A stretch of 64,000 nt of DNA from Nitrososphaerota archaeon (GTDB taxonomy: Archaea; Thermoproteota; Nitrososphaeria; Nitrososphaerales; Nitrosopumilaceae), in the NCBI GenBank assembly GCA_016201435.1, contig JACQCT010000001.1:40284-104283 (forward strand), given 5' to 3'. A program made the position numbers and the translations under genes. Shown here in pieces: positions 1-64,000 of this stretch; position 1 is the first letter of the stretch, and each line of letters opens with the position of its first letter. Under the pieces are notes generated by a model that ran no database searches, was not told the origin of the DNA, and saw only the letters and a program-made list of their open reading frames with translations.

Positions 1-1325
1 TTGTTAATGCCTTTTTTGGAGAAAAATTCTGCATTATCATCCAGAAATATTCTGGAAAACCCAGTAGTTCCAGAGCGGTCTATAATTTTAAACAGATGGA
101 TCAAAATCTCTTTTTGTTCTTTATTATCCTCTGTTACAAGATTCCATTTTTTCAGGAATCCCCAAGTCAGAGGATGCACCAACTTTACTTTTTGTTCTTC
201 AGTAATCAGTATTGGAAACATAGAATTCAATGCAAAATCAAAAGAATTTGATATTGATTCTGAAAGAGTTCTCGGTACCTGTAATTTTCTGTATATGTCA
301 AGATACAAATTGAAAACGCTTTCTCTTAGTTCATCAACAGTTCCAATGTCTGCTACTAAATCATTCGATGAATATTTCTTGTCTGCAATGATTCCAATTA
401 ATGACGCGAGTATGTCAAAATAAGATTCGCCATAATCTGCAACTACTGTCATTAGAGACAGTCTTTGCCCTTTACCAGTGATTTCTGCAACTATTCCATT
501 TACAAAACTTTTTTCAAGATTATCTTTAGGTAACACCTTATTTGCTATTTCAATATCCATGAAAGCTGAAAAATGAACAAAAAAATACTCCCCATTCTTT
601 TCAGCAAGACCTCCCAGTGTTACACTGACCGCCTCTATTATTTTGCCCTCCATTGGAAATGTCTGTAGTCGCCCAATTTCTTCAATAATATACAGACTTT
701 TGGCAATTTTCACTTGTGAGCTTATGCTGGTTCTGCCATGAAGAAAATGAGTGGATGGTGAAAACCCGTGTTTTGGAAACGACCAGTAACCAAGCCGGAA
801 ATATTTTTCATAAATTTCTGTAATCTTTGCATCTGCAGCCTCGGGTTCTGAAAGATGCTGCAAAATAAAATTCATGCTAGAATAATCCATAGATCTTGAT
901 GTTTCCGGAAGTTCCCAGCAGATTACTTCAGTATCTGCAAGAGGACTGTTTACAGGATTGAAAAAACTTTCTGCTCTGTCTCCCCACAGTTTAAGAACTG
1001 TCATAATATTCAAACTTGAAAAAAAAACCGGAACGAGCCCAAGATTTGCAATGAAAAGCCCTTCTCTAATAGGATAGTTTCTATGTGATTTGAATTTACA
1101 AATTGGATGAGAAAGCATGATGTATACGGGATATCCGAAAGAAATTCTGAAAGCCAAGTCACCTACGCCGTCTGGAGTTCTAATTGCATTAACCTTAGAA
1201 CAGGTTGAATCCTCTGAACAGTCAGAAATTATTTTTTCCGCTTTTTGTACATAACTGAGATACATGTTTCGGTTAAAAGACTGCAAAAGTTTTGCTAGGT
1301 GTTGTTCATTTCCTGCATCTGTCAT
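1..1325 (-). CDS. Uncharacterised protein of DISARM-like locus (partial, runs off the left edge)
   Basis: Open minus-strand frame from ATG at 1325 (MTDAGNEQHLAKLLQSFNRNMYLSYVQKAEKIISDCSED...), 9 bp downstream of the PLD gene stop. No stop before the window edge, so absent from the ORF list. Position suggests a DISARM accessory subunit; no family motif recognised. Confidence 0.7.
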   Translation of the reverse strand, partial: MTDAGNEQHLAKLLQSFNRNMYLSYVQKAEKIISDCSEDSTCSKVNAIRTPDGVGDLAFRISFGYPVYIMLSHPICKFKSHRNYPIREGLFIANLGLVPVFFSSLNIMTVLKLWGDRAESFFNPVNSPLADTEVICWELPETSRSMDYSSMNFILQHLSEPEAADAKITEIYEKYFRLGYWSFPKHGFSPSTHFLHGRTSISSQVKIAKSLYIIEEIGRLQTFPMEGKIIEAVSVTLGGLAEKNGEYFFVHFSAFMDIEIANKVLPKDNLEKSFVNGIVAEITGKGQRLSLMTVVADYGESYFDILASLIGIIADKKYSSNDLVADIGTVDELRESVFNLYLDIYRKLQVPRTLSESISNSFDFALNSMFPILITEEQKVKLVHPLTWGFLKKWNLVTEDNKEQKEILIHLFKIIDRSGTTGFSRIFLDDNAEFFSKKGIN

Positions 1326-1334
1326 ACAAAATCA

Positions 1335-1937
1335 CTAATCTGGTTTCCCTGCTGCCGGTATTGGTGTACAGGACTTGGCCAGTCTGTCAAGTAGTTCTCC
1401 TATCGCATTAGCTGATTTTCCAGAAAGTTTTACCATCAATTCATGATTCATCACCATACCTTTCCAAGTAAGATTCGCAGAGCCTACCAGAGCTATGGAA
1501 TGATCAATCACAATTAGTTTGGCGTGAAGGTCTTCACGTCTATCCTCTGGATTGAAATCTCGGAGTACCAGATTACTGTATTTTTCCGCAAGTTCAAGAA
1601 GCCTTTCCTGAACGCTTTCTGGTTGTGACAAGAATCTGTTAATTATCATTGTAACTCTCGTACGACGTGCCAGTGCATCATCAAGCAGATCAAAAAACCC
1701 AGCAGAACTTTCAGTAATAGAATAGGTTGCAATTTGAATTTCATTTGTCGCTTTTGAAAATACTTCTTTCAACAGTGTCCAGACGGATCCAGTACCCTTA
1801 CCCATCCATCTGTTACCAGTTACCGCAATTTCAGGCTCATGTGAATCATCATGTGTCACTGGATACTGCCCCCGAGAAGATTTCTGTCCAGATACATATT
1901 GCGATGCGCGCATGACGTTTCTGAGAGCAAAAGGCAT
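1335..1937 (-). CDS. drmC: Phospholipase D-like protein, DrmC-type
   Basis: PLD motif LHAKLIVIDHSIALVGSANLTWKGM; overlaps the end of the DUF1998/DrmB-like gene by 82 bp. Confidence 0.8.
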   Translation of the reverse strand: MPFALRNVMRASQYVSGQKSSRGQYPVTHDDSHEPEIAVTGNRWMGKGTGSVWTLLKEVFSKATNEIQIATYSITESSAGFFDLLDDALARRTRVTMIINRFLSQPESVQERLLELAEKYSNLVLRDFNPEDRREDLHAKLIVIDHSIALVGSANLTWKGMVMNHELMVKLSGKSANAIGELLDRLAKSCTPIPAAGKPD

Positions 1938-3592
1938 GCGTAGCAGGAGGCACCGCTATGTCTTCCTGTTCTGATAACTTCTTCTGAACAAAGAGGATCG
2001 TTTGAACAGAAATCCAGATTTCTTATGGCAGTATCCAGTACATTTTCAAACTGGGGTACTAGAGATATCAGACCTCCAAGAGTTCCATCCCCTCCTGACT
2101 GAGCTGTGTAAAGAAGTATACCACCTGATAGTTCTCCAGTTTTTTTGTCTAAGACAGTGTAAACGCTTTCACGGATAGCCGCAGAAGAATATCCTGAATC
2201 AATAGATAAAGCCGAAATTATTCTGTGTGATAACGTATGCCACCAAACAAATGTTGGAGAATATTCCATGGCATTACTTAACGAATATTGTTCTTCCCAC
2301 TCTGGAGAATTAATTTTAAATGGAGTTTTTCCAAAATCAATGAAAATTCCCTCTCCAATTTGCTCCAGTCCAGGAAACCATTTTCGTTTTCCATCATAAT
2401 AAAAAGTTGGAACAAGTTTGTTCACATTAGGATCGGTTCCTAACCTTCTGTATCCTTTCTGAACTATCACAACGCGTAATCTGTCAACTGGTGTAATTCT
2501 CAATTTGAAAGGACCAAAACTTATGCCATCCCTGACATGCAGTTTATTCACCTGGAACTCTGGATTCTCCGAAGTAGGATCTGGCGGATGACCAAGAGTT
2601 GCAGATTCCTGTAATGCACGAAATTCTTCTCTCCTTATATCTTCTATATTTGTAGGTCTCTCCCTTCCAAACTGTTTTACGTCTTTTATAACTTGGAGCA
2701 ACCTTGCTTCATCAGATAATTTTATTTCGTCAATTATTCTAGGATCAAGAAGAGTAGGATCGACTGAACTCATAGTCTCCAGACTTTTCTGTAATTCTGA
2801 TTTCGTCCAGTCTTCTTCTTTCATAGCAATAATAGTTCTCATCTGTATGTCGTCAAAAATTCTATGGAGTCTTGATGCGAAACGAGGTAGTGTAATAGTG
2901 CTTATGATTTCAGGTATCCTGAGACTTGAAGAACCCCTTAGCGTTACTTCAGCCTTTTTTTGACAGGATGTGTATGAAGTCCCTTTCTCTGGAAACCTTC
3001 CCGTGCAGTGAGAAGTTCTGTTATAAACGTCTGACATACTTGCGCTATCGCCGCATTCGCATGAAATGATTAAATTTCTCAAAGAACCGCCCTCAGATCT
3101 CCAGTTGTAGATAGTTCGGTTACAATCTTTTTTGAATGAATGAACTATTCCATACCAGTCAACATCATCCATGTGACCATCTGGACATGCTTTAACGAAA
3201 CGAATTGCTTCTGCTCTTCCAGGACCCGTATGTCCAGATGCAGTGCATCTAGGACATCTTGTACGGTCTGATGAATCAAGTTGGTATAGATAATCATGTC
3301 TTATACAGAGAGCCCAGTTTGGAAAGTATCCAGTACTGAAAATTATTTCAGCATCTGGTTCAGTTAGTTCTACGTTTGTTGGAATTCTGAAAATAAGACC
3401 ATTATCAAGTAATGCAGATGCAATGCTATCAGGTATTTTGAAATCTGAAACTGAGGGAGTTCGTCCCGCACCAAATATTCTGCCCCATTCTGAAAAGTCT
3501 TTGATTATTCTTGGTCCACCTGGCGCCTCGATTATACTGCCTACTCCAAATGTGAATACGAATTGTGATGGTCTGATCGCCTGGCCTGCCAT
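1856..3592 (-). CDS. drmB: DrmB-like DUF1998-domain protein
   Basis: N-terminus IRPSQFVFTFGVGSIIEAPGG and C-terminal Cys cluster CYACLLLSETSCAHRNMYLDRNLL are typical of DrmB/DUF1998; sits directly downstream of the helicase. Confidence 0.85.
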   Translation of the reverse strand: MAGQAIRPSQFVFTFGVGSIIEAPGGPRIIKDFSEWGRIFGAGRTPSVSDFKIPDSIASALLDNGLIFRIPTNVELTEPDAEIIFSTGYFPNWALCIRHDYLYQLDSSDRTRCPRCTASGHTGPGRAEAIRFVKACPDGHMDDVDWYGIVHSFKKDCNRTIYNWRSEGGSLRNLIISCECGDSASMSDVYNRTSHCTGRFPEKGTSYTSCQKKAEVTLRGSSSLRIPEIISTITLPRFASRLHRIFDDIQMRTIIAMKEEDWTKSELQKSLETMSSVDPTLLDPRIIDEIKLSDEARLLQVIKDVKQFGRERPTNIEDIRREEFRALQESATLGHPPDPTSENPEFQVNKLHVRDGISFGPFKLRITPVDRLRVVIVQKGYRRLGTDPNVNKLVPTFYYDGKRKWFPGLEQIGEGIFIDFGKTPFKINSPEWEEQYSLSNAMEYSPTFVWWHTLSHRIISALSIDSGYSSAAIRESVYTVLDKKTGELSGGILLYTAQSGGDGTLGGLISLVPQFENVLDTAIRNLDFCSNDPLCSEEVIRTGRHSGASCYACLLLSETSCAHRNMYLDRNLLGGSIQ

Positions 3593-3594
3593 GA

Positions 3595-6500
3595 TTAACC
3601 ACTGAACCTCGTTGTTGACTCAACGTCTCGCATTGACTGCGGTGTATTTTCAAACACCATACGTTTCTTGTTCTGTTTATGCTGTTCATCACCAAGTACT
3701 ACTGCATTATTAGGTTGATAGTTGAATGCAGGTTCTGCATAAAATAATCCATTTTCAATTTTTGCAATATTCTCCCATTTATCAAAATCAGAATCGAGAT
3801 TTCTTTCTATAACGCCTTTTGGTCTTTCTCTATTTTTTGGTTGGTTTTGTGATCTATCTTCCAGTGCATCAATTATTGCATCTAGTTCAGGTACACCTCG
3901 ATTATTATTCATACGCCTAGAACCACTGTTACCTTTTGCACCCTTCCAGTATTCACTTTCATGTGCCCAGTCAGGATGTATTCTAACACCTTTTACAGAA
4001 ATTCCATTTCTGAGAATTGCTACTGCCACAGGCCCGAGAGCCCTGTCGCATGCACGTGGAGAGAATGGAGCTACTGTGACAGGTTCTACGTATCTATGTA
4101 GTGCTCTGTGATAACCGGTAAAGAACTCGTAATGATCAAGGTCTCTCGGTCTGGTCGATCTTAGGAATGTAACCACAAGTGCACCTTTCTTTCTTCCTAC
4201 TCTTCCAGTTGCCTGTATGTAACTTGCTGTTGTTTTTGGCTGACCGTGAACAATCATTAGAGAAAGTCTGTCTATGTCCACACCGGTTCCAAACATAGAA
4301 GTTGCCATAACAGCGTCGACGCCAGATTCAGAACTTTCAAGTTGCTCTATAATTGCAGGAATTCTGCTTGAATCTGTGTTACTGTTCAGCTCCAGAAGAT
4401 TATAATCTTCGATGCTTCTCGCGTTTGTAGGTCCATCCAGCTGCTTCATTCGTTCTGGAATGTCTTGTCTGTACAAACTTCTTGCAGCAGCAAGTTCGCG
4501 CATTGCGTTAAAGTAACCGACAACTGTCCAGAAATAATCCAGTTCTCCTTCGACTCTACCAGTTCCCTGAACTCTAATTCTCTCTGCTTCTTGGAGAATT
4601 GTTGACCATATTCTGATCGTAGGAGTTTGTGGACCTTTCCCTGGTCCACATACCCCAACATAGAGTCTACCAGGTCCACTATCATCTAGAGGATGACCTT
4701 CTTTTGCATTTGAAAAGAATGTATCAAGTGCTGTCATACCTGATTGTGGAAACTGTCTCAAGTCACGATTATACAGAGCACGGATCTGAGTAGAAGCCTG
4801 ACGTGTTGTTGCAGTGGATGCAATATATTTCGGGATAATAGTTTGACTGTCTCGAAATATAGTTGCAAGAAAATCAATTGCAGTTTCATACAATCCCACC
4901 ATGCTTCCCAGAGGGCCTTCGATGAGATGTAACTCATCCTGAATAATTAATTCTGGAGGGAGAAATCCATTTACTTTTATTATTTTTCCTCTTTTCTTTG
5001 AATCACCCGTATCAGGAGGTGCGATGTCTCTATGATAGCCCCATATGCTGTCATAACTATTTACATTTCCAAAAATTGCAGCTGCTTTAGGTTCAAAAGG
5101 AAGTCTGGCAAATTTATCTACTGTTGCAATAACCACTGACGGACATCTTGTGTAAACCTGTCCATCAGTTGTGTATGCTGGAATAGGAATACTGAATGAT
5201 GCATTTGTTGAAGGTATGATGAATGCTTCTGGTGGAACAAAAAATCCATGCGCTGCATCATCACTAGGAACCGTCTCGGACCAAGTAAAACTGTTTAACT
5301 TACACGATGGATCTGGACAGTGAAGTTCAAAATCCACAGGATGCTTGTAAACATCAGGAGCAGTTACTATGAAGTATCCTGGTCTGCTAGGAGCTGCACA
5401 TGCAAGTTTTCCACCAAGAATTTTTTCTGCTTGCGACTTCCACCAGTCCCATACAAGATTATCAGTGAGTTTGTCACGATTTATTGTAAATTTGATCTGA
5501 ACAGAATAATATCCCTTGTTTGGTAAATCATGAATTTTTACCTCTCTAATTTTGAAATCCCTGTAGTCAAGGTCAGTGATGTTGATTTTTGGTTTCTGTT
5601 CAGCCTTAATTATCCAGAAAATTTCATGTTCCCTTCCTGAAAGACCTGCTGCTGGTACTGAAAGAACAGATGAACAGCATGGGCACTTGATTACCTGAGC
5701 AGGTTCACCAGAATATGAAACAATTTCTCCCGGTCTCGATGTTCTTTGATGCGAATATTTTAGAATTGAAATTGCCCCAGCGTATCTTTTTCCAACTTTC
5801 TTTGAAACATCGAAACCTGTGTGATCAACGATATTGTTTGGAGTCACATCTCCTCCGAGCCACAGTCCAATAGAGAATCTTGTTGTTCCCCATATTTTTT
5901 CCCATTTTTCCTCAGATCCACTTGGCATCCAATTTTCAATTCTTAGAAGTTCACATGCAGTTATTGCAGAAAGCGCTCGTCTGAATTGCTGTATGGTGAG
6001 TAGTCTAAGCGTATATCTGGAAAGTACTGTGGTTCCCGCAGTCGACAGACTCTCGGAATCTTTTCTTAATCTTCGCAATGCAAGAGTAAAGGCCATTAGA
6101 CCTAGGTAGGCCTCTGTTTTTCCACCGCCTGTTGGATACCATAAAAGATCACATATCTTCCTGTCAGGGTGTTGCTTGTTGACAATTCCTGGAATGCATT
6201 GTAAAATGAAAGCAATCTGAAATGGTCTCCATACGAGTTTTTTTCTTCTAGACCAACTTGCCTGAGTGCTCATAACTTTATTCATAAAACAGAATGCAAG
6301 ACGTACGCTAGGTTCTTTGAGAAGTTTCATTCCCTCATCTATTCTGTCACACGACATTAGGCATTTTTTCAAATTGTCTTCAGCTAGCGGCCTTTGAGAC
6401 TCATGTAATTCATTTACCTTCTTGCTCTGTTCTTCTATCCAAACCCTGTACTGCCTTACAATTTTTTCAAGAGATGTAGAAAGTTTCTGGTAGTCACATT

Positions 6501-7431
6501 TTTCTGAAAGTATTTCCGCATCAGTGTCCTCAGCAGTCATGGTGGAAATATCTTCTACTTCCACAGTTGATTGGTTTACAGAGTACGCAGGAAGATATTC
6601 CGTCCTAACATTAGGATTAACAAATATCTCCTTATCTTCTGCCGGAAGATTTTTTATGTCATCTGGAATTAATGGACTCTCCGTCGCATTCCAAGGTCTC
6701 TCAGAATCTATTTCCTTCCATGTTGCTCCACAGAGATGTCCTCGTGCCAATCCCTGCAATTTACTGTAAAGCAGTTCTAGTTGACTTTCCTCCTGGCCTG
6801 CTAGCTTTCTCTGGTCTACCGAAAGCCCTACAACATTCTCATGAAAATTTACCCTAATCTGTGGTTGGAAAATAAGATCGTCTGTACCGAGAAACTTATC
6901 GAATTTAATTTCATTTACAAGATAAATGGAGACATGCCAGACATGATCCTTCAGCTTAACAGAGCGCAGCACTATTCGTATTCCAGTTGCCGGTCGCCAG
7001 ACTTCTTTTTCTTTTAATGCGTCAAAATCCTTTTTGACAAATCTGTTAGGTTTGCGATGCCACTTTTTGTCTGCTTCCTTAACGTATCTGGCCCAAGTAG
7101 CACAGAAATCAATAATCGGTGTACCTTCAGATTTTATTACAAAGGATAGTCCCAGACTTTTTGGAAGAGCTCGTGGATCAAAAATTGCAGGGTTGATTTC
7201 AAAATCGTTTGATCTATCAATGTTGTCCTCAATTCCTTCGTCCTCAGAAAATGTTCCAATATCCGCTTTTCCATAATCTTCAAGCTGTCTGTCGTAGTCT
7301 TTCGGTTCCAAGATGCCTGTAACATACTCGTTACGCGGATCCTTGCCATTTTCCATGATTTCCTCAGATCCACCACGAGGACCCAAGAGCTCCTTTATGA
7401 GTGAAATATATTGTCGCTGACGCACAGACAT
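3595..7431 (-). CDS. drmA: DrmA-like SF2 helicase
   Basis: 1278 aa; Walker A YPTGGGKTEAY, DExH box QDELHLIEGPLG, motif VI-like QATGRVGRKKG; followed by drmB and drmC. Confidence 0.87.
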   Translation of the reverse strand: MSVRQRQYISLIKELLGPRGGSEEIMENGKDPRNEYVTGILEPKDYDRQLEDYGKADIGTFSEDEGIEDNIDRSNDFEINPAIFDPRALPKSLGLSFVIKSEGTPIIDFCATWARYVKEADKKWHRKPNRFVKKDFDALKEKEVWRPATGIRIVLRSVKLKDHVWHVSIYLVNEIKFDKFLGTDDLIFQPQIRVNFHENVVGLSVDQRKLAGQEESQLELLYSKLQGLARGHLCGATWKEIDSERPWNATESPLIPDDIKNLPAEDKEIFVNPNVRTEYLPAYSVNQSTVEVEDISTMTAEDTDAEILSEKCDYQKLSTSLEKIVRQYRVWIEEQSKKVNELHESQRPLAEDNLKKCLMSCDRIDEGMKLLKEPSVRLAFCFMNKVMSTQASWSRRKKLVWRPFQIAFILQCIPGIVNKQHPDRKICDLLWYPTGGGKTEAYLGLMAFTLALRRLRKDSESLSTAGTTVLSRYTLRLLTIQQFRRALSAITACELLRIENWMPSGSEEKWEKIWGTTRFSIGLWLGGDVTPNNIVDHTGFDVSKKVGKRYAGAISILKYSHQRTSRPGEIVSYSGEPAQVIKCPCCSSVLSVPAAGLSGREHEIFWIIKAEQKPKINITDLDYRDFKIREVKIHDLPNKGYYSVQIKFTINRDKLTDNLVWDWWKSQAEKILGGKLACAAPSRPGYFIVTAPDVYKHPVDFELHCPDPSCKLNSFTWSETVPSDDAAHGFFVPPEAFIIPSTNASFSIPIPAYTTDGQVYTRCPSVVIATVDKFARLPFEPKAAAIFGNVNSYDSIWGYHRDIAPPDTGDSKKRGKIIKVNGFLPPELIIQDELHLIEGPLGSMVGLYETAIDFLATIFRDSQTIIPKYIASTATTRQASTQIRALYNRDLRQFPQSGMTALDTFFSNAKEGHPLDDSGPGRLYVGVCGPGKGPQTPTIRIWSTILQEAERIRVQGTGRVEGELDYFWTVVGYFNAMRELAAARSLYRQDIPERMKQLDGPTNARSIEDYNLLELNSNTDSSRIPAIIEQLESSESGVDAVMATSMFGTGVDIDRLSLMIVHGQPKTTASYIQATGRVGRKKGALVVTFLRSTRPRDLDHYEFFTGYHRALHRYVEPVTVAPFSPRACDRALGPVAVAILRNGISVKGVRIHPDWAHESEYWKGAKGNSGSRRMNNNRGVPELDAIIDALEDRSQNQPKNRERPKGVIERNLDSDFDKWENIAKIENGLFYAEPAFNYQPNNAVVLGDEQHKQNKKRMVFENTPQSMRDVESTTRFSG

Positions 7432-7542
7432 CGTGAATTTCTATTAAATTGTATGAATTTAATGATGATCTTGACCCAATTACGATCTAAATGTTGATTC
7501 AGTTTTGAGCAACCTTGACTTGGTGATTTATTAGGAAGCAGA

Positions 7543-8733
7543 ATGAAATATTGTATTATGCATTCCAATTCTTCATTGACAGTGATGGATTTTTTCTGTG
7601 GTGCAGGGGGTCTGTCAGAGGGATTCAAGCAGGCAGGTTTTAAAATTATTCTTGGTGTTGATTCAGATGAATCAGCAATAGAAACTTACACAAATCAACA
7701 CGGATGTGGTGTTGTCAGTAAAATTGAAGACATAGATGCAAATTTTATCAAAAAAGAAACAGGCCGCAGTAGAGTTGATATCATTGTTGGCGGTCCTCCA
7801 TGTCAGGGGTTCAGTACCGTTGCTGTTGGAAAGCTAAAATCACTTGATGCTCCACGAACATCAAAACATCCACTCAATCAGCTTTACAAGGAATTTATCA
7901 GAATTATTCTGGAACTAAAGCCGTCATTCTTTGTCATGGAAAATGTAAGAAGAATGACGTACATCGAAGATGGGGTCATCAAAAAATCAATAGAGCATGA
8001 TCTGAAGAATACTTACAAAGTTGATTTTTACGATCATGACGTTGTGAAATTCGGTGTGCCGCAACACAGGAAACGATGTCTTGTGATAGGTAACTGTCTC
8101 GGGCTTGAAAATCCTGAACTGCAGCAGACCCACTTTGATCCCAGATTGGAAATACCAAGAGACGGCATGCCATACGAGACTGTAAAGTCTGCAATATTGG
8201 ATCTGCCTTTCATCCATGCAGGTGAAGGAGAGGAATTTTTCAAATACACAAAAAATCCCAGAACCGAATACCAGTATGAAAGGCGCAGAAAATCAAAAGG
8301 GATTTTTAATCATGTTACAAGAAAGCACAACAAGCGGGATCTGAAGATATTCAGTATGCTAAAGCCCGGTCAGTGGATGAGCGACCTGCCGGTCAGATTC
8401 AATCCCTACAGAAAGGACATCTTTGAGGACAAGTACAAGAAACAGCACTGGGACAGACCATCATCCACAATTCTTGCCCATCTATCAAAAGATGGTCTTA
8501 TGTTCATACACCCGGATGGGAGACAGAACAGAAGCCTGACACCTAGGGAAGCTGCCAGACTGCAATCATTTGATGACAGCTATATTTTCTATGGAAACAG
8601 GACTAGTCAGTACAGACAGATCGGCAATGCAGTTCCACCGCTTTTTTCCAGAGTTATTGCAGAAGCAATAATGGAATCCATGAAAATCAAATGTGCTCCT
8701 TCAGTCAGGACTTCAATCCGTAATCGCAGATAG
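7543..8733 (+). CDS. drmMII: DNA (cytosine-5)-methyltransferase, DISARM class 2 DrmMII-type
   Basis: Motif I MDFFCGAGGLSEGF, motif IV GGPPCQGFSTV, motif VI ENVRRM, motif X GNAVPP; divergent from drmA. Start may be downstream (7558 or 7585). Confidence 0.9.
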   Translation: MKYCIMHSNSSLTVMDFFCGAGGLSEGFKQAGFKIILGVDSDESAIETYTNQHGCGVVSKIEDIDANFIKKETGRSRVDIIVGGPPCQGFSTVAVGKLKSLDAPRTSKHPLNQLYKEFIRIILELKPSFFVMENVRRMTYIEDGVIKKSIEHDLKNTYKVDFYDHDVVKFGVPQHRKRCLVIGNCLGLENPELQQTHFDPRLEIPRDGMPYETVKSAILDLPFIHAGEGEEFFKYTKNPRTEYQYERRRKSKGIFNHVTRKHNKRDLKIFSMLKPGQWMSDLPVRFNPYRKDIFEDKYKKQHWDRPSSTILAHLSKDGLMFIHPDGRQNRSLTPREAARLQSFDDSYIFYGNRTSQYRQIGNAVPPLFSRVIAEAIMESMKIKCAPSVRTSIRNRR

Positions 8734-9388
8734 TCTTTAGCGGACAGATTTTACATTTTGGATCAACTGGTGTACATACTGCTTTTCCAAGATCAAGAAG
8801 TGCCCAGTTGTACTGTTTGATATTTTTTTCCGGTACTACAGTAGAAACTAGTTTCCAAGAACTTTTTTTCTTGTGAGCAGACTTTCCAAAATCTATGGAA
8901 AGTATTCTTTCAAAAATCCTTTTGACATTAACGTCAAAAATTGGCACCTGCTGATTCAGCCCAAAACATCTGATAGCATTTACAGTGTACTGACTTTCTT
9001 TGCCTATTATTGCAAGTAATTCTGATTCTTTTGAGGGAAAATTCCCAGAATATTTTTCTACAATCATTTTTGCAACAGATTTCATTTTATCAGATCTTGA
9101 TTTCATTCCAAGTGATCTAATTATATTTTCAATTTCTTCTACAGAGCTTTTAGATAGTAAAGAAACTGTCGGAAATTTTCTGATGAATTTTTTGTAAACA
9201 TCTATAACACTTGAAGCGCGTGTTCTTCGAAGAAGCATTTCAGATACCATGATGTGATATGGATCAGATGTATTTCTCCAGGGATAGTCGGGAGAATTAT
9301 TTTTTGACCATCTTAAAAGATTATTTACAAGAATAATTTTTCTGCTGTCAACTTTCTTCATTAAATTAGAGTCATTTTGTTGAGACAT
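8705..9388 (-). CDS. HhH-GPD DNA glycosylase with 4Fe-4S cluster (MutY/Mig-like, candidate G:T mismatch glycosylase)
   Basis: WSKNNSPDYPWRNTSDPYHIMVSEMLLRRT, QYTVNAIRCFGLNQQVPIFDVNVKRIFERIL, and FeS loop CTPVDPKCKICPLKTIC. A Tyr (QYT) appears to replace the EndoIII catalytic Lys. Confidence 0.82.
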   Translation of the reverse strand: MSQQNDSNLMKKVDSRKIILVNNLLRWSKNNSPDYPWRNTSDPYHIMVSEMLLRRTRASSVIDVYKKFIRKFPTVSLLSKSSVEEIENIIRSLGMKSRSDKMKSVAKMIVEKYSGNFPSKESELLAIIGKESQYTVNAIRCFGLNQQVPIFDVNVKRIFERILSIDFGKSAHKKKSSWKLVSTVVPEKNIKQYNWALLDLGKAVCTPVDPKCKICPLKTICDYGLKS

Positions 9389-9507
9389 GAATGATAACCA
9401 TGGTTCTTTTATTATATCTATTCTGCTTCGCTCATTGTTTTAAAAGATGTAAAAAGCTCTGCGGCCGCTGATCTTGATATTAATGGAATATTGACAGGCT
9501 TTTTTAT

Positions 9508-10614
9508 TTGCTATGTTGTTTGATAAATATGAAAGCTAGGGAACTTCCAACTTATGACAAATTACTGTTACCGCTGTTAGAATACGCAAAAGATGGTCGT
9601 GATATTGCGTTAGATGTTGCAGAAAAATACTTGGCGGAAAAATTTAAACTTACTGAAGAGGAAAGGAGAAGGAAAAAACCTAGTGGAAGAGAAACAATTT
9701 TCAGGGACAGAATCTTTTGGGCTCGCTTATACCTAAAAAGAGCTGGTCTGATTTCCTATACGGAAAAAGAGGCTCATTACAAAATAACTGAAGAAGGGAA
9801 AAAATTCCTAGAAGAAAAAAACCCAGCAACACTAAATACAAAAATTTTAATGGAATTTTTTCCCTCATTCAAACAATGGCAAGACGAAATAAAGTATTCG
9901 AAGAAAATAACTCGTAAAGGAAAAAAAACAGCATCCCCTCAGGAATATCTTGGAATAGTGATACTGATTGATACTCTTGGAACCAAAGGAATACTGAAAA
10001 AAAGGGATCCTAATAAAATTAGAGAAGAATGGAGGGAATTTATCAAAAATATGAACGAAAAAGCAATTCAAGAATTTAAGAAACTTGGTAATTTCTCGTT
10101 TGATACATTTTCCGATACTATTCTTATTACTGTTGGCATAAAGGAAAAAGAATATCCGCTATACAAAATTTCTGGATTTTTGAGATCTTTTGTTATAGAA
10201 AGCATGAGAATTGATAGGCCTATAAGAGGATGTATTTCAGTAGGCCCAATTATTAAGGATGACAAGATTATCTTAGGTGATGCAATTGATGAAGCTGTAG
10301 TTTATCATCATCTTCCACAATGGGTGGGGATTTCTGCCAGTCCTTCAGCTCATATTGAAATAGAAAAATTATATCATGAAAACCGAGAAAAAACCAACCT
10401 CTATTTCCAAAAATACGATTTACCATTGAAGATGTCGGTTGAACAAGGAGCATGGGTCATAAACTGGCCGCGTCTAGTAGAAAAAGAAATTGAAATACGC
10501 GAGATTCTAGCTAAAAGAATTTTGGAAACCAAATCAGACATTGGCAATGCATTGAAATGGAGAAATACCGTGAATTTTTTTGAGCATGTTATGGAAGAAA
10601 TTGATGATTCTTAA
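9508..10614 (+). CDS. Mrr N-terminal winged-helix domain fused to nucleotidyl-cyclase-like (class III CHD-like) domain
   Basis: Mrr_N signature TYDKLLLPLLEYAKDG...LTEEERRRKKPSGRETIFRDRIFWARLYLKRAGLISYTEKEAHYKITEEGKKFL. C-terminal part has ILIDTLGTKGI, FSDTILITV, RGCISVGPI and ILGDAIDEAV, resembling cyclase metal-Asp strands. Confidence 0.65.
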   Translation: MLCCLINMKARELPTYDKLLLPLLEYAKDGRDIALDVAEKYLAEKFKLTEEERRRKKPSGRETIFRDRIFWARLYLKRAGLISYTEKEAHYKITEEGKKFLEEKNPATLNTKILMEFFPSFKQWQDEIKYSKKITRKGKKTASPQEYLGIVILIDTLGTKGILKKRDPNKIREEWREFIKNMNEKAIQEFKKLGNFSFDTFSDTILITVGIKEKEYPLYKISGFLRSFVIESMRIDRPIRGCISVGPIIKDDKIILGDAIDEAVVYHHLPQWVGISASPSAHIEIEKLYHENREKTNLYFQKYDLPLKMSVEQGAWVINWPRLVEKEIEIREILAKRILETKSDIGNALKWRNTVNFFEHVMEEIDDS

Positions 10615-10680
10615 TAACACGATCAAACTAAAATCTGTATGTTCTGAACCTAGTCATTTACTAGATTGCCTTTCTATTCT

Positions 10681-10732
10681 AGGTACCATTACCAGGCACA
10701 AATGACTGTACCAGGTACCATTACCAGGCACA
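10681..10732. repeat. 20-bp direct repeat (AGGTACCATTACCAGGCACA), two copies, 32-bp period
   Basis: 10681-10700 and 10713-10732 are identical. Confidence 0.9.
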
Positions 10733-10785
10733 TAAGACCAACGTGTGTACAGGGATAAAAGCCGGTAGATATTGTTGTATTCTTA

Positions 10786-10941
10786 TTAATTTTGATTTTG
10801 TTCCGTAGAATATCCAATAGCGCCGCCTAAAATAGCACCAACTACTGCTCCTACTGGTCCTCCTACCATTGCCCCTATCAGAGCGCCGCTACCAATTCCT
10901 GTCGCTGTTTTCATTCCATCTTTTTTTCCATTATTTGCCAT
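10786..10941 (-). CDS. 51-aa glycine-zipper protein
   Basis: MANNGKKDGMKTATGIGSGALIGAMVGGPVGAVVGAILGGAIGYSTEQNQN, translated by hand from the minus strand; below the ORF-list cutoff. Confidence 0.6.
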   Translation of the reverse strand: MANNGKKDGMKTATGIGSGALIGAMVGGPVGAVVGAILGGAIGYSTEQNQN

Positions 10942-11054
10942 AATTACGGTATTAGTACCTTATTATACCTTAAAAAGTTTGTGTTGATCGCAGTCACTTC
11001 GCTCATTGTCCTTTTCAGTGACGTTACAATAAAGATTCGTAAAGATTTTGCCTA

Positions 11055-12332
11055 TCATTTCTTTACTCCCCCCACAAAAATCTCTTCAGAAAATATTTCT
11101 GGGTGAAGTTCCTTAAACCGCATCATCCATCTAGTCATTACATCTTGGTTCTTCTTTAGTTGAGCAATCTCCATACTCTTTTGATATAATTCCTTATTCT
11201 CAATACGCAGTTTCTTGTTTTGAGCCTTCTCCCTTTCCTCATCAGATATGGTAAGATGAGGAACGGCATTGAGATATTCTTCTACCAATTCACCAATGTG
11301 TGTCTTGAAGTAGTTTCTGTCAAGTTTGACAAGACCAACATGATCCATCATGTACTCTTTCTTGATTAATGCTGCAAGAGGCGAATCTTTTGAGATTGTT
11401 TCCTTGTTTATTTTGTTGAAGAATCTTCGAAACCCGTTCATTATTGGTACGTCGTGTCTTCGCCTGCCTTTGGCAAGAGGTTTCCTAATTTCTGCACTCT
11501 CTGCAACCCTTGTAATTCTTCTTTTGATCGCATCAGGTTTTAGTTTTCTAACAAAAGGTCCTGCTTCTTTGAATAGTGGATCAGATGGCAAAGGCTCCTT
11601 GCCAACTTCTTGTATCCATTTTTGTTTGTAATCAAGTATTGCTTTGTATGCTTCCGGTGTGATAAATGCAGGATACTCTTCAGACGTTTTCCTGTATACA
11701 GTTAATATCCCGCAAACAATCTGTGCTTTACTCTCTTCTGATTCTGTTATATCAAAAACAATTTTGTCATTAATTTGGTAAACTGGTATCAGATCCTCCC
11801 AGTTTAATGCAAAACCTCCCTCCCTGATTCCAGAACTTGCTGCAACTAAAATCAATGCCTTGTCAATTGGTCCTCGAATAAATCCAATCATCTTTTGAAT
11901 TTCCTGTCTTGTGTATCCTCTTCCTTCAGAATCAGTATTGTCGCGTTCTGGAAATGTATAGTAGATACGTTTCCAAGCAATTGGCACATCATTCATATCA
12001 AGAAGTTTTCGAATTGGTTTAAAATATCTGCCAAACGAATTTGGGCTAAGATAATCTTTATCGGTTGTTGCAAGTTCGGTTCTCTCCTTGAGTCTTTTTG
12101 ATAAAGTTAGCAGCAGACTTGTAATCCATTCTGGGTCGGCTTTTGCCCTATGCACCATTTCAGATGCGCGCTCCTCAAAAGTTCCATTAAAAACATCTTC
12201 AAAGATATCACACAAAACTCTCCGCAAGGTGCGGGTGTACTTTTCCTTGGTAGCAGCAGCCCTCATCCCCTGGTAGAACAGGCCTATTGGTTCGTCTGCC
12301 ACTTTTTGGATTTCCTCTTTTCTTATCTTCAA
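11055..12332 (-). CDS. Tyrosine-type recombinase/integrase-like protein
   Basis: AASSGIREGGFALNWEDL resembles the tyrosine recombinase box I region; MDHVGLVKLDRNYFKTHIGELVEEYLNAVPHLTI resembles archaeal integrase C-termini; lies immediately beside a tRNA 3' end. Confidence 0.75.
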   Translation of the reverse strand: MKIRKEEIQKVADEPIGLFYQGMRAAATKEKYTRTLRRVLCDIFEDVFNGTFEERASEMVHRAKADPEWITSLLLTLSKRLKERTELATTDKDYLSPNSFGRYFKPIRKLLDMNDVPIAWKRIYYTFPERDNTDSEGRGYTRQEIQKMIGFIRGPIDKALILVAASSGIREGGFALNWEDLIPVYQINDKIVFDITESEESKAQIVCGILTVYRKTSEEYPAFITPEAYKAILDYKQKWIQEVGKEPLPSDPLFKEAGPFVRKLKPDAIKRRITRVAESAEIRKPLAKGRRRHDVPIMNGFRRFFNKINKETISKDSPLAALIKKEYMMDHVGLVKLDRNYFKTHIGELVEEYLNAVPHLTISDEEREKAQNKKLRIENKELYQKSMEIAQLKKNQDVMTRWMMRFKELHPEIFSEEIFVGGVKK

Positions 12333-12379
12333 TTATTTTCCTCTTTCGGGTCGGAACCCTAAAAAGGACATTATTGAGG

Positions 12380-12454
12380 CGGGCCCGATGGGACTCGAAC
12401 CCACGACCTGACGCTCCGCAAGCGTCCGCACTATCCAAGCTGTGCAACGGGTCC
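12380..12454 (-). tRNA. tRNA-Arg (anticodon GCG)
   Basis: D-stem GCAC/GTGC, anticodon stem-loop GACGC-TTGCGGA-GCGTC, T-arm GTGGG-TTCGAGT-CCCAT, acceptor GGACCCG/CGGGCCC with an A3-C70 mismatch. Confidence 0.85.
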
Positions 12455-12517
12455 ATTGGAAGTTTCACTTGACCCCGTTATAATACATTTCAAAAAGTAA
12501 TTTTTGGAATTTGAAAT

Positions 12518-13225
12518 TTACGCCGCTTGCTGTTCTGCCTTTTTCACAAAGACATAATTCATTATCAATCCAGCAATTATTGCACCAATAATTGGACCTG
12601 CCCAGTAAATCCAGTGAAAATCCCAGTATCCTGAAATGAGTGCTGGACCAAAGGTTCTTGCAGGATTCACTGATGCACCAGTCAATGGGACACCAACCAG
12701 GTGAATCAAAAATATCATGCCACCGATGGCAAGACCGTACATTCCGGCGGGTGCCTTTTTGTGTACTGCAGTCATGAAAATAACAGTAACCAAGAAAAAT
12801 GTCAAAATGATTTCAACGGCAAGACCAGATATAGCACTATGATTTAGAAGTTCGCTTGGTCCACCCTGCGTTCCAAAGAATACCTTGGCGCCAAGATCTG
12901 GCAAGATTGCTTTAAGCGATGCGGCAGCAACAATTGCGCCAATTAACTGAAATACGATATAGGCAATGCCATCTTTGATTCCAATTCTTCTTGTAACCAA
13001 CATGGAAATTGTCACAGCGGGATTAATGTGAGCACCAGAAATATGACCGAATGTATAAACCATCAAACCAATTGCTGCACCATGTGCTAAAGATATCATG
13101 ACTATTGCTTGAATTGAAAGACCTGTTCCAAATGCAACAGCTGCTAGTATGATAGCTAGTGGTCCAAAGAAAACCAAACAATATGTTGCAATAGCTTCTG
13201 CAAACCATGCACGTGGATTTACCAT
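12518..13225 (-). CDS. Aquaporin / glycerol facilitator (MIP family)
   Basis: Two NPA boxes (HINPAVTISM and SVNPARTFGPA) and several hydrophobic segments. Confidence 0.93.
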   Translation of the reverse strand: MVNPRAWFAEAIATYCLVFFGPLAIILAAVAFGTGLSIQAIVMISLAHGAAIGLMVYTFGHISGAHINPAVTISMLVTRRIGIKDGIAYIVFQLIGAIVAAASLKAILPDLGAKVFFGTQGGPSELLNHSAISGLAVEIILTFFLVTVIFMTAVHKKAPAGMYGLAIGGMIFLIHLVGVPLTGASVNPARTFGPALISGYWDFHWIYWAGPIIGAIIAGLIMNYVFVKKAEQQAA

Positions 13226-13302
13226 CAGTCAATCACCTTTGGAATAACCATATAAAACATTCGAATAAGAAAAAATAATTAGGGAACAAAAAAACAGATC
13301 TC

Positions 13303-13761
13303 ATGCTTACAGAAGGTGACGATGTTCCAGAGTTTAGCTTAAAAGATGCAAATGGAAAATTGGTTAAAAAATCAGATTTAAAAGGTAAAAAATATGTTGT
13401 CTATTTTTATCCAAAGGACTTTACTCCAGGATGTACTACAGAGGCAGCCGAGTTTTCCCAGGACTATAAGAAATTCAAGAATGCAGATATCGAGATACTT
13501 GGAATAAGTCCAGATGATGAAGAATCTCACAAAAAGTTTGGCGAAAAAATGAAAGTACCGTTTATTTTGCTTGCAGACATGGAGAAAGATGTCGCAAAGA
13601 AATTCGGAGTATGGGGCAAAAAGCAATTTATGGGTCGTGAGTACATGGGTGTAAACAGATCAACCTTTTTGGTAAACGAAAAAGGAAAAATTTTCAAAGT
13701 ATTTGAAAAAGTAAAACCCGCAGGACATGCACAGGAAGTCCTAGAGGCTTTTAAAAATTAG
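13303..13761 (+). CDS. bcp: Peroxiredoxin (Bcp/AhpC-TSA family)
   Basis: YFYPKDFTPGCTTEAAEF active site motif. Confidence 0.92.
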   Translation: MLTEGDDVPEFSLKDANGKLVKKSDLKGKKYVVYFYPKDFTPGCTTEAAEFSQDYKKFKNADIEILGISPDDEESHKKFGEKMKVPFILLADMEKDVAKKFGVWGKKQFMGREYMGVNRSTFLVNEKGKIFKVFEKVKPAGHAQEVLEAFKN

Positions 13762-13762
13762 T

Positions 13763-14450
13763 TTAGGGTTTCCAGCCGGCTGGCAGTGTACCGCGTTTTG
13801 GTTTTGGCGGCTCTGGTGCAACTTTAACAGTTTGAGTTGTAGGTTCACCCTTGTATTGTTTGTCTGGAGGATGATATGACAACCTTGCTCTTGTTGCATA
13901 GTATTTGTTTCCAGTATAACCTGTAGAGCTGGTTGTTGCATATGCTGGTGCAACTTCGCTTGATGATACTTTTGGTGCCGGAGGTGGTGCTGGTCTTGTC
14001 TCTTCATGTCTTGCAGGCTGTGTTTGTGGAGTATATTCTTCTGCGGCCTGTGCACCTTTTGCTTTCCATGTTGATGAGGATGACTTTGGTTTTTGTTGTG
14101 AACTTGAGGTTTCTTGGTATGTATATTGTGGTTCTGGCGGTGGAGATGGTCGCGATGTTGATGTTTGAGTTGTAGGTTCACCCTTGTATTGTTTGTCTGG
14201 AGGATGATATGACAACCTTGCTCTTGTTGCATAGTATTTGTTTCCAGTATAACCTGTAGAGCTGGTTGTTGCATATGCTGGTGCAACTTCGCTTGATGAT
14301 ACTTGGTGCAGGTCTTGCATGTTGTTCTGCAGGTTTTACCTGAGACGATAATTGGCCTAGCTTTGCTTCAAGTTCAGCAATTTTTGCTTCAAGTTCGGAA
14401 GTAGATTTTTTAGTAGAACGTGGTTTTTTTGGTTTGATTTCTTTTGACAT
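13763..14450 (-). pseudogene. Low-complexity repeat protein with coiled-coil N-terminus, split by a 2-nt frameshift
   Basis: N-terminal ORF (14178..14450) MSKEIKPKKPRSTKKSTSELEAKIAELEAKLGQL...ARPAP and C-terminal ORF (13763..14320) join as ARPAP-KVSSSEVAPAYATT if 2 nt are restored at about 14304, matching the second internal repeat. Confidence 0.75.
13830..14304. repeat. Identical ~142-bp direct repeats at 13830-13971 and 14163-14304
   Basis: Base-for-base identity read from the sequence; 333-bp (111-codon) offset, in frame. Confidence 0.93.
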
Positions 14451-14553
14451 GTGCTATTTGGTCATGCAAATGTAGTTTATTTAGATTTTGATCAGGGTGC
14501 GGACGTGATTATTTATAGAAGTTTTATAAGAAGCGCACGGGATTTATTCTCTG

Positions 14554-14931
14554 TTGGACGATTTTGAAAGGGATTACCCCGGGTTTGACTGGAAAAATAC
14601 ACCCGCCTATAAACATCCAGGCGGTAGAAACTGTCCCTGCCCTAAACATGAATACATAAGAGAACAGGTCAATGTGGCAAGGACCATAAGTCAAACAAGT
14701 AAAGAAGTTGGCAAAATCACACTCAAGTTTTGCCCTGATCACTATAGAGTATATCTAAAAGAAGTAATTCCCGCAATGCCTTTCAAATACAGAATGCTTA
14801 CCAAAATAGCTCTTAAAATTGGCGCAATACAAATTGAGCAGCTCAAATACATGCAGTCAGATCAATGCTTTTACTGCAAATTTGGATCTGGCGGACATGA
14901 CAAGAAAACCGAATTGCCTCCAATAGGCTAG
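14554..14931 (+). CDS. Conserved hypothetical Cys/His-rich protein
   Basis: GGRNCPCPKHEYIREQ ... KFCPDHYRVY ... CFYCKFGSGGHD; TTG start. Confidence 0.6.
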   Translation: MDDFERDYPGFDWKNTPAYKHPGGRNCPCPKHEYIREQVNVARTISQTSKEVGKITLKFCPDHYRVYLKEVIPAMPFKYRMLTKIALKIGAIQIEQLKYMQSDQCFYCKFGSGGHDKKTELPPIG

Positions 14932-15158
14932 ACAGGCCCAAGCAAAATTTTTGGTTTGTTAGGAGTATCATGATGGCATTTTTTTCCACATAGTGGACAT
15001 GTAACCCTATCCAAAAAAATGCACTGACAAATATGTGACTTTAGATAACTTTCAGCACTTTTTGTATATTCCCCAGTGCCGTTACAAAATGAACAAGGGG
15101 TATCTAAAAGTGCAATCTTACCCTGCCCATTACAAACGGCACATTTTTGATCAGTCAC
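14928..15158 (-). CDS. Small zinc-finger protein with DnaJ-type CxxCxGxG repeats
   Basis: CAVCNGQGK, CSFCNGTGEY and CPLCGKKCHHD motifs. Confidence 0.65.
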   Translation of the reverse strand: MTDQKCAVCNGQGKIALLDTPCSFCNGTGEYTKSAESYLKSHICQCIFLDRVTCPLCGKKCHHDTPNKPKILLGPV

Positions 15159-15269
15159 GTTGACGAATTTCCTCTTTAAAGATAATTAAATTCCTTTTGT
15201 TAAATCTTTTTCCCACTTGGTGTGTAAAAATCCAGTTAAGCTTATACAATATACAAATTCAGTAGTGAT

Positions 15270-16712
15270 GTGGCAATAGAAGATCTTGGAGAGTTTGTAG
15301 AAAAGCTGGAAAAGGCAGGAGAGTTAAAGCGGATAAAAACGCAGGTTGATGCCAATTTAGAGATTGCCGAGATTTTAAGAAGAACGATGTATTCAAACGG
15401 TCCAGCACTTTATTTTGAAAATGTAAAAAATTATGACATGCCAGTTTTGGGAAATGCGTTTGGCTCGCTAAAAAGATTAGAGGTTGGATTAGAGACAGAC
15501 GATTTTACTCAAATTGGCCAGAGAATTGTTGACATGACAAAGATGGAAATTCCAAGTGGAATTTTTGAAAAAATAAAAAAATTACCAGAGCTATCAAAGA
15601 TGACGGACATTGCACCAAAAATGCAAAAAAGCGGACCTGTGACAGAAATTTTTGAAGACTCACCTTCATTTGACAAGATTCCAATTTTGAAAACATGGCA
15701 CAAAGACGCTGGAAGATTCATCACTTTTGGTCTTGTTGCTACAAAACATCCAGACACTGATATTAGAAATCTAGGAGTATACAGAATGCAGATACTTGAC
15801 AACACTCATGCTCTCATGCATTGGCAAAAGCACAAGAGGGGTGCACATCACTATGACATCAAAAAAGACGCTGGAAATAAAATTGAAGTGGCCGTAATCA
15901 TTGGTGCAGACCCAGCAACAGTATTTTCTGCAGTTGCCCCAGTCCCCGAAGGTCTAGACAAATATCTTTTTGCAGGAATAACAAGAAAGACAGGAATTAA
16001 AACTGTAAAATGCAAGACAGTTGATCTTGAAGTTCCTGCAAACGCAGAGCTGGTACTAGAAGGATATGTTGATCCGTATGACATCAGAATGGAAGGTCCG
16101 TTTGGTGATCATACCGGATACTATACCCCACCAGAGCCATATCCCGTATTTACTCTGACTGGAATAATGCGACGAGAAAAACCAATTTACCTAACTACTA
16201 TAGTTGGAAAACCAATTCTAGAAGATGCATTTATTGGCAAAGTAATAGAGCGCTCATTTCTGCCTTTGATCAAAATGTTCCAACCCGAAGTTGTGGATTT
16301 TTCCATGCCAGCTGCTGGATGGTTCCAAGGCATGGCCATCATATCAATCAAGAAAAGATATCCCGGTCAGGCAAAAAAAGTAATGATGGGCCTATGGGGT
16401 CTGGGTCAGCTTGCACTAACAAAAATTTTTGTGGTCGTTGATGAGGACATCAATGTACATGACATGAATGATGTCATATGGGCAATTACAACCAGAGCTG
16501 ATGCCGCACGAGATGTTATCATAATAAACAACACTCCAACTGACACTTTGGATCCTGCATCACCGCTAGTAAATCTCGGATCAAAACTTGGAATTGATGC
16601 AACCCAGAAGACCAAAGAAGAAGGATATCAGAGAGAGATTCAGGAATTGGTTTCAGTTGATGAGGATACAAAGAACATAGTTGATGCCAAGTGGTCTAGT
16701 TACGGAATTTAG
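15270..16712 (+). CDS. ubiD: UbiD-family decarboxylase
   Basis: 480 aa with UbiD-family features (EGPFGDHTGYYTPPEPYPVFTLTGI, KPIYLTTIVGKPILEDA); GTG start. Confidence 0.9.
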   Translation: MAIEDLGEFVEKLEKAGELKRIKTQVDANLEIAEILRRTMYSNGPALYFENVKNYDMPVLGNAFGSLKRLEVGLETDDFTQIGQRIVDMTKMEIPSGIFEKIKKLPELSKMTDIAPKMQKSGPVTEIFEDSPSFDKIPILKTWHKDAGRFITFGLVATKHPDTDIRNLGVYRMQILDNTHALMHWQKHKRGAHHYDIKKDAGNKIEVAVIIGADPATVFSAVAPVPEGLDKYLFAGITRKTGIKTVKCKTVDLEVPANAELVLEGYVDPYDIRMEGPFGDHTGYYTPPEPYPVFTLTGIMRREKPIYLTTIVGKPILEDAFIGKVIERSFLPLIKMFQPEVVDFSMPAAGWFQGMAIISIKKRYPGQAKKVMMGLWGLGQLALTKIFVVVDEDINVHDMNDVIWAITTRADAARDVIIINNTPTDTLDPASPLVNLGSKLGIDATQKTKEEGYQREIQELVSVDEDTKNIVDAKWSSYGI

Positions 16713-17827
16713 TGCATTTGAACTGTATTATAGAAATTGTCCCTTTCTTCTACCTGATATCCAATTTGCTTTACCGCGTGTATTATTTTATTTGAGGTAA
16801 GTTCCGTAGAGCGTGAACCTGTGCATGAAACAACTTCTTCTCCAAGCAGTGTTCCCCCAAAGTCATCAGCACCATATTGTAGTGCAATCTGTGCCATCCC
16901 TACACCGTTTGTAAGCCATGAGGATTGTATGTGTGGGATCAGTCCATCATACATGATTCTTGATATTGCGATCATCTTTAGCAGCTGTGAACCACCTGCA
17001 GAGTATTTTACAGTCTCTTCTTTTTGCATAAGCGTATTGTTTGGTTCAAAGCTCCAAGGAATAAAGGCCATAAACCCTCCTGTTTTTTCTTGAAGCTTTG
17101 CAATTTTGATAAAGTGTTCTGCAATATCCCTTACGCTTTCTACATGTCCATACATCATTGTTGCAGATGCTGGCAGTCCCATGGTGTGAGCTTCCTCCAT
17201 TATTTTTAGCCACTGCTCAGACGAGATTTTTTTTGGACTGATTATGTTTTTGACAGAATCTACTAAAATCTCTGCGCCTGCACCAGGTACCGATTGCAGT
17301 CCAGCTTTTTTTAATCTTGAAAGGACTTCTTTGGTGTTAATTTTTTCTACTCTAGATATCATATCAATTTCTGATGCGGATAATCCATGTATGCCAATTT
17401 TGGGAAATTTTTCCCTCATCATTTTAAATGCATCTTCATAATATTCAATTCGAAGTTTTGGATTATGTCCTCCTTGGATCAACACTTGAGTAATTCCAAA
17501 CATCTCAGAGGCTGTTTTGATTCGTGATTCAATTTCTTCAAGTGAAACAGTGTAAGACTCTTCATGTCCTGGCTGTCTGTAAAACGCACAAAACTTGCAG
17601 TCAGTTATACATACGTTAGTGTAATTTAGTATCATGTTGTTTACAAACGAGACCTTTTTTCCAAACTTTTTTCTGGTAAGATGTCCAGCCACTAGACCAA
17701 TAAGATGAACATCATTTGATTCTAGCAATCTCATGCAATCATCTAGTCCAGGCCTAATTCCATTTAGTGAATTTTCTAAGATGTTTCCAATTTCGGAACT
17801 ATAAAGCTCTTTTGTAACCTGACTCAA
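16709..17827 (-). CDS. mqnC: Radical SAM cyclic dehypoxanthine futalosine synthase
   Basis: NYTNVCITDCKFCAFYRQPGHEESY (CxxxCxxC) and the C-terminal FGGTLLGEEVVSCTGS of MqnC/CofH-like enzymes. Confidence 0.85.
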   Translation of the reverse strand: MSQVTKELYSSEIGNILENSLNGIRPGLDDCMRLLESNDVHLIGLVAGHLTRKKFGKKVSFVNNMILNYTNVCITDCKFCAFYRQPGHEESYTVSLEEIESRIKTASEMFGITQVLIQGGHNPKLRIEYYEDAFKMMREKFPKIGIHGLSASEIDMISRVEKINTKEVLSRLKKAGLQSVPGAGAEILVDSVKNIISPKKISSEQWLKIMEEAHTMGLPASATMMYGHVESVRDIAEHFIKIAKLQEKTGGFMAFIPWSFEPNNTLMQKEETVKYSAGGSQLLKMIAISRIMYDGLIPHIQSSWLTNGVGMAQIALQYGADDFGGTLLGEEVVSCTGSRSTELTSNKIIHAVKQIGYQVEERDNFYNTVQMH

Positions 17828-17919
17828 TTTGTTTTTGGGTTTGTTTCATCTTATTTAATTCTTGACAGCAGATTATACCCGGTATTTTTAAGTAGGGCAC
17901 ACACGGAGGATAAATTCCA

Positions 17920-18708
17920 ATGGTCACAGGTCACCAACTCCGAATGAATCGGATTTTACGAGCTGGAAAGATGCTTTGTATTCCAATGGATCACGGAATT
18001 TCAAGTGGTCCCCTAAAGGGAATTGAAGATCCTCATGCATTAGTTTATGATTGCCAGCATTATGGATTGACTTCAATTATAGTAAACAAAGGAATTCTCA
18101 GGTCGTTTCCAAAACCACCCAAAGTGGGGTTACTAGTACATTATTCAGGCAGCACATCACTTTCAACTTCCCCAAATAGAAAAATGCTAACTGGTTCTGT
18201 TGAAGAAGCACTCAGACTAGGTGCAGACGGAGTTTCTCTTCATATCAACATTGGCGGAAAAGAAGAGCCAGAAATGATTGAACAGCTTGGAAGAATTTCA
18301 GATGATTGTCACAAATGGAGCATGCCTCTATTGGCAATGATGTACCCAAGGGGTGAGAATGTCAAAAATCCACACGATCCTGAAATTGTAGGCCATGTTG
18401 CAAGAATAGGAGCAGAACTTGGGGCAGACATTGTCAAGACTTTGTACACCGGCGATGTGGATTCATTTGCAAAAATTGTAAAAAGCACTCCAGTTCCAAT
18501 AGTAATAGCCGGCGGGCCAAAAGCAAAAACTGACATGGACGTATTAGAAATGACAGAAGACGCAATGAAAGCAGGAGCAAAGGGAGTAACATATGGCAGA
18601 AATATCTTCGAGCACCAAAGCCCGGGCAAGATGACACATGCCTTGGCTGGCATAATATTTAGAAAAGAGACTGCAAAGGAAGCTGCAAAACATCTTGACC
18701 AAAAATAG
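17920..18708 (+). CDS. 2-amino-3,7-dideoxy-D-threo-hept-6-ulosonate synthase (archaeal shikimate step 1, FBA I-like)
   Basis: MDHGISSGPLKGIEDP ... YPRGENVKNPHDPEIVGHVARIGAELGADIVKT; next to DHQ synthase II. Confidence 0.9.
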   Translation: MVTGHQLRMNRILRAGKMLCIPMDHGISSGPLKGIEDPHALVYDCQHYGLTSIIVNKGILRSFPKPPKVGLLVHYSGSTSLSTSPNRKMLTGSVEEALRLGADGVSLHINIGGKEEPEMIEQLGRISDDCHKWSMPLLAMMYPRGENVKNPHDPEIVGHVARIGAELGADIVKTLYTGDVDSFAKIVKSTPVPIVIAGGPKAKTDMDVLEMTEDAMKAGAKGVTYGRNIFEHQSPGKMTHALAGIIFRKETAKEAAKHLDQK

Positions 18709-19750
18709 GGAGTTAATAATTTCCCCCAAGGTATCAAGGGGGCAGCTTGGCAAATTTCTTGCTGAAATTGAGAGCGAAGGAATCAAGATTGTCAATGCAG
18801 ACCCCCAGAACCTAAGAGGGTTCAAGACCAAACTATCAACACTATACACCTCTCAAAGTGCAAGCTATGTCGTAGTTGACAGGCCAACAAAATACAAGGG
18901 CAAAAAAATCGGCATGAGATTCAAGGTTCTCTCAAACCACGACATAGACAATATACTAAAATTTGCAAAGATGGGTCTTGATTTTGTAGTTGTAGATGTT
19001 ACTGACTGGAAAATAATTCCTCTTGAAAATATCATAGCTAAATTGCACAAGCTTCACACCAAAGTATTTGCAACTGCAAAAAATCCCGACGAAGTGAGGA
19101 AGATGTTCTCCATTTTAGAAATTGGTGTAGATGGCGTAATATTTTCAACAGATTCCATTAACGAGGTAAGAGAAGTGCTAGTATATCTTGGAACAAAAAG
19201 TTTTGAGTTAAGGCCTGCCAAGATACTTGAAATTAAAGAAGTCGGAAATGGCGAGAGAGTTTGTGTAGATACTGCATCTATACTTGGACGCGGTGAGGGA
19301 ATGTTAATTGGAAGTAGATCAAATTTTTTGTTTTTGGTTCACAATGAATCAGTTGGCTCGTCATTTACATCTCCAAGACCATTTAGAGTAAATGCCGGTG
19401 CAGTTCATTGCTATACACTTTCACCAGATGGAACTACAAAATATTTGTCAGAGCTAGAAACTGGTTCTGAGGTATTGGTTTTGGATTCACATGGAAGGGC
19501 TAGAAGGGCAACTGTTGGTCGCTCCAAAATTGAAAGCAGACCAATGCTTATGATTAAAGCTCAAATTGGTGATGAAGTTGGCGGAATCATAGCACAAAAT
19601 GCAGAAACAATTCGGTTTGTTAGACCAAATGGACATTTGATTTCAGTGACTCATCTCAAAAAAGGAGATACCGTTTTGGCTCATGCCAAAGTAGCAACTG
19701 GCAGACACTTTGGCATGGAAGTAGACGACGAATACATTATAGAAAAATAA
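18695..19750 (+). CDS. 3-dehydroquinate synthase II
   Basis: GEGMLIGSRSNFLFLVHNESVGSSFTSPRPFRVNAGAVHCYTLSPDG signature. Confidence 0.93.
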   Translation: MTKNRELIISPKVSRGQLGKFLAEIESEGIKIVNADPQNLRGFKTKLSTLYTSQSASYVVVDRPTKYKGKKIGMRFKVLSNHDIDNILKFAKMGLDFVVVDVTDWKIIPLENIIAKLHKLHTKVFATAKNPDEVRKMFSILEIGVDGVIFSTDSINEVREVLVYLGTKSFELRPAKILEIKEVGNGERVCVDTASILGRGEGMLIGSRSNFLFLVHNESVGSSFTSPRPFRVNAGAVHCYTLSPDGTTKYLSELETGSEVLVLDSHGRARRATVGRSKIESRPMLMIKAQIGDEVGGIIAQNAETIRFVRPNGHLISVTHLKKGDTVLAHAKVATGRHFGMEVDDEYIIEK

Positions 19751-19771
19751 TTACAGAAAAAGAAAAAAGAA

Positions 19772-19990
19772 TTATTTTATTTTCTTTTTTAATTGATTTA
19801 TCGCAGCCATCTCATCTCTCAAGTGTTTCTTGAGTAGTTGTTCGTGCTGACGTTTGTGTCTCCAGTACAGATTCATTATTCCCTGTCTTGTTCTTGCTTT
19901 TCTGATAGCTTTGGTATATGTTCTGTGGCTTGCTTCGACAGTTTTGAAATAAGACTTGCTGTTTGATGTAACCATCGGTATTGTTTTCAA
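19772..19990 (-). CDS. Small basic hypothetical protein
   Basis: 72-aa Lys/Arg-rich ORF between aro genes and a DNA methyltransferase. Confidence 0.4.
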   Translation of the reverse strand: MKTIPMVTSNSKSYFKTVEASHRTYTKAIRKARTRQGIMNLYWRHKRQHEQLLKKHLRDEMAAINQLKKKIK

Positions 19991-20023
19991 AACTTAGTAG
20001 ATAACCTTTACGAATCCATTTCG

Positions 20024-20878
20024 TTAGATATTCAAAGGTTCTGGATTTTTCCAATATGGAACAAGCTGCATCTTCCTTAGGGATTGGGGTCCTGTAGTTC
20101 GCTTTTTTGCTATCTTCACATATTTTGCCGATTTGTCAACTCCGATATATTTTCGTTTAAGAAATCTAGCCATCTTTGTTGTCTGGCCGCTTCCAACAAA
20201 TGGATCAAGTATCAGATCCCCAACATTACTATAAAGCTGAATCAGCCTGTATGGAATTTCTTCTGGAAACGCTGCTGGATGAAATTTTCTGTAGCTTGGA
20301 GGCATTGGTGCTATATGCCATATAGAATTTGCAATTTCTTTTTTCATGATATCATTAATTGTCAACTTGCTTTTTTTGTCCTTGACGTTATGAAATGGAG
20401 GTTTTCTTAGAATGATTATTTGCTCATGCATGATGTTTGGATAATAGTATGTGGGGTATGGATGCTGTACAGTAACCCTGAATCTTTTTTTTCCGCCTGT
20501 TACCTTGTTCCAAATTATTTCTTCAAAAAACTTCCACCCAATCTCTGTTTTTGTTAATTCAGTTAGCAATAAAGCAGGTAGGGGAAGTTTGATTTTTTCC
20601 TCAATTATCTCGTTTCCAATCACTATACAACAAAAGCCACCGGGTTTTGTGACTTGATATACTTGGGAAAATACAGATTTCATCTCATCAAGCCAACTTT
20701 CAATCGTTCCCCCAACTGTTCCTCTATACCACTTTTTAGAAGTAGTATGTTCAGTATAGTTAATCGCATTATGATATGGTGGGGAGGTAACAGTGAGTGT
20801 GACTTTATTTTTGCCTATTTTAGAAAGATCTTTTGAATCAGTATTAATGATAGAATTTGATTTCCACATGACAACCAT
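20024..20878 (-). CDS. Beta-class DNA methyltransferase (N4-C or N6-A), orphan
   Basis: Motif IV VTSPPYHNAINY precedes motif I DPFVGSGQTTKMARFLKRKYIGVDKS; no restriction gene adjacent. Confidence 0.88.
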   Translation of the reverse strand: MVVMWKSNSIINTDSKDLSKIGKNKVTLTVTSPPYHNAINYTEHTTSKKWYRGTVGGTIESWLDEMKSVFSQVYQVTKPGGFCCIVIGNEIIEEKIKLPLPALLLTELTKTEIGWKFFEEIIWNKVTGGKKRFRVTVQHPYPTYYYPNIMHEQIIILRKPPFHNVKDKKSKLTINDIMKKEIANSIWHIAPMPPSYRKFHPAAFPEEIPYRLIQLYSNVGDLILDPFVGSGQTTKMARFLKRKYIGVDKSAKYVKIAKKRTTGPQSLRKMQLVPYWKNPEPLNI

Positions 20879-21168
20879 AAATTACTTCTGTATATAATAT
20901 TTGGAAATCACAAAAAATCGGTCAACAATGGATATAATGGAATCCAACATTTTTGTTGCAAAACCATCTTGAATCGATATATAATTTTTCTACCAAGTAT
21001 CCTCATGACAGCAATACCGTCAATCAGAGACATTGTAGAGAACTCGGTGATACTGGCTAGATGCATAGAACATGCTCTTCACATCATGCGGTTTGTAGAG
21101 GGTAAGGAGGACATGTTTGTCATGGCCAAGGTCTTTCTCTGCGGATTGTTCCTAGGATTGGGATAGAA

Positions 21169-21600
21169 ATGACAGATGGAGAAAAAACTAGCAAGCTAAA
21201 AGAAATAAAAGAAACTGTTTCTGGCGCAGTAGAAATAATGCATCAGATTAGATCACCCGGCGTGCAAGAATCCTTTGGCAACATCATGGATACTGCAAAA
21301 ATTGTCAAGGAAATAATCGAGGTTCTCAAAACACCCGAGATGGTTAAGAACATAGAAAACTGTCGCCTGATTTCAGAAAACATGAATGAGGTAACAACAA
21401 AAATGCAAAACACGCTAAGACATCTAGAAGAGACAGGTATCATGAACGAAGCTAAAATATTGATAAGATCTACCAAAAGTACAATAGATTCGTTTAACGG
21501 CAGCGGTCAGGACCTGCATGAGATGAGTACTTCAGTTAAGGAATTGTTCAGATCTGTCAGGTGTTTGGTGGACGAGTTAAGAATGACTGTCGTATCCTAA
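21169..21600 (+). CDS. Hypothetical helical protein
   Basis: 143-aa ORF with predicted long amphipathic helices. Confidence 0.55.
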   Translation: MTDGEKTSKLKEIKETVSGAVEIMHQIRSPGVQESFGNIMDTAKIVKEIIEVLKTPEMVKNIENCRLISENMNEVTTKMQNTLRHLEETGIMNEAKILIRSTKSTIDSFNGSGQDLHEMSTSVKELFRSVRCLVDELRMTVVS

Positions 21601-21670
21601 AAATTAGTGTGTCTTTCTACTTTTTAATATTTGAACAAAGGCTTAATTTCACAATCTAACAACCAAAAAT

Positions 21671-22336
21671 ATGGCATACAAGACATGTGTCACACTAGCA
21701 GAATCTAGTCCCACAAAATTAAACAAACTATTACAGGCTTCCCTGAAAAGATCTGATTATATAGAAATAAGATTTGACTTTATGGAACCAAACAAAGTTC
21801 CAATAGCTTTGGGTTTGGTGAGAAAACACATGTCCAGATGCATTTGTACTTTGAGGCCAAGATCAGAGGGAGGCAAGTTTTCCAGTAATGAAAGAAACAG
21901 AATTTCTATTCTCAAATTGATATCAGAGTACAATCCATATCTGCTAGATGTGGAATACAACACCATACGAAAAAACAAGGCGCTACGGCAGTATTTGAAA
22001 AAAACAAATTTATTAATATCGTGGCATGATTTTGCAAAAACTCCAAACATCAGTTACTTGAAATCAATGAATAAAAAAATGGCAAAATTTTCAAAAAACG
22101 TCAAAATTGTAACTACTGCAAAGTCAATAAAAGACACATTATGTATATTGTCACTTTACAAATTTCAAAGTAATACCAATCTCATTGCCTTTGCCATGGG
22201 AGACTATGGTCGCATGTCAAGAATTCTCTGCACACAGCTAGGCAGTCCTTACACGTATGTCTCACTTGGCAAGCCTATAGCTCCAGGCCAATTCAGTCTA
22301 GATGAAATCAAATCAATCTTTGAGTTGAAACAATGA
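21671..22336 (+). CDS. aroD: 3-dehydroquinate dehydratase, type I
   Basis: YIEIRFDFMEPNK, CICTLRPRSEGGKF, LISWHDF, FAMGDYGRMSRI; pathway context. Confidence 0.87.
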   Translation: MAYKTCVTLAESSPTKLNKLLQASLKRSDYIEIRFDFMEPNKVPIALGLVRKHMSRCICTLRPRSEGGKFSSNERNRISILKLISEYNPYLLDVEYNTIRKNKALRQYLKKTNLLISWHDFAKTPNISYLKSMNKKMAKFSKNVKIVTTAKSIKDTLCILSLYKFQSNTNLIAFAMGDYGRMSRILCTQLGSPYTYVSLGKPIAPGQFSLDEIKSIFELKQ

Positions 22337-23154
22337 CTAAAACTTATGCAGTCATAGGAGACCCAATAGACCATTCACTTTCACCAGCTATTCATAATGC
22401 AGCTTTTGGATTTTTAAGAATGGATTGTACGTATATCGCATATAGAATCCCTAAGGGAGAATTAGTCCATGGTATAGAAGCATTAAAAAAAATCCAGATT
22501 TCTGGATTTAATGTAACCATACCTCACAAAATAGAGATGATGAAGTTTCTTGATGAAGTAGATGGGAACTGTAAAACAATAGGTGCAACCAACACTGTTG
22601 TCAACAATTATGGTTCCCTTAAAGGATACAACACAGACATGGATGGATTTTTAGATCCTATAAAAAAACGAAACATTGACTGCAAAGACTCTGATGTTTT
22701 ACTTGTTGGTGCAGGAGGAGCAGCTAGAGCTATCGTATCTGGGTTTTCCAAAGAAAAAGTTCGCAAAATCACCATTGCAAATAGAACTAAAGAACGAGCT
22801 GATGAATTGATCAAATTTGCAAACAACCTAGGAGTGGAATCAGATTATTCTGATTTGTCCAATGCAGGAGACATTGCAGGAAAATACAAGTTTATTGTAA
22901 ATGCAACATCAATGGGACTAAAAGGAAATGCATGTCCCATTTCAACAAGATCAATAACAAAGAATTCGATAGTTTATGACATTGTGTATATGCCAGTAGA
23001 AACGGAATTAATTGAACAGTCAAAAAAACAAGGTGCGATTATCATATATGGATGGGAAATGCTTCTTGGTCAGGCAATGCGTTCTTTTGAAATTTGGACT
23101 GGACTAGAAGCACCATATCAAGCAATGAAACTAACATTGTTAGGGAGATTTTGA
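22333..23154 (+). CDS. aroE: Shikimate dehydrogenase
   Basis: YAVIGDPIDHSLSPAIHNAAF, GFNVTIPHK, NTDMDGF, GAGGAARAIV. Confidence 0.95.
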   Translation: MTKTYAVIGDPIDHSLSPAIHNAAFGFLRMDCTYIAYRIPKGELVHGIEALKKIQISGFNVTIPHKIEMMKFLDEVDGNCKTIGATNTVVNNYGSLKGYNTDMDGFLDPIKKRNIDCKDSDVLLVGAGGAARAIVSGFSKEKVRKITIANRTKERADELIKFANNLGVESDYSDLSNAGDIAGKYKFIVNATSMGLKGNACPISTRSITKNSIVYDIVYMPVETELIEQSKKQGAIIIYGWEMLLGQAMRSFEIWTGLEAPYQAMKLTLLGRF

Positions 23155-23156
23155 AA

Positions 23157-24011
23157 ATGCCAGCAGCAAAAGCAATCATGCATGGTGCAGTGTCCATTGT
23201 AAATGCAATAGCAACTGGCAAAGGCTCTACTCTTGGGATTTCACTTAACGTAGAAGCTGATGTTGATGCCACACCTGGTGTTGGACTATACTTTGAGAAC
23301 AAAGAGTCCAGTCTAAGCTCGCGTCTCATAAGAGCTGTAATGGAAAAAGCCATACCAAAGGCAGATCTTGAAAAAAACAAGATTACAGTACTGGTTAAAT
23401 CTGAAATTCCCTCAGGATACGGGTTGAAGAGCTCTAGTGCCATTTCGTCTGTAGTTTCACTTGCATGTGCGAAATTATTCAAGCCAAAGATAACAGATTT
23501 GGAAATTCTCAAGTACGGAGTTGAGGCATCAATACAAACCAAAGTGAGCATTACCGGAGCATTTGATGATGCGTGTGCATGTTATTTTGGCGGCTTTGTT
23601 GTCACAGATAACACCAATCTAAAAATCGTAAAATTAGAAAAAGCACCAGATGATTTGGTAGCTGTCATATTCATTCCAAGCTCACGAAAACGCGGTAATG
23701 TGAAAAAGCTAAAAATTCTTGACGGTGTATTTTCGCAGGCATGGACACTTGCAAGTAATTCGGATTATTGGAATGCGATGATGTTAAATGGCCTTGCAAC
23801 ATCCACCATACTAAATTCTGATCCTAGAGTTCTTACAGATATTGTAGAAAACGGGGCTCTTGCAGCTTCAGTTTCTGGCAACGGGCCATCTATTGCCGCA
23901 ATTGCAAAAAAAGAAAACGTTTCAAATGTCAAAAAAGTATTTGCGTCAATGGAAGGCACAACAATAATTTCTAACATCAACAACAAAAAGGCCGAAGTCT
24001 ATGAAATGTAA
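23157..24011 (+). CDS. aroK: Shikimate kinase, archaeal GHMP type
   Basis: MPAAKAIMHGAVSIVNAIATGKGSTLGI; PSGYGLKSSSAISSVVSLA GHMP motif. Confidence 0.92.
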   Translation: MPAAKAIMHGAVSIVNAIATGKGSTLGISLNVEADVDATPGVGLYFENKESSLSSRLIRAVMEKAIPKADLEKNKITVLVKSEIPSGYGLKSSSAISSVVSLACAKLFKPKITDLEILKYGVEASIQTKVSITGAFDDACACYFGGFVVTDNTNLKIVKLEKAPDDLVAVIFIPSSRKRGNVKKLKILDGVFSQAWTLASNSDYWNAMMLNGLATSTILNSDPRVLTDIVENGALAASVSGNGPSIAAIAKKENVSNVKKVFASMEGTTIISNINNKKAEVYEM

Positions 24012-25266
24012 AATTGAAAAAGCAAGACTTGAAGGAAACATAGTCTGCCCTCCAAATAAGAGCTACACACACCGAGCAATATTTTTGGCGTCACTTGCAA
24101 AAGGAAAAAGCCAGATAAGAAACGTGTTGCTCTCAAGGGATACCATTGCAACAATTAATGCATGTAAAACATTTGGAACAATAATCAAAGAGGATGGTGC
24201 TAATTTAAGAATAGAGAGTTCCGGAGATATAAAACTGCAAAGTAATGAAATTGACGCATCAAACTCAGGAACAACAATAAGAATTTCTGCTGCAATAGCA
24301 TCACTTTTAGATACCAAAACAACACTTAGCGGAGATTCAAGTCTTAGAAAAAGACCAATGCAACCATTACTTGATGCACTAGAAGACCTTGGGGCAAGCT
24401 GTACGTCAACAGACGGCAAGCCACCGATAACTGTAAAGGGTAAGATCCATGGTGGCGAAGTATCAATTCCAGGTACAGTTTCAAGTCAGTTCATATCTGC
24501 ATTAATGATTGCATCCCCAAAAATAGAAAAAGGCATCAAGTTGAACATAGAAGGAAATCTTGTATCAAAACCATATCTTGATGCTACCATATCTACAATG
24601 AAAAAATTTGGCGTTAGTGTAGATACCATAGATCCTTACAAAAAATACAGCATTTCAAAACAGCAATACAAGTCAGCAGATTTTACAGTGCCTTCTGATT
24701 TTTCAAGCATGGCGTTGTTACTTTCTGCGGCAGTGCTAATTGGAGATAAAATGACAATTTCTGCTCTAGTTGGTGATCTTCCACAGGGAGATAGGGAAAT
24801 GATAACACATCTTGAAAAGCTAGGTGTCAAGGTAAATTTGGATGATTTGATAACAGTAAAGACTCCGCCATCACTTAACGGTGGAAGATTTGATCTTTCA
24901 AACACCCCTGATCTTCTTCCAGCTTTAGCAATACTTGCACTCAAGACATCAAAATCAATTGAAATTTACAACGTAAAACATGCAAGATTCAAGGAAACTG
25001 ACAGGATTGCCATCTTGGCTTGTGAGCTTGCAAAGATTGGCATCAAAGTTCAGGAAAAAGAAGACGGATTGATTCTTGGTGCACCTGATATTCCAAAAGG
25101 TGCGGATTTGGATTCGTCTGATGATCACAGGTTGTTTATGGCATTTTGTATTGCAGGTATGTTTGTAGGTGGTTGTACTGTTTCTGATCCACAGTCAGTT
25201 GATGTCTCATATCCAACATTCATACAAGACATGAATGCAATTGGTGCAAAAATTCTTTCAGATTAG
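24001..25266 (+). CDS. aroA: 5-enolpyruvylshikimate-3-phosphate synthase
   Basis: PPNKSYTHRAIFLASLAKGKSQI, NSGTTIRI, KETDRIAILACEL. Confidence 0.95.
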   Translation: MKCKIEKARLEGNIVCPPNKSYTHRAIFLASLAKGKSQIRNVLLSRDTIATINACKTFGTIIKEDGANLRIESSGDIKLQSNEIDASNSGTTIRISAAIASLLDTKTTLSGDSSLRKRPMQPLLDALEDLGASCTSTDGKPPITVKGKIHGGEVSIPGTVSSQFISALMIASPKIEKGIKLNIEGNLVSKPYLDATISTMKKFGVSVDTIDPYKKYSISKQQYKSADFTVPSDFSSMALLLSAAVLIGDKMTISALVGDLPQGDREMITHLEKLGVKVNLDDLITVKTPPSLNGGRFDLSNTPDLLPALAILALKTSKSIEIYNVKHARFKETDRIAILACELAKIGIKVQEKEDGLILGAPDIPKGADLDSSDDHRLFMAFCIAGMFVGGCTVSDPQSVDVSYPTFIQDMNAIGAKILSD

Positions 25267-25670
25267 CTATTTGATTTTTTAATAATAGTGTCCCAGATTT
25301 CTTTTGGAACTGGCATTACAGACAACCTTGAAATTCGCAAAAGATCCCAATTTTTAAAAATTTTGTCTGTTTTCATCTCATCTAGCGTCACAGGTCTTTT
25401 GAGTCTAGATATTGGCTTTACACCCATTACGACAAATCTCTTGTCACCTTCTTTTGGATTTGGATGCGGATCTGTTGTTATTTCTATAATACCAACTGCT
25501 TGCCTCTCATCACCGGTATGATAGAATAGCGCCTTGTCGCCTTTTTTCATTGATCTAATGTGTTTTAGTGCAAGGTTGTTATGAACGCCATCCCATACAG
25601 TCTTTTTTTCTTTTACTAGTTTATCATAGTTATACACAGATGGTTCTTGTTTTACAAGCCAATAGTTCAT
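25263..25670 (-). CDS. EVE-domain protein
   Basis: MNYWLVKQEPSVYNYDKLVKEKKTVWDGVHNNLALKHIRSMKKGDKALFYHTGDERQAVGI. Confidence 0.93.
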   Translation of the reverse strand: MNYWLVKQEPSVYNYDKLVKEKKTVWDGVHNNLALKHIRSMKKGDKALFYHTGDERQAVGIIEITTDPHPNPKEGDKRFVVMGVKPISRLKRPVTLDEMKTDKIFKNWDLLRISRLSVMPVPKEIWDTIIKKSNS

Positions 25671-25811
25671 GATTTTATTTTATGTCAATATCATTATAGA
25701 TTTTTCTTTAGATCTTTTTTCATCAAGTAAAAAAGAGGTCTTTTTGTCAGCAATTCCATCTCAAGTATGTTTTTTGCCTGAGAAAAAACTTGAATTCTTT
25801 CAGAATGTAAT

Positions 25812-26393
25812 TCATAACCTTTGTTTTGCCAAAATGCGCCCATTTTGTGCAGACAATAAAATTCTTTTTTGTTGTATCAGTTCTTCCAAGTCTGGGTTTT
25901 CCAGCGGAAGCCACTTCCATGAATCAACATACGTATTTGAAGATACAAATCTTGAAACCTGATTTACATCAGAAGCTGTAACTACAGACGAAGTTTCTTT
26001 TTTGGGTACCAAAGCATACAGCCTCCACCAATCTTCAATATCATATCCCATAGATCTGGCAAGATCAATTGAAGGAGTGTTATCACTTTCAATTATCATC
26101 CTTATTGTTTTAGAATTTGCAATTGATTCACAGTATGAAATTATCTTTCTTCCATATCCCTTTCTTCTATGATTTGGATGAACCCTGATTCCTTCGAGCC
26201 AAGCTTGTCTGTTGTCTCTAAAAACAAGATGAGAAAGGCCAATCGGAGTATCATTTTCAACAGCTACAAAGAGATTTCCTTGTAAAATCCAAGAATCCCA
26301 GACATCTGCGATGTAGTCTCCCCAAGAAAATGTCTCTTTACAAAATTCTAAAACGGCCTGTTTATCACTTGGTTGCGCATCGCGAATTTGCAT
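25812..26393 (-). CDS. GNAT-family N-acetyltransferase
   Basis: VHPNHRRKGYGRKIISYCESIA acetyl-CoA binding motif. Confidence 0.88.
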   Translation of the reverse strand: MQIRDAQPSDKQAVLEFCKETFSWGDYIADVWDSWILQGNLFVAVENDTPIGLSHLVFRDNRQAWLEGIRVHPNHRRKGYGRKIISYCESIANSKTIRMIIESDNTPSIDLARSMGYDIEDWWRLYALVPKKETSSVVTASDVNQVSRFVSSNTYVDSWKWLPLENPDLEELIQQKRILLSAQNGRILAKQRL

Positions 26394-26450
26394 GGTATTG
26401 TTGTATATCATTCCTATAAGGATTATAAGCCTCTAAAAGAAAATTTCATC

Positions 26451-27548
26451 ATGTCATACAGTTCTATTGGTCAGCGATTTGTGCTAACAAGTTTTGGGGA
26501 ATCTCACGGAAGATGCATAGGAGCTGTTGTAGATGGCTGTCCTGCAGGTCTAGAACTAGAAGAAAAAGACATACAAAAAATGCTTGATCTTAGAAAACCG
26601 GGCCAGTCAATAGTAACTACCCAAAGAAAAGAGGAAGACAAGGTAGAGATCCTTTCAGGAACTTTTAGAGGATACACTACTGGTGCACCAATTGCAATGA
26701 TAATTTGGAATCAAGACAAAAAATCCAAAGACTATGAAAATCTCATAGTAAAACCAAGGCCTGGACATTCTGATTATCCTGCTTTTATAAAATACCGTGG
26801 ATTCAACGACTATCGCGGAGGCGGAAGATTCTCTGGCAGATTGACTGCCACGTTTGTAATGGCAGGGGCAATAGCAAGAAAGCTTCTCTCAAAGACTTTG
26901 GACATTGACACCTATTCCTACACTTCACAAGTTGGCAAAATAAAAATGAAAAATCAAGCTACGCCAAAGATGAAAAATGCGATTTACTCAAATGAAGTCA
27001 GATGTCCTGATACCAAAATAGCTGAGAAAATGCGGGCTGCAATACTTGCTGCAAGAAGAAGTGGAGATTCGGTTGGGGGCTTAATAGAATCCATAACACT
27101 AAACGTTCCAGTAGGTTTGGGTGAACCAATCTTTGGCTCCCTGGAATCAGATCTAAGTAGGGCACTGTACTCAATTCCGGCAGTAAAGGGAATTGAGTTT
27201 GGTTCTGGATTTTATGGCTCTACAATCAAGGGCTCAGAAAATAATGATGAATACATAATAAAAAATGGAAAGATAGCAACCAAGACAAACAATGCAGGTG
27301 GAATACTTGGAGGACTATCAACTGGAATGCCAATTGTTCTTCGAGTTGCTTTCAAACCTGCTTCTTCGATAGCAAAAAAACAAAATACCATAGACCTGAA
27401 GACAAAAAAACCAGTATCGTTGATTGTGGAAGGAAGACACGACCCCTGTGTTGTTCCGCGTGCGCCTCCCGTGGTAGATTCTCTTGTCTCTCTTGTTCTA
27501 GCAGATCATGCCATTAGAAGTGGCCTCATACCATCGGTTCTGAAATAG
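26451..27548 (+). CDS. aroC: Chorismate synthase
   Basis: RFVLTSFGESHGRCIGAVVDGCPAGL; GRHDPCVVPRAPPVV. Confidence 0.96.
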   Translation: MSYSSIGQRFVLTSFGESHGRCIGAVVDGCPAGLELEEKDIQKMLDLRKPGQSIVTTQRKEEDKVEILSGTFRGYTTGAPIAMIIWNQDKKSKDYENLIVKPRPGHSDYPAFIKYRGFNDYRGGGRFSGRLTATFVMAGAIARKLLSKTLDIDTYSYTSQVGKIKMKNQATPKMKNAIYSNEVRCPDTKIAEKMRAAILAARRSGDSVGGLIESITLNVPVGLGEPIFGSLESDLSRALYSIPAVKGIEFGSGFYGSTIKGSENNDEYIIKNGKIATKTNNAGGILGGLSTGMPIVLRVAFKPASSIAKKQNTIDLKTKKPVSLIVEGRHDPCVVPRAPPVVDSLVSLVLADHAIRSGLIPSVLK

Positions 27549-27550
27549 AA

Positions 27551-28915
27551 ATGTCTGACATTGAAAAGCTACGTGATAAGATAAACAAGATCACGTTTGA
27601 TATGATAAGATTGCTAAAAGAACGAAATGATGTTGCAAGGGAAATCGGCAGTCTTAAAAATAATTTGGGCCTCGGTGTAACAAATGAGGAAAGAGAGAAC
27701 CAGCTTAGAACAAAAGTTCTTTCATTATGCAAAGAAATTGGCCTAGAGGAAAAGACAGCTTCGACATTTTTGAATTTATTGCTAAATGAGTCAATCAAGG
27801 TACAATCCACCAACAAATCAACACATCTTTCAATATTTTTGAAAGCCAAAGCTTTGGAAAAGGAAGGAAAAAAAATCATCCACATGGAAGTTGGAGAGCC
27901 AGACTTTTACCCACCCAAAGTCGTAAAATCAGCTCTCTCAGAGGTTTATGATAAGGGATATACAAAATATGGCGATTCTAAAGGAATGCCAGAATTTCGA
28001 GATGCCTTGGCAAAAAAAGTTTCCTCGTCATACGGCGTAAAAATTCAAACTCAAAACATCATGGTTTCACCAGGTGCAAGATTTTCAGTTTTTCTTGCAA
28101 TTTCCAGTTTATTGCACTTGGGTGATGAAATGATAGTAATAGAACCTGCGTGGCCAGCATATAGAGAAAACGCGCTAAACTCTGGCGTCAAGGTTAGAAC
28201 AATACAAACTACACTAGATAACAAATGGGAGCCATCCATAGAACAAATTGAAAACACGATAAATCCCAATACCAAAATGATCGTACTAAATTATCCTAAC
28301 AACCCAACTGGTAAGATTCTTCCAGAAAAGATTCAAGACAACATAATGAAGATTGCAATAAAAAATAATCTCTATGTTTTAAGTGATGAGATCTACTCAA
28401 GCTATGCATACGGAAAATGGAAAAGCATTCTTGCCTACGAATACAATAAAAGCATCATAACACAGTCGTTTTCAAAATCACATGCCATGACAGGTTTCAG
28501 GATTGGTTATGCAGTATCAAGTCCAGATATAATAGACAAAATGACAAAGCTTCAAGCATTGTGCATTACAAATGTAGCAGAACCAATCCAGTATGTAGCT
28601 CTTAGAGCACTTGATGCAGATACAAGTGATAATGCAAAAATCATGAAAAACAGACTAGAGATTGTGATAAAAAAAGCAAAAAACATGCAGTTGGACTTTG
28701 TAGAACCAGATGGAGCAATGTATCTTTTTGCCAAAGTAAGAAAGGATAATTTTGATGTCGCATCTTTTATCAACAATCTTCTTGATTTAGGAGTAGCGAT
28801 AGCACCTGGCGAAGCCTTTGGAAACTATCAGAATTTTGTTAGAATATCTGCCTGTCAACCAGAAGACTTACTTAACAAAGGCATGCAAATAATAGATGAG
28901 ACATTAAGGAAATAG
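27551..28915 (+). CDS. Chorismate mutase (AroQ) - class I aminotransferase fusion
   Basis: N-terminal chorismate mutase helix (DKINKITFDMIRLLKERNDVAREIGSLK) joined to a class I PLP aminotransferase (NYPNNPTGKI, SQSFSKSHAMTGFRIGY-like SFSKSHAMTGFR). Confidence 0.93.
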   Translation: MSDIEKLRDKINKITFDMIRLLKERNDVAREIGSLKNNLGLGVTNEERENQLRTKVLSLCKEIGLEEKTASTFLNLLLNESIKVQSTNKSTHLSIFLKAKALEKEGKKIIHMEVGEPDFYPPKVVKSALSEVYDKGYTKYGDSKGMPEFRDALAKKVSSSYGVKIQTQNIMVSPGARFSVFLAISSLLHLGDEMIVIEPAWPAYRENALNSGVKVRTIQTTLDNKWEPSIEQIENTINPNTKMIVLNYPNNPTGKILPEKIQDNIMKIAIKNNLYVLSDEIYSSYAYGKWKSILAYEYNKSIITQSFSKSHAMTGFRIGYAVSSPDIIDKMTKLQALCITNVAEPIQYVALRALDADTSDNAKIMKNRLEIVIKKAKNMQLDFVEPDGAMYLFAKVRKDNFDVASFINNLLDLGVAIAPGEAFGNYQNFVRISACQPEDLLNKGMQIIDETLRK

Positions 28916-28916
28916 C

Positions 28917-29774
28917 ATGATAAAGAAAAAAATTGCAATCATTGGCTCGGAGGGACAGATGGGCAAATGGTTGTCAAAATATTTCATAGAGAAGGGTTTT
29001 GAGGTTATTGCCTATGATTCTGAGAAAGAAATCGTAAACAAGCTGGTAACCAAAGCCAAGTCACTTGTTGGCGCAATTCTAAATGTTGATTATGTAATAC
29101 TTGCCATCCCAGTAAAACGCACTCCTGAAACAATCAGGCTGATTGCAAAAGAAATGAGGCGAGATTCTTATCTCATAGATATTTCATCTCTGAAATCAAA
29201 AACAGTTTCCGCGCTATTAAAAATCCCAAACAAGGTCAATCCTATTTGCATTCATCCCATGTTTGGACCAGGTACAAAAAAACTCAAAGGCCAGAACATC
29301 ATATCTATTCCAATCAGGGATGCAAGAAAAGAACTCCTCATGGCAAAATCTCTTTTTCCTGATGCATCTTTTGTCTCAATTGATGCCGTAGAGCACGACA
29401 AAAAAATGGCGATGGTTCTTGGCATGACACATCTTGTCAACCTTACACTTGCAAACATTCTATCAAAGGAGGAAAACTTTACGTTGGTAGAAAAGATGGC
29501 AGGTACAACGTTTAGAGCTCAAAAAATACTTACTGCGGGAATAATGACAGAGTCCGCTGAGCTCTTGGAGACTATCATTTCAAATCCTGAAATTAGAAGA
29601 TATGCTGAGGAATTATGGAAAGATATTGGTAGGATGCTTATTTTAATTCAGGAAAACAAATCTGAAGAAATTATAAAATACATAAACGTCACCAAGGAAA
29701 GACTAGCAAAAAATGTAGATCTTGAAGAATCTTATAAGAAATTAATATCAATGGTAAACTCTGTAGAAAAATAA
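28917..29774 (+). CDS. tyrA: Prephenate dehydrogenase
   Basis: IAIIGSEGQMGKWLSKYF, DYVILAIPVKRTPETI, HPMFGPG. Confidence 0.9.
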   Translation: MIKKKIAIIGSEGQMGKWLSKYFIEKGFEVIAYDSEKEIVNKLVTKAKSLVGAILNVDYVILAIPVKRTPETIRLIAKEMRRDSYLIDISSLKSKTVSALLKIPNKVNPICIHPMFGPGTKKLKGQNIISIPIRDARKELLMAKSLFPDASFVSIDAVEHDKKMAMVLGMTHLVNLTLANILSKEENFTLVEKMAGTTFRAQKILTAGIMTESAELLETIISNPEIRRYAEELWKDIGRMLILIQENKSEEIIKYINVTKERLAKNVDLEESYKKLISMVNSVEK

Positions 29775-30176
29775 TTGCACTCTACAAAAATTGTCACATC
29801 TTTTCTTTTGCATGTGGACAAATTTCTCATTTTAAAACGCAGTCAAAACGTAAAGAGCATGAAGGGACAGTGGGCTGGCATAAGCGGTATAATAGAAGGA
29901 GATGAGGAACCGCTACAAAGAGCAAAGATAGAGATTTTTGAGGAAGTAGGGATAACAGAGAATTCTCTTGTCTTACTCAAGACTGCGCCCCAAATGCAGA
30001 TAAGCTCGCAGTATGCAAATCACGAATGGACTGTTCTCCCTTTTTTGTTTTCTGTAAATGAACCAAACATAAAACTGAATTGGGAGAATTCAGAATACAG
30101 ATGGATTTATGCCAATGAAATTTCAAAATATCAGACAGTTCCAAGCTTAGACAAAGTACTAGCTAGCTTGCTGTAA
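29775..30176 (+). CDS. NUDIX hydrolase
   Basis: GIIEGDEEPLQRAKIEIFEEVGI NUDIX box. Confidence 0.88.
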   Translation: MHSTKIVTSFLLHVDKFLILKRSQNVKSMKGQWAGISGIIEGDEEPLQRAKIEIFEEVGITENSLVLLKTAPQMQISSQYANHEWTVLPFLFSVNEPNIKLNWENSEYRWIYANEISKYQTVPSLDKVLASLL

Positions 30177-31490
30177 TTTTTCTATCTCTTCAGGGGTGTT
30201 GTATCTTTGTTGTGGGAGCATGATATACACACAAGCTCCTCCACACATTGTACATGGAACTGTATTGCCATTTATCTGACCAACCCTTCCATGAATGCGA
30301 GCTGCCTCTTCTGGGTCTATAGAAAGTGCAATTTGTTTTTCCCAGTTTAATGTGCGTCTTGCCTCTGTCATTTCCATATCCCATTTTATTGCCTTATCCC
30401 GCAGCTTTACCAAATCTCCTGCATGAGCTGCAATTCTATACGCAATCAATCCTGCCTTTACTTCTTCTGGAGTTGGCAATGCCAAATGTTCAGATGGTGT
30501 AAGATAACACAATAAATCCACTCCTTCACTTGCCGAAATTGCGGCACCTATCGCACTTGCTATATGATCATGGCCAGATGCAATATCGGTCACAAGTGGA
30601 CCTAAGACATAGTATGGAACATCACCTATCAATGATTTTGCCAGTCGAACGTTTGCTGCAACTTCATTTAGTGGAACATGTCCTGGACCTTCAACCATAA
30701 CTTGCACATCTTTTTCATGAGCTTGTTTTGTTAATCTGGAGACATTGATCATTTCCTGTACTTGTAATTCATCATGAGAATCCAGAATTGAGCCAGGTCT
30801 TAGGGCATCCCCCAAGCTAAATGTCACATCGTATTTTCTTGCCAACTCTATAAGATAATCAAAATGCTCAAAGTATGGATTTTCTTTGTCATACTTTAGC
30901 ATCCAGGCAGCAGTAATGGTGCCGCCCTTGCTTACTATTCCACCATGTCTTTTTACTGAAAGAATTCTTTTTGCAATCTCTTTTGTAATTCCAGAGTGTA
31001 TCGTGGTATAATCAACGCCGTCTTTGACGTTTCTTTCAAAAGCCTTAAGAAAATCATCCTCAGTAATATCAAGCGGATTTTTGTTCTTTTCTACTCCATA
31101 GTTATATGCCTCGTACACAGGAACTGTACCAAATGTTATTGGTGCAGCATCTAACAGAGTTCTTCTAAAGTGTCCTACATCACCACCGTCACTAAGGTCC
31201 ATTATAGTATCAGCATGATATTTTACCGCAACCTTTGCTTTTTTTATCTCCTCTTCCAAATTATTTGAAAGTGTAGAATTACCAATGTTTACATTTACTT
31301 TGGTTTTCATTCCTTTTCCAATACCTACTACTCTAATTTTCTGAGGTCTTTCATTATTGTGAGGAATAATTATGGAACCGTTTGCTATCTTGGGCATTAG
31401 CCACTCTAAGGTTACGTCTTCATCTTTTGCAACTGCTTTCATTTCTTCTGTTGCAATTCCCCTACGTGCAGAACCCATTTGCGTAGTCAA
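30159..31490 (-). CDS. thiC: Phosphomethylpyrimidine synthase ThiC
   Basis: KHGGIVSKGGTI, VEGPGHVPLNEVAANV, C-terminal CTMCGGACVYIM (CxxCxxxC). Confidence 0.95.
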   Translation of the reverse strand: MTTQMGSARRGIATEEMKAVAKDEDVTLEWLMPKIANGSIIIPHNNERPQKIRVVGIGKGMKTKVNVNIGNSTLSNNLEEEIKKAKVAVKYHADTIMDLSDGGDVGHFRRTLLDAAPITFGTVPVYEAYNYGVEKNKNPLDITEDDFLKAFERNVKDGVDYTTIHSGITKEIAKRILSVKRHGGIVSKGGTITAAWMLKYDKENPYFEHFDYLIELARKYDVTFSLGDALRPGSILDSHDELQVQEMINVSRLTKQAHEKDVQVMVEGPGHVPLNEVAANVRLAKSLIGDVPYYVLGPLVTDIASGHDHIASAIGAAISASEGVDLLCYLTPSEHLALPTPEEVKAGLIAYRIAAHAGDLVKLRDKAIKWDMEMTEARRTLNWEKQIALSIDPEEAARIHGRVGQINGNTVPCTMCGGACVYIMLPQQRYNTPEEIEKLQQAS

Positions 31491-31545
31491 ATCATTGTTT
31501 CTACCAAATGATTGGATTTAAACGTGAGTTTCATGTCTTAAATTT

Positions 31546-32850
31546 GTGATTGCATTATCCATAGCAGGATCTGATCCATCAGCAGGTGCTGGGATCCAAG
31601 CGGATTTGAAAACATTTGTTGCACTTGGAATCCATGGTCTGACAGTCATATCAGCAATAACCAGCCAGAATACATCAAAATTTTCCAAAGTTAAAGAAAT
31701 TTCTTCTGACATGATTCAAAGTCAACTTGAATCAGTTTTGTTAGATTTTAATATTGATGTGATAAAAATCGGGATGGTATACAGTTCATCAATAATAAAA
31801 TCAATTTATTCTGAATTAAAAGAAACCAAAATACCAATAGTTTTAGATCCGGTGTTTGAATCAACAACTGGTGGAATCTTACTACAAAATGAGGCTTTTC
31901 CTCTTTTTAAAAAATTACTCGTACCCCTGTCTTTTGTCATAACTCCTAATGTATTAGAAGCTGAGAGGCTTGCAGGCATGAAGATAAGGACTTCTAAGGA
32001 TGTCAGAGTAGCTGCAGCCAAGATCCATCACATGGGTGCAGAAAATGTAGTGATAAAGGGAGGTCATTTGGATGGCAAAAATGTAACAGACTATGTTCTG
32101 GAGAAAACTAAATTTTACTCCTTTTCTGGAAAGAGGATAAATCGTACGACTCATGGTGGAGGATGTAATTTTTCAGCCTCCTTGGCAGCAAGCCTTGCAA
32201 AAGGACATAGTCTCAGAAATGCGGTAAAGTTTGCAAAAGAATTCTCGTTTGAATCCATAGCAAGTTCGCAAAAAATTGGAAAAGGTATCTTTGTAACAAA
32301 AACAGGAAATATTGATGAAATAGAAAAGGAACTATCAGATGCAATTTCTAAATTTACAAATTTAAAAAACATATCCAAATACATACCGGAAGTTCAGACA
32401 AACTTTGTTTTTTCAAGAAAAAATCCAGAATCATTAAATGACATCTTGGGAGTTTCTGGAAGAATTGTAAAGGTTGGGAACAGTGCAATAGTTACTGGCA
32501 GTTTGAAGTATGGCGGCTCAAAACATGTTGGGTCCGCTGTTTTGCAAATGGCAAAAAAATTTCCTGCCATAAGATCTGGTATAAACATAAAATATGACAA
32601 GGAATTTATCAAAAAAGCAATTTCAAAAAAATTTTCTGTATCACATTATGAAAGATCATCAGAACCAGGTAAAACTAGGACTAGTGAAGGAAATACGATA
32701 TCATGGGGAATTAAAAACGCAATTAAAAATTCGTCAAAGCCGGCAGATTTAATATTTCACAAGGGTGACGTTGGAAAAGAGCCGATGATCATGATTTTTG
32801 GAACTAGCCCAAATGGAGTTCTTGCAAAAATTGTCAAAATAATTGTCTAG
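31546..32850 (+). CDS. thiD: HMP/HMP-P kinase fused to ThiN-type thiamine-phosphate synthase
   Basis: SIAGSDPSAGAGIQADLKTF and C-terminal ThiN-like region YERSSEPGKTRTSEGNTISWGI. Confidence 0.92.
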   Translation: MIALSIAGSDPSAGAGIQADLKTFVALGIHGLTVISAITSQNTSKFSKVKEISSDMIQSQLESVLLDFNIDVIKIGMVYSSSIIKSIYSELKETKIPIVLDPVFESTTGGILLQNEAFPLFKKLLVPLSFVITPNVLEAERLAGMKIRTSKDVRVAAAKIHHMGAENVVIKGGHLDGKNVTDYVLEKTKFYSFSGKRINRTTHGGGCNFSASLAASLAKGHSLRNAVKFAKEFSFESIASSQKIGKGIFVTKTGNIDEIEKELSDAISKFTNLKNISKYIPEVQTNFVFSRKNPESLNDILGVSGRIVKVGNSAIVTGSLKYGGSKHVGSAVLQMAKKFPAIRSGINIKYDKEFIKKAISKKFSVSHYERSSEPGKTRTSEGNTISWGIKNAIKNSSKPADLIFHKGDVGKEPMIMIFGTSPNGVLAKIVKIIV

Positions 32851-32898
32851 TGCCATTTCATCCTTCAACATAAATACCAGAATTTTAAACATAGTTTC

Positions 32899-33600
32899 GT
32901 GAAAGCTGTAATTCTCGCAGGCGGACTAGGTACAAGGCTGCAACCATATACGACTTTTCTTCCAAAAGCAATGCTTCCTCTTGGTGAAAAACCCCTGCTT
33001 GAGCATTTGATTGAGTGGATAAAAAAGAGCAAAATAGACTCCATTGTTTTATGTGTCAGCTATTTGAGAAGAACAATCGAGGACTATTTTGAGGATGGAA
33101 GTAGGTTTGGAGTAAAAATAGAATATGCGACCGCAAACAGGCCTTTTGCCACAGCAGGACAGCTAAAGACAGCTGAAGAATTTATTGATGATACTTTTGT
33201 TTGTGTCTATGGCGATTCTGTTTTTGATTTTAATTTAAAAAACATGATAGATTATCATAAAAGGAAAAAATCATTTGCCACAATGGCATTATTTGAATAC
33301 AAAACAAGGCTTCAGTATGGATTCATAGAGACAGACAAAAATAACAAAGTAACAGCATGGAAAGAAAAACCCGAGGTAAAAGGAAACATCAACGTTGGAT
33401 GTTATGTGATGGAGCCTGGTGTCCTAAAATTAATTCCTCCAAACAGGCCTTATGGCATGGACGATGTGATAAAAAGTGCAATTACACGCAAAAACAAGGT
33501 AAGCGGATTTTTAATTAAAAAAGGTTTCTTGGATATTGGAGATAAAACTTCCTATAGAAAAGCATACCAATACTATATTGAAAAGCTTGGCCGAATCTAA
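32899..33600 (+). CDS. Sugar nucleotidyltransferase
   Basis: KAVILAGGLGTRLQPYTTFLPKAMLPLGEKPLLEHL; GTG start. Confidence 0.93.
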   Translation: MKAVILAGGLGTRLQPYTTFLPKAMLPLGEKPLLEHLIEWIKKSKIDSIVLCVSYLRRTIEDYFEDGSRFGVKIEYATANRPFATAGQLKTAEEFIDDTFVCVYGDSVFDFNLKNMIDYHKRKKSFATMALFEYKTRLQYGFIETDKNNKVTAWKEKPEVKGNINVGCYVMEPGVLKLIPPNRPYGMDDVIKSAITRKNKVSGFLIKKGFLDIGDKTSYRKAYQYYIEKLGRI

Positions 33601-33609
33601 TACCAAACT

Positions 33610-34053
33610 ATGACTGTAAAAATTCGTGAATTACAGGAAAAGGATCTCTTCAATGGTTTTTTAGAATCTTTAGATTCTCTTAGAAAAGCAAGTGATCTGA
33701 CTCCAAAAAAAGCAAAGACAGTATTTAAAAAAATTAAATCGATACCAGATCACATAATCTATGTTGCAGTGTATGATTCAAAAATAGTAGGTGCTGCCAC
33801 TATATTCATAGAGCCAAAATTCATTCATGACGGTGGCAAGGTAGGACACATAGAGGACGTTGTTGTAAGTAAAAAATATCAGGGAGAAGGAATCGGGCAA
33901 AAACTAATCAAAGCACTCATCATATACGCAGAAAAAAATGGCTGCTACAAAACTGTACTGGATTGTACAGATGAAATAATGCCGTTTTATAAAAAACTAG
34001 GGTTTAAGCATTTTTCAAATTCTATGAGAATTGATCATCGATCAAAAAAGTAG
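33610..34053 (+). CDS. GNAT acetyltransferase (GNA1-like)
   Basis: GHIEDVVVSKKYQGEGIGQKLIKALIIYAEKNGCYKTVLDC. Confidence 0.88.
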   Translation: MTVKIRELQEKDLFNGFLESLDSLRKASDLTPKKAKTVFKKIKSIPDHIIYVAVYDSKIVGAATIFIEPKFIHDGGKVGHIEDVVVSKKYQGEGIGQKLIKALIIYAEKNGCYKTVLDCTDEIMPFYKKLGFKHFSNSMRIDHRSKK

Positions 34054-34487
34054 TCTTTTTTTGGTCTGGGTTTGGTCTTAAACAACAGACTACCAATTAT
34101 CATGACAGGTATTGATACTGCCATAAATATTGGAGGACTAAGTTTTACTTCGGTAACAAGGTATGACACACTTATGGTAGAAAGCAAAGTGTTGGCATAA
34201 TACATACCTACAAGTAATATGGCACCACCAGCAACAATCATTGAACCAACAAGTCTTGAACCATATCTTCGTGACAACAAGTATGACAGGCCAGCTAGAA
34301 TTAATGCTGGCCCAATACCAATTGAAATGAATTCAAGCATTTCAGGTCCACCTTGCAGACTTGGTAGAAGGGCGTCAATTTCCTGTGCTGTATGATGTGC
34401 AAGAAAATTAAACATTGATAAAATTTCGCCAACAAAAAGTATAAACCAAGCAAGGCTTGCACCGCCAACCCATTTTTCAATTGCCAC
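34035..34487 (-). CDS. Hypothetical membrane protein
   Basis: Four predicted hydrophobic segments. Confidence 0.65.
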   Translation of the reverse strand: MAIEKWVGGASLAWFILFVGEILSMFNFLAHHTAQEIDALLPSLQGGPEMLEFISIGIGPALILAGLSYLLSRRYGSRLVGSMIVAGGAILLVGMYYANTLLSTISVSYLVTEVKLSPPIFMAVSIPVMIIGSLLFKTKPRPKKDYFFDR

Positions 34488-34574
34488 AGATATTATTTTT
34501 TCAATTCAATAAATAAACCAAGTGATTGATATGACAAATGTCATTTAACTCTAGATCAGAAAAACAGATCTCAT

Positions 34575-35591
34575 TTAGACAATACCGACAAGATTGGCAA
34601 GTTCTTTTCTGCATGAAGAGCCCAATTCTTCTGCAGCTTTTTCTGGAGTGATCTTGTTTAGAAATACTCCATATCCTCGTTCAAGTCCTGACCAAGAATC
34701 ATCTTGTGGATATACCTCTATGTGCCAGTGGATTTGTCTATTGTTTTTCTTTTCTGGTGAAAGGTGAAAGACCATGTTGTAAGAAGGATTTTTCATTGTA
34801 GTTGCTAGTCCACCCAGTGTTGCACGTAAGATCAATGACAGATCATTAATCTCCTTTTGCGTAATTTTTGAAAAACTTGTTATGTGTTTTTTTGGATAAA
34901 TCCAGAATTCATATGGATGAGACGGCGCCCATGGACAAAAGGCAAGAAATCCTTCTGTCTGCAGTATTTGCCTTGGCCCTCCTGTCTCTGTAGCTACAGC
35001 CTGGCACATTGGACATATTCCCTTTTCATTTAAGATTCTGTGTGCAGCCTCTGCTTCCAGTTCTATCGTTGGTGGAATTGTGGAAAAAGTGACGACGTTT
35101 ATGTGAGGATGAGTGGTAAAGCCGCCTGCCTCTTTGCCATGATTAACGTAAATTGAGACATATGTGACTCCCCTTTGAGTATAGAGCCAACGAAGTCGAT
35201 CTTGAATAACTACCAGAACATTTGACCACTGTTCTGTAGGTAATGTAGCAAGAGAATCTTTGTGTTTTTCAGACGCAACCACGATATAGTGATACCCGTA
35301 AGCAGGTTCGCTATACAGCGGCCTATCACTGAAAGAATTTTCAGAGTCTGTAGTTACTACAGGATTTTTACTTTCAAAAACTCTTACTGACCATCCTTCA
35401 ACAAAATAATCTTCACTGTCCTGAAGCCTTTGCAACATACCATCTTTTGCGACAAGTGAAAGTGTTGATGGGTTTGTCATGGATTCATTTCCAGGACAGA
35501 ATGGGCATTTTTTTGAATCTGTAGCTACATGGTTGTTTGGGGAAACAATGACAAACTTGTCAATGACATAATCTTTACGCAAATCCCCCAT
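34575..35591 (-). CDS. galT: Galactose-1-phosphate uridylyltransferase-like (HIT superfamily)
   Basis: CPFCPGNES, THPHINVV, HWHIEVYP. Confidence 0.88.
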   Translation of the reverse strand: MGDLRKDYVIDKFVIVSPNNHVATDSKKCPFCPGNESMTNPSTLSLVAKDGMLQRLQDSEDYFVEGWSVRVFESKNPVVTTDSENSFSDRPLYSEPAYGYHYIVVASEKHKDSLATLPTEQWSNVLVVIQDRLRWLYTQRGVTYVSIYVNHGKEAGGFTTHPHINVVTFSTIPPTIELEAEAAHRILNEKGICPMCQAVATETGGPRQILQTEGFLAFCPWAPSHPYEFWIYPKKHITSFSKITQKEINDLSLILRATLGGLATTMKNPSYNMVFHLSPEKKNNRQIHWHIEVYPQDDSWSGLERGYGVFLNKITPEKAAEELGSSCRKELANLVGIV

Positions 35592-35724
35592 ATCACTACA
35601 ATCGGGATCTGGTAATTTAAAACCTTTTCAAAGATCGGATAAAAAAATATTGTAAAGTTTATGTGTAACACAACAAACTCGAAAAGTGAGCTGATGAAAA
35701 ATTTCTGATAATTCCGATGTACAT

Positions 35725-36984
35725 ATGATATATGTTCTGCTAGATGGTATCGGAGATCTTCCACATCCAAATCTAAAAGGTTCTACTCCTCTTAGTTTTG
35801 CAAAAACTCCCAACCTTGATAAAATTGCAAGAAATGGCTCCATAGGACAAGTCATATCAGTAGGAAAAGGAATTGCCCCCCAGTCAGATATTGCAGTTTT
35901 TAACATGCTGGGATACAAATTTCAACATGCAGATTATGTTGGAAGGGGAGTAATAGAGGCAATTGGAATAGGCATTGATTTTAAAGACGGAGACTTGGCT
36001 TTGCGCGGGAACTTTGCAACAGTAAATGACGAGAACATCATAGTTGACAGAAGAGCTGGAAGAAACATAGAGAAAGATGATGCCCTTGCAGTTTCACTTG
36101 AGATAGAACGAAAGATGAAATTTTCAAATCCTAAAGCTTCAGTTGTCGTAGCACCAACCATAGGACATAGATTGGTTGTTAGGATACGGTGTGAGGGTGA
36201 GCGTCTTTGCTCAGAAATAAGCAATACGGATCCTGCCTATGCAAGAATAGCTGGAATGGGTGTGGCAAGAGCACCTGGAGACTATCTAGAGATTGAAAAA
36301 TCTCTTCCTCTTAACGAGTCCCCCAGTGCAAAGCTTTCTGCCACTCTAGTCAATGAATTTACTGAACAGTCACTGGATATAATGAAAAAAAGTGAGACAA
36401 ATAAAATTCGTAAAGAAAAAGGAAAGAAACTTTTGAACAGTATCTTATTGCGAGATGCTGGCAACAAATTTCCTGATGTCATTCCCATAAATGATCTGCA
36501 TGCAATGAAGTTTTCATGCATAGTAGACATGCCAGTAGAAATTGGGATTTCAAATGTACTAAAGATGAAGACGTTTAGTGCAGGAGGCTTGACAGACTAT
36601 GAAGAAAAGGCAAGAGTTGCTGCAAAGGCAATGGAAACCCAAAATGCAATTTATGTTCACATCAAAGGCCCTGATGAGTTTGGCCACGATGGTGACGCGA
36701 TAGGAAAAATGAAAAACATTGAAGAGATAGACAAGAGATTTTTTGGAACATTGCTTGACAACATTGACACTGGAAAGGTTTCAATTGTGATTTCAGGAGA
36801 TCATTCCACACCATGCATTAATCGGGGACACAGTGATGATCCAGTTCCCGTTTTGGTCTCTGGAAATTCTGTCAAAAAAGATGGAACTGTAAGGTTTACT
36901 GAAGATGAAGCAAAGAAAGGAAAAATCGGTTTGCTTGCAGGTGCGGATGTAATAAAAACTGCCTTGAAATTAATCAAACCATAA
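35725..36984 (+). CDS. apgM: 2,3-bisphosphoglycerate-independent phosphoglycerate mutase, archaeal
   Basis: YVLLDGIGDLPHPNLKGSTPLSFAKTPNLDKIARNGSIG; GDHSTPCINRGHSDDPVPVL. Confidence 0.94.
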   Translation: MIYVLLDGIGDLPHPNLKGSTPLSFAKTPNLDKIARNGSIGQVISVGKGIAPQSDIAVFNMLGYKFQHADYVGRGVIEAIGIGIDFKDGDLALRGNFATVNDENIIVDRRAGRNIEKDDALAVSLEIERKMKFSNPKASVVVAPTIGHRLVVRIRCEGERLCSEISNTDPAYARIAGMGVARAPGDYLEIEKSLPLNESPSAKLSATLVNEFTEQSLDIMKKSETNKIRKEKGKKLLNSILLRDAGNKFPDVIPINDLHAMKFSCIVDMPVEIGISNVLKMKTFSAGGLTDYEEKARVAAKAMETQNAIYVHIKGPDEFGHDGDAIGKMKNIEEIDKRFFGTLLDNIDTGKVSIVISGDHSTPCINRGHSDDPVPVLVSGNSVKKDGTVRFTEDEAKKGKIGLLAGADVIKTALKLIKP

Positions 36985-37534
36985 AAGTTTCTATTTTTCC
37001 AGAAGATATAATTTCTGAGACCTTGTTTCGCAAAATATCAACATCTATGTTATAGTATTTTCCTGAAGAGTTGCCAAACTTTTCCATCGCTCTCTTTAGA
37101 ATTGAAAGACAGATGTCATCCTCGTTTTTCTGATAGTGTACAAATGCTGCGGCAACAAGAATTATTCCCTGAATCAGGTCCTTTTCTCCATCGTATGTCT
37201 TCTTCCATACGCTTTCCAGGATTTCATGGCACTCCCAAAACCTTTCATAGTTGAAATATTCTCTTCCATTTTCTACCGCTTTTTCTTTTTCCATTTCCTC
37301 TTCAACCAAATGTCTTGCATGGTCAAGCGGGGATATGATTTCGAGTTTTTTTACCAAAACATCCAGATATTCTTTTGATACGGACACATCAAACTCTACA
37401 TATCTGCTTGAGACTCTTGCATCCCTTACAATGGCATGCATTCCAGCAACAAGCTTGTCAGCTTGTGATAGGAGCTTTTTTGCATCCTGCGGAACATGAC
37501 CTGAATTTTTCAGGTGAATCATAAAACGATCCAC
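36974..37534 (-). CDS. DUF309-type protein
   Basis: YFNYERFWECHEILESVWKKTYDGEKDLIQGIILVAAAFVHYQK. Confidence 0.8.
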   Translation of the reverse strand: MDRFMIHLKNSGHVPQDAKKLLSQADKLVAGMHAIVRDARVSSRYVEFDVSVSKEYLDVLVKKLEIISPLDHARHLVEEEMEKEKAVENGREYFNYERFWECHEILESVWKKTYDGEKDLIQGIILVAAAFVHYQKNEDDICLSILKRAMEKFGNSSGKYYNIDVDILRNKVSEIISSGKIETFMV

Positions 37535-37607
37535 ATGCAGAGAATGGTTTAATTTCTTAAATTTGTTAGCAATTTTCCGTTAAGATTATATGAACAATTA
37601 AGAGGAC

Positions 37608-38066
37608 TTGGAATACATGTCCATGATTGATGTAACACGTGATGTAAAGAACATCCTACTTGCAAGAAGGGAGATTACATGCACATTTAAGGGACTGGCT
37701 GGCAAGCTAAAAAAACTAGAAGCAGTGGATGTCGTATCAAAACACTTTAAGCTTGATGGCAAAGTCATAGTTCCAATCAAATTACAAAATGAAACAGGAA
37801 GGCCTATGGTTTCAGGTATTTTCTATATTTATGACGATGAAAAATTGGCGAGACAGCATGTCAAGCCGGCAATTTTCCAAAGACTAGACAAGGCAAAAGG
37901 TGGCGGTGAAAAGGCAGAAGAGGTAAAGGAAGCCCCGGCAGAAAAAGCTGAAGAGAAAAAGGCAGAAAAACCAAAGAAGGAAGAAAAGAAAGCTGAAGAC
38001 ACGTCGGAAGAAAAGCCAAGAGAGAAAAAGGCAGAAGACAAACCAAAGAAGGAAGAGAGTAAGTAA
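37608..38066 (+). CDS. rps24e: Ribosomal protein S24e with long Lys/Glu-rich C-terminal tail
   Basis: LLARREITCTFKGLAGKLKKLEAVDVVSKHFKLDGK...GIFYIYDDEKLARQHVKPAIFQR; followed by S27ae. Confidence 0.8.
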   Translation: MEYMSMIDVTRDVKNILLARREITCTFKGLAGKLKKLEAVDVVSKHFKLDGKVIVPIKLQNETGRPMVSGIFYIYDDEKLARQHVKPAIFQRLDKAKGGGEKAEEVKEAPAEKAEEKKAEKPKKEEKKAEDTSEEKPREKKAEDKPKKEESK

Positions 38067-38260
38067 TGGCAGGAGGAAAGAAAGCAGCTGGAGGCAAAAA
38101 AGGTTCGAGCCCCAGTGTCTACAAGTTTTACAAAGTTAAAGGGGAAAAGGCAGAAAAACTGCGAAAGGAATGCGACAGATGTGGTAAGGGAGTGTTCATG
38201 TCAGAACACAAAAACAGACGCACTTGCGGCAAATGCGGTCTTACTGAATTTAAACAATAA
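38066..38260 (+). CDS. rps27ae: Ribosomal protein S27ae
   Basis: KECDRCGKGVFMSEHKNRRTCGKCGLTEF zinc ribbon. Confidence 0.92.
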   Translation: MAGGKKAAGGKKGSSPSVYKFYKVKGEKAEKLRKECDRCGKGVFMSEHKNRRTCGKCGLTEFKQ

Positions 38261-38965
38261 TTAGTAATACTTTTTCTTGCGAAGTTTTGACATTTTTTGT
38301 GCAAGTTCATCAAGCTTTGATTCTAGTTTTGGATCAATCTTTGTTTTAGCAAGGATTTCTGATGGAATCTTGGCAATATTTGTATCCATGGTTATCTTTG
38401 TGGTTGGCAGGTTTTTTTCTATCCAGAATTTAACCACCTTGTCTTCAAGCTTGTAGTCTCGAAATCCTTCAGGAAATTTCTTTGTTATATGCAACAGCAA
38501 GGTCTTGTCATCAAATACGGCCCTTGGATCAAAAAGTCTAGTCGCATCTGAATATGCACTTTCAAATAAATTTCCTGAAAGCTCATCAGAGAGAATTTCC
38601 ATTTTTGATATACGTCTTACTAGTTCCAGATAGTGTAAAAATTCGTGAGCCAAAATGGCATGTATTGTTCCCTTTAGGCCAAATGCTACAAGTGGTGCAG
38701 TGATTTGAATTATGATTTCAAGTTTTTCTGCAATAACAACTGGAGTTGTCCTGGCAAACAATATTCCAAGATCAGTTGAGATATGAGAGTGTGACAATAC
38801 GATAGACGGTTCCACATATGCAATTGGAAAGTTGATTCCTGATGCCTTTTCTATTCTGTCTATTCCGGATATAACAACAGGAAACCTTTCTGTTATGGTA
38901 TGATGGATCTTGTCAGGCAAAAGACCGTTTTTGTGTGCCTCTTGAACTTTTAGTAGCGGATTCAA
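38261..38965 (-). CDS. Hypothetical protein with HEFLH zinc-metallopeptidase-like motif
   Basis: GTIHAILAHEFLHYLELVRR. Confidence 0.6.
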   Translation of the reverse strand: MNPLLKVQEAHKNGLLPDKIHHTITERFPVVISGIDRIEKASGINFPIAYVEPSIVLSHSHISTDLGILFARTTPVVIAEKLEIIIQITAPLVAFGLKGTIHAILAHEFLHYLELVRRISKMEILSDELSGNLFESAYSDATRLFDPRAVFDDKTLLLHITKKFPEGFRDYKLEDKVVKFWIEKNLPTTKITMDTNIAKIPSEILAKTKIDPKLESKLDELAQKMSKLRKKKYY

Positions 38966-39428
38966 TTAAAACAAACTAGTCCCAGACTATAAAAAACGTT
39001 GACACCATTTCAATTACAGAACCACAGGCTCAGATCAGCATTTTGCTGATTAAATTTTTACAAATTCAACGATGATAAATTTTAGAATTTTACTAACAGG
39101 ATGGATCTAAAATTGATACCACTATGGATGTTATGTAAAACCGAGATAGTGAAGAAGATGGTCACTTGTGGAGAACTTGTTTTGTTCTTCAAGTAAAACC
39201 AGATTCAACATCTCCCACAATTTAGATTATTATCCATTTTCCATTTGGTTTGATGGGTAACTTTTCCATTCTTGATTTCAACACTTTTAGTCCAAACCAT
39301 TGGTTTTGTACTAGACTGAATGAAATACACCTGCTTCATGTACAATATCACCTAAACGATATATTAAGTACAAATTTTTTTAAAATGAAAAAACCGCTAC
39401 TTATTATTACTAAAATCAAAGTAATTGT

Positions 39429-40451
39429 ATGAAAATTAATCTAAATGGACTATTAGAACTATCTGATAAGCAATCAAACTTGGTCTTTCTATCTATAATT
39501 CTTGCTGGTGGGTCAATAATTGTTTCTGCATTTTATTTCATAGACATAAATGCACTATTAAATCAAGGATTTTTTACAATAAAGGAAAAACTTCTAGGAA
39601 TTGGAGTTGTTGTTCTTGTAGTACATATTTTGCTTACCTGCCTGGTTAGGTCTGGTTTTAGAAAGATACAGCATGCAAAACAAATTATAGATCAAAAAAA
39701 TGACGAGCTGAAAAAAATCGATGAGGCAAAAACAGAATTTGTTGCGATGGTAACACACGAACTTAAAACTCCTATCGTTCCAATTGTATCATATGCCAGT
39801 ATGTTATTGCAACAAAGATTTGGACCTGTAAATGATGTGCAAAGACAAAAACTCCAAATCATGATCTCTGGTGCCGAATCTCTACAATGTCTTATTCAAG
39901 ATATTCTTGATCTACACAAAGCTGATCTAGGAAAGCTAAAATTACATCTAGAGTTTGAAGACATTAAAGACGTAATACAAGAAGCCTTGTCAATAACATT
40001 TCCACTTGCAAATAGACGAGGAATAATTCTAGATGATCAGACATCACAAAATATCACAATTAGTATGGACAGACGTAGGATGTTGCAAGTCATTACAAAT
40101 TTGATCAAAAATGCAATTGATTTTGTACCTTTGGAAGAAGGAATCATCACGATACAACAAGAACTTCAAAATGAGACCATGATCCTATCTATAACAGATA
40201 ATGGACCAGGTATTCCAAAGGACAAAGTGAATGGTCTATTCAAAAAGTTTTATCAGACAGAGACTTCTGCCACTGGAGGGCGAGATAGCACTGGATTAGG
40301 TTTGTCAATTTGCAAAATGATAGTAGAGCAGCACGGAGGCAAGATATGGGCAGAAAGCGAAATTGGCAAAGGAACATCAATTAAGATTAGTCTACCAGTC
40401 CAAAAAACAATTACGTCAGATAAAATTGCCACTACAGTGAATTCAAATTAA
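39429..40451 (+). CDS. Membrane sensor histidine kinase
   Basis: Two N-terminal TM segments; FVAMVTHELKTPIVPIVSYASM H-box; NLIKNAIDFV; DNGPGIPKD; GLGLSICKMIVEQHGG. Confidence 0.94.
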   Translation: MKINLNGLLELSDKQSNLVFLSIILAGGSIIVSAFYFIDINALLNQGFFTIKEKLLGIGVVVLVVHILLTCLVRSGFRKIQHAKQIIDQKNDELKKIDEAKTEFVAMVTHELKTPIVPIVSYASMLLQQRFGPVNDVQRQKLQIMISGAESLQCLIQDILDLHKADLGKLKLHLEFEDIKDVIQEALSITFPLANRRGIILDDQTSQNITISMDRRRMLQVITNLIKNAIDFVPLEEGIITIQQELQNETMILSITDNGPGIPKDKVNGLFKKFYQTETSATGGRDSTGLGLSICKMIVEQHGGKIWAESEIGKGTSIKISLPVQKTITSDKIATTVNSN

Positions 40452-40571
40452 ACTTGTGTTTGTTTTAAATTACAAACAACACTATTGAATTAGAATTCAA
40501 TTACATTCTCTTATTATTGTGGCATAAATCTCATTAGGTTCAGATCTTTGAGAATCCGAGTCTTACAGGAC

Positions 40572-41057
40572 TCAAACTTTCTGAATAAATCTGAATCTTG
40601 TTGAAATTACTATGACGCCAATAATTGATATTACGATAATCATGCCTGCAAGAGAGCCAAATTCTGGGACCGCAACAACTTGTGAAAGATTTGAATTCAT
40701 GTGTGCTATGTCATCTGGGTTTATCCCGTGATTTTCAAAACAATTTTCTATTGTTATCATTTTTTGATATCCTTGACCTTGAGCAAGGTGAGTATGCAAA
40801 TCTTCTAATGATATTGTCGGATTTGAGCTTTTAATTGCATTTACTGCTGCATTATACGCATTTACCAAGAATTGGTATTGTTCGCCCACATCCGTTATGA
40901 AATGATTACCTGTGGCATCAATGTATTCATAATCTTCAGTGTAGCAAAATTTTTGTATCGAAGCACTTATTGCGTATGTAAATGGCTCATTTCCAATCAG
41001 AATTAAAATTGAAGATATCATAACCAGCATGAAAAGTACAACCCAGCTCTTCAACAA
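40572..41057 (-). CDS. PEFG-CTERM secreted protein
   Basis: N-terminal hydrophobic segment; C-terminus VAVPEFGSLAGMIIVISIIGVIVISTRFRF. Confidence 0.8.
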   Translation of the reverse strand: MLKSWVVLFMLVMISSILILIGNEPFTYAISASIQKFCYTEDYEYIDATGNHFITDVGEQYQFLVNAYNAAVNAIKSSNPTISLEDLHTHLAQGQGYQKMITIENCFENHGINPDDIAHMNSNLSQVVAVPEFGSLAGMIIVISIIGVIVISTRFRFIQKV

Positions 41058-41159
41058 TCAATGTTTTGTGAGACTAGAACATTAACTTTTCAACAAATCA
41101 TAACGTAGCAAGTCTTACAGGACTCGAACTTGCAAGAGTCCAAGTATTATCAGAAATTA

Positions 41160-42749
41160 TTATTCGGTAGCTACTCGTATCAATTCAGAAATTTGTTTGC
41201 CTTTACCTTGAGAAAGTGCGTTTATCCCGCCATTCAAACTTTCAGATGCAATTCCTTTTCTCGCAAGTACTTGGGCAACCATAAGCGAAGTATTTCCCAT
41301 CATGCAAACAAGCAATGACTTGCCATCAGCTCCTCCCAATGCATTATCCAATTCTTTTGGAATCTCTTGGGTTGTCAAAAGTCGCTCCACGTCTCTTGCC
41401 TTTGGGACATAGATCTTGCTTTCATTAACACCCAGAGAATTTGCAATTAATTCTATTCCCTCCTTGCGCGGAGTGTACTGTGTGTGAATCCAGAGAACTC
41501 GGTCATAGTCTCCAATATTCGAGACAGCTTCATTTAGGTCAACCTGCAGACGGTTCTGCTTTTCCATCGTTGCCAGGTTCTTTCTGTACTTTTGTATTCC
41601 ATCAGCAATTATTACGACAAACTTTCCTCCATAACCACCAAAGTTTGCCATCTGCATCACCGCATAAAGCGCAAGGGCACTGCTTTCCCCCATGTCATGA
41701 CCCTTGTCTACGAAAAACTTGAGCAGACGTTTTGCCTGACTAAAATCTACTTCGTGTTGTCCCGCATATTGCTCAGGTTCGTAGAACTTTAAGCCCGCTG
41801 CCTTGCTTTTCGTCCTTATTCCTGCAACATCTTGATCACCTGGTGGAAAGATCACATGCAGTGATTTTTTTCCATATTTTTCCATCAGGTATCTGCTCAA
41901 TCCGCCAGAGGTGCCGCCTGTACCAAATGTGCAGACAATTCTAAAATCTGCTAGTGAGTTGCTCTGTTCATGTAATTGTTGATCAATCTCAGCGGCTGTC
42001 ACAGTTCTATGAACATCAATGTTCAGATCGTTGTCATACTGTTCTGGACAGAAACAGCCATAGATCTTGGCAAGAAGTTTTGCCAAGTTTATGATGTCCT
42101 GTCTTGCAAGAATTGCTTCTATCTCAGAACTTGATTTATCAAAAATGGTAGGATCAAATCCAAGTTCAGAGAGCTGTGAGCGAATGTTTGAAGCAGTTGC
42201 TTTAGCAACCAAAAGATTCGGGCTGTCCTTCATTCCTGGAGCAGGACAGATGTCCATGTCAAGATTCAGGATACGTATTTTCTCGTTTCTCAACTCCTCA
42301 AAGACTCCTTCCTGTAGCTTTCTAGAGACAAGGGTAACGACATCTAGGCCGAGCTTTGTTATCTGGCCAAGAGCTATTCCAAAGTTACCTGATGTTGCTT
42401 CAAATATGGTCTGTCCACGCTTTAGCTTTCCTGTAACAATGGCGTCATGCACTATGTGTACTGCCGGTCTTACTTTTATTGAGCCTGCTAACAAGTTAGA
42501 ATCAAACTTGCCAAAAACTTGAAGATCTGTATTAGTAAGATCCAAGCTGTATATTTTTTTTGCACATTCCTTCAAATCTTCAGTAATATCAATCAGGGGG
42601 GTTGCGTTGACAACCCTTACTTCGTCTGGTTTTTTTTCTAAATGAGGAACCTTGCTCCATATCTCTCGCTCAAAATCCTCAAGCAAAATGGTGTCAATGT
42701 TATTTTCTTTATTTTCCTGCAATTTTCTTCTCTGTGTTATCAAGTGCAT
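41160..42749 (-). CDS. Cysteine-synthase-like PLP enzyme with C-terminal rhodanese-like domain
   Basis: SIKVRPAVHIVHDAI ... FEATSGNFGIALGQ ... FGTGGTSGGLSRYL; C-terminal KSLLVCMMGNTSLMVAQVLARKGIASESLNGGI. Confidence 0.8.
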   Translation of the reverse strand: MHLITQRRKLQENKENNIDTILLEDFEREIWSKVPHLEKKPDEVRVVNATPLIDITEDLKECAKKIYSLDLTNTDLQVFGKFDSNLLAGSIKVRPAVHIVHDAIVTGKLKRGQTIFEATSGNFGIALGQITKLGLDVVTLVSRKLQEGVFEELRNEKIRILNLDMDICPAPGMKDSPNLLVAKATASNIRSQLSELGFDPTIFDKSSSEIEAILARQDIINLAKLLAKIYGCFCPEQYDNDLNIDVHRTVTAAEIDQQLHEQSNSLADFRIVCTFGTGGTSGGLSRYLMEKYGKKSLHVIFPPGDQDVAGIRTKSKAAGLKFYEPEQYAGQHEVDFSQAKRLLKFFVDKGHDMGESSALALYAVMQMANFGGYGGKFVVIIADGIQKYRKNLATMEKQNRLQVDLNEAVSNIGDYDRVLWIHTQYTPRKEGIELIANSLGVNESKIYVPKARDVERLLTTQEIPKELDNALGGADGKSLLVCMMGNTSLMVAQVLARKGIASESLNGGINALSQGKGKQISELIRVATE

Positions 42750-42878
42750 GAGGTCTTTTAAATTATATGAAAGACTCTCAATAGTTCTGTGCTATTTTGT
42801 GGAATCAATCATATGTTAGAGTCTAAATTTGCCAAATACATGAAGCTTTAGTGTGTAGATTATAATTTTTTAAAATGC

Positions 42879-44054
42879 TTAATTTGTAAGCAATATTTCG
42901 TGAAAATCAAACACTTTGCATTTACATTGATTTTCTAGTAGACTGGTCAAACTTGGTTCTACTTCAACCCCATTTACAAATCGCTTTAGTGGCACACCAC
43001 CATCTGCTTCCATGAATACGGAAAAAGAATTGTCAGACATTTTTTTGTATTTTATGTGATAGATTTTTTTCTGGTTTTTCTTTCCCGAGTTTTCATATAC
43101 TGATATGATTTGTTTTTCTAGTTTGTGAAGGGATTTTAGCTGAGATTGTGTGATTTGCTTCTCAGTTTCCACCTCCATCTCTATTTCTGACTTGAATCGT
43201 ATTACATCAACTGGGATTTTTTCGATTGTTTTAAGATTGTGTATAATTATACCGCCAAGGTCTATCTTTTTTTCAGATTTGATCTTTCTTTTGTGCGGGT
43301 TGATAATTTTGGCAAAAAATGGCCTGCCTTTTCCTAAAACCAAGCTTGTCTCATCCTCACTTCCAATCCATGTAATCTTTGTTTGCTGTGCTCCAAATTT
43401 TTCATACAGAAACTTTGCCATCTTTCCCTCTACACTTTCAAATTCTGAAATTCCATGAAACTCGCATGCATAACACCCCTTTCCTCCACAATTTTCACAT
43501 GGTCTTTGTTTTTGCGGAATGCCTCTAATTGTTTTTGTGTATCTGCCAGAAAGAAAGACAGGCTTTGGTTTTATCTCACACTCTTCATTTTTAAAATCAA
43601 GTGTGAAAACAATGTCTGGGTTTTGATAGTTTACTATGGTTTTTGTTCTCCTGCCAAATTTTTTTCCCATTTCTCGTGTAATGTCATTTTTTATGCTGTG
43701 TATTCCCTTTAGCTTGAATTTGGAGCGTATCAGATCATCTCTGTCCAGTATGGATGGCTGGAGTATTGCTCCAATTAGAAACGATGAAAACTCGTATTCT
43801 TTTGACATATCAAGCATCTTGTTTAGCTGCAAGTCAAGCTTTGACATTAGATTTTTACAGATATAGCATGACTTTGGATTTTTTTGTTTTAGGATATTTC
43901 TGATCTTGTTTCCCAGTTTTTTGTATGAAGTTAAACCAAGCTTTGGAGCAAATATTCTTCCAAGACAGTTATCACAAAGATGGTGCTCTTTTAGAATCGT
44001 CCTTGTTTTAACTATGATATCATTAATGTTTTTCATTTGGTGTACCATTCTCAT
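42879..44054 (-). CDS. pus10: tRNA pseudouridine synthase Pus10
   Basis: HHLCDNCLGRIF, FLSGRYTKTIRGIPQKQRPCENCGGKGCYACEFHG. Confidence 0.9.
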   Translation of the reverse strand: MRMVHQMKNINDIIVKTRTILKEHHLCDNCLGRIFAPKLGLTSYKKLGNKIRNILKQKNPKSCYICKNLMSKLDLQLNKMLDMSKEYEFSSFLIGAILQPSILDRDDLIRSKFKLKGIHSIKNDITREMGKKFGRRTKTIVNYQNPDIVFTLDFKNEECEIKPKPVFLSGRYTKTIRGIPQKQRPCENCGGKGCYACEFHGISEFESVEGKMAKFLYEKFGAQQTKITWIGSEDETSLVLGKGRPFFAKIINPHKRKIKSEKKIDLGGIIIHNLKTIEKIPVDVIRFKSEIEMEVETEKQITQSQLKSLHKLEKQIISVYENSGKKNQKKIYHIKYKKMSDNSFSVFMEADGGVPLKRFVNGVEVEPSLTSLLENQCKCKVFDFHEILLTN

Positions 44055-44109
44055 GTAAAAAAGCAGGCTTTATGCGTAATTATATTTCAGAATCCTGTCA
44101 TAGTATGAA

Positions 44110-44790
44110 TTACCACGGATATAGTGATCTTTCTGTTTCTTTATCTTTAACACTGATTGCCTTTGTAGGACATGTCTGGGCAGCATCTAGTATCTTTTCA
44201 GATTTGGCGCCTCTCTCATTTATGACATGTGATTTCGGATTTACTCTAGCATTTTTATCCACTGCAAATACTGTTGGCGCTATAGTTTCACAGCTGCAGC
44301 AAGCTATGCAACGTCCAGGGTCTACGTTTACTGAAACTAGTATTTCCTTTTCTGGTTCAATTGGTTCTGCTTCTGCTTTGGAAGCATCTGATCTTACCTT
44401 TTCGTAATTCTCCCAAAATGTCTTTTCATAGTATTTCCAAAAATCATGATATGCGTTTTCTGTTTGTCTTGTGTATCTGCTCCAGTCTTCCTCGGGGGAG
44501 CGATCATTTGGTCTTGCACCCCAAGATTGTTTGCGTGAATCAAAATCATATTCTTTGGAATTTTTGCCAGAATATTTTGAAGTGTTTGAGCTAGATTGGT
44601 GTGTTCTTTTATTCTCTTTTTTTAGAAATTGGTATGCCTCTGTAACCATCTTGAATTTTTTGCCGTCAGTTTCTGACATGTTTTTGTCAGGATGAAATTG
44701 CAGTACCAGTTGTCTGTAGGCAGATTTTATTTCTTTAAATGAAGCATCATTTTTGATGCCCAGTATTTGACAGCACTGGTAGCTATTCAC
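44110..44790 (-). CDS. DnaJ-ferredoxin fusion protein
   Basis: J-domain with HPD (NSYQCCQILGIKNDASFKEIKSAYRQLVLQFHPDKN) and C-terminal ferredoxin region CIACCSCETIAPTVFAVD...AAQTCPTKAI. Confidence 0.9.
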   Translation of the reverse strand: MNSYQCCQILGIKNDASFKEIKSAYRQLVLQFHPDKNMSETDGKKFKMVTEAYQFLKKENKRTHQSSSNTSKYSGKNSKEYDFDSRKQSWGARPNDRSPEEDWSRYTRQTENAYHDFWKYYEKTFWENYEKVRSDASKAEAEPIEPEKEILVSVNVDPGRCIACCSCETIAPTVFAVDKNARVNPKSHVINERGAKSEKILDAAQTCPTKAISVKDKETERSLYPW

Positions 44791-44857
44791 AAATATTACT
44801 CGCAGAACTATTTTAAAAACAGTTAGATTATTTTTGATATCAATCTAGAATGTAAAA

Positions 44858-46183
44858 TTAACCCAGACCCATTTTTCTTAACATACCTTGCATCTGTCTT
44901 CCTTTTGATGCCTTCATCATGGTTTTAGAATTTTTATATGCTTTCAGTAGATCTTTTACCTCATGTTCTGGCCATCCAGCACCTCTTGCAATTCGTTTTA
45001 TTCTTGATGCATTCAAAAGATCAGGATCCTCTTTTTCAAGTTTGGTCATGGATTGTATTATAAATCTCCATTTTTCCATCTTTTCTTCTTGCTGGTCCAG
45101 CTGGTCTTCTTTTACCATACCAGACATTCCAGGCATGTTATCCAGTATACTGCGAAGACCACCTGCTTTAGTTGCCTGCTCAATTTGAAAGTAAAAATCT
45201 TCCATGTTCATTTTTCCATGAGAAATACGCTTTACTCGTTCTTCATCACCTTCAGTCTCTAGTCTTTTTGCCATATCCAATAATGCCTGAATGTCTCCCA
45301 TGCCAAGCAACCTTCCAACAAATCTGGTAGGTGAAAATTTCTCCAAATCATCAATTCGCTCACCAGTTCCGATATACATTATCTGAGCACCAGTTGCTGA
45401 TGCAGCAGCTAGCGCACCTCCTCCTTTTGCAGAACTGTCAAGTTTTGTTATTATGATTCCCCCAACAGGTGCTGTCTTGTGAAATGCTTCTGCTTGATTA
45501 TAGCATTGTTGGCCTATTGTTCCATCTATTACTAGTAACGTAAGATCCTGGTTTGCAACTTTGCTTATCTGCTTCATTTCTTCAAGCAAGTCTTTTTCTT
45601 CCTTGTGTCGACCAGCAGTATCAATCAGTATGACATCAAAATTAGAATTCTCAAAATGTTTCAAACCATTTTTAACAATTTGCGACGAATCAGAGTTTCC
45701 TTCTTCTCCATAAACTTCGACATTTGCCTTTTCACACATTGTTTTAAGTTGTGTCAGTGCACCTGGTCGAAAAGTATCCGCACCAATTACTGCTACTCGA
45801 TATCCAGATTTTGTCAAAAATTTAGAAAGCTTTGCTGTTATAGTGGTCTTGCCGCTTCCCTGAATTCCAAGCATGAGCACCTTGTTCAATCTACCAGGCT
45901 GGAACTCGTACTGTTTTTCAGTACCAAGAAGCTTTGACAGTTCATCATACAGTATTTTTACGATATGATCTTTTCTTGACAGACCTGGAGGAGGAGTTTC
46001 GTTAAGCGATCGTTCCTCTAGATTTTTTGTTATCTCAAATACCAGTTTGACATTGACATCAGACTGCAATAGTGCTCTTTGAATGTCCTTTGCCAGTTCT
46101 TTTATGAGTGCCTCATCTATTCCTGAAGAGTTTACTATTTTTTTCAGTGCTGCCCTAAGGCCATTTTTTAAATTATCAAGCAT
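44858..46183 (-). CDS. srp54: Signal recognition particle GTPase SRP54
   Basis: GIQGSGKTTITAKLSKFL, DTAGRH, TKLDSSAKGGGAL, C-terminal M domain. Confidence 0.96.
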   Translation of the reverse strand: MLDNLKNGLRAALKKIVNSSGIDEALIKELAKDIQRALLQSDVNVKLVFEITKNLEERSLNETPPPGLSRKDHIVKILYDELSKLLGTEKQYEFQPGRLNKVLMLGIQGSGKTTITAKLSKFLTKSGYRVAVIGADTFRPGALTQLKTMCEKANVEVYGEEGNSDSSQIVKNGLKHFENSNFDVILIDTAGRHKEEKDLLEEMKQISKVANQDLTLLVIDGTIGQQCYNQAEAFHKTAPVGGIIITKLDSSAKGGGALAAASATGAQIMYIGTGERIDDLEKFSPTRFVGRLLGMGDIQALLDMAKRLETEGDEERVKRISHGKMNMEDFYFQIEQATKAGGLRSILDNMPGMSGMVKEDQLDQQEEKMEKWRFIIQSMTKLEKEDPDLLNASRIKRIARGAGWPEHEVKDLLKAYKNSKTMMKASKGRQMQGMLRKMGLG

Positions 46184-46187
46184 GATA

Positions 46188-46868
46188 TCATTGTAAAATT
46201 GCTTCGGTTATTTCAAATCTTCCTCTGTACCCATCCCAAGTTTTGTTGGATTGAATGATTTTAAGCGGCGATGCAAAGAGAGGGCAGCTCAAAACCAAAC
46301 TTTCTGCTTCACCGCCTTCAAAGGACAGATTAAATCCATGTTTTATGGAAAGTTTTTCTAGAGTATCAACATCGTCTTTTGTGATTTCTCTGCCAAGCCA
46401 TGAATCATCCAGTCCATCTGATGAAACACTTGTAATGATATATTTAAATTTCAATTCAATTAATTTTTTCATGTATTCTTTTTGATCCATTCCCCACAAT
46501 GGTGATATGATTTTCAAGTTTAATGTTTTGCAGATATCTTCAAAATGGTTTTTTTGAAACTCGCTCAATATTCCACCATGAACTATTCCTTCTATTCCAA
46601 AAACTTGTTTTGCCTGTCCCAAAAGAAATTCTAATTCTGATATTTCTATTTTGGTGTCATCTGATATGGTATGACTAGAAAGTTGGGGCAGTTTCATGGA
46701 TTCTGCTTGGAGTCGGGTCATGGAAACATTTGGGTAATGAAGAAATTGACTTTCATCAGAGAGTGGAAAAATTGTCACAAGACATGCCACGTCATGTCCT
46801 TCTAATTTTGCCTGGTAAATTGCAAATGTGCTGTCTTTGCCGCCAGAAAATAGTGCTGCTAATTTCAA
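46188..46868 (-). CDS. dph6: Diphthine-ammonia ligase / PP-loop ATPase
   Basis: MKLAALFSGGKDSTFAIYQA; EGGEAESLVLSCPLF. Confidence 0.9.
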   Translation of the reverse strand: MKLAALFSGGKDSTFAIYQAKLEGHDVACLVTIFPLSDESQFLHYPNVSMTRLQAESMKLPQLSSHTISDDTKIEISELEFLLGQAKQVFGIEGIVHGGILSEFQKNHFEDICKTLNLKIISPLWGMDQKEYMKKLIELKFKYIITSVSSDGLDDSWLGREITKDDVDTLEKLSIKHGFNLSFEGGEAESLVLSCPLFASPLKIIQSNKTWDGYRGRFEITEAILQ

Positions 46869-46895
46869 GTCTCAATGGTAGAACAGTATATCAAT

Positions 46896-47009
46896 TTAAT
46901 TTTTTTCCAGTTGGGATACTTGTTTTAGGCATTTTTCACACAATGTAAGATGGTCCTTTACTGTTATCTCCACATTTGATGCCAAGCAAACGTGGCAGAG
47001 ACCTTTCAT
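46896..47009 (-). CDS. 37-aa zinc-ribbon-like microprotein
   Basis: MKGLCHVCLASNVEITVKDHLTLCEKCLKQVSQLEKN, translated by hand; two CxxC knuckles; shorter than the ORF cutoff. Confidence 0.65.
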   Translation of the reverse strand: MKGLCHVCLASNVEITVKDHLTLCEKCLKQVSQLEKN

Positions 47010-47137
47010 GGATGCAATATGGTATCAGCAGGGTATAATTCTATTCTAGGAAATCGTGCCTAGAAAAGCCTGGACGCCTCAATACTCATAATCTTCATCA
47101 TGATATCAGAAGGCTTTTCTCCTCATCATCAGCATCC

Positions 47138-47548
47138 TCAACTACTTTTGATTCGGACTATAATAGTTCTGTCCATTACCTTCCAGTATTCAACATCCAA
47201 TCCTTGGACAACCTTATCCTTTATCTCATCTTCAATTTGGGATACGTCAAAGACCTCAAATGATTCAGCATCCATTACCTGTGTGATAGAATCAGTCTTT
47301 GATATGACAGAGCCGACTCGCTTGTCAATTAGTGGCACTTGGACCTGTGCGCTCACTGGAGAAACATGCGGATATTTTTTCTTGTCAAATATGCCAACTG
47401 CAACAATTCTTGCTTTTGCAGCTCCGTGTTTTCCTGGCTTGCTGGTATCATACTCTACAATTTTGCATGGTTCTGCATTTGGACTGTCAACAGGAAGTAA
47501 AATATAAGAGCCGATTTTTAGCGCACCAAGCTCAGATGGTTTACTCAT
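47138..47548 (-). CDS. eif5A: Translation initiation factor aIF5A
   Basis: LKIGSYILLPVDSPNAEPCKIVEYDTSKPGKHGAAKARI with the hypusine-loop Lys. Confidence 0.94.
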   Translation of the reverse strand: MSKPSELGALKIGSYILLPVDSPNAEPCKIVEYDTSKPGKHGAAKARIVAVGIFDKKKYPHVSPVSAQVQVPLIDKRVGSVISKTDSITQVMDAESFEVFDVSQIEDEIKDKVVQGLDVEYWKVMDRTIIVRIKSS

Positions 47549-47583
47549 CACCAAAACAGAATTTGGCAGAGTATATAACTTTT

Positions 47584-48195
47584 CTATTTTATTTTTTCAA
47601 TTACAGAAAGGGAAACAAGATTTGTTATTTTGATCCCTTTTCTTGCAACTTCACGTCTTGTTTTTTCACAATACTTGTTATCGCTCTGGTGTGAATCATT
47701 GCTTGCTATCTCTAGTACGACCAAGTTTTCTCCATATGGAAATGTAAACTTTTGATCTTTTGTAGAAGAAAGATCTAGCTGACCAGTTTCTGCTCTTCTT
47801 ACTTTTTCGCGTTTGCCAATAATTGTGGCAATATCAGTCATATCATTTTGTGATTGTCCATGTTCTAAATAATACACAGATACCAAATTCAGGTTACCTG
47901 GTATCTCTCTTTGAAAAAATTCACCTTGTTTGGTAAAAACAAAAGCAGCCTTGTCTTGCTTGTATTTTTCAACTTCCCGTATCATAGTTTTTTGGTCATT
48001 AAATCTGGCAAGAAGATAGGTGTTTGCGTATGATGGAAAGTAGGCACGTCCATCTTCAGAAAATGTAGCGGTAACAAAATACACGTCATCAATGTATGCA
48101 GATTTTTGCATGGCGTCCTTTAATTGAAGTGAATGTTCATCATGCAAATAAGGTGCACAAACGTAACCTTCATCTGAAACTGAACCCCCAGACAC
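47584..48195 (-). CDS. Hypothetical protein
   Basis: 203-aa ORF without recognised motif. Confidence 0.55.
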   Translation of the reverse strand: MSGGSVSDEGYVCAPYLHDEHSLQLKDAMQKSAYIDDVYFVTATFSEDGRAYFPSYANTYLLARFNDQKTMIREVEKYKQDKAAFVFTKQGEFFQREIPGNLNLVSVYYLEHGQSQNDMTDIATIIGKREKVRRAETGQLDLSSTKDQKFTFPYGENLVVLEIASNDSHQSDNKYCEKTRREVARKGIKITNLVSLSVIEKIK

Positions 48196-48349
48196 AAGAT
48201 CGTGGTTTTTGTCATAGCATATATGTGATTTGTTTGGTCAAAAATTTTCTCGATCTAACACACAAAAATTGAATTTTTTCTCAATCAGTAAAATGCTATG
48301 ATAAAATTATCGATAGTTATTTAATACGAAAATACGACGTCAAATCAAT

Positions 48350-48472
48350 CCCACGCTAGCTCAGCCTGGTAGAGCTTCCGGCTGTAGTAGTTGGCTTTTG
48401 GCTAACTGATGTCAGCCTATCAGGCGTACAGAAACCGGGTTGTCGCAGGTTCAAGTCCTGCGCGTGGGACCA
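48350..48472 (+). tRNA. tRNA-Tyr (GTA) with intron at 37/38 (about 48388-48433) and encoded CCA
   Basis: Acceptor CCCACGC/GCGTGGG with C1-G72 and A73; D-arm GCTC/GAGC; T-arm GCAGG-TTCAAGT-CCTGC; exons join as TCCGG-CTGTAGA-CCGGG. Confidence 0.93.
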
Positions 48473-48514
48473 TTAACATAAAATTCAAAAGCACACCATA
48501 TCAGTATAATATCA

Positions 48515-49018
48515 ATGTCAGATGAAGGCTGGTCAAATTTAGATGAAGTTGATCAAAAAATTATTGCAATCCTAAACAAAAATGCAAGAACACCATCAAA
48601 AGAAATTGCAACCGAACTGCAAAGATTAGGAGTAGATGTTTCTGACAGGACAATTCGAAAAAGAATTGAGAGATTGGAAAAAAACGGCATCATAAAAGGT
48701 TACAAGGCAGTTTTAAGCGGAGTCTCAAGTTCTGACGAGTTTGAAGTACTTTTTCTTAAATTCAAAGTAACGCGTTCCATTGAAAGCATAACAGAATCAG
48801 TCAAAGCTTTTGTCAAAACTTTTCCAAATTATCTTTTTGTTGCAACAATTGATGGAGAGTGGAACATGATCATAGTCATGAAGGTAGAAAGTGCACAAAA
48901 AAACCCCACATCTAAAATTATTGAAAAATTCTCTGACCAAATTTTAGATTACAGAGCTAGTGGAATTCAAATAAAAGACATCAATCTTCTTAACATGTCG
49001 CTTTTACTGCTCACGTAA
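48515..49018 (+). CDS. Lrp/AsnC-family transcriptional regulator
   Basis: LDEVDQKIIAILNKNARTPSKEIATEL...VSDRTIRKRIERLEKNGIIKGYKAVL. Confidence 0.93.
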   Translation: MSDEGWSNLDEVDQKIIAILNKNARTPSKEIATELQRLGVDVSDRTIRKRIERLEKNGIIKGYKAVLSGVSSSDEFEVLFLKFKVTRSIESITESVKAFVKTFPNYLFVATIDGEWNMIIVMKVESAQKNPTSKIIEKFSDQILDYRASGIQIKDINLLNMSLLLLT

Positions 49019-49763
49019 AACTGCCAGACATTGTAACATCAAGTGCGTTTTTTAGTTCATTGATAGTAAACGGTTTTTGAACAAATGCTGTTGAGCCCCA
49101 TCCTATGGTCTTTCTTACTCTAGGACTAGTTTTCTCATCAGCTGTAATCAGTATGATTGAAAGTTCTGGTTTTAGTTTTAAAAGTATTTTTGCAATCTCA
49201 TCACCTGTGATGTCAGGAAGGTCCATGTCAAGAAGCACAATTGGGTTTTGTGAGGATTGAATTAGTTTTTTAATGGATTTTAGTGCGCTTTTGCCATCTG
49301 CAAAAGTATGAATGTCTTTGTAACCAAGTTTCTGTAAATAGTCATTAAGTTTTAGTGTGATTGCAGGACTGTCATCTACAACAACTATTGGTTTTTTCTC
49401 TTCGATGATATGATGAACATATTTTTTTGCCTTTTCAAAAGCACCCATTGCATTGTCATATTGTCCAATTCGCAGAAAGCATTTCGCCGCACAAAGGTAA
49501 GCATATTTGGCAGTCGATGATTTTTCGTTCTTTGCCATCTTTTTGTAAAATTTTGCCGCCTTTAACAATTCTCCATTTCTGTCCTTTCCTTGTTTGGTTT
49601 TGCATTCTGCCGCAAGTAACAAAAGTATTCCCGCTCTAAAGTCATTTTTTTTCATCTCATTTTCTGCAAGTGTCATTAGTATGTTATAAGCTGAAATTGG
49701 TTGATTATTTTTCAGATAGGTACAAGCAAGATCTAACTTTGAAGATTCTTTTGTCAACAGCAA
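49011..49763 (-). CDS. Response regulator with N-terminal helical-repeat (TPR/SNAP-like) domain
   Basis: C-terminal receiver KPIVVVDDSP...VLLDMDLPDITGDE...ILITAD...FVQKPF; N-terminal repeats AAECKTKQGK, AAKCFLRIGQYDNAMGAFEKA. Confidence 0.83.
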   Translation of the reverse strand: MLLTKESSKLDLACTYLKNNQPISAYNILMTLAENEMKKNDFRAGILLLLAAECKTKQGKDRNGELLKAAKFYKKMAKNEKSSTAKYAYLCAAKCFLRIGQYDNAMGAFEKAKKYVHHIIEEKKPIVVVDDSPAITLKLNDYLQKLGYKDIHTFADGKSALKSIKKLIQSSQNPIVLLDMDLPDITGDEIAKILLKLKPELSIILITADEKTSPRVRKTIGWGSTAFVQKPFTINELKNALDVTMSGSFT

Positions 49764-49925
49764 AAAATAGACATGGTCCGCTTATATTATTTTAAATCAG
49801 GACAGTTTACAAACAAGCGTAAATAGTATCTGTCATATACGAATTAATTTTAAATCACTCATTGTTGACCATACCGGAGAAAAAAATAGATAGTTTAGAT
49901 ATTATAAACATAAAGTCATTTTGGT

Positions 49926-50588
49926 ATGGTGAGCCAAGACATACCTAGCGGTGGCATTTCACAGCCCCCAATCAACGTACTTTTCAATCCAATTGACATA
50001 TCAAAAAAAGATGTATGGACAATTGACATCATACAAATACTAGAAACTCTAGTCAAACTTCTAAATCAAACGGGCAAAAAAGACTATCGTGTGGCAGGAA
50101 TTGCCGCTCTTTCATCAGCTATGATTCACAGAATGAAAGTGGAAAGCATATTTGCACTACAAAAGGCTGCCATGGAAAAAAGACCACTTAGTCACAGAGA
50201 AGATATTGACATTGATTTGATAAATATGCCATACAGACATGAGTCAACTTACCCTGTAACACTTGATGAACTTCTTAATGTACTTGAAAACCTAATTGGT
50301 AGCATTGCAAATCCCCGTTCAAGTCGACGACAGATGCAATTTGAGCCAGTCGAAGTACCTGACTTTAATGAGTATTTCATTTCTCTTGAAAAAATAATTG
50401 GCCAGTATGAAGAACTTATTGTAAATAAAATTCGCCCTACCGGTTCAGGCTCATTTAGAACAATAGTTAGCGGACTAGAGTTAATAGATGTGGTACGGTG
50501 CTTTTTTGCCATTTTATTTTTGGCAAGAGATTCAAAGATTGACCTTGAACAGACTGAAAACGACATTATGATATCTTTAGTAAAATAG
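49926..50588 (+). CDS. scpA: Segregation and condensation protein A (kleisin)
   Basis: VLFNPIDISKKDVWTIDIIQILETLVKLLNQTGKKDYRVAGIAALSSAMIHRMKVESI. Confidence 0.75.
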   Translation: MVSQDIPSGGISQPPINVLFNPIDISKKDVWTIDIIQILETLVKLLNQTGKKDYRVAGIAALSSAMIHRMKVESIFALQKAAMEKRPLSHREDIDIDLINMPYRHESTYPVTLDELLNVLENLIGSIANPRSSRRQMQFEPVEVPDFNEYFISLEKIIGQYEELIVNKIRPTGSGSFRTIVSGLELIDVVRCFFAILFLARDSKIDLEQTENDIMISLVK

Positions 50589-50639
50589 AATATAACAAAA
50601 ACTGGAACTTTTCACACTATTCACTTTACACGTAATATT

Positions 50640-51962
50640 TCATCTGCACTTATCCTGAGGAGATTTTGGCAGCCTAACCGTGAATATTGTTGGATTATTA
50701 TTTACAGTGATTGTGCCTTCATGCTGCTCAACTATATTTTTGCAGGTTGCTAGACCAAGTCCTGTTCCAGATTGTTTTGTAGTAAACAATGGATCAAAAA
50801 TCTTTGGCATAATATTATTTGGAATGCCAGCACCTGTATCTTCAATCTCTATTAATCCAAAGTCAAACTGGTCTTTGATTCGGATATTTATTTTACCGCC
50901 ATTTTTCATTACCTGAATCGAGTTTGTTATCAAATTTGCAAAAACTCTTTCTAATTTTTTATTATCGCATTTGATTACCAGATCATTTTCAGGTAAATTA
51001 ATTTCAATATTTGCAGGTATCATGATCGTCTGCAAAACAGAGTCCAAAATTTTTAACAATGAATTACTTTCAAGATGCAGTGGACTAATTCTCACAAAAT
51101 TTAATGTATCTTCAATTTGATTTTGTATGCTAGAGACAGCCGATTCAATCCTTGAAAAGTGTGACTTTGCTGTTTCATCCATGTCATTTTCATATTTCCT
51201 TCTCATTATCACTATAGTATTCTTGATTACAGACAATGGATTTCTTAGATCATGACTTAATGTGGATGACAACGATCCTATAGTCGCCAGTCTATCCAAT
51301 TTCATTATCTTTGTAGATTCATTGCGTAAAATACGTATTACAATTAAGATTAGTAAAATGTGCGCGGATATATTGACTAGCATCAATACATTTTGCAAGC
51401 TCATTATAAATTCTGATAAATCTTTAGAATGTTTAGCAAGCGCACTAACTAAAGTATTTGACACATCAACCAATTTGTCAGCTTTTTCTTTAATACTTGT
51501 AAATTCATTATCAGTGACAGGTATTGCTTTCAAAAGATTACCACGAATATCTTCTACAGATGTTTTGTAATCAACAAAGTTACTATGAACTAATTCCCAT
51601 TGTGGCAATAATCCTGCAGGAAGTGAAATGAGCTCTTTTTCAGAAATTATTCCACCATCTTTCAAGACCCTTATGTTATCATCAAGTTGGGTCAATGTAA
51701 GAAGCGGGTCTTGTTTGTAGTGATATCCCGTTAAATAGTCAGTAGTTTCAAGTAAGACTTTCTCAGTGAGGAATCTGTTCTTTCCTGCAACGTCAACTGA
51801 ATTGCCTAGAAATTTTTGTTGTGATTGATACTGTCCAAGTATTACGAAACTTGTGAAAATTAGTGATACCTGAATTGCAATTACAAGGCCTATTTTTATA
51901 ATATTTTTCATAGTATGACATAGATTTGCTTGTTCATTATTATTAAAAACACATTTTTTCAT
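50640..51962 (-). CDS. Membrane sensor histidine kinase
   Basis: SSTLSHDLRNPLSVIKNTI, DTGAGIPNNIM, GTGLGLATCKNIVEQHEG. Confidence 0.93.
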   Translation of the reverse strand: MKKCVFNNNEQANLCHTMKNIIKIGLVIAIQVSLIFTSFVILGQYQSQQKFLGNSVDVAGKNRFLTEKVLLETTDYLTGYHYKQDPLLTLTQLDDNIRVLKDGGIISEKELISLPAGLLPQWELVHSNFVDYKTSVEDIRGNLLKAIPVTDNEFTSIKEKADKLVDVSNTLVSALAKHSKDLSEFIMSLQNVLMLVNISAHILLILIVIRILRNESTKIMKLDRLATIGSLSSTLSHDLRNPLSVIKNTIVIMRRKYENDMDETAKSHFSRIESAVSSIQNQIEDTLNFVRISPLHLESNSLLKILDSVLQTIMIPANIEINLPENDLVIKCDNKKLERVFANLITNSIQVMKNGGKINIRIKDQFDFGLIEIEDTGAGIPNNIMPKIFDPLFTTKQSGTGLGLATCKNIVEQHEGTITVNNNPTIFTVRLPKSPQDKCR

Positions 51963-52065
51963 TTTGAAAAACCAAGTACGCCTGCTACAGACAAATTCCC
52001 ATCTAGATGAGTAATTAAAGTAGGTTTTGAAATATTAGAATGTCAAGATATAGAATGTTATTTAG

Positions 52066-52120
52066 GGAACTGTTAAGTTGTAGGGAGATTTTCTCTTTGT
52101 AAAGTATTGGGAGATATTCC
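52066..52120 (-). repeat. 3' noncoding element, copy 1
   Basis: Minus strand GGAATATCTCCCAATACTTTACAAAGAGAAAATCTCCCTACAACTTAACAGTTCC. Confidence 0.85.
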
Positions 52121-52408
52121 TTAACTTTCCATGACTTTGAAAAATTTGGCTTTCTGTTCTTCTATATCAACTAAATAGTCTAATTCCAATTTGATGTCTT
52201 CTATAATGGAATTGTAATCTTCTTTATACACTTCTTTGAGTACAGCTCGTAAATATTCTGGATTTTCATAACAATCCATAATGGTACAATTGTAAAGAGT
52301 ATTTAGTTTAGCTACTACTAAGTGATAATTAGCACCATTTCTTCTCATTATTACTACTTCTATACAACCGATAAAAGCTAGTTTATTTTGTTCCTTAATG
52401 GAATCCAT
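52121..52408 (-). CDS. Small conserved protein, paralog of 60129..60416
   Basis: 95 aa; QNKLAFIGCIEVVIMRRNGANYHLVVAKLNTLYNCTIMDCYENPEYLRAVLKEVYKEDYNSIIEDIKLELDYLVDIEEQKAKFFKVMES. Confidence 0.85.
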   Translation of the reverse strand: MDSIKEQNKLAFIGCIEVVIMRRNGANYHLVVAKLNTLYNCTIMDCYENPEYLRAVLKEVYKEDYNSIIEDIKLELDYLVDIEEQKAKFFKVMES

Positions 52409-52535
52409 TGGATTTCCATACCAGATTTAATATTAAAGAAGATAAGATACACCGTGCTCAAATGTGCTCATAAATGGAATGTTGTACGCATTAGATTTTG
52501 AGAATTTGATGTTGCGTATATTACTTTAATAGAAA

Positions 52536-53072
52536 TCAGTTAAGATTGAACTTGAATGAAATATGATTATCTGAGATATTAATTTCTGGCTTCATTTTGA
52601 ACAGATGAAATAAATTTTCCAAAAACTCTTTTTGATATATAGAAAAACTGTTTCCCACGTCGTGTTGTATTATAAATGAATGTTGATAGCCGTCTATTTC
52701 ATGTTTGTATGGAAAACCTGCCACTTTGATCCAAGATTCATAGGTTTCTATCCCAGCACGCAAAGTAAACTCCCCTTTGAACATAAGTATAGCATTTTCA
52801 AAATGCTTGTTTACTACGGTTCTTGCAATTTCAGTTAAATCAGACATATCAAGTTTTTCTAAAATCATGCTTAGAGTCCTCTTATACACAGGGATTACGC
52901 CAATTTTAGAAGAAATTGAGTACCATTCTAAGTATTGCCGTATTATTTGATTTACGAGTGTGTTGAGCGAGGTATTATTTTGTTTTGCTTCTGAATTTAG
53001 TTGTTTTAGATGATTTTTTTCTATTCTAAAGCTTACATGTTCTTTAGCATCATTATTAGAAATAGTGTTCAC
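52536..53072 (-). CDS. Putative ribbon-helix-helix DNA-binding protein
   Basis: HVSFRIEKNHLKQLNSEAKQNNTSLNTLVNQIIRQYLEW at the N-terminus. Confidence 0.72.
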   Translation of the reverse strand: MNTISNNDAKEHVSFRIEKNHLKQLNSEAKQNNTSLNTLVNQIIRQYLEWYSISSKIGVIPVYKRTLSMILEKLDMSDLTEIARTVVNKHFENAILMFKGEFTLRAGIETYESWIKVAGFPYKHEIDGYQHSFIIQHDVGNSFSIYQKEFLENLFHLFKMKPEINISDNHISFKFNLN

Positions 53073-53104
53073 CTTTCAACTGCAATTCTATTCTTTAATT
53101 GTTA

Positions 53105-53162
53105 TAAATATTTTCCAAAGCTGGAAACAATCAGAATTTTCTAAAATTAAATTAGAAAACTA
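53105..53162 (-). promoter_or_regulatory. Palindromic promoter element, copy A
   Basis: Minus strand TAGTTTTCTAATTTAATTTTAGAAAATTCTGATTGTTTCCAGCTTTGGAAAATATTTA; two inverted repeats plus an AT-rich TATA-like end. Confidence 0.75.
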
Positions 53163-53414
53163 TATTACTTGATTTTTTGATGAAATACTTTGATTAAAAT
53201 TTAATGAATGTCATATCGGATATTAGGGTATCACCATAGAAGATGGCATCCATCATAGAGAAAAGAAGTGTTGATTCTAATGATAAACCATATTTTTTAT
53301 CGCACCCCCATCAGATCCATCAAAGAACTTGTTATTGGAATTAGAGGAAGCCTACAAAAAAAGCTCAACTGAGATTTGATAGATAAAAGCATTAGAGAAT
53401 AGAAAATGAACTAC

Positions 53415-53461
53415 TTCCAACAGTTTACAGACAGAAAATCTCCCTACAACTTAACAGTTCC
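53415..53461 (+). repeat. 3' noncoding element, copy 2
   Basis: TTCCAACAGTTTACAGACAGAAAATCTCCCTACAACTTAACAGTTCC. Confidence 0.85.
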
Positions 53462-53767
53462 TTATTTAGCTATGACCTCAAGAAAGTTTTTAACAGAATA
53501 TTGCGCAAGATGTTCCTTGAGATTATCTTGAATAGACTCTATTACAACTAGATAAGAGGCACCAAAAATTTCCTTTAGTACTATGTGCAGGTATTCTGGA
53601 TTTTCATAACAGTCTGGTATATAGCAATGATGCTCATGAAATAGCTTGTCGCAAACCCTTTCAAATACAGGTGTACCTATTTTAGTAAGAGCTTGCTCAA
53701 CTGCCAGCGTCACTATTGCCTTGTGGACTTGATTATTCCAACCCACTGACCTAAAATCATATTCCAT
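53462..53767 (-). CDS. Small conserved protein, distant member of the same family
   Basis: IPDCYENPEYLHIVLKEIFGASYLVVIESIQDNL shares the core with the 52121 and 60129 proteins. Confidence 0.75.
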   Translation of the reverse strand: MEYDFRSVGWNNQVHKAIVTLAVEQALTKIGTPVFERVCDKLFHEHHCYIPDCYENPEYLHIVLKEIFGASYLVVIESIQDNLKEHLAQYSVKNFLEVIAK

Positions 53768-53836
53768 ATCGTATTTCTATCAGGTAGTACGAGTATAACT
53801 TAAAAAGATATTATGTTTTCAAAATGAAAAAACTCC

Positions 53837-56116
53837 TTATACATTCACAGGAATCTTAATAATGAATAAGGCTCCACCGTCAGGGCTATTTTTTGCCTCA
53901 ATTGTACCACTGTGTTGTTCTACAATTCTTTTGCAGCTAACTAGTCCTAGTCCAGTTCCTATTTGTCTTGTAGTAAAGAGGGGATCAAATAACCTCTGTA
54001 ACACATCTCCCCTAAATCCAGGGCCAGAATCTTCCACCTCTATAATAGCTTGATTATTTTCTAAACTTGCTCTTATGAAAATTGAACCTATGTTTCTCAT
54101 TGATTGAATTGCATTCGTAATTAAATTCACAAATATGATTTCTATCTTTTCAGGCTCGCAATTAAGTTTGAGATCTTCCTTAGGCAAATTGATTTTTACA
54201 GTAGCTGGCATGTTTATTCTTTCCATTGCTAAACTTAAGATTTTGAGTATTGTCGTATTTTGCTTATTTAGCGGCTTTGGGCTAACGTAATCAAGAACTT
54301 CATCTATTTGATGTGTCATTCTTGAAATTGCTCGTTCAATTCTGACAAGATCGCTTTGAGTCCTCTCGTCAGAAGTTCCAGTTCTAAGTCTTAGTATGCT
54401 AACCGAAGTTTTGATAACCGATAACGGATTTCTCAAGTCATGAGAAATTCGGGCCGAAAGCTCACCTATGGCCGATAGTCTCTTTTCCTTCTGCTCCACT
54501 ACCTCGTTTTTTGCCTTGTAAATTTCTGTCATATCTCTTATTACGGTGTTACTTCCTAACAAATTTCCTTTTTCATCATAAATAGCAGTGGCATTGAGCA
54601 TAGTAAGAAACGTAGTTCCATCTTTTCTCCTAAGCCAGATCTCTCTATTTGACACATTTCCACTTTTCTTCCATGTTTGAAAAGAATCTGTTATAGATTC
54701 GAGATCCTTCTCTGCAGTATGATCAAATATTGATTTTCCTATAACTTCTTCTTTAGAATATCCAAGACTACTTGCATAAACTTTGTTACAATCCAGTATT
54801 ATTCCATTTGTATCTATAGTACGACAAAGATCTGGCATTTCGTCATATAATGTCCTGAATTTTTTTTCAGCTAATTTAAGATCATGAGTAGATTTATCAA
54901 GAGAACTCATCATTTTATTAAAAGTTACATAAAGTTTGGAAATTTCATTTGTGTTATTTTGGGCACCTTCTAACTCATGGAGTGGGAATTCAATTGCAGG
55001 ATTTTTATCAATCCTTTCTATAATGTTTGTAAGTTTCTTAATTGGATTTACCAAGTTATTAGCAAATAATATTGTTAATGCGCTTGTAAAAGTAATAATT
55101 AAACTAATAGAGGATAATAACATGAGTTGAAGTTGATTAATACTTTGATACGCCGTGTTTTTATTCATTTCAACAACATAGAACCAACTTGTTCCCTTTA
55201 CAGGAGTTACTGATCCTATGACTGTATCTCCTAGATAGTTTTTGTAACCATCCATATTCCATAATGTTCCCACATCGTTACTGTTGTGATAAATACTAGT
55301 AAATTCCATTGAGTTTGGTGTAATAAAGTGTAGTTCTAACTCTGCTCTCTTTTTTATTAAATTCTGATCAAAAGCCTGTTTGAGATAATCAGGTTTTGAT
55401 ATAAAGTATCCATGAGAATTAACAAGAAATTCATTAATGGTGTCAGTAGAAATATGATTCTGATCTAGATTTGTATTTGTGACTAAATCAAAAACATTGA
55501 CGCGTGCTATTAAAACACCTTCCAATCCTATCTCGCTTGAAATGGGTGAGGATATTAATAATGTTGGAACTCCTATCTCATAATTTCCATATTCATTTTT
55601 TATGATCTCAGTGGATGTAAAAACATCACTAATACCAACTTTATTCTCAAGTACATCTTGAAAATACTTTTGATCTTTAAGATTGATCTCCGGTGGGTTC
55701 ATATCTGTATAAAATAAAACATTACCTGTAGTATTACTAATTACTACTTCATCCAACCATACATAATTACTAAACACAGTATAAATTTTTTTTTCTAGGT
55801 TTAATCTTGCTACAAAAAGATCATTCGTGCTAGTATGTTCGTGAAACATCTTAGTCATCGTAATAACTTCTTCATTTTTTGCTATACTATGTACATTATT
55901 CTTTCTCTCTTCGATCCAAGTTGAGATATTGTTAGCACCATTTTCAGAAGCAGAAATTAATTTTTCTTTTAAGGTATTTTCTTGAACATATATTTTATCA
56001 AGATAAAGATAGCTACTTATAATAATAATTGGAATAAGAATAAGAATCAAATTTAAAGAAATTAATTTATTGAAATAACTAGAAAATAATTTAACCATTT
56101 TTCTTCTCCATGACAA
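53837..56116 (-). CDS. Sensor histidine kinase: extracytoplasmic sensor - TM - HAMP-like - PAS - HisKA - HATPase
   Basis: LNKQ... kinase core LSARISHDLRNPLSVIKTSV, NLITNAIQSM, GTGLGLVSCKRIVEQHSG; PAS region ILDCNKVYASSLGYSKEEVIGKSIF. Confidence 0.94.
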   Translation of the reverse strand: MSWRRKMVKLFSSYFNKLISLNLILILIPIIIISSYLYLDKIYVQENTLKEKLISASENGANNISTWIEERKNNVHSIAKNEEVITMTKMFHEHTSTNDLFVARLNLEKKIYTVFSNYVWLDEVVISNTTGNVLFYTDMNPPEINLKDQKYFQDVLENKVGISDVFTSTEIIKNEYGNYEIGVPTLLISSPISSEIGLEGVLIARVNVFDLVTNTNLDQNHISTDTINEFLVNSHGYFISKPDYLKQAFDQNLIKKRAELELHFITPNSMEFTSIYHNSNDVGTLWNMDGYKNYLGDTVIGSVTPVKGTSWFYVVEMNKNTAYQSINQLQLMLLSSISLIITFTSALTILFANNLVNPIKKLTNIIERIDKNPAIEFPLHELEGAQNNTNEISKLYVTFNKMMSSLDKSTHDLKLAEKKFRTLYDEMPDLCRTIDTNGIILDCNKVYASSLGYSKEEVIGKSIFDHTAEKDLESITDSFQTWKKSGNVSNREIWLRRKDGTTFLTMLNATAIYDEKGNLLGSNTVIRDMTEIYKAKNEVVEQKEKRLSAIGELSARISHDLRNPLSVIKTSVSILRLRTGTSDERTQSDLVRIERAISRMTHQIDEVLDYVSPKPLNKQNTTILKILSLAMERINMPATVKINLPKEDLKLNCEPEKIEIIFVNLITNAIQSMRNIGSIFIRASLENNQAIIEVEDSGPGFRGDVLQRLFDPLFTTRQIGTGLGLVSCKRIVEQHSGTIEAKNSPDGGALFIIKIPVNV

Positions 56117-57452
56117 TTAAGTTATTTGATTGGCGCGCCCAGCTATTACCCCATCCATGATAAAGATTAACAAGAAATGCGTTCCATTCTTCTTTTGTTT
56201 TATACGTAGGATATGGAATAGGAATGATTGGGTTCTCTGAACTTGAAACTATTTCAAATTGACCATTATCAAGTATTTTTCCAATCCTAACTGTCTTTGC
56301 TAGGTGTTGAGTTTCTGGATCTATACCTACAATTCCTTCTGGCGCTTCAAATGTTAGTCCCTTTATAGCCTCACGAATCTTATCAGGGTCGACCGATTGT
56401 GCAACTGCAGCTGCCTTTGCAAAAAGATATACTCCCACGTACGCAGATTCCATGGGATCGCTTACAACACGATCTTTACCATATTTGTTTTTGAAGTTTT
56501 CAACAAAAGCTTTATTTTCTGGAGTATCAACGCTTTGAAAATAATTCCAAGATGCGTAATCACCTTTTATGTTAGTTGCATTTAAATATGTAATTTCGTT
56601 TTCAGCAATACTAAAGGAGATAGTTGGAATATCTTTGGGTGTGATACTACTTTTTCTAAGTTCATCAAAGAAATACAAATTGCTATCACCATTAATTGTG
56701 TTTAGAATAACATCAGGGTGTGCTTTTTTGATCTTTTCTACTATGTCATTAAAATCTCTGCTTCCAAGTACTTTATACTCTTCTCCGACAATCTCACCGC
56801 CCAATTCCTTTATTCTTTCAGTCATGATAGCATTTGCACTTCGAGGAAATACGTAATCTGAACCAACAAGAAAAAATTTCTTACCCAGATTTTTATAAGC
56901 CCATTCTACTGCAGGTATGACTTGTTGGTTTGGCGCTGCACCAGTATAAATGATATTTGGCGATTGTTCTAGTCCTTCATACTGTACTGGATAGAAAAGT
57001 AGATTATCATATTTTTCAAATACTGGCTCCATGGTCTTTCGACTTGCGGATGTCCATCCTCCAAAAACTACATTTACATGCTCTTGTGTTATGAGATATT
57101 TTGCTTCTCTAGCAAATGTGTTCCAATTGGACTCTCCATCTATTACTATTGGTTGTATTTTTCTTCCTAAAACTCCTCCTTTTTTATTAATTTCATCAAT
57201 AGCCAAAAGTTCGGCATCAACAACAGGCTTCTCACTAATGGCCATCGTACCAGAAAGAGAGTGTAGAATCCCTACTTTTATCGGATTTTTTTCATCTAAT
57301 TGAATAGGAGCAATTTTAGGTACCGATTCATATGATGCAACTATCATTACTGGTGGAGTTATGACTGAATAAACCAGAAAAAAGGTAGCAAGTACGCCTG
57401 CAACAGCAAAAACATACCAGATTTTGTTGTATACTCTCAAATCATTTTTCAC
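56091..57452 (-). CDS. UrtA/AmiC-like extracytoplasmic ligand-binding protein with N-terminal TM anchor
   Basis: KVGILHSLSGTMAISEKPVVDAELLAIDEINKKGGVLGRKIQPIVIDGESNW...GGWTSASRKTMEPVFEKYDNLLFYPVQYEGLEQSPNIIYTG; no permease/ATPase genes adjacent; 26-bp overlap with the kinase. Confidence 0.9.
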   Translation of the reverse strand: MKNDLRVYNKIWYVFAVAGVLATFFLVYSVITPPVMIVASYESVPKIAPIQLDEKNPIKVGILHSLSGTMAISEKPVVDAELLAIDEINKKGGVLGRKIQPIVIDGESNWNTFAREAKYLITQEHVNVVFGGWTSASRKTMEPVFEKYDNLLFYPVQYEGLEQSPNIIYTGAAPNQQVIPAVEWAYKNLGKKFFLVGSDYVFPRSANAIMTERIKELGGEIVGEEYKVLGSRDFNDIVEKIKKAHPDVILNTINGDSNLYFFDELRKSSITPKDIPTISFSIAENEITYLNATNIKGDYASWNYFQSVDTPENKAFVENFKNKYGKDRVVSDPMESAYVGVYLFAKAAAVAQSVDPDKIREAIKGLTFEAPEGIVGIDPETQHLAKTVRIGKILDNGQFEIVSSSENPIIPIPYPTYKTKEEWNAFLVNLYHGWGNSWARQSNNLIVMEKKNG

Positions 57453-57621
57453 TTTCTAACTTGCAAATTTCATATTGTTTTTTTATTTGTTGATGATGAG
57501 CCATATTTCTTATGATGTAATTTCTTGTTGTTCTGGCTGTCACAGATATCATTTGTATTTTCTTTCTTCTTAATAATTTTATAATACTAGCCGATTCATA
57601 TGCCATTGGACTTGTTATCAT
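57442..57621 (-). CDS. Putative 59-aa basic small protein overlapping the start of the UrtA-like gene
   Basis: MITSPMAYESASIIKLLRRKKIQMISVTARTTRNYIIRNMAHHQQIKKQYEICKLESEK, translated by hand; overlaps the GTG start at 57452. Confidence 0.45.
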   Translation of the reverse strand: MITSPMAYESASIIKLLRRKKIQMISVTARTTRNYIIRNMAHHQQIKKQYEICKLESEK

Positions 57622-57714
57622 AACTTGATATTATAACTTGAAAATGTACTAAAATACCCGCTTTTTCATCCCGAAAAAACTAGTTACTATAATAGACAGT
57701 TCCGATAGGGAGGC

Positions 57715-57903
57715 ATGAGTTCTGGGATGCAAATCCAATCAACATCATCTGGACTAACTCAAATGCGTCCTGTGTATAAGATAAGAGAATCGCTACGAAC
57801 AGAAAATTTGAAACTTAGGAATAACGTTGCAAACTTACCACATCATGAATTGTCATTCTGTTTTGTGACATACCTGCTGCAATATATCGGAGAGTATGAA
57901 TGA
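57715..57903 (+). CDS. Small hypothetical protein overlapping the TrmB gene start
   Basis: 62-aa ORF with ATGA overlap at 57900-57903. Confidence 0.5.
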   Translation: MSSGMQIQSTSSGLTQMRPVYKIRESLRTENLKLRNNVANLPHHELSFCFVTYLLQYIGEYE

Positions 57904-58742
57904 TAAACGTGATTTTGCAAGAAGAAGTTATTTCTTCACTTATCGACTTTGGCCTGGAAAGGACAGACGCCCTTCTGTATATTACGCTATTACAAGTAGG
58001 CCCAGCTACCGTAAATACCATTTCTAGCAAATTGGGGATGGATAAGGGAAAAGTATACAGAGCTATTCACAAGTTACAGGATTCTGGTTTTATTTCATCC
58101 ACTTTTTCAAACCCAACGGTATGCCAAGCCATCAAACCAGAAAAAGCTCTGGAAGATATCATTCAAAGAAAAGAAGAACAAATTTTAGTTATGCAAAAAA
58201 CCGTAAGGAAGATAGCTAACAGTCTTATGCAATTTGAAAATCCTCACAATACTGTTTCTCAAATGCCCTCCCTTTATGTGATTCAAGGACGGCCAAACAT
58301 TTACACTAGAATTGCAAAGTTGATAGAAGAAGCTACTCAGATAGTATATGTAATCACCACTGCTCGCGATCTTCTTCGTATGAATTACACTGTAATACCT
58401 GAAAAAATGAGAATTTGTAAAAGAAATTCAGGACAGATAAGAATCGTAATAGATGGTGAGAATTTTGATAAGGGAATACTTAAAGAAGTGGAAGGACTCG
58501 AAGCAACTGAGGTAAGAGTAGGTTTGCTTCCTTCAAAAAGCAGGATAGTGATATCCCAAGGCAAGCGACTTTTGATGTCAGGCTCTATGAGTGAATCTAT
58601 GAGTTTAAACGAAGAGACTGATTCTACACTTTACACAAATTCGCATGAAATTGTTGACAATATGTTTAGTTTTTGCAGTCATATCTGGAGCATGGCAAAA
58701 CCGCTGGAAATAAAATCAGTGATTCCACAGGTGAATGAATAG
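57900..58742 (+). CDS. TrmB-family transcriptional regulator
   Basis: SLIDFGLERTDALLYITLLQVGPATVNTISSKLGMDKGKVYRAIHKLQDSGFI. Confidence 0.9.
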   Translation: MINVILQEEVISSLIDFGLERTDALLYITLLQVGPATVNTISSKLGMDKGKVYRAIHKLQDSGFISSTFSNPTVCQAIKPEKALEDIIQRKEEQILVMQKTVRKIANSLMQFENPHNTVSQMPSLYVIQGRPNIYTRIAKLIEEATQIVYVITTARDLLRMNYTVIPEKMRICKRNSGQIRIVIDGENFDKGILKEVEGLEATEVRVGLLPSKSRIVISQGKRLLMSGSMSESMSLNEETDSTLYTNSHEIVDNMFSFCSHIWSMAKPLEIKSVIPQVNE

Positions 58743-59129
58743 ATGACATCAGAAAAAATAAGAGCAATGGTAGTAGACGATGACATTGATACTGTGGAGT
58801 TATTTTCCGAATATTTGGAAATACATGGAATAGAAGTTGTTGCTAAAGGCTTTGACGGCAAGGATGCAGTTGTTCTGTATGAGAAATGGAAACCTGACAT
58901 CTCTTTCATAGATATTATGATGCCATATTATGATGGATTTTATGCAATCATAGGCATTAGAAAAATCGACCCAAACGCCAAAATAATTATGGTGACAGCA
59001 GATCTAACAGCTGATACTTTTAATAGGTTAGAAAATCTTAACGTCTCTATTACTTACAAGCCTTTTGAGTATGAAGATCTTAGTATCACGATAGATAAGG
59101 TAATTCACTCAAAACCCTTAGCGGTCTAA
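58743..59129 (+). CDS. Stand-alone response regulator receiver
   Basis: IRAMVVDDDIDTVELFSEYLEIHG...DISFIDIMMPYYDGF...IIMVTAD...TYKPFEYEDL. Confidence 0.93.
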   Translation: MTSEKIRAMVVDDDIDTVELFSEYLEIHGIEVVAKGFDGKDAVVLYEKWKPDISFIDIMMPYYDGFYAIIGIRKIDPNAKIIMVTADLTADTFNRLENLNVSITYKPFEYEDLSITIDKVIHSKPLAV

Positions 59130-59140
59130 AATAAGGAAAC

Positions 59141-59169
59141 GCAACTCGAATTTGTAAATGTCGAGTTGC
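59141..59169. terminator. Hairpin GCAACTCGA-N11-TCGAGTTGC downstream of the response regulator
   Basis: Perfect 9-bp inverted repeat 12 bp after the stop codon. Confidence 0.5.
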
Positions 59170-59361
59170 AAGATGTGATACCGGTTTAGGCTAACTAAAT
59201 CACAGTAAAACCAGTAGGATTTGGAAGACATTCGTTTTCTTCACTTAATATGAAGTTGTTTCATTTTGAAAAAACCAGAGTCTTTCAGTTTACAAAAACT
59301 CCGTTTTTTGGGTTATGAACTAGCTGATCGCTATTACTCATTTGTTGAAATAATACAATGA

Positions 59362-60006
59362 TTGAAAAAAATTGCATTAGGAATAATCATTGTTGTTCTT
59401 GCATGTCAATTGCAAAACAACGCATTTGCTACATCAAAAGATATTCTGATAACTGCGCCGTGGAATTCTAATTACAACACAATTAAGGTTGCAATAATAA
59501 ACGAAGCGGGGTTAACAGAGGACAAGATTTCTGTTGTTAAACGGGCTATCGATTCTGAAGTAAGTTACAGTAAGGACGGCCATACATACTTTGAAGGCTG
59601 GACAGCTGCTTTGCAATCAATTGATCCTACAAAAAACATCGAGAAATTCAAGATTTTGGAATATGATAGCGAGAATAATGTAAATGCTGATATTACAATA
59701 AAACTGTTAACGACCCAAGATCCAAACTACAGCGGGTTTACAAAACCAATTATTGTTGAAGATAAAATGAAACAAGCTTCAATTAGAATTTTTGATTCAA
59801 ATAATATAACTACCGTCCAGCTAGAAAACCTTGTGAGACATGAGTTTGGCCACGCATTGGGACTTGGTCATTCAACGGATCAAAGTTCCATCATGTATGA
59901 CTTAATTGAATCAGAACCAAAACTGATCACAGCATGTGACTTGAGTGGTTTGAAGGGATTAAGTGAAGGTCATGTTTTTACTTTTGAGAAATGTAATCAA
60001 GCTTAA
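59362..60006 (+). CDS. Secreted matrixin-like (metzincin) metalloprotease
   Basis: Signal-like N-terminus; LVRHEFGHALGLGHSTDQSSIMYD (HExGHxxGxGHx and Met-turn). Confidence 0.87.
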   Translation: MKKIALGIIIVVLACQLQNNAFATSKDILITAPWNSNYNTIKVAIINEAGLTEDKISVVKRAIDSEVSYSKDGHTYFEGWTAALQSIDPTKNIEKFKILEYDSENNVNADITIKLLTTQDPNYSGFTKPIIVEDKMKQASIRIFDSNNITTVQLENLVRHEFGHALGLGHSTDQSSIMYDLIESEPKLITACDLSGLKGLSEGHVFTFEKCNQA

Positions 60007-60045
60007 ATTTAAGCTAAACAAATTTTGTTACAAAATTAACTAAAA

Positions 60046-60102
60046 TAGTTTTCTAATTTAATTTTAGAAAATTCTGATTGTTTCCAACTATGGAAATATT
60101 TA
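60046..60102 (+). promoter_or_regulatory. Palindromic promoter element, copy B
   Basis: TAGTTTTCTAATTTAATTTTAGAAAATTCTGATTGTTTCCAACTATGGAAATATTTA; first 41 nt identical to the reverse complement of copy A. Confidence 0.8.
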
Positions 60103-60128
60103 AAAACATATGCAGTATAGTTTTGTAA

Positions 60129-60416
60129 TTGGATTCTAATGCGGAGCAAAATAAACTAGCTTTTATCAATTGTATAGAACTAGTCATAATGAGAAGAAAT
60201 GGTGCTAATTTTCATTTAATAGAAGCTAAACTGAATGCTCTTTACAATTGTAAAATTTGGGATTATTATGAACACCCCGAATATTTACGAACTGTACTCA
60301 AAGAAGTGTATAAAGAAGATTACAATTCCATTATAGAAGACATAAAATTGGAAACGTCTAGGTTAGTGGACATAGACAAACAGAAAGCCTACTTTTTCAA
60401 AGTCATGGAAAGCTAA
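60129..60416 (+). CDS. Small conserved protein, close paralog of 52121..52408
   Basis: EQNKLAFINCIELVIMRRNGANFHLIEAKLNALYNCKIWDYYEHPEYLRTVLKEVYKEDYNSIIEDIKLE...FFKVMES; TTG start. Confidence 0.83.
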   Translation: MDSNAEQNKLAFINCIELVIMRRNGANFHLIEAKLNALYNCKIWDYYEHPEYLRTVLKEVYKEDYNSIIEDIKLETSRLVDIDKQKAYFFKVMES

Positions 60417-60420
60417 ACTC

Positions 60421-60470
60421 ATCTCCCAACAGTTTACAGAGAAAATATCTCCCTACAACTTGACAGAACC
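60421..60470 (+). repeat. 3' noncoding element, copy 3
   Basis: ATCTCCCAACAGTTTACAGAGAAAATATCTCCCTACAACTTGACAGAACC. Confidence 0.85.
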
Positions 60471-60627
60471 GAAAATAAGGAATGAATATCTAGATGTCAT
60501 ATGCCAATAATTTCGTGCAATAAGAGACTTGCAGGAAACCGCACTTCATTAGTATAATCCACGATAAGGCCAGTTTTTTTGAAATGAAAAAATGGGAGCT
60601 TATTACTAAATAACACAATTACATGGT

Positions 60628-61425
60628 ATGTCAATTATAACTACAAGCAATAGAATGCTCAGTGTACAACCCCATCCCATTCTCATAATTGAAGACAGTC
60701 TGGCCATTGTGATGCTAATGAAAGAGTATCTAAATGCACTTGGCTATTACGATATCCAGACTGCTAGTGCAGGCAAGGAAGGAATGCAGCTATTTGAAAA
60801 TCTTGTAAAGGCAAACACATTTCCCATTGTCTTTCTTGACTATAACTTGCCTGATGTAGATGCAAACGTTGTATTACCACACATTTTGAAAATCAAGCCA
60901 GAAACAAAGATCATTATCGCCACTGCTCTTGAAAAGGGTGAACAAGAAGTCAAGGATGTCATAATGCATGGAGCATATCTTTACCTACAAAAACCTATAC
61001 GATTCGATAATATACAAAACGTTATTAAAATACTTGAAGATGAATTCAATGCTGCAAAGGAGCAGACTGCCAAGGTTAAAGAGCAAATCGATTCCATTTT
61101 AAAACCAACATTTGTCACTTTGAATAGAATAGCTGAATTATGCAACACGAGTGGAGAAAAAGCACTAGATTACCTTAAGGAACTTGAATCTACAGGAAAG
61201 GTAATTTCCTTGAACAATGTAGAGGAAACCTCTTGCAGTAATTGTGGATCAGTATTGATAGAAAAGGATAGTAATTTCGACGTATCAAACGGAGATTATC
61301 ATTGTCTTAGATGCAACAAAAGATTCGAAGCAAGCAAGGCAAAGAAAATAATGACTAAGGCCTTCAGAATAAAGGCCAAATACAATTTCCAAGCTGGATC
61401 AACTCAACACCGATATTCCTATTAA
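60628..61425 (+). CDS. Response regulator with C-terminal zinc ribbon
   Basis: PILIIEDSLAIVMLMKEYL...VFLDYNLPDVD...KPIRFDNI; C-terminal CSNCGSVLIEKDSNFDVSNGDYHCLRCNKRF. Confidence 0.9.
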   Translation: MSIITTSNRMLSVQPHPILIIEDSLAIVMLMKEYLNALGYYDIQTASAGKEGMQLFENLVKANTFPIVFLDYNLPDVDANVVLPHILKIKPETKIIIATALEKGEQEVKDVIMHGAYLYLQKPIRFDNIQNVIKILEDEFNAAKEQTAKVKEQIDSILKPTFVTLNRIAELCNTSGEKALDYLKELESTGKVISLNNVEETSCSNCGSVLIEKDSNFDVSNGDYHCLRCNKRFEASKAKKIMTKAFRIKAKYNFQAGSTQHRYSY

Positions 61426-61630
61426 TTATGTGGAGTAAAAAGTTGGAAATTACGAAAGAATTGATCACTTATCAATCATAATGTGTCATAACGTAGAATT
61501 CAATTACCTTTCAACTTATGATAGCTCGTATTAAAAACTCGAAGTAAACTGATTATATATAGAAATTTACAACATGATCAACAGCGCATAAAGCATTCTT
61601 TTAAGTACATTTTGGCTCAAACTTTGATAG

Positions 61631-62149
61631 ATGGGAAAAATAGACAGTGATGACGAGGCCACAGCAAGGCTGGAGGCTGCACTATATTCAGCAGGAAGAC
61701 CGCTTACCATAGAGGAATTAATCAAGGCCTCTGGAACAGAATCAAGGACAAAGACGCTGGCAATCATGACAAATATTGTAAAAAAGACCAAGTCTGTTTT
61801 TAAGGCAATTGAGGTTGCAAGCCTTCCTGACGGGTCTTATGTATTTCAGCTAAAACCAGAATATAATGCGGTTATCAGAAAGTATGCTTCTAAACCCATA
61901 CTGCCCACGGCTACGCTGAAAACTCTCTCCTATATTGCATACATGCAACCCATCTCGTCTAAGAGACTAGTAGAGGTACGCGGTTCTGGTGTATATCTTC
62001 ATTTGAGATTTTTACAACAGCTAGATTACATAGAACACCAAAATGTTGGAAGAATGAAGATCTATACAACAACTGACAAATTCCAAAAATACTTTGGAAT
62101 TCAAGGAGACAAGGATTTACTCAGCCCACTGCGGTTCAACTATAACTGA
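61631..62149 (+). CDS. scpB: Segregation and condensation protein B
   Basis: ARLEAALYSAGRPLTIEELIKASG...TLKTLSYIAYMQPISSKRLVEVRGSGVYLHLRFL. Confidence 0.9.
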   Translation: MGKIDSDDEATARLEAALYSAGRPLTIEELIKASGTESRTKTLAIMTNIVKKTKSVFKAIEVASLPDGSYVFQLKPEYNAVIRKYASKPILPTATLKTLSYIAYMQPISSKRLVEVRGSGVYLHLRFLQQLDYIEHQNVGRMKIYTTTDKFQKYFGIQGDKDLLSPLRFNYN

Positions 62150-62227
62150 ACAGAATCTGCATTTTTAATTAATCAATTACAGAAACTGGATATATGGTAT
62201 AAATTAGAGTTGTTTTATCGACAAGAT

Positions 62228-62608
62228 ATGAAGAAGTCTGTCGAGAACCTTGCGACAAGTAAGATAACAGGTGGAAAAAGATATCCAAACAGAACAAGAA
62301 GAAAATTCCAACTTGATAGATATCCTGTTGAAACTTTGTCAGGAGAACAAGTAACTGTTACTCGCAAAGTCCGTGGTCATGGTAGAAAATTTGCACTAAA
62401 GACTACAGATTTTGTTAATCTTGCAATACCTGGAGCCAAAGTAAAAAGGACAAAGATTTTGAAAGTTTTAAAAAATCCATCAAACAATGATTATGAAAGA
62501 CGCGGAGTAATATCAAAGGGCGCCATACTAGAAACAGAATCTGGTCAGTGCAGAGTAATATCAAGACCAGGTCAAGATGGCGCGGTTAATGCAATTTTGA
62601 TAAAGTGA
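62228..62608 (+). CDS. rps8e: Ribosomal protein S8e
   Basis: SKITGGKRYPNRTRRKFQLDRYPVET...RKVRGHGRKFAL...YERRGVISKGAILETESGQCRVISRPGQDG. Confidence 0.95.
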   Translation: MKKSVENLATSKITGGKRYPNRTRRKFQLDRYPVETLSGEQVTVTRKVRGHGRKFALKTTDFVNLAIPGAKVKRTKILKVLKNPSNNDYERRGVISKGAILETESGQCRVISRPGQDGAVNAILIK

Positions 62609-62612
62609 TTAC

Positions 62613-62912
62613 ATGAAAGATTACGAACATGTCGTAATCTGGCTTGATTATTTTAACAAGACGTTGCCAAAAAAAATGGGCAGAAAAGTTTCCCGTGAAA
62701 AAAGTGTTTTTGATCCTTCACTAAAAGAATTAATTGATGCAGCCAAGGCAGCTGGTCTGCAACCTACCGAAACAAATGATCAGGTCAGATTTCCAAGAAG
62801 GCCTTTTGTCAGGTCAGGATACATCGTACTTCCAAAGGGACAGCCAAAATCTAAAATCATATCAATGATTTCTGAAAAACTTGTTTCAAAACGTGCAAAA
62901 CAATCAAAATAA
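62613..62912 (+). CDS. srp19: SRP19
   Basis: VVIWLDYFNKTLPKKMGRKVSREKSVFDPSLKELIDAAKAAGLQ. Confidence 0.92.
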   Translation: MKDYEHVVIWLDYFNKTLPKKMGRKVSREKSVFDPSLKELIDAAKAAGLQPTETNDQVRFPRRPFVRSGYIVLPKGQPKSKIISMISEKLVSKRAKQSK

Positions 62913-62985
62913 TGATCTCCCTAGCTTGGAGCTAAAGTAATGTTGACAGAACTCTATTGATAACAGTAATTGATTGTGAAATCAA

Positions 62986-63255
62986 TTGCAGGAGGTAGGC
63001 GAAGTTTTGCATTTGGCCAACAGCGGTAGAGTCATAATTAGACTGTCTAAACCACTGCGCGACGGCCAATTGCTAGTAGACAATACTGGCACAAAAATTG
63101 CAAAAGTATCAGAAATGATAGGTCCTGTTGATGCACCATATGCATCTGCGACACCATTGACAAACAATATCCAAAAACATATTGGAAAAAAAGTTTTCAT
63201 GGGTGAAGAAACTCCTGCAATAAGACCAAAGCGATTTAGAGGAAGAAAAAGATGA
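62986..63255 (+). CDS. gar1: H/ACA RNP protein Gar1
   Basis: IIRLSKPLRDGQLLVDNTGTKIAKVSEMIGPVDAPYASATPL. Confidence 0.85.
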   Translation: MQEVGEVLHLANSGRVIIRLSKPLRDGQLLVDNTGTKIAKVSEMIGPVDAPYASATPLTNNIQKHIGKKVFMGEETPAIRPKRFRGRKR

Positions 63256-64000
63256 ACAACATAACCGAACTACAAACACATTGTCCAGAATGTCAGTCGG
63301 CATTAATCGATGACATTCATAATGGAGAAATAATTTGTTCTGGCTGCGGTTTGGTTGCAATGGAACAAATGTCAGATTATGGCCCGGAATCACGGGCAAC
63401 AAACCTCGAAGACAAGATGAAGCTTGCAAGAGCGACGGGACAAACAACTTATTCACAGCATGACTTGGGAATCAGAACAGAAATAGCACTAGGCATAAAG
63501 GACTTTAGTGGAAAGACAATCAATAGTGAAGTAGCAAATCAGATGTATAATCTGAGAAAATGGCAGACTAGGATAAGAGTATCTTCTCCAAGGGAGAGGA
63601 GACTTGCAAACATTTTATCAAAGATCGGCGAAACATGTCAATCACTATCGTTGTCAAGAAATGTCATAGAAAGCGCATCGATGATCTACAGAAATTTTGA
63701 AGGTCAGTTTGAAGCAAAGGGCAAATCAGTATCATGCATGTCGGCAGCCACAATATACATGGCTTGCAAGCAATGCGATGTAGTAAGATCTCTTGATGAA
63801 ATATGCAAGGCAACTGGAAGCTCAAAAGATGAAAAAATGAATGTAAAACTGACTGCCAAATACTATAGAATGTTGGTGATGGAGCTTGGTTCCAATACTG
63901 CACCTGTTGTGACCCTAGACAAGTACATATCAAAAATAGCAAACCTAGCAAAGCTTGAGGTACGCGTTGAGAGACTAGCTGCTGAGATTGCCGAAAAGAC
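63252..64000 (+). CDS. tfb: Transcription initiation factor TFB (partial, runs off the right edge)
   Basis: From ATG at 63252: MNNITELQTHCPECQSALIDDIHNGEIICSGCGLVAMEQ...; cyclin-like repeat SVSCMSAATIYMACKQCDVVRSLDEICKATG. Confidence 0.93.
   Translation, partial: MNNITELQTHCPECQSALIDDIHNGEIICSGCGLVAMEQMSDYGPESRATNLEDKMKLARATGQTTYSQHDLGIRTEIALGIKDFSGKTINSEVANQMYNLRKWQTRIRVSSPRERRLANILSKIGETCQSLSLSRNVIESASMIYRNFEGQFEAKGKSVSCMSAATIYMACKQCDVVRSLDEICKATGSSKDEKMNVKLTAKYYRMLVMELGSNTAPVVTLDKYISKIANLAKLEVRVERLAAEIAEK

Follow-up and report, generated by a model that had tools for sequence, protein, structure and literature searches.

The window analyzed here, a 64,000-nucleotide stretch of contig JACQCT010000001.1 from a Nitrososphaerota archaeon, encodes a protein in which an Mrr-type N-terminal winged helix (Mrr_N) is fused to what sequence conservation and predicted structure identify as a non-canonical cyclase-homology domain (CHD), not an ordinary cyclase. 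We read this protein as a DNA-gated nucleotide switch that would serve as accessory cargo in the conflict between hosts and mobile elements, a reading to which we give roughly even weight and in which the chemistry would probably be non-canonical.

Genomic context and domain layout

The open reading frame that carries the fusion spans 9508-10614 on the plus strand. ATG 9529 is likelier to be the start than TTG 9508, because a T-rich stretch that may be an archaeal TATA box, recognized by eye, covers the TTG. The gene lies among the following features of the window.

1335-1937, minus strand: drmC (PLD domain), PADLOC DrmC E = 3e-42
1856-3592, minus strand: drmB, PADLOC DrmB E = 1e-172
3595-7431, minus strand: drmA helicase, PADLOC DrmA, 1392 bits
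7543-8733, plus strand: m5C DNA methyltransferase (DrmMII-like), PF00145 E = 5e-58
8705-9388, minus strand: HhH-GPD protein (mismatch glycosylase / nicking endonuclease-like), PF00730 E = 1e-13
9529-10614, plus strand: Mrr_N/CHD fusion gene, 361 aa, ATG start
11055-12332, minus strand: tyrosine recombinase (integrase) of archaeal type, R..HxxR..Y motifs by eye
12378-12454, minus strand: tRNA-Arg(gcg), possible integration target, found by ARAGORN

An earlier note on this DNA had placed the gene between DISARM and the integrase. The placement is correct (DISARM at 1335-8733 on one side, the recombinase next to tRNA-Arg on the other), except that the HhH-GPD gene intervenes between DISARM and the open reading frame. 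The methyltransferase also matches the PADLOC models MTase_II (E = 8e-101) and DrmMII (E = 4e-84), and the HhH-GPD protein matches the PADLOC model for type II nicking endonucleases (E = 1.5e-38). The HhH-GPD gene overlaps the 3' end of the m5C methyltransferase gene, and its product resembles the glycosylases and nicking enzymes that accompany m5C methyltransferases. The tyrosine recombinase has no significant Pfam match. A search for an att repeat of the tRNA-Arg end gave no direct repeats of at least 14 bases, and no long inverted repeats flank the region; the borders of the island are therefore not fixed.

Three further observations concern the DNA downstream of the fusion gene. Just 3' of it, at 10674-10737, two tandem 32-nt copies contain GGTACCATTACCAGGCACA. 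A 51-aa glycine-zipper-like membrane peptide (ALIGAMVGGPVGAVVGAILGGAIG) is encoded at 10786-10941 on the minus strand, convergent with the fusion gene. The open reading frame at 13763-14320 (minus strand) holds identical 142-nt direct repeats (13830-13971 and 14163-14304), an internal protein duplication.

Within the fusion protein, the N-terminal winged helix proposed in the earlier note is recovered by Pfam and by the PADLOC model for type IV restriction enzymes (mREase_IV; residues 6-116, E = 6e-14). The proposed replacement of the Mrr nuclease holds as well: Pfam matches no Mrr PD-(D/E)XK catalytic domain in the protein, and a predicted CHD fold stands there instead. This C-terminal domain has no significant Pfam, NCBIfam or PADLOC family match. 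Its principal sites, with residue counts from 28 domain sequences of the CHD family, are given below with the winged helix; all lie on the plus strand.

9553-9813, plus strand: Mrr_N winged helix, residues 9-95, Pfam PF14338 E = 8e-23, over the Pfam cut-off
9937-10611, plus strand: putative non-canonical class III CHD, residues 137-361, from AlphaFold (AF2) topology, Foldseek and profile-profile comparison
9970-9972, plus strand: D148, equivalent of class III metal Asp 1 (LIDTLGTKG), 28/28, aligned to class III DI.GF
10114-10116, plus strand: D196, equivalent of class III metal Asp 2 (FSDT), 28/28, aligned to class III GD
10225-10245, plus strand: RGCISVG (R233-G239), equivalent of the class III RIGINTG strand, by conservation
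10276-10296, plus strand: GDAIDEA (250-256), equivalent of the class III GDxVNxAsR helix, with Asp at the Asn position
10429-10431, plus strand: K301, family-specific Lys, 27/28
10555-10569, plus strand: K343, N346 and T347, family-specific C-terminal KxxNT motif, 26, 27 and 25 of 28

Fold and conserved residues of the C-terminal domain

We generated two AF2 models from six-sequence alignments, one led by the window protein and the other by a homologue; they are not independent, because their alignments share members. With small elements omitted, the modeled C-domain runs beta-alpha-alpha-beta-beta-alpha-beta-alpha-beta-alpha-beta-beta. Mean pLDDT is 66 over the full window-protein model and mostly 70-91 within the C-domain. 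Foldseek comparison with the PDB returned, for each model, class III adenylyl or guanylyl cyclases at all of the best 50 matches listed, with best E-values of 2e-6 and 6e-6 and TM-scores normalized to the target of up to 0.60 and 0.67. The class III cyclase fold, on which the earlier note had staked its reading, is thus borne out by both models.

Profile-profile alignment of the C-domain family with 25 bacterial PF00211 domains gave an hhalign score of 33.4. As controls, 60 alignments with shuffled columns scored 12.3 +/- 2.6 (at most 22.9), and the reversed alignment reached 20.7. The register places D148 on the first metal Asp, D196 on the second, and GDAIDEA on the GDxVNxAsR helix. hhalign's own probability is only 40%, so the claim of homology rests on fold, score and register together. 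The PF00211 model itself does not match the window protein, and its best hit in the family is not significant (E = 0.087); a profile search of PDB sequences returned nothing significant. The phage family phrog_23933 matches the window protein weakly (E = 1e-4, residues 143-256) and the best family member tested at E = 3e-9.

Conservation across the 28 sequences singles out the same elements. D148, D196, G151, G234, G250 and G267 are invariant (28/28), and in the RGCISVG strand the invariant G234 is flanked by R233 (26/28, with Lys in the other two) and followed by G239 (27/28). The four motifs quoted in the earlier note (ILIDTLGTKGI, FSDTILITV, RGCISVGPI and ILGDAIDEAV) are all present and are the most conserved parts of the family, a degree of conservation that is not chance.

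The class III N/R helix, by contrast, is altered, as the earlier note had suspected. The transition-state Asn position is D254 (Asp in 18/28, Asn in 1/28) and the transition-state Arg position is V258, with no Arg among the residues listed for the 28 sequences; no relative clearly retains the two together. The position of the base-selecting Lys is D192, with Lys in 2/28, and that of the base-selecting Asp is hydrophobic, in a register set by eye. What the family conserves instead is one Arg (R233), two Lys (K301 and K343), one Asn (N346) and one Thr (T347). Judged by these residues, the CHD has the putative metal site but no other part of the canonical catalytic set, and it conserves a set of its own. 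It is because the transition-state Asn/Arg and the base-selecting residues are not conserved that we call it a non-canonical CHD and not an ordinary cyclase.

Because these class III residues are missing, catalysis may be absent. The CHD would then act as a non-catalytic sensor: it would bind, but not turn over, a nucleoside triphosphate or a cyclic nucleotide of foreign origin, and would modulate how Mrr_N binds DNA, for instance in the role of a regulator or a dominant-negative. A precedent for this reading comes from PMC7159879, which reports inactive cNMP-cyclase domains from other conflict systems. Against it, none of the 28 highly divergent sequences has lost either metal Asp, and K301 and the KxxNT residues are conserved with them; a domain that only binds will usually have lost a metal ligand in some member of its family. 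We regard a sensor of this kind as possible but doubtful. We think it more likely that the CHD carries out some form of nucleotide chemistry, with another product or by another mechanism, than that it is a dead domain: across very large divergence the metal ligands and the family's own five residues have persisted, and the canonical residues have not.

Distribution and neighborhoods of relatives

About 30 relatives of the C-domain were found. Among 400 genomes of the class, a search with the protein returned Mrr_N-only matches as well as C-domain relatives, and a 15-sequence profile detected the CHD in 20 of them. The profile search found none in the four other sampled genomes of the window's genus. 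The CHD is also present in one more genome of this phylum, in 13 of 125 genomes from the bacterial phylum to which Ca. Tenebribacter burtonii belongs, and in one Fusobacterium record; a bacterial profile added two phage contigs. Such patchiness is in keeping with an accessory gene that has moved laterally. CHD copies are broken or partial in genomes G103, G118, G183, G195, G202, G206 and G243, as one would expect if the gene is frequently lost once acquired.

Other searches were sparser. The whole fusion protein as query found nothing in genome contigs or viral contigs; a tight profile found 3 loci in genome contigs, and neither it nor a broad profile found any in viral contigs. No relative was found in a phage collection. 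Most plasmid matches were to Mrr_N in genes with a restriction-endonuclease annotation; one was a Fusobacterium CHD. The Fusobacterium vincentii protein (L031:4882-6666, NZ_CP084075.1) fuses TPR repeats to a CHD; its source is an unannotated 2.1-Mb record that is listed as a plasmid and looks like a chromosome.

The same survey bears on DISARM. The closeness of the fusion gene to drmA, drmB, drmC and the m5C methyltransferase in the window would be explained if its product were a DISARM component. Yet DrmA occurs in 8 of the 400 genomes and only the window genome has both: the CHD is absent from all 7 other DrmA-bearing genomes, and DrmA from all 19 other CHD genomes. We therefore take the fusion gene to be a neighbor of DISARM and not a part of it; membership, largely refuted by these counts, is very improbable.

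The Mrr_N-CHD architecture was found in two genomes, that of the window and G060. Their C-domains are sisters with support of 99/98, so the fusion probably arose once. Most other CHD relatives are stand-alone proteins. In two archaeal relatives (L032:9398-10693 and L033:9398-10678) the CHD is joined to an N-terminal segment that Pfam matches to an integrase below threshold (E = 0.009-0.016); AlphaFold does not resolve the fold of this segment (pLDDT under 50). In it the first catalytic Arg of tyrosine recombinases is seemingly replaced, and it is possibly a retired integrase serving as a DNA-binding module.

The second Mrr_N-CHD gene resides in a casposon-like element of G060 (L060:3031-16165) with 58-nt terminal inverted repeats (TIRs) that are 86% complementary. 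There it adjoins a methyltransferase (PADLOC MTase_II E = 1e-37), and the element also carries a DNA_pol_B_2 polymerase and a Cas1 that is 52% identical to the Pfam-confirmed Cas1 of G123. The right end of the element overlaps the apparent 3' end of an EF-2 gene, as judged by eye. G123 has a casposon-like element of its own (L061:866-10485; 57-nt TIRs, 98% complementary), with a DNA_pol_B_2 gene and a stand-alone CHD gene (9677-10402) that overlaps cas1 (8658-9680) by 4 bases. Both elements fit family-1 casposons as these are described in PMC6563490.

Elsewhere, the CHD gene has a ResIII helicase on one side and an Eco57I-type enzyme on the other in a restriction-modification locus (L079), adjoins a Dam methylase and a DndB-domain protein (L078), or adjoins a DDE transposase (L067). 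It is found near a ResIII helicase (L082), near PolB, MCM and AlbA_2 genes (L065), and near a ResIII/methyltransferase protein (L066). The protein next to the CHD in this last locus (L066:2665-5940) is 1092 aa long and combines integrase-repeat-like units, a ResIII/SNF2 helicase and Methyltransf_8. In prophages (L081, L083, L084 and L085) and two phage contigs (L092:8001-8900 and L093:4610-5350), the CHD is a single gene on the opposite strand, between tandem D12-type (Dam) methylases and a tape-measure-like gene. In the bacterial phylum, proximity to Dam in 2 of 8 independent groups would arise by chance with P of about 1e-4, a rough value, as the Dam genes were counted and the loci grouped by hand.

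The CHD gene is thus often accompanied by mobile-element and DNA-modification genes. The earlier note had tied its proposal to homologues in defense loci or mobile islands; many relatives do lie in such contexts, but several occupy ordinary neighborhoods without mobile or modification genes (L063, L064, L069, L087-L090 and the Fusobacterium TPR fusion, L031).

These neighborhoods also invite an explanation without defense, in which the CHD controls how the element carrying it integrates, replicates or is methylated. Such housekeeping would suit the overlap with cas1 inside the G123 casposon, the recombinase-like segment of the two archaeal relatives, the tyrosine recombinase beside the fusion gene in the window, and the prophage position between the Dam genes and the tape measure gene. 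The last of these cuts both ways, however, as an opposite-strand single gene in a prophage is typical of accessory (moron) genes, and the CHD is also found inside the restriction-modification locus and in neighborhoods that lack a mobile element. We judge housekeeping rather unlikely, with the proviso that it partly overlaps with the other readings.

Proposed function

The earlier note had further suggested a Pycsar-like or CBASS-like system, in which the protein would make a cyclic mononucleotide that activates a dedicated effector. The class III fold with its metal Asp residues would suit such a role, as would one relative that matches the PycC model, though not significantly (E = 0.014); the window protein has no match to that model at E 1e-3. 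Against it, the canonical catalytic residues are missing and no effector gene adjoins the fusion gene at the window locus. The window genome also has no PF00027 cNMP-binding protein by a search that was positive in 10 of 14 control genomes, which is evidence against a Pycsar-like circuit. This absence and the contig binning carry some doubt, because the assembly is 96% complete with 8.9% contamination. We consider such a system improbable, and this part of the earlier proposal is not supported. As to CBASS, the C-domain is predicted to adopt a class III-type cyclase fold and not the Pol-beta fold of CD-NTases.

We thus return to a DNA-gated nucleotide switch. The Mrr_N winged helix would bind DNA and, by analogy with Mrr-type type IV enzymes, would probably read its modification state. 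The CHD, which should dimerize, may bind a metal-nucleoside triphosphate at D148 and D196, as its fold and residues suggest. Recognition of DNA by Mrr_N would then change the state of the CHD, and candidate outputs are a signal or control over a partner, for instance a methyltransferase, a nuclease or an integrase.

A bolder version, which we put forward tentatively and think unlikely to hold in full, is a signaling enzyme gated by DNA modification, in which an Mrr-type reader drives a re-wired CHD that makes an unusual nucleotide product. The protein would then be one of a modular family of readers joined to CHDs and traded among casposons, prophages and restriction loci.

If the CHD is active, a single polypeptide would connect DNA recognition of the restriction type with nucleotide signaling. 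This would link two branches of prokaryotic immunity, a link for which we found no description in the portion of the literature open to our search. Even if it is inactive, the CHD family is widespread and unannotated, has distinctive conserved residues, and recurs in casposons, in prophages and beside DNA methyltransferases. In either case, the role of CHD cargo in mobile-element conflict can be tested with a defined protein and defined mutations.

Comparison with known systems

Within the open literature searched, we found no description of an Mrr_N-CHD protein or of the CHD family. The nearest phage family, phrog_23933, matches CHD members, has no assigned function and has no described Mrr_N fusion. 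With thaumarchaeal family-1 casposons, as presented in PMC6563490, the G060 element has pPolB, Cas1 and long TIRs in common; a search of the main text of that source found neither cyclase nor Mrr mentioned. Unlike the G060 copy, the window copy of the fusion gene is not in a casposon.

With PycC of Pycsar the window protein, itself a possible defense protein, shares a class III-type fold and the retention of the metal Asp residues (PMC11224242). Pycsar has an adjacent PycTIR or PycTM effector, whereas the fusion gene has none. With class III cyclases (PF00211) the protein shares the predicted fold topology and order, the two metal Asp residues, the RxxIxxG strand and the G.A[IV].xA helix. It differs from them in lacking the transition-state Asn/Arg, the base-selecting Lys/Asp and a significant PF00211 match, and in the additional conserved K301 and C-terminal KxxNT of its family. 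With Mrr type IV enzymes, which join Mrr_N to the Mrr catalytic domain, it shares the N-terminal winged helix, by a significant match over the full length of that domain. Where those enzymes have a PD-(D/E)XK nuclease, the window protein has a predicted CHD.
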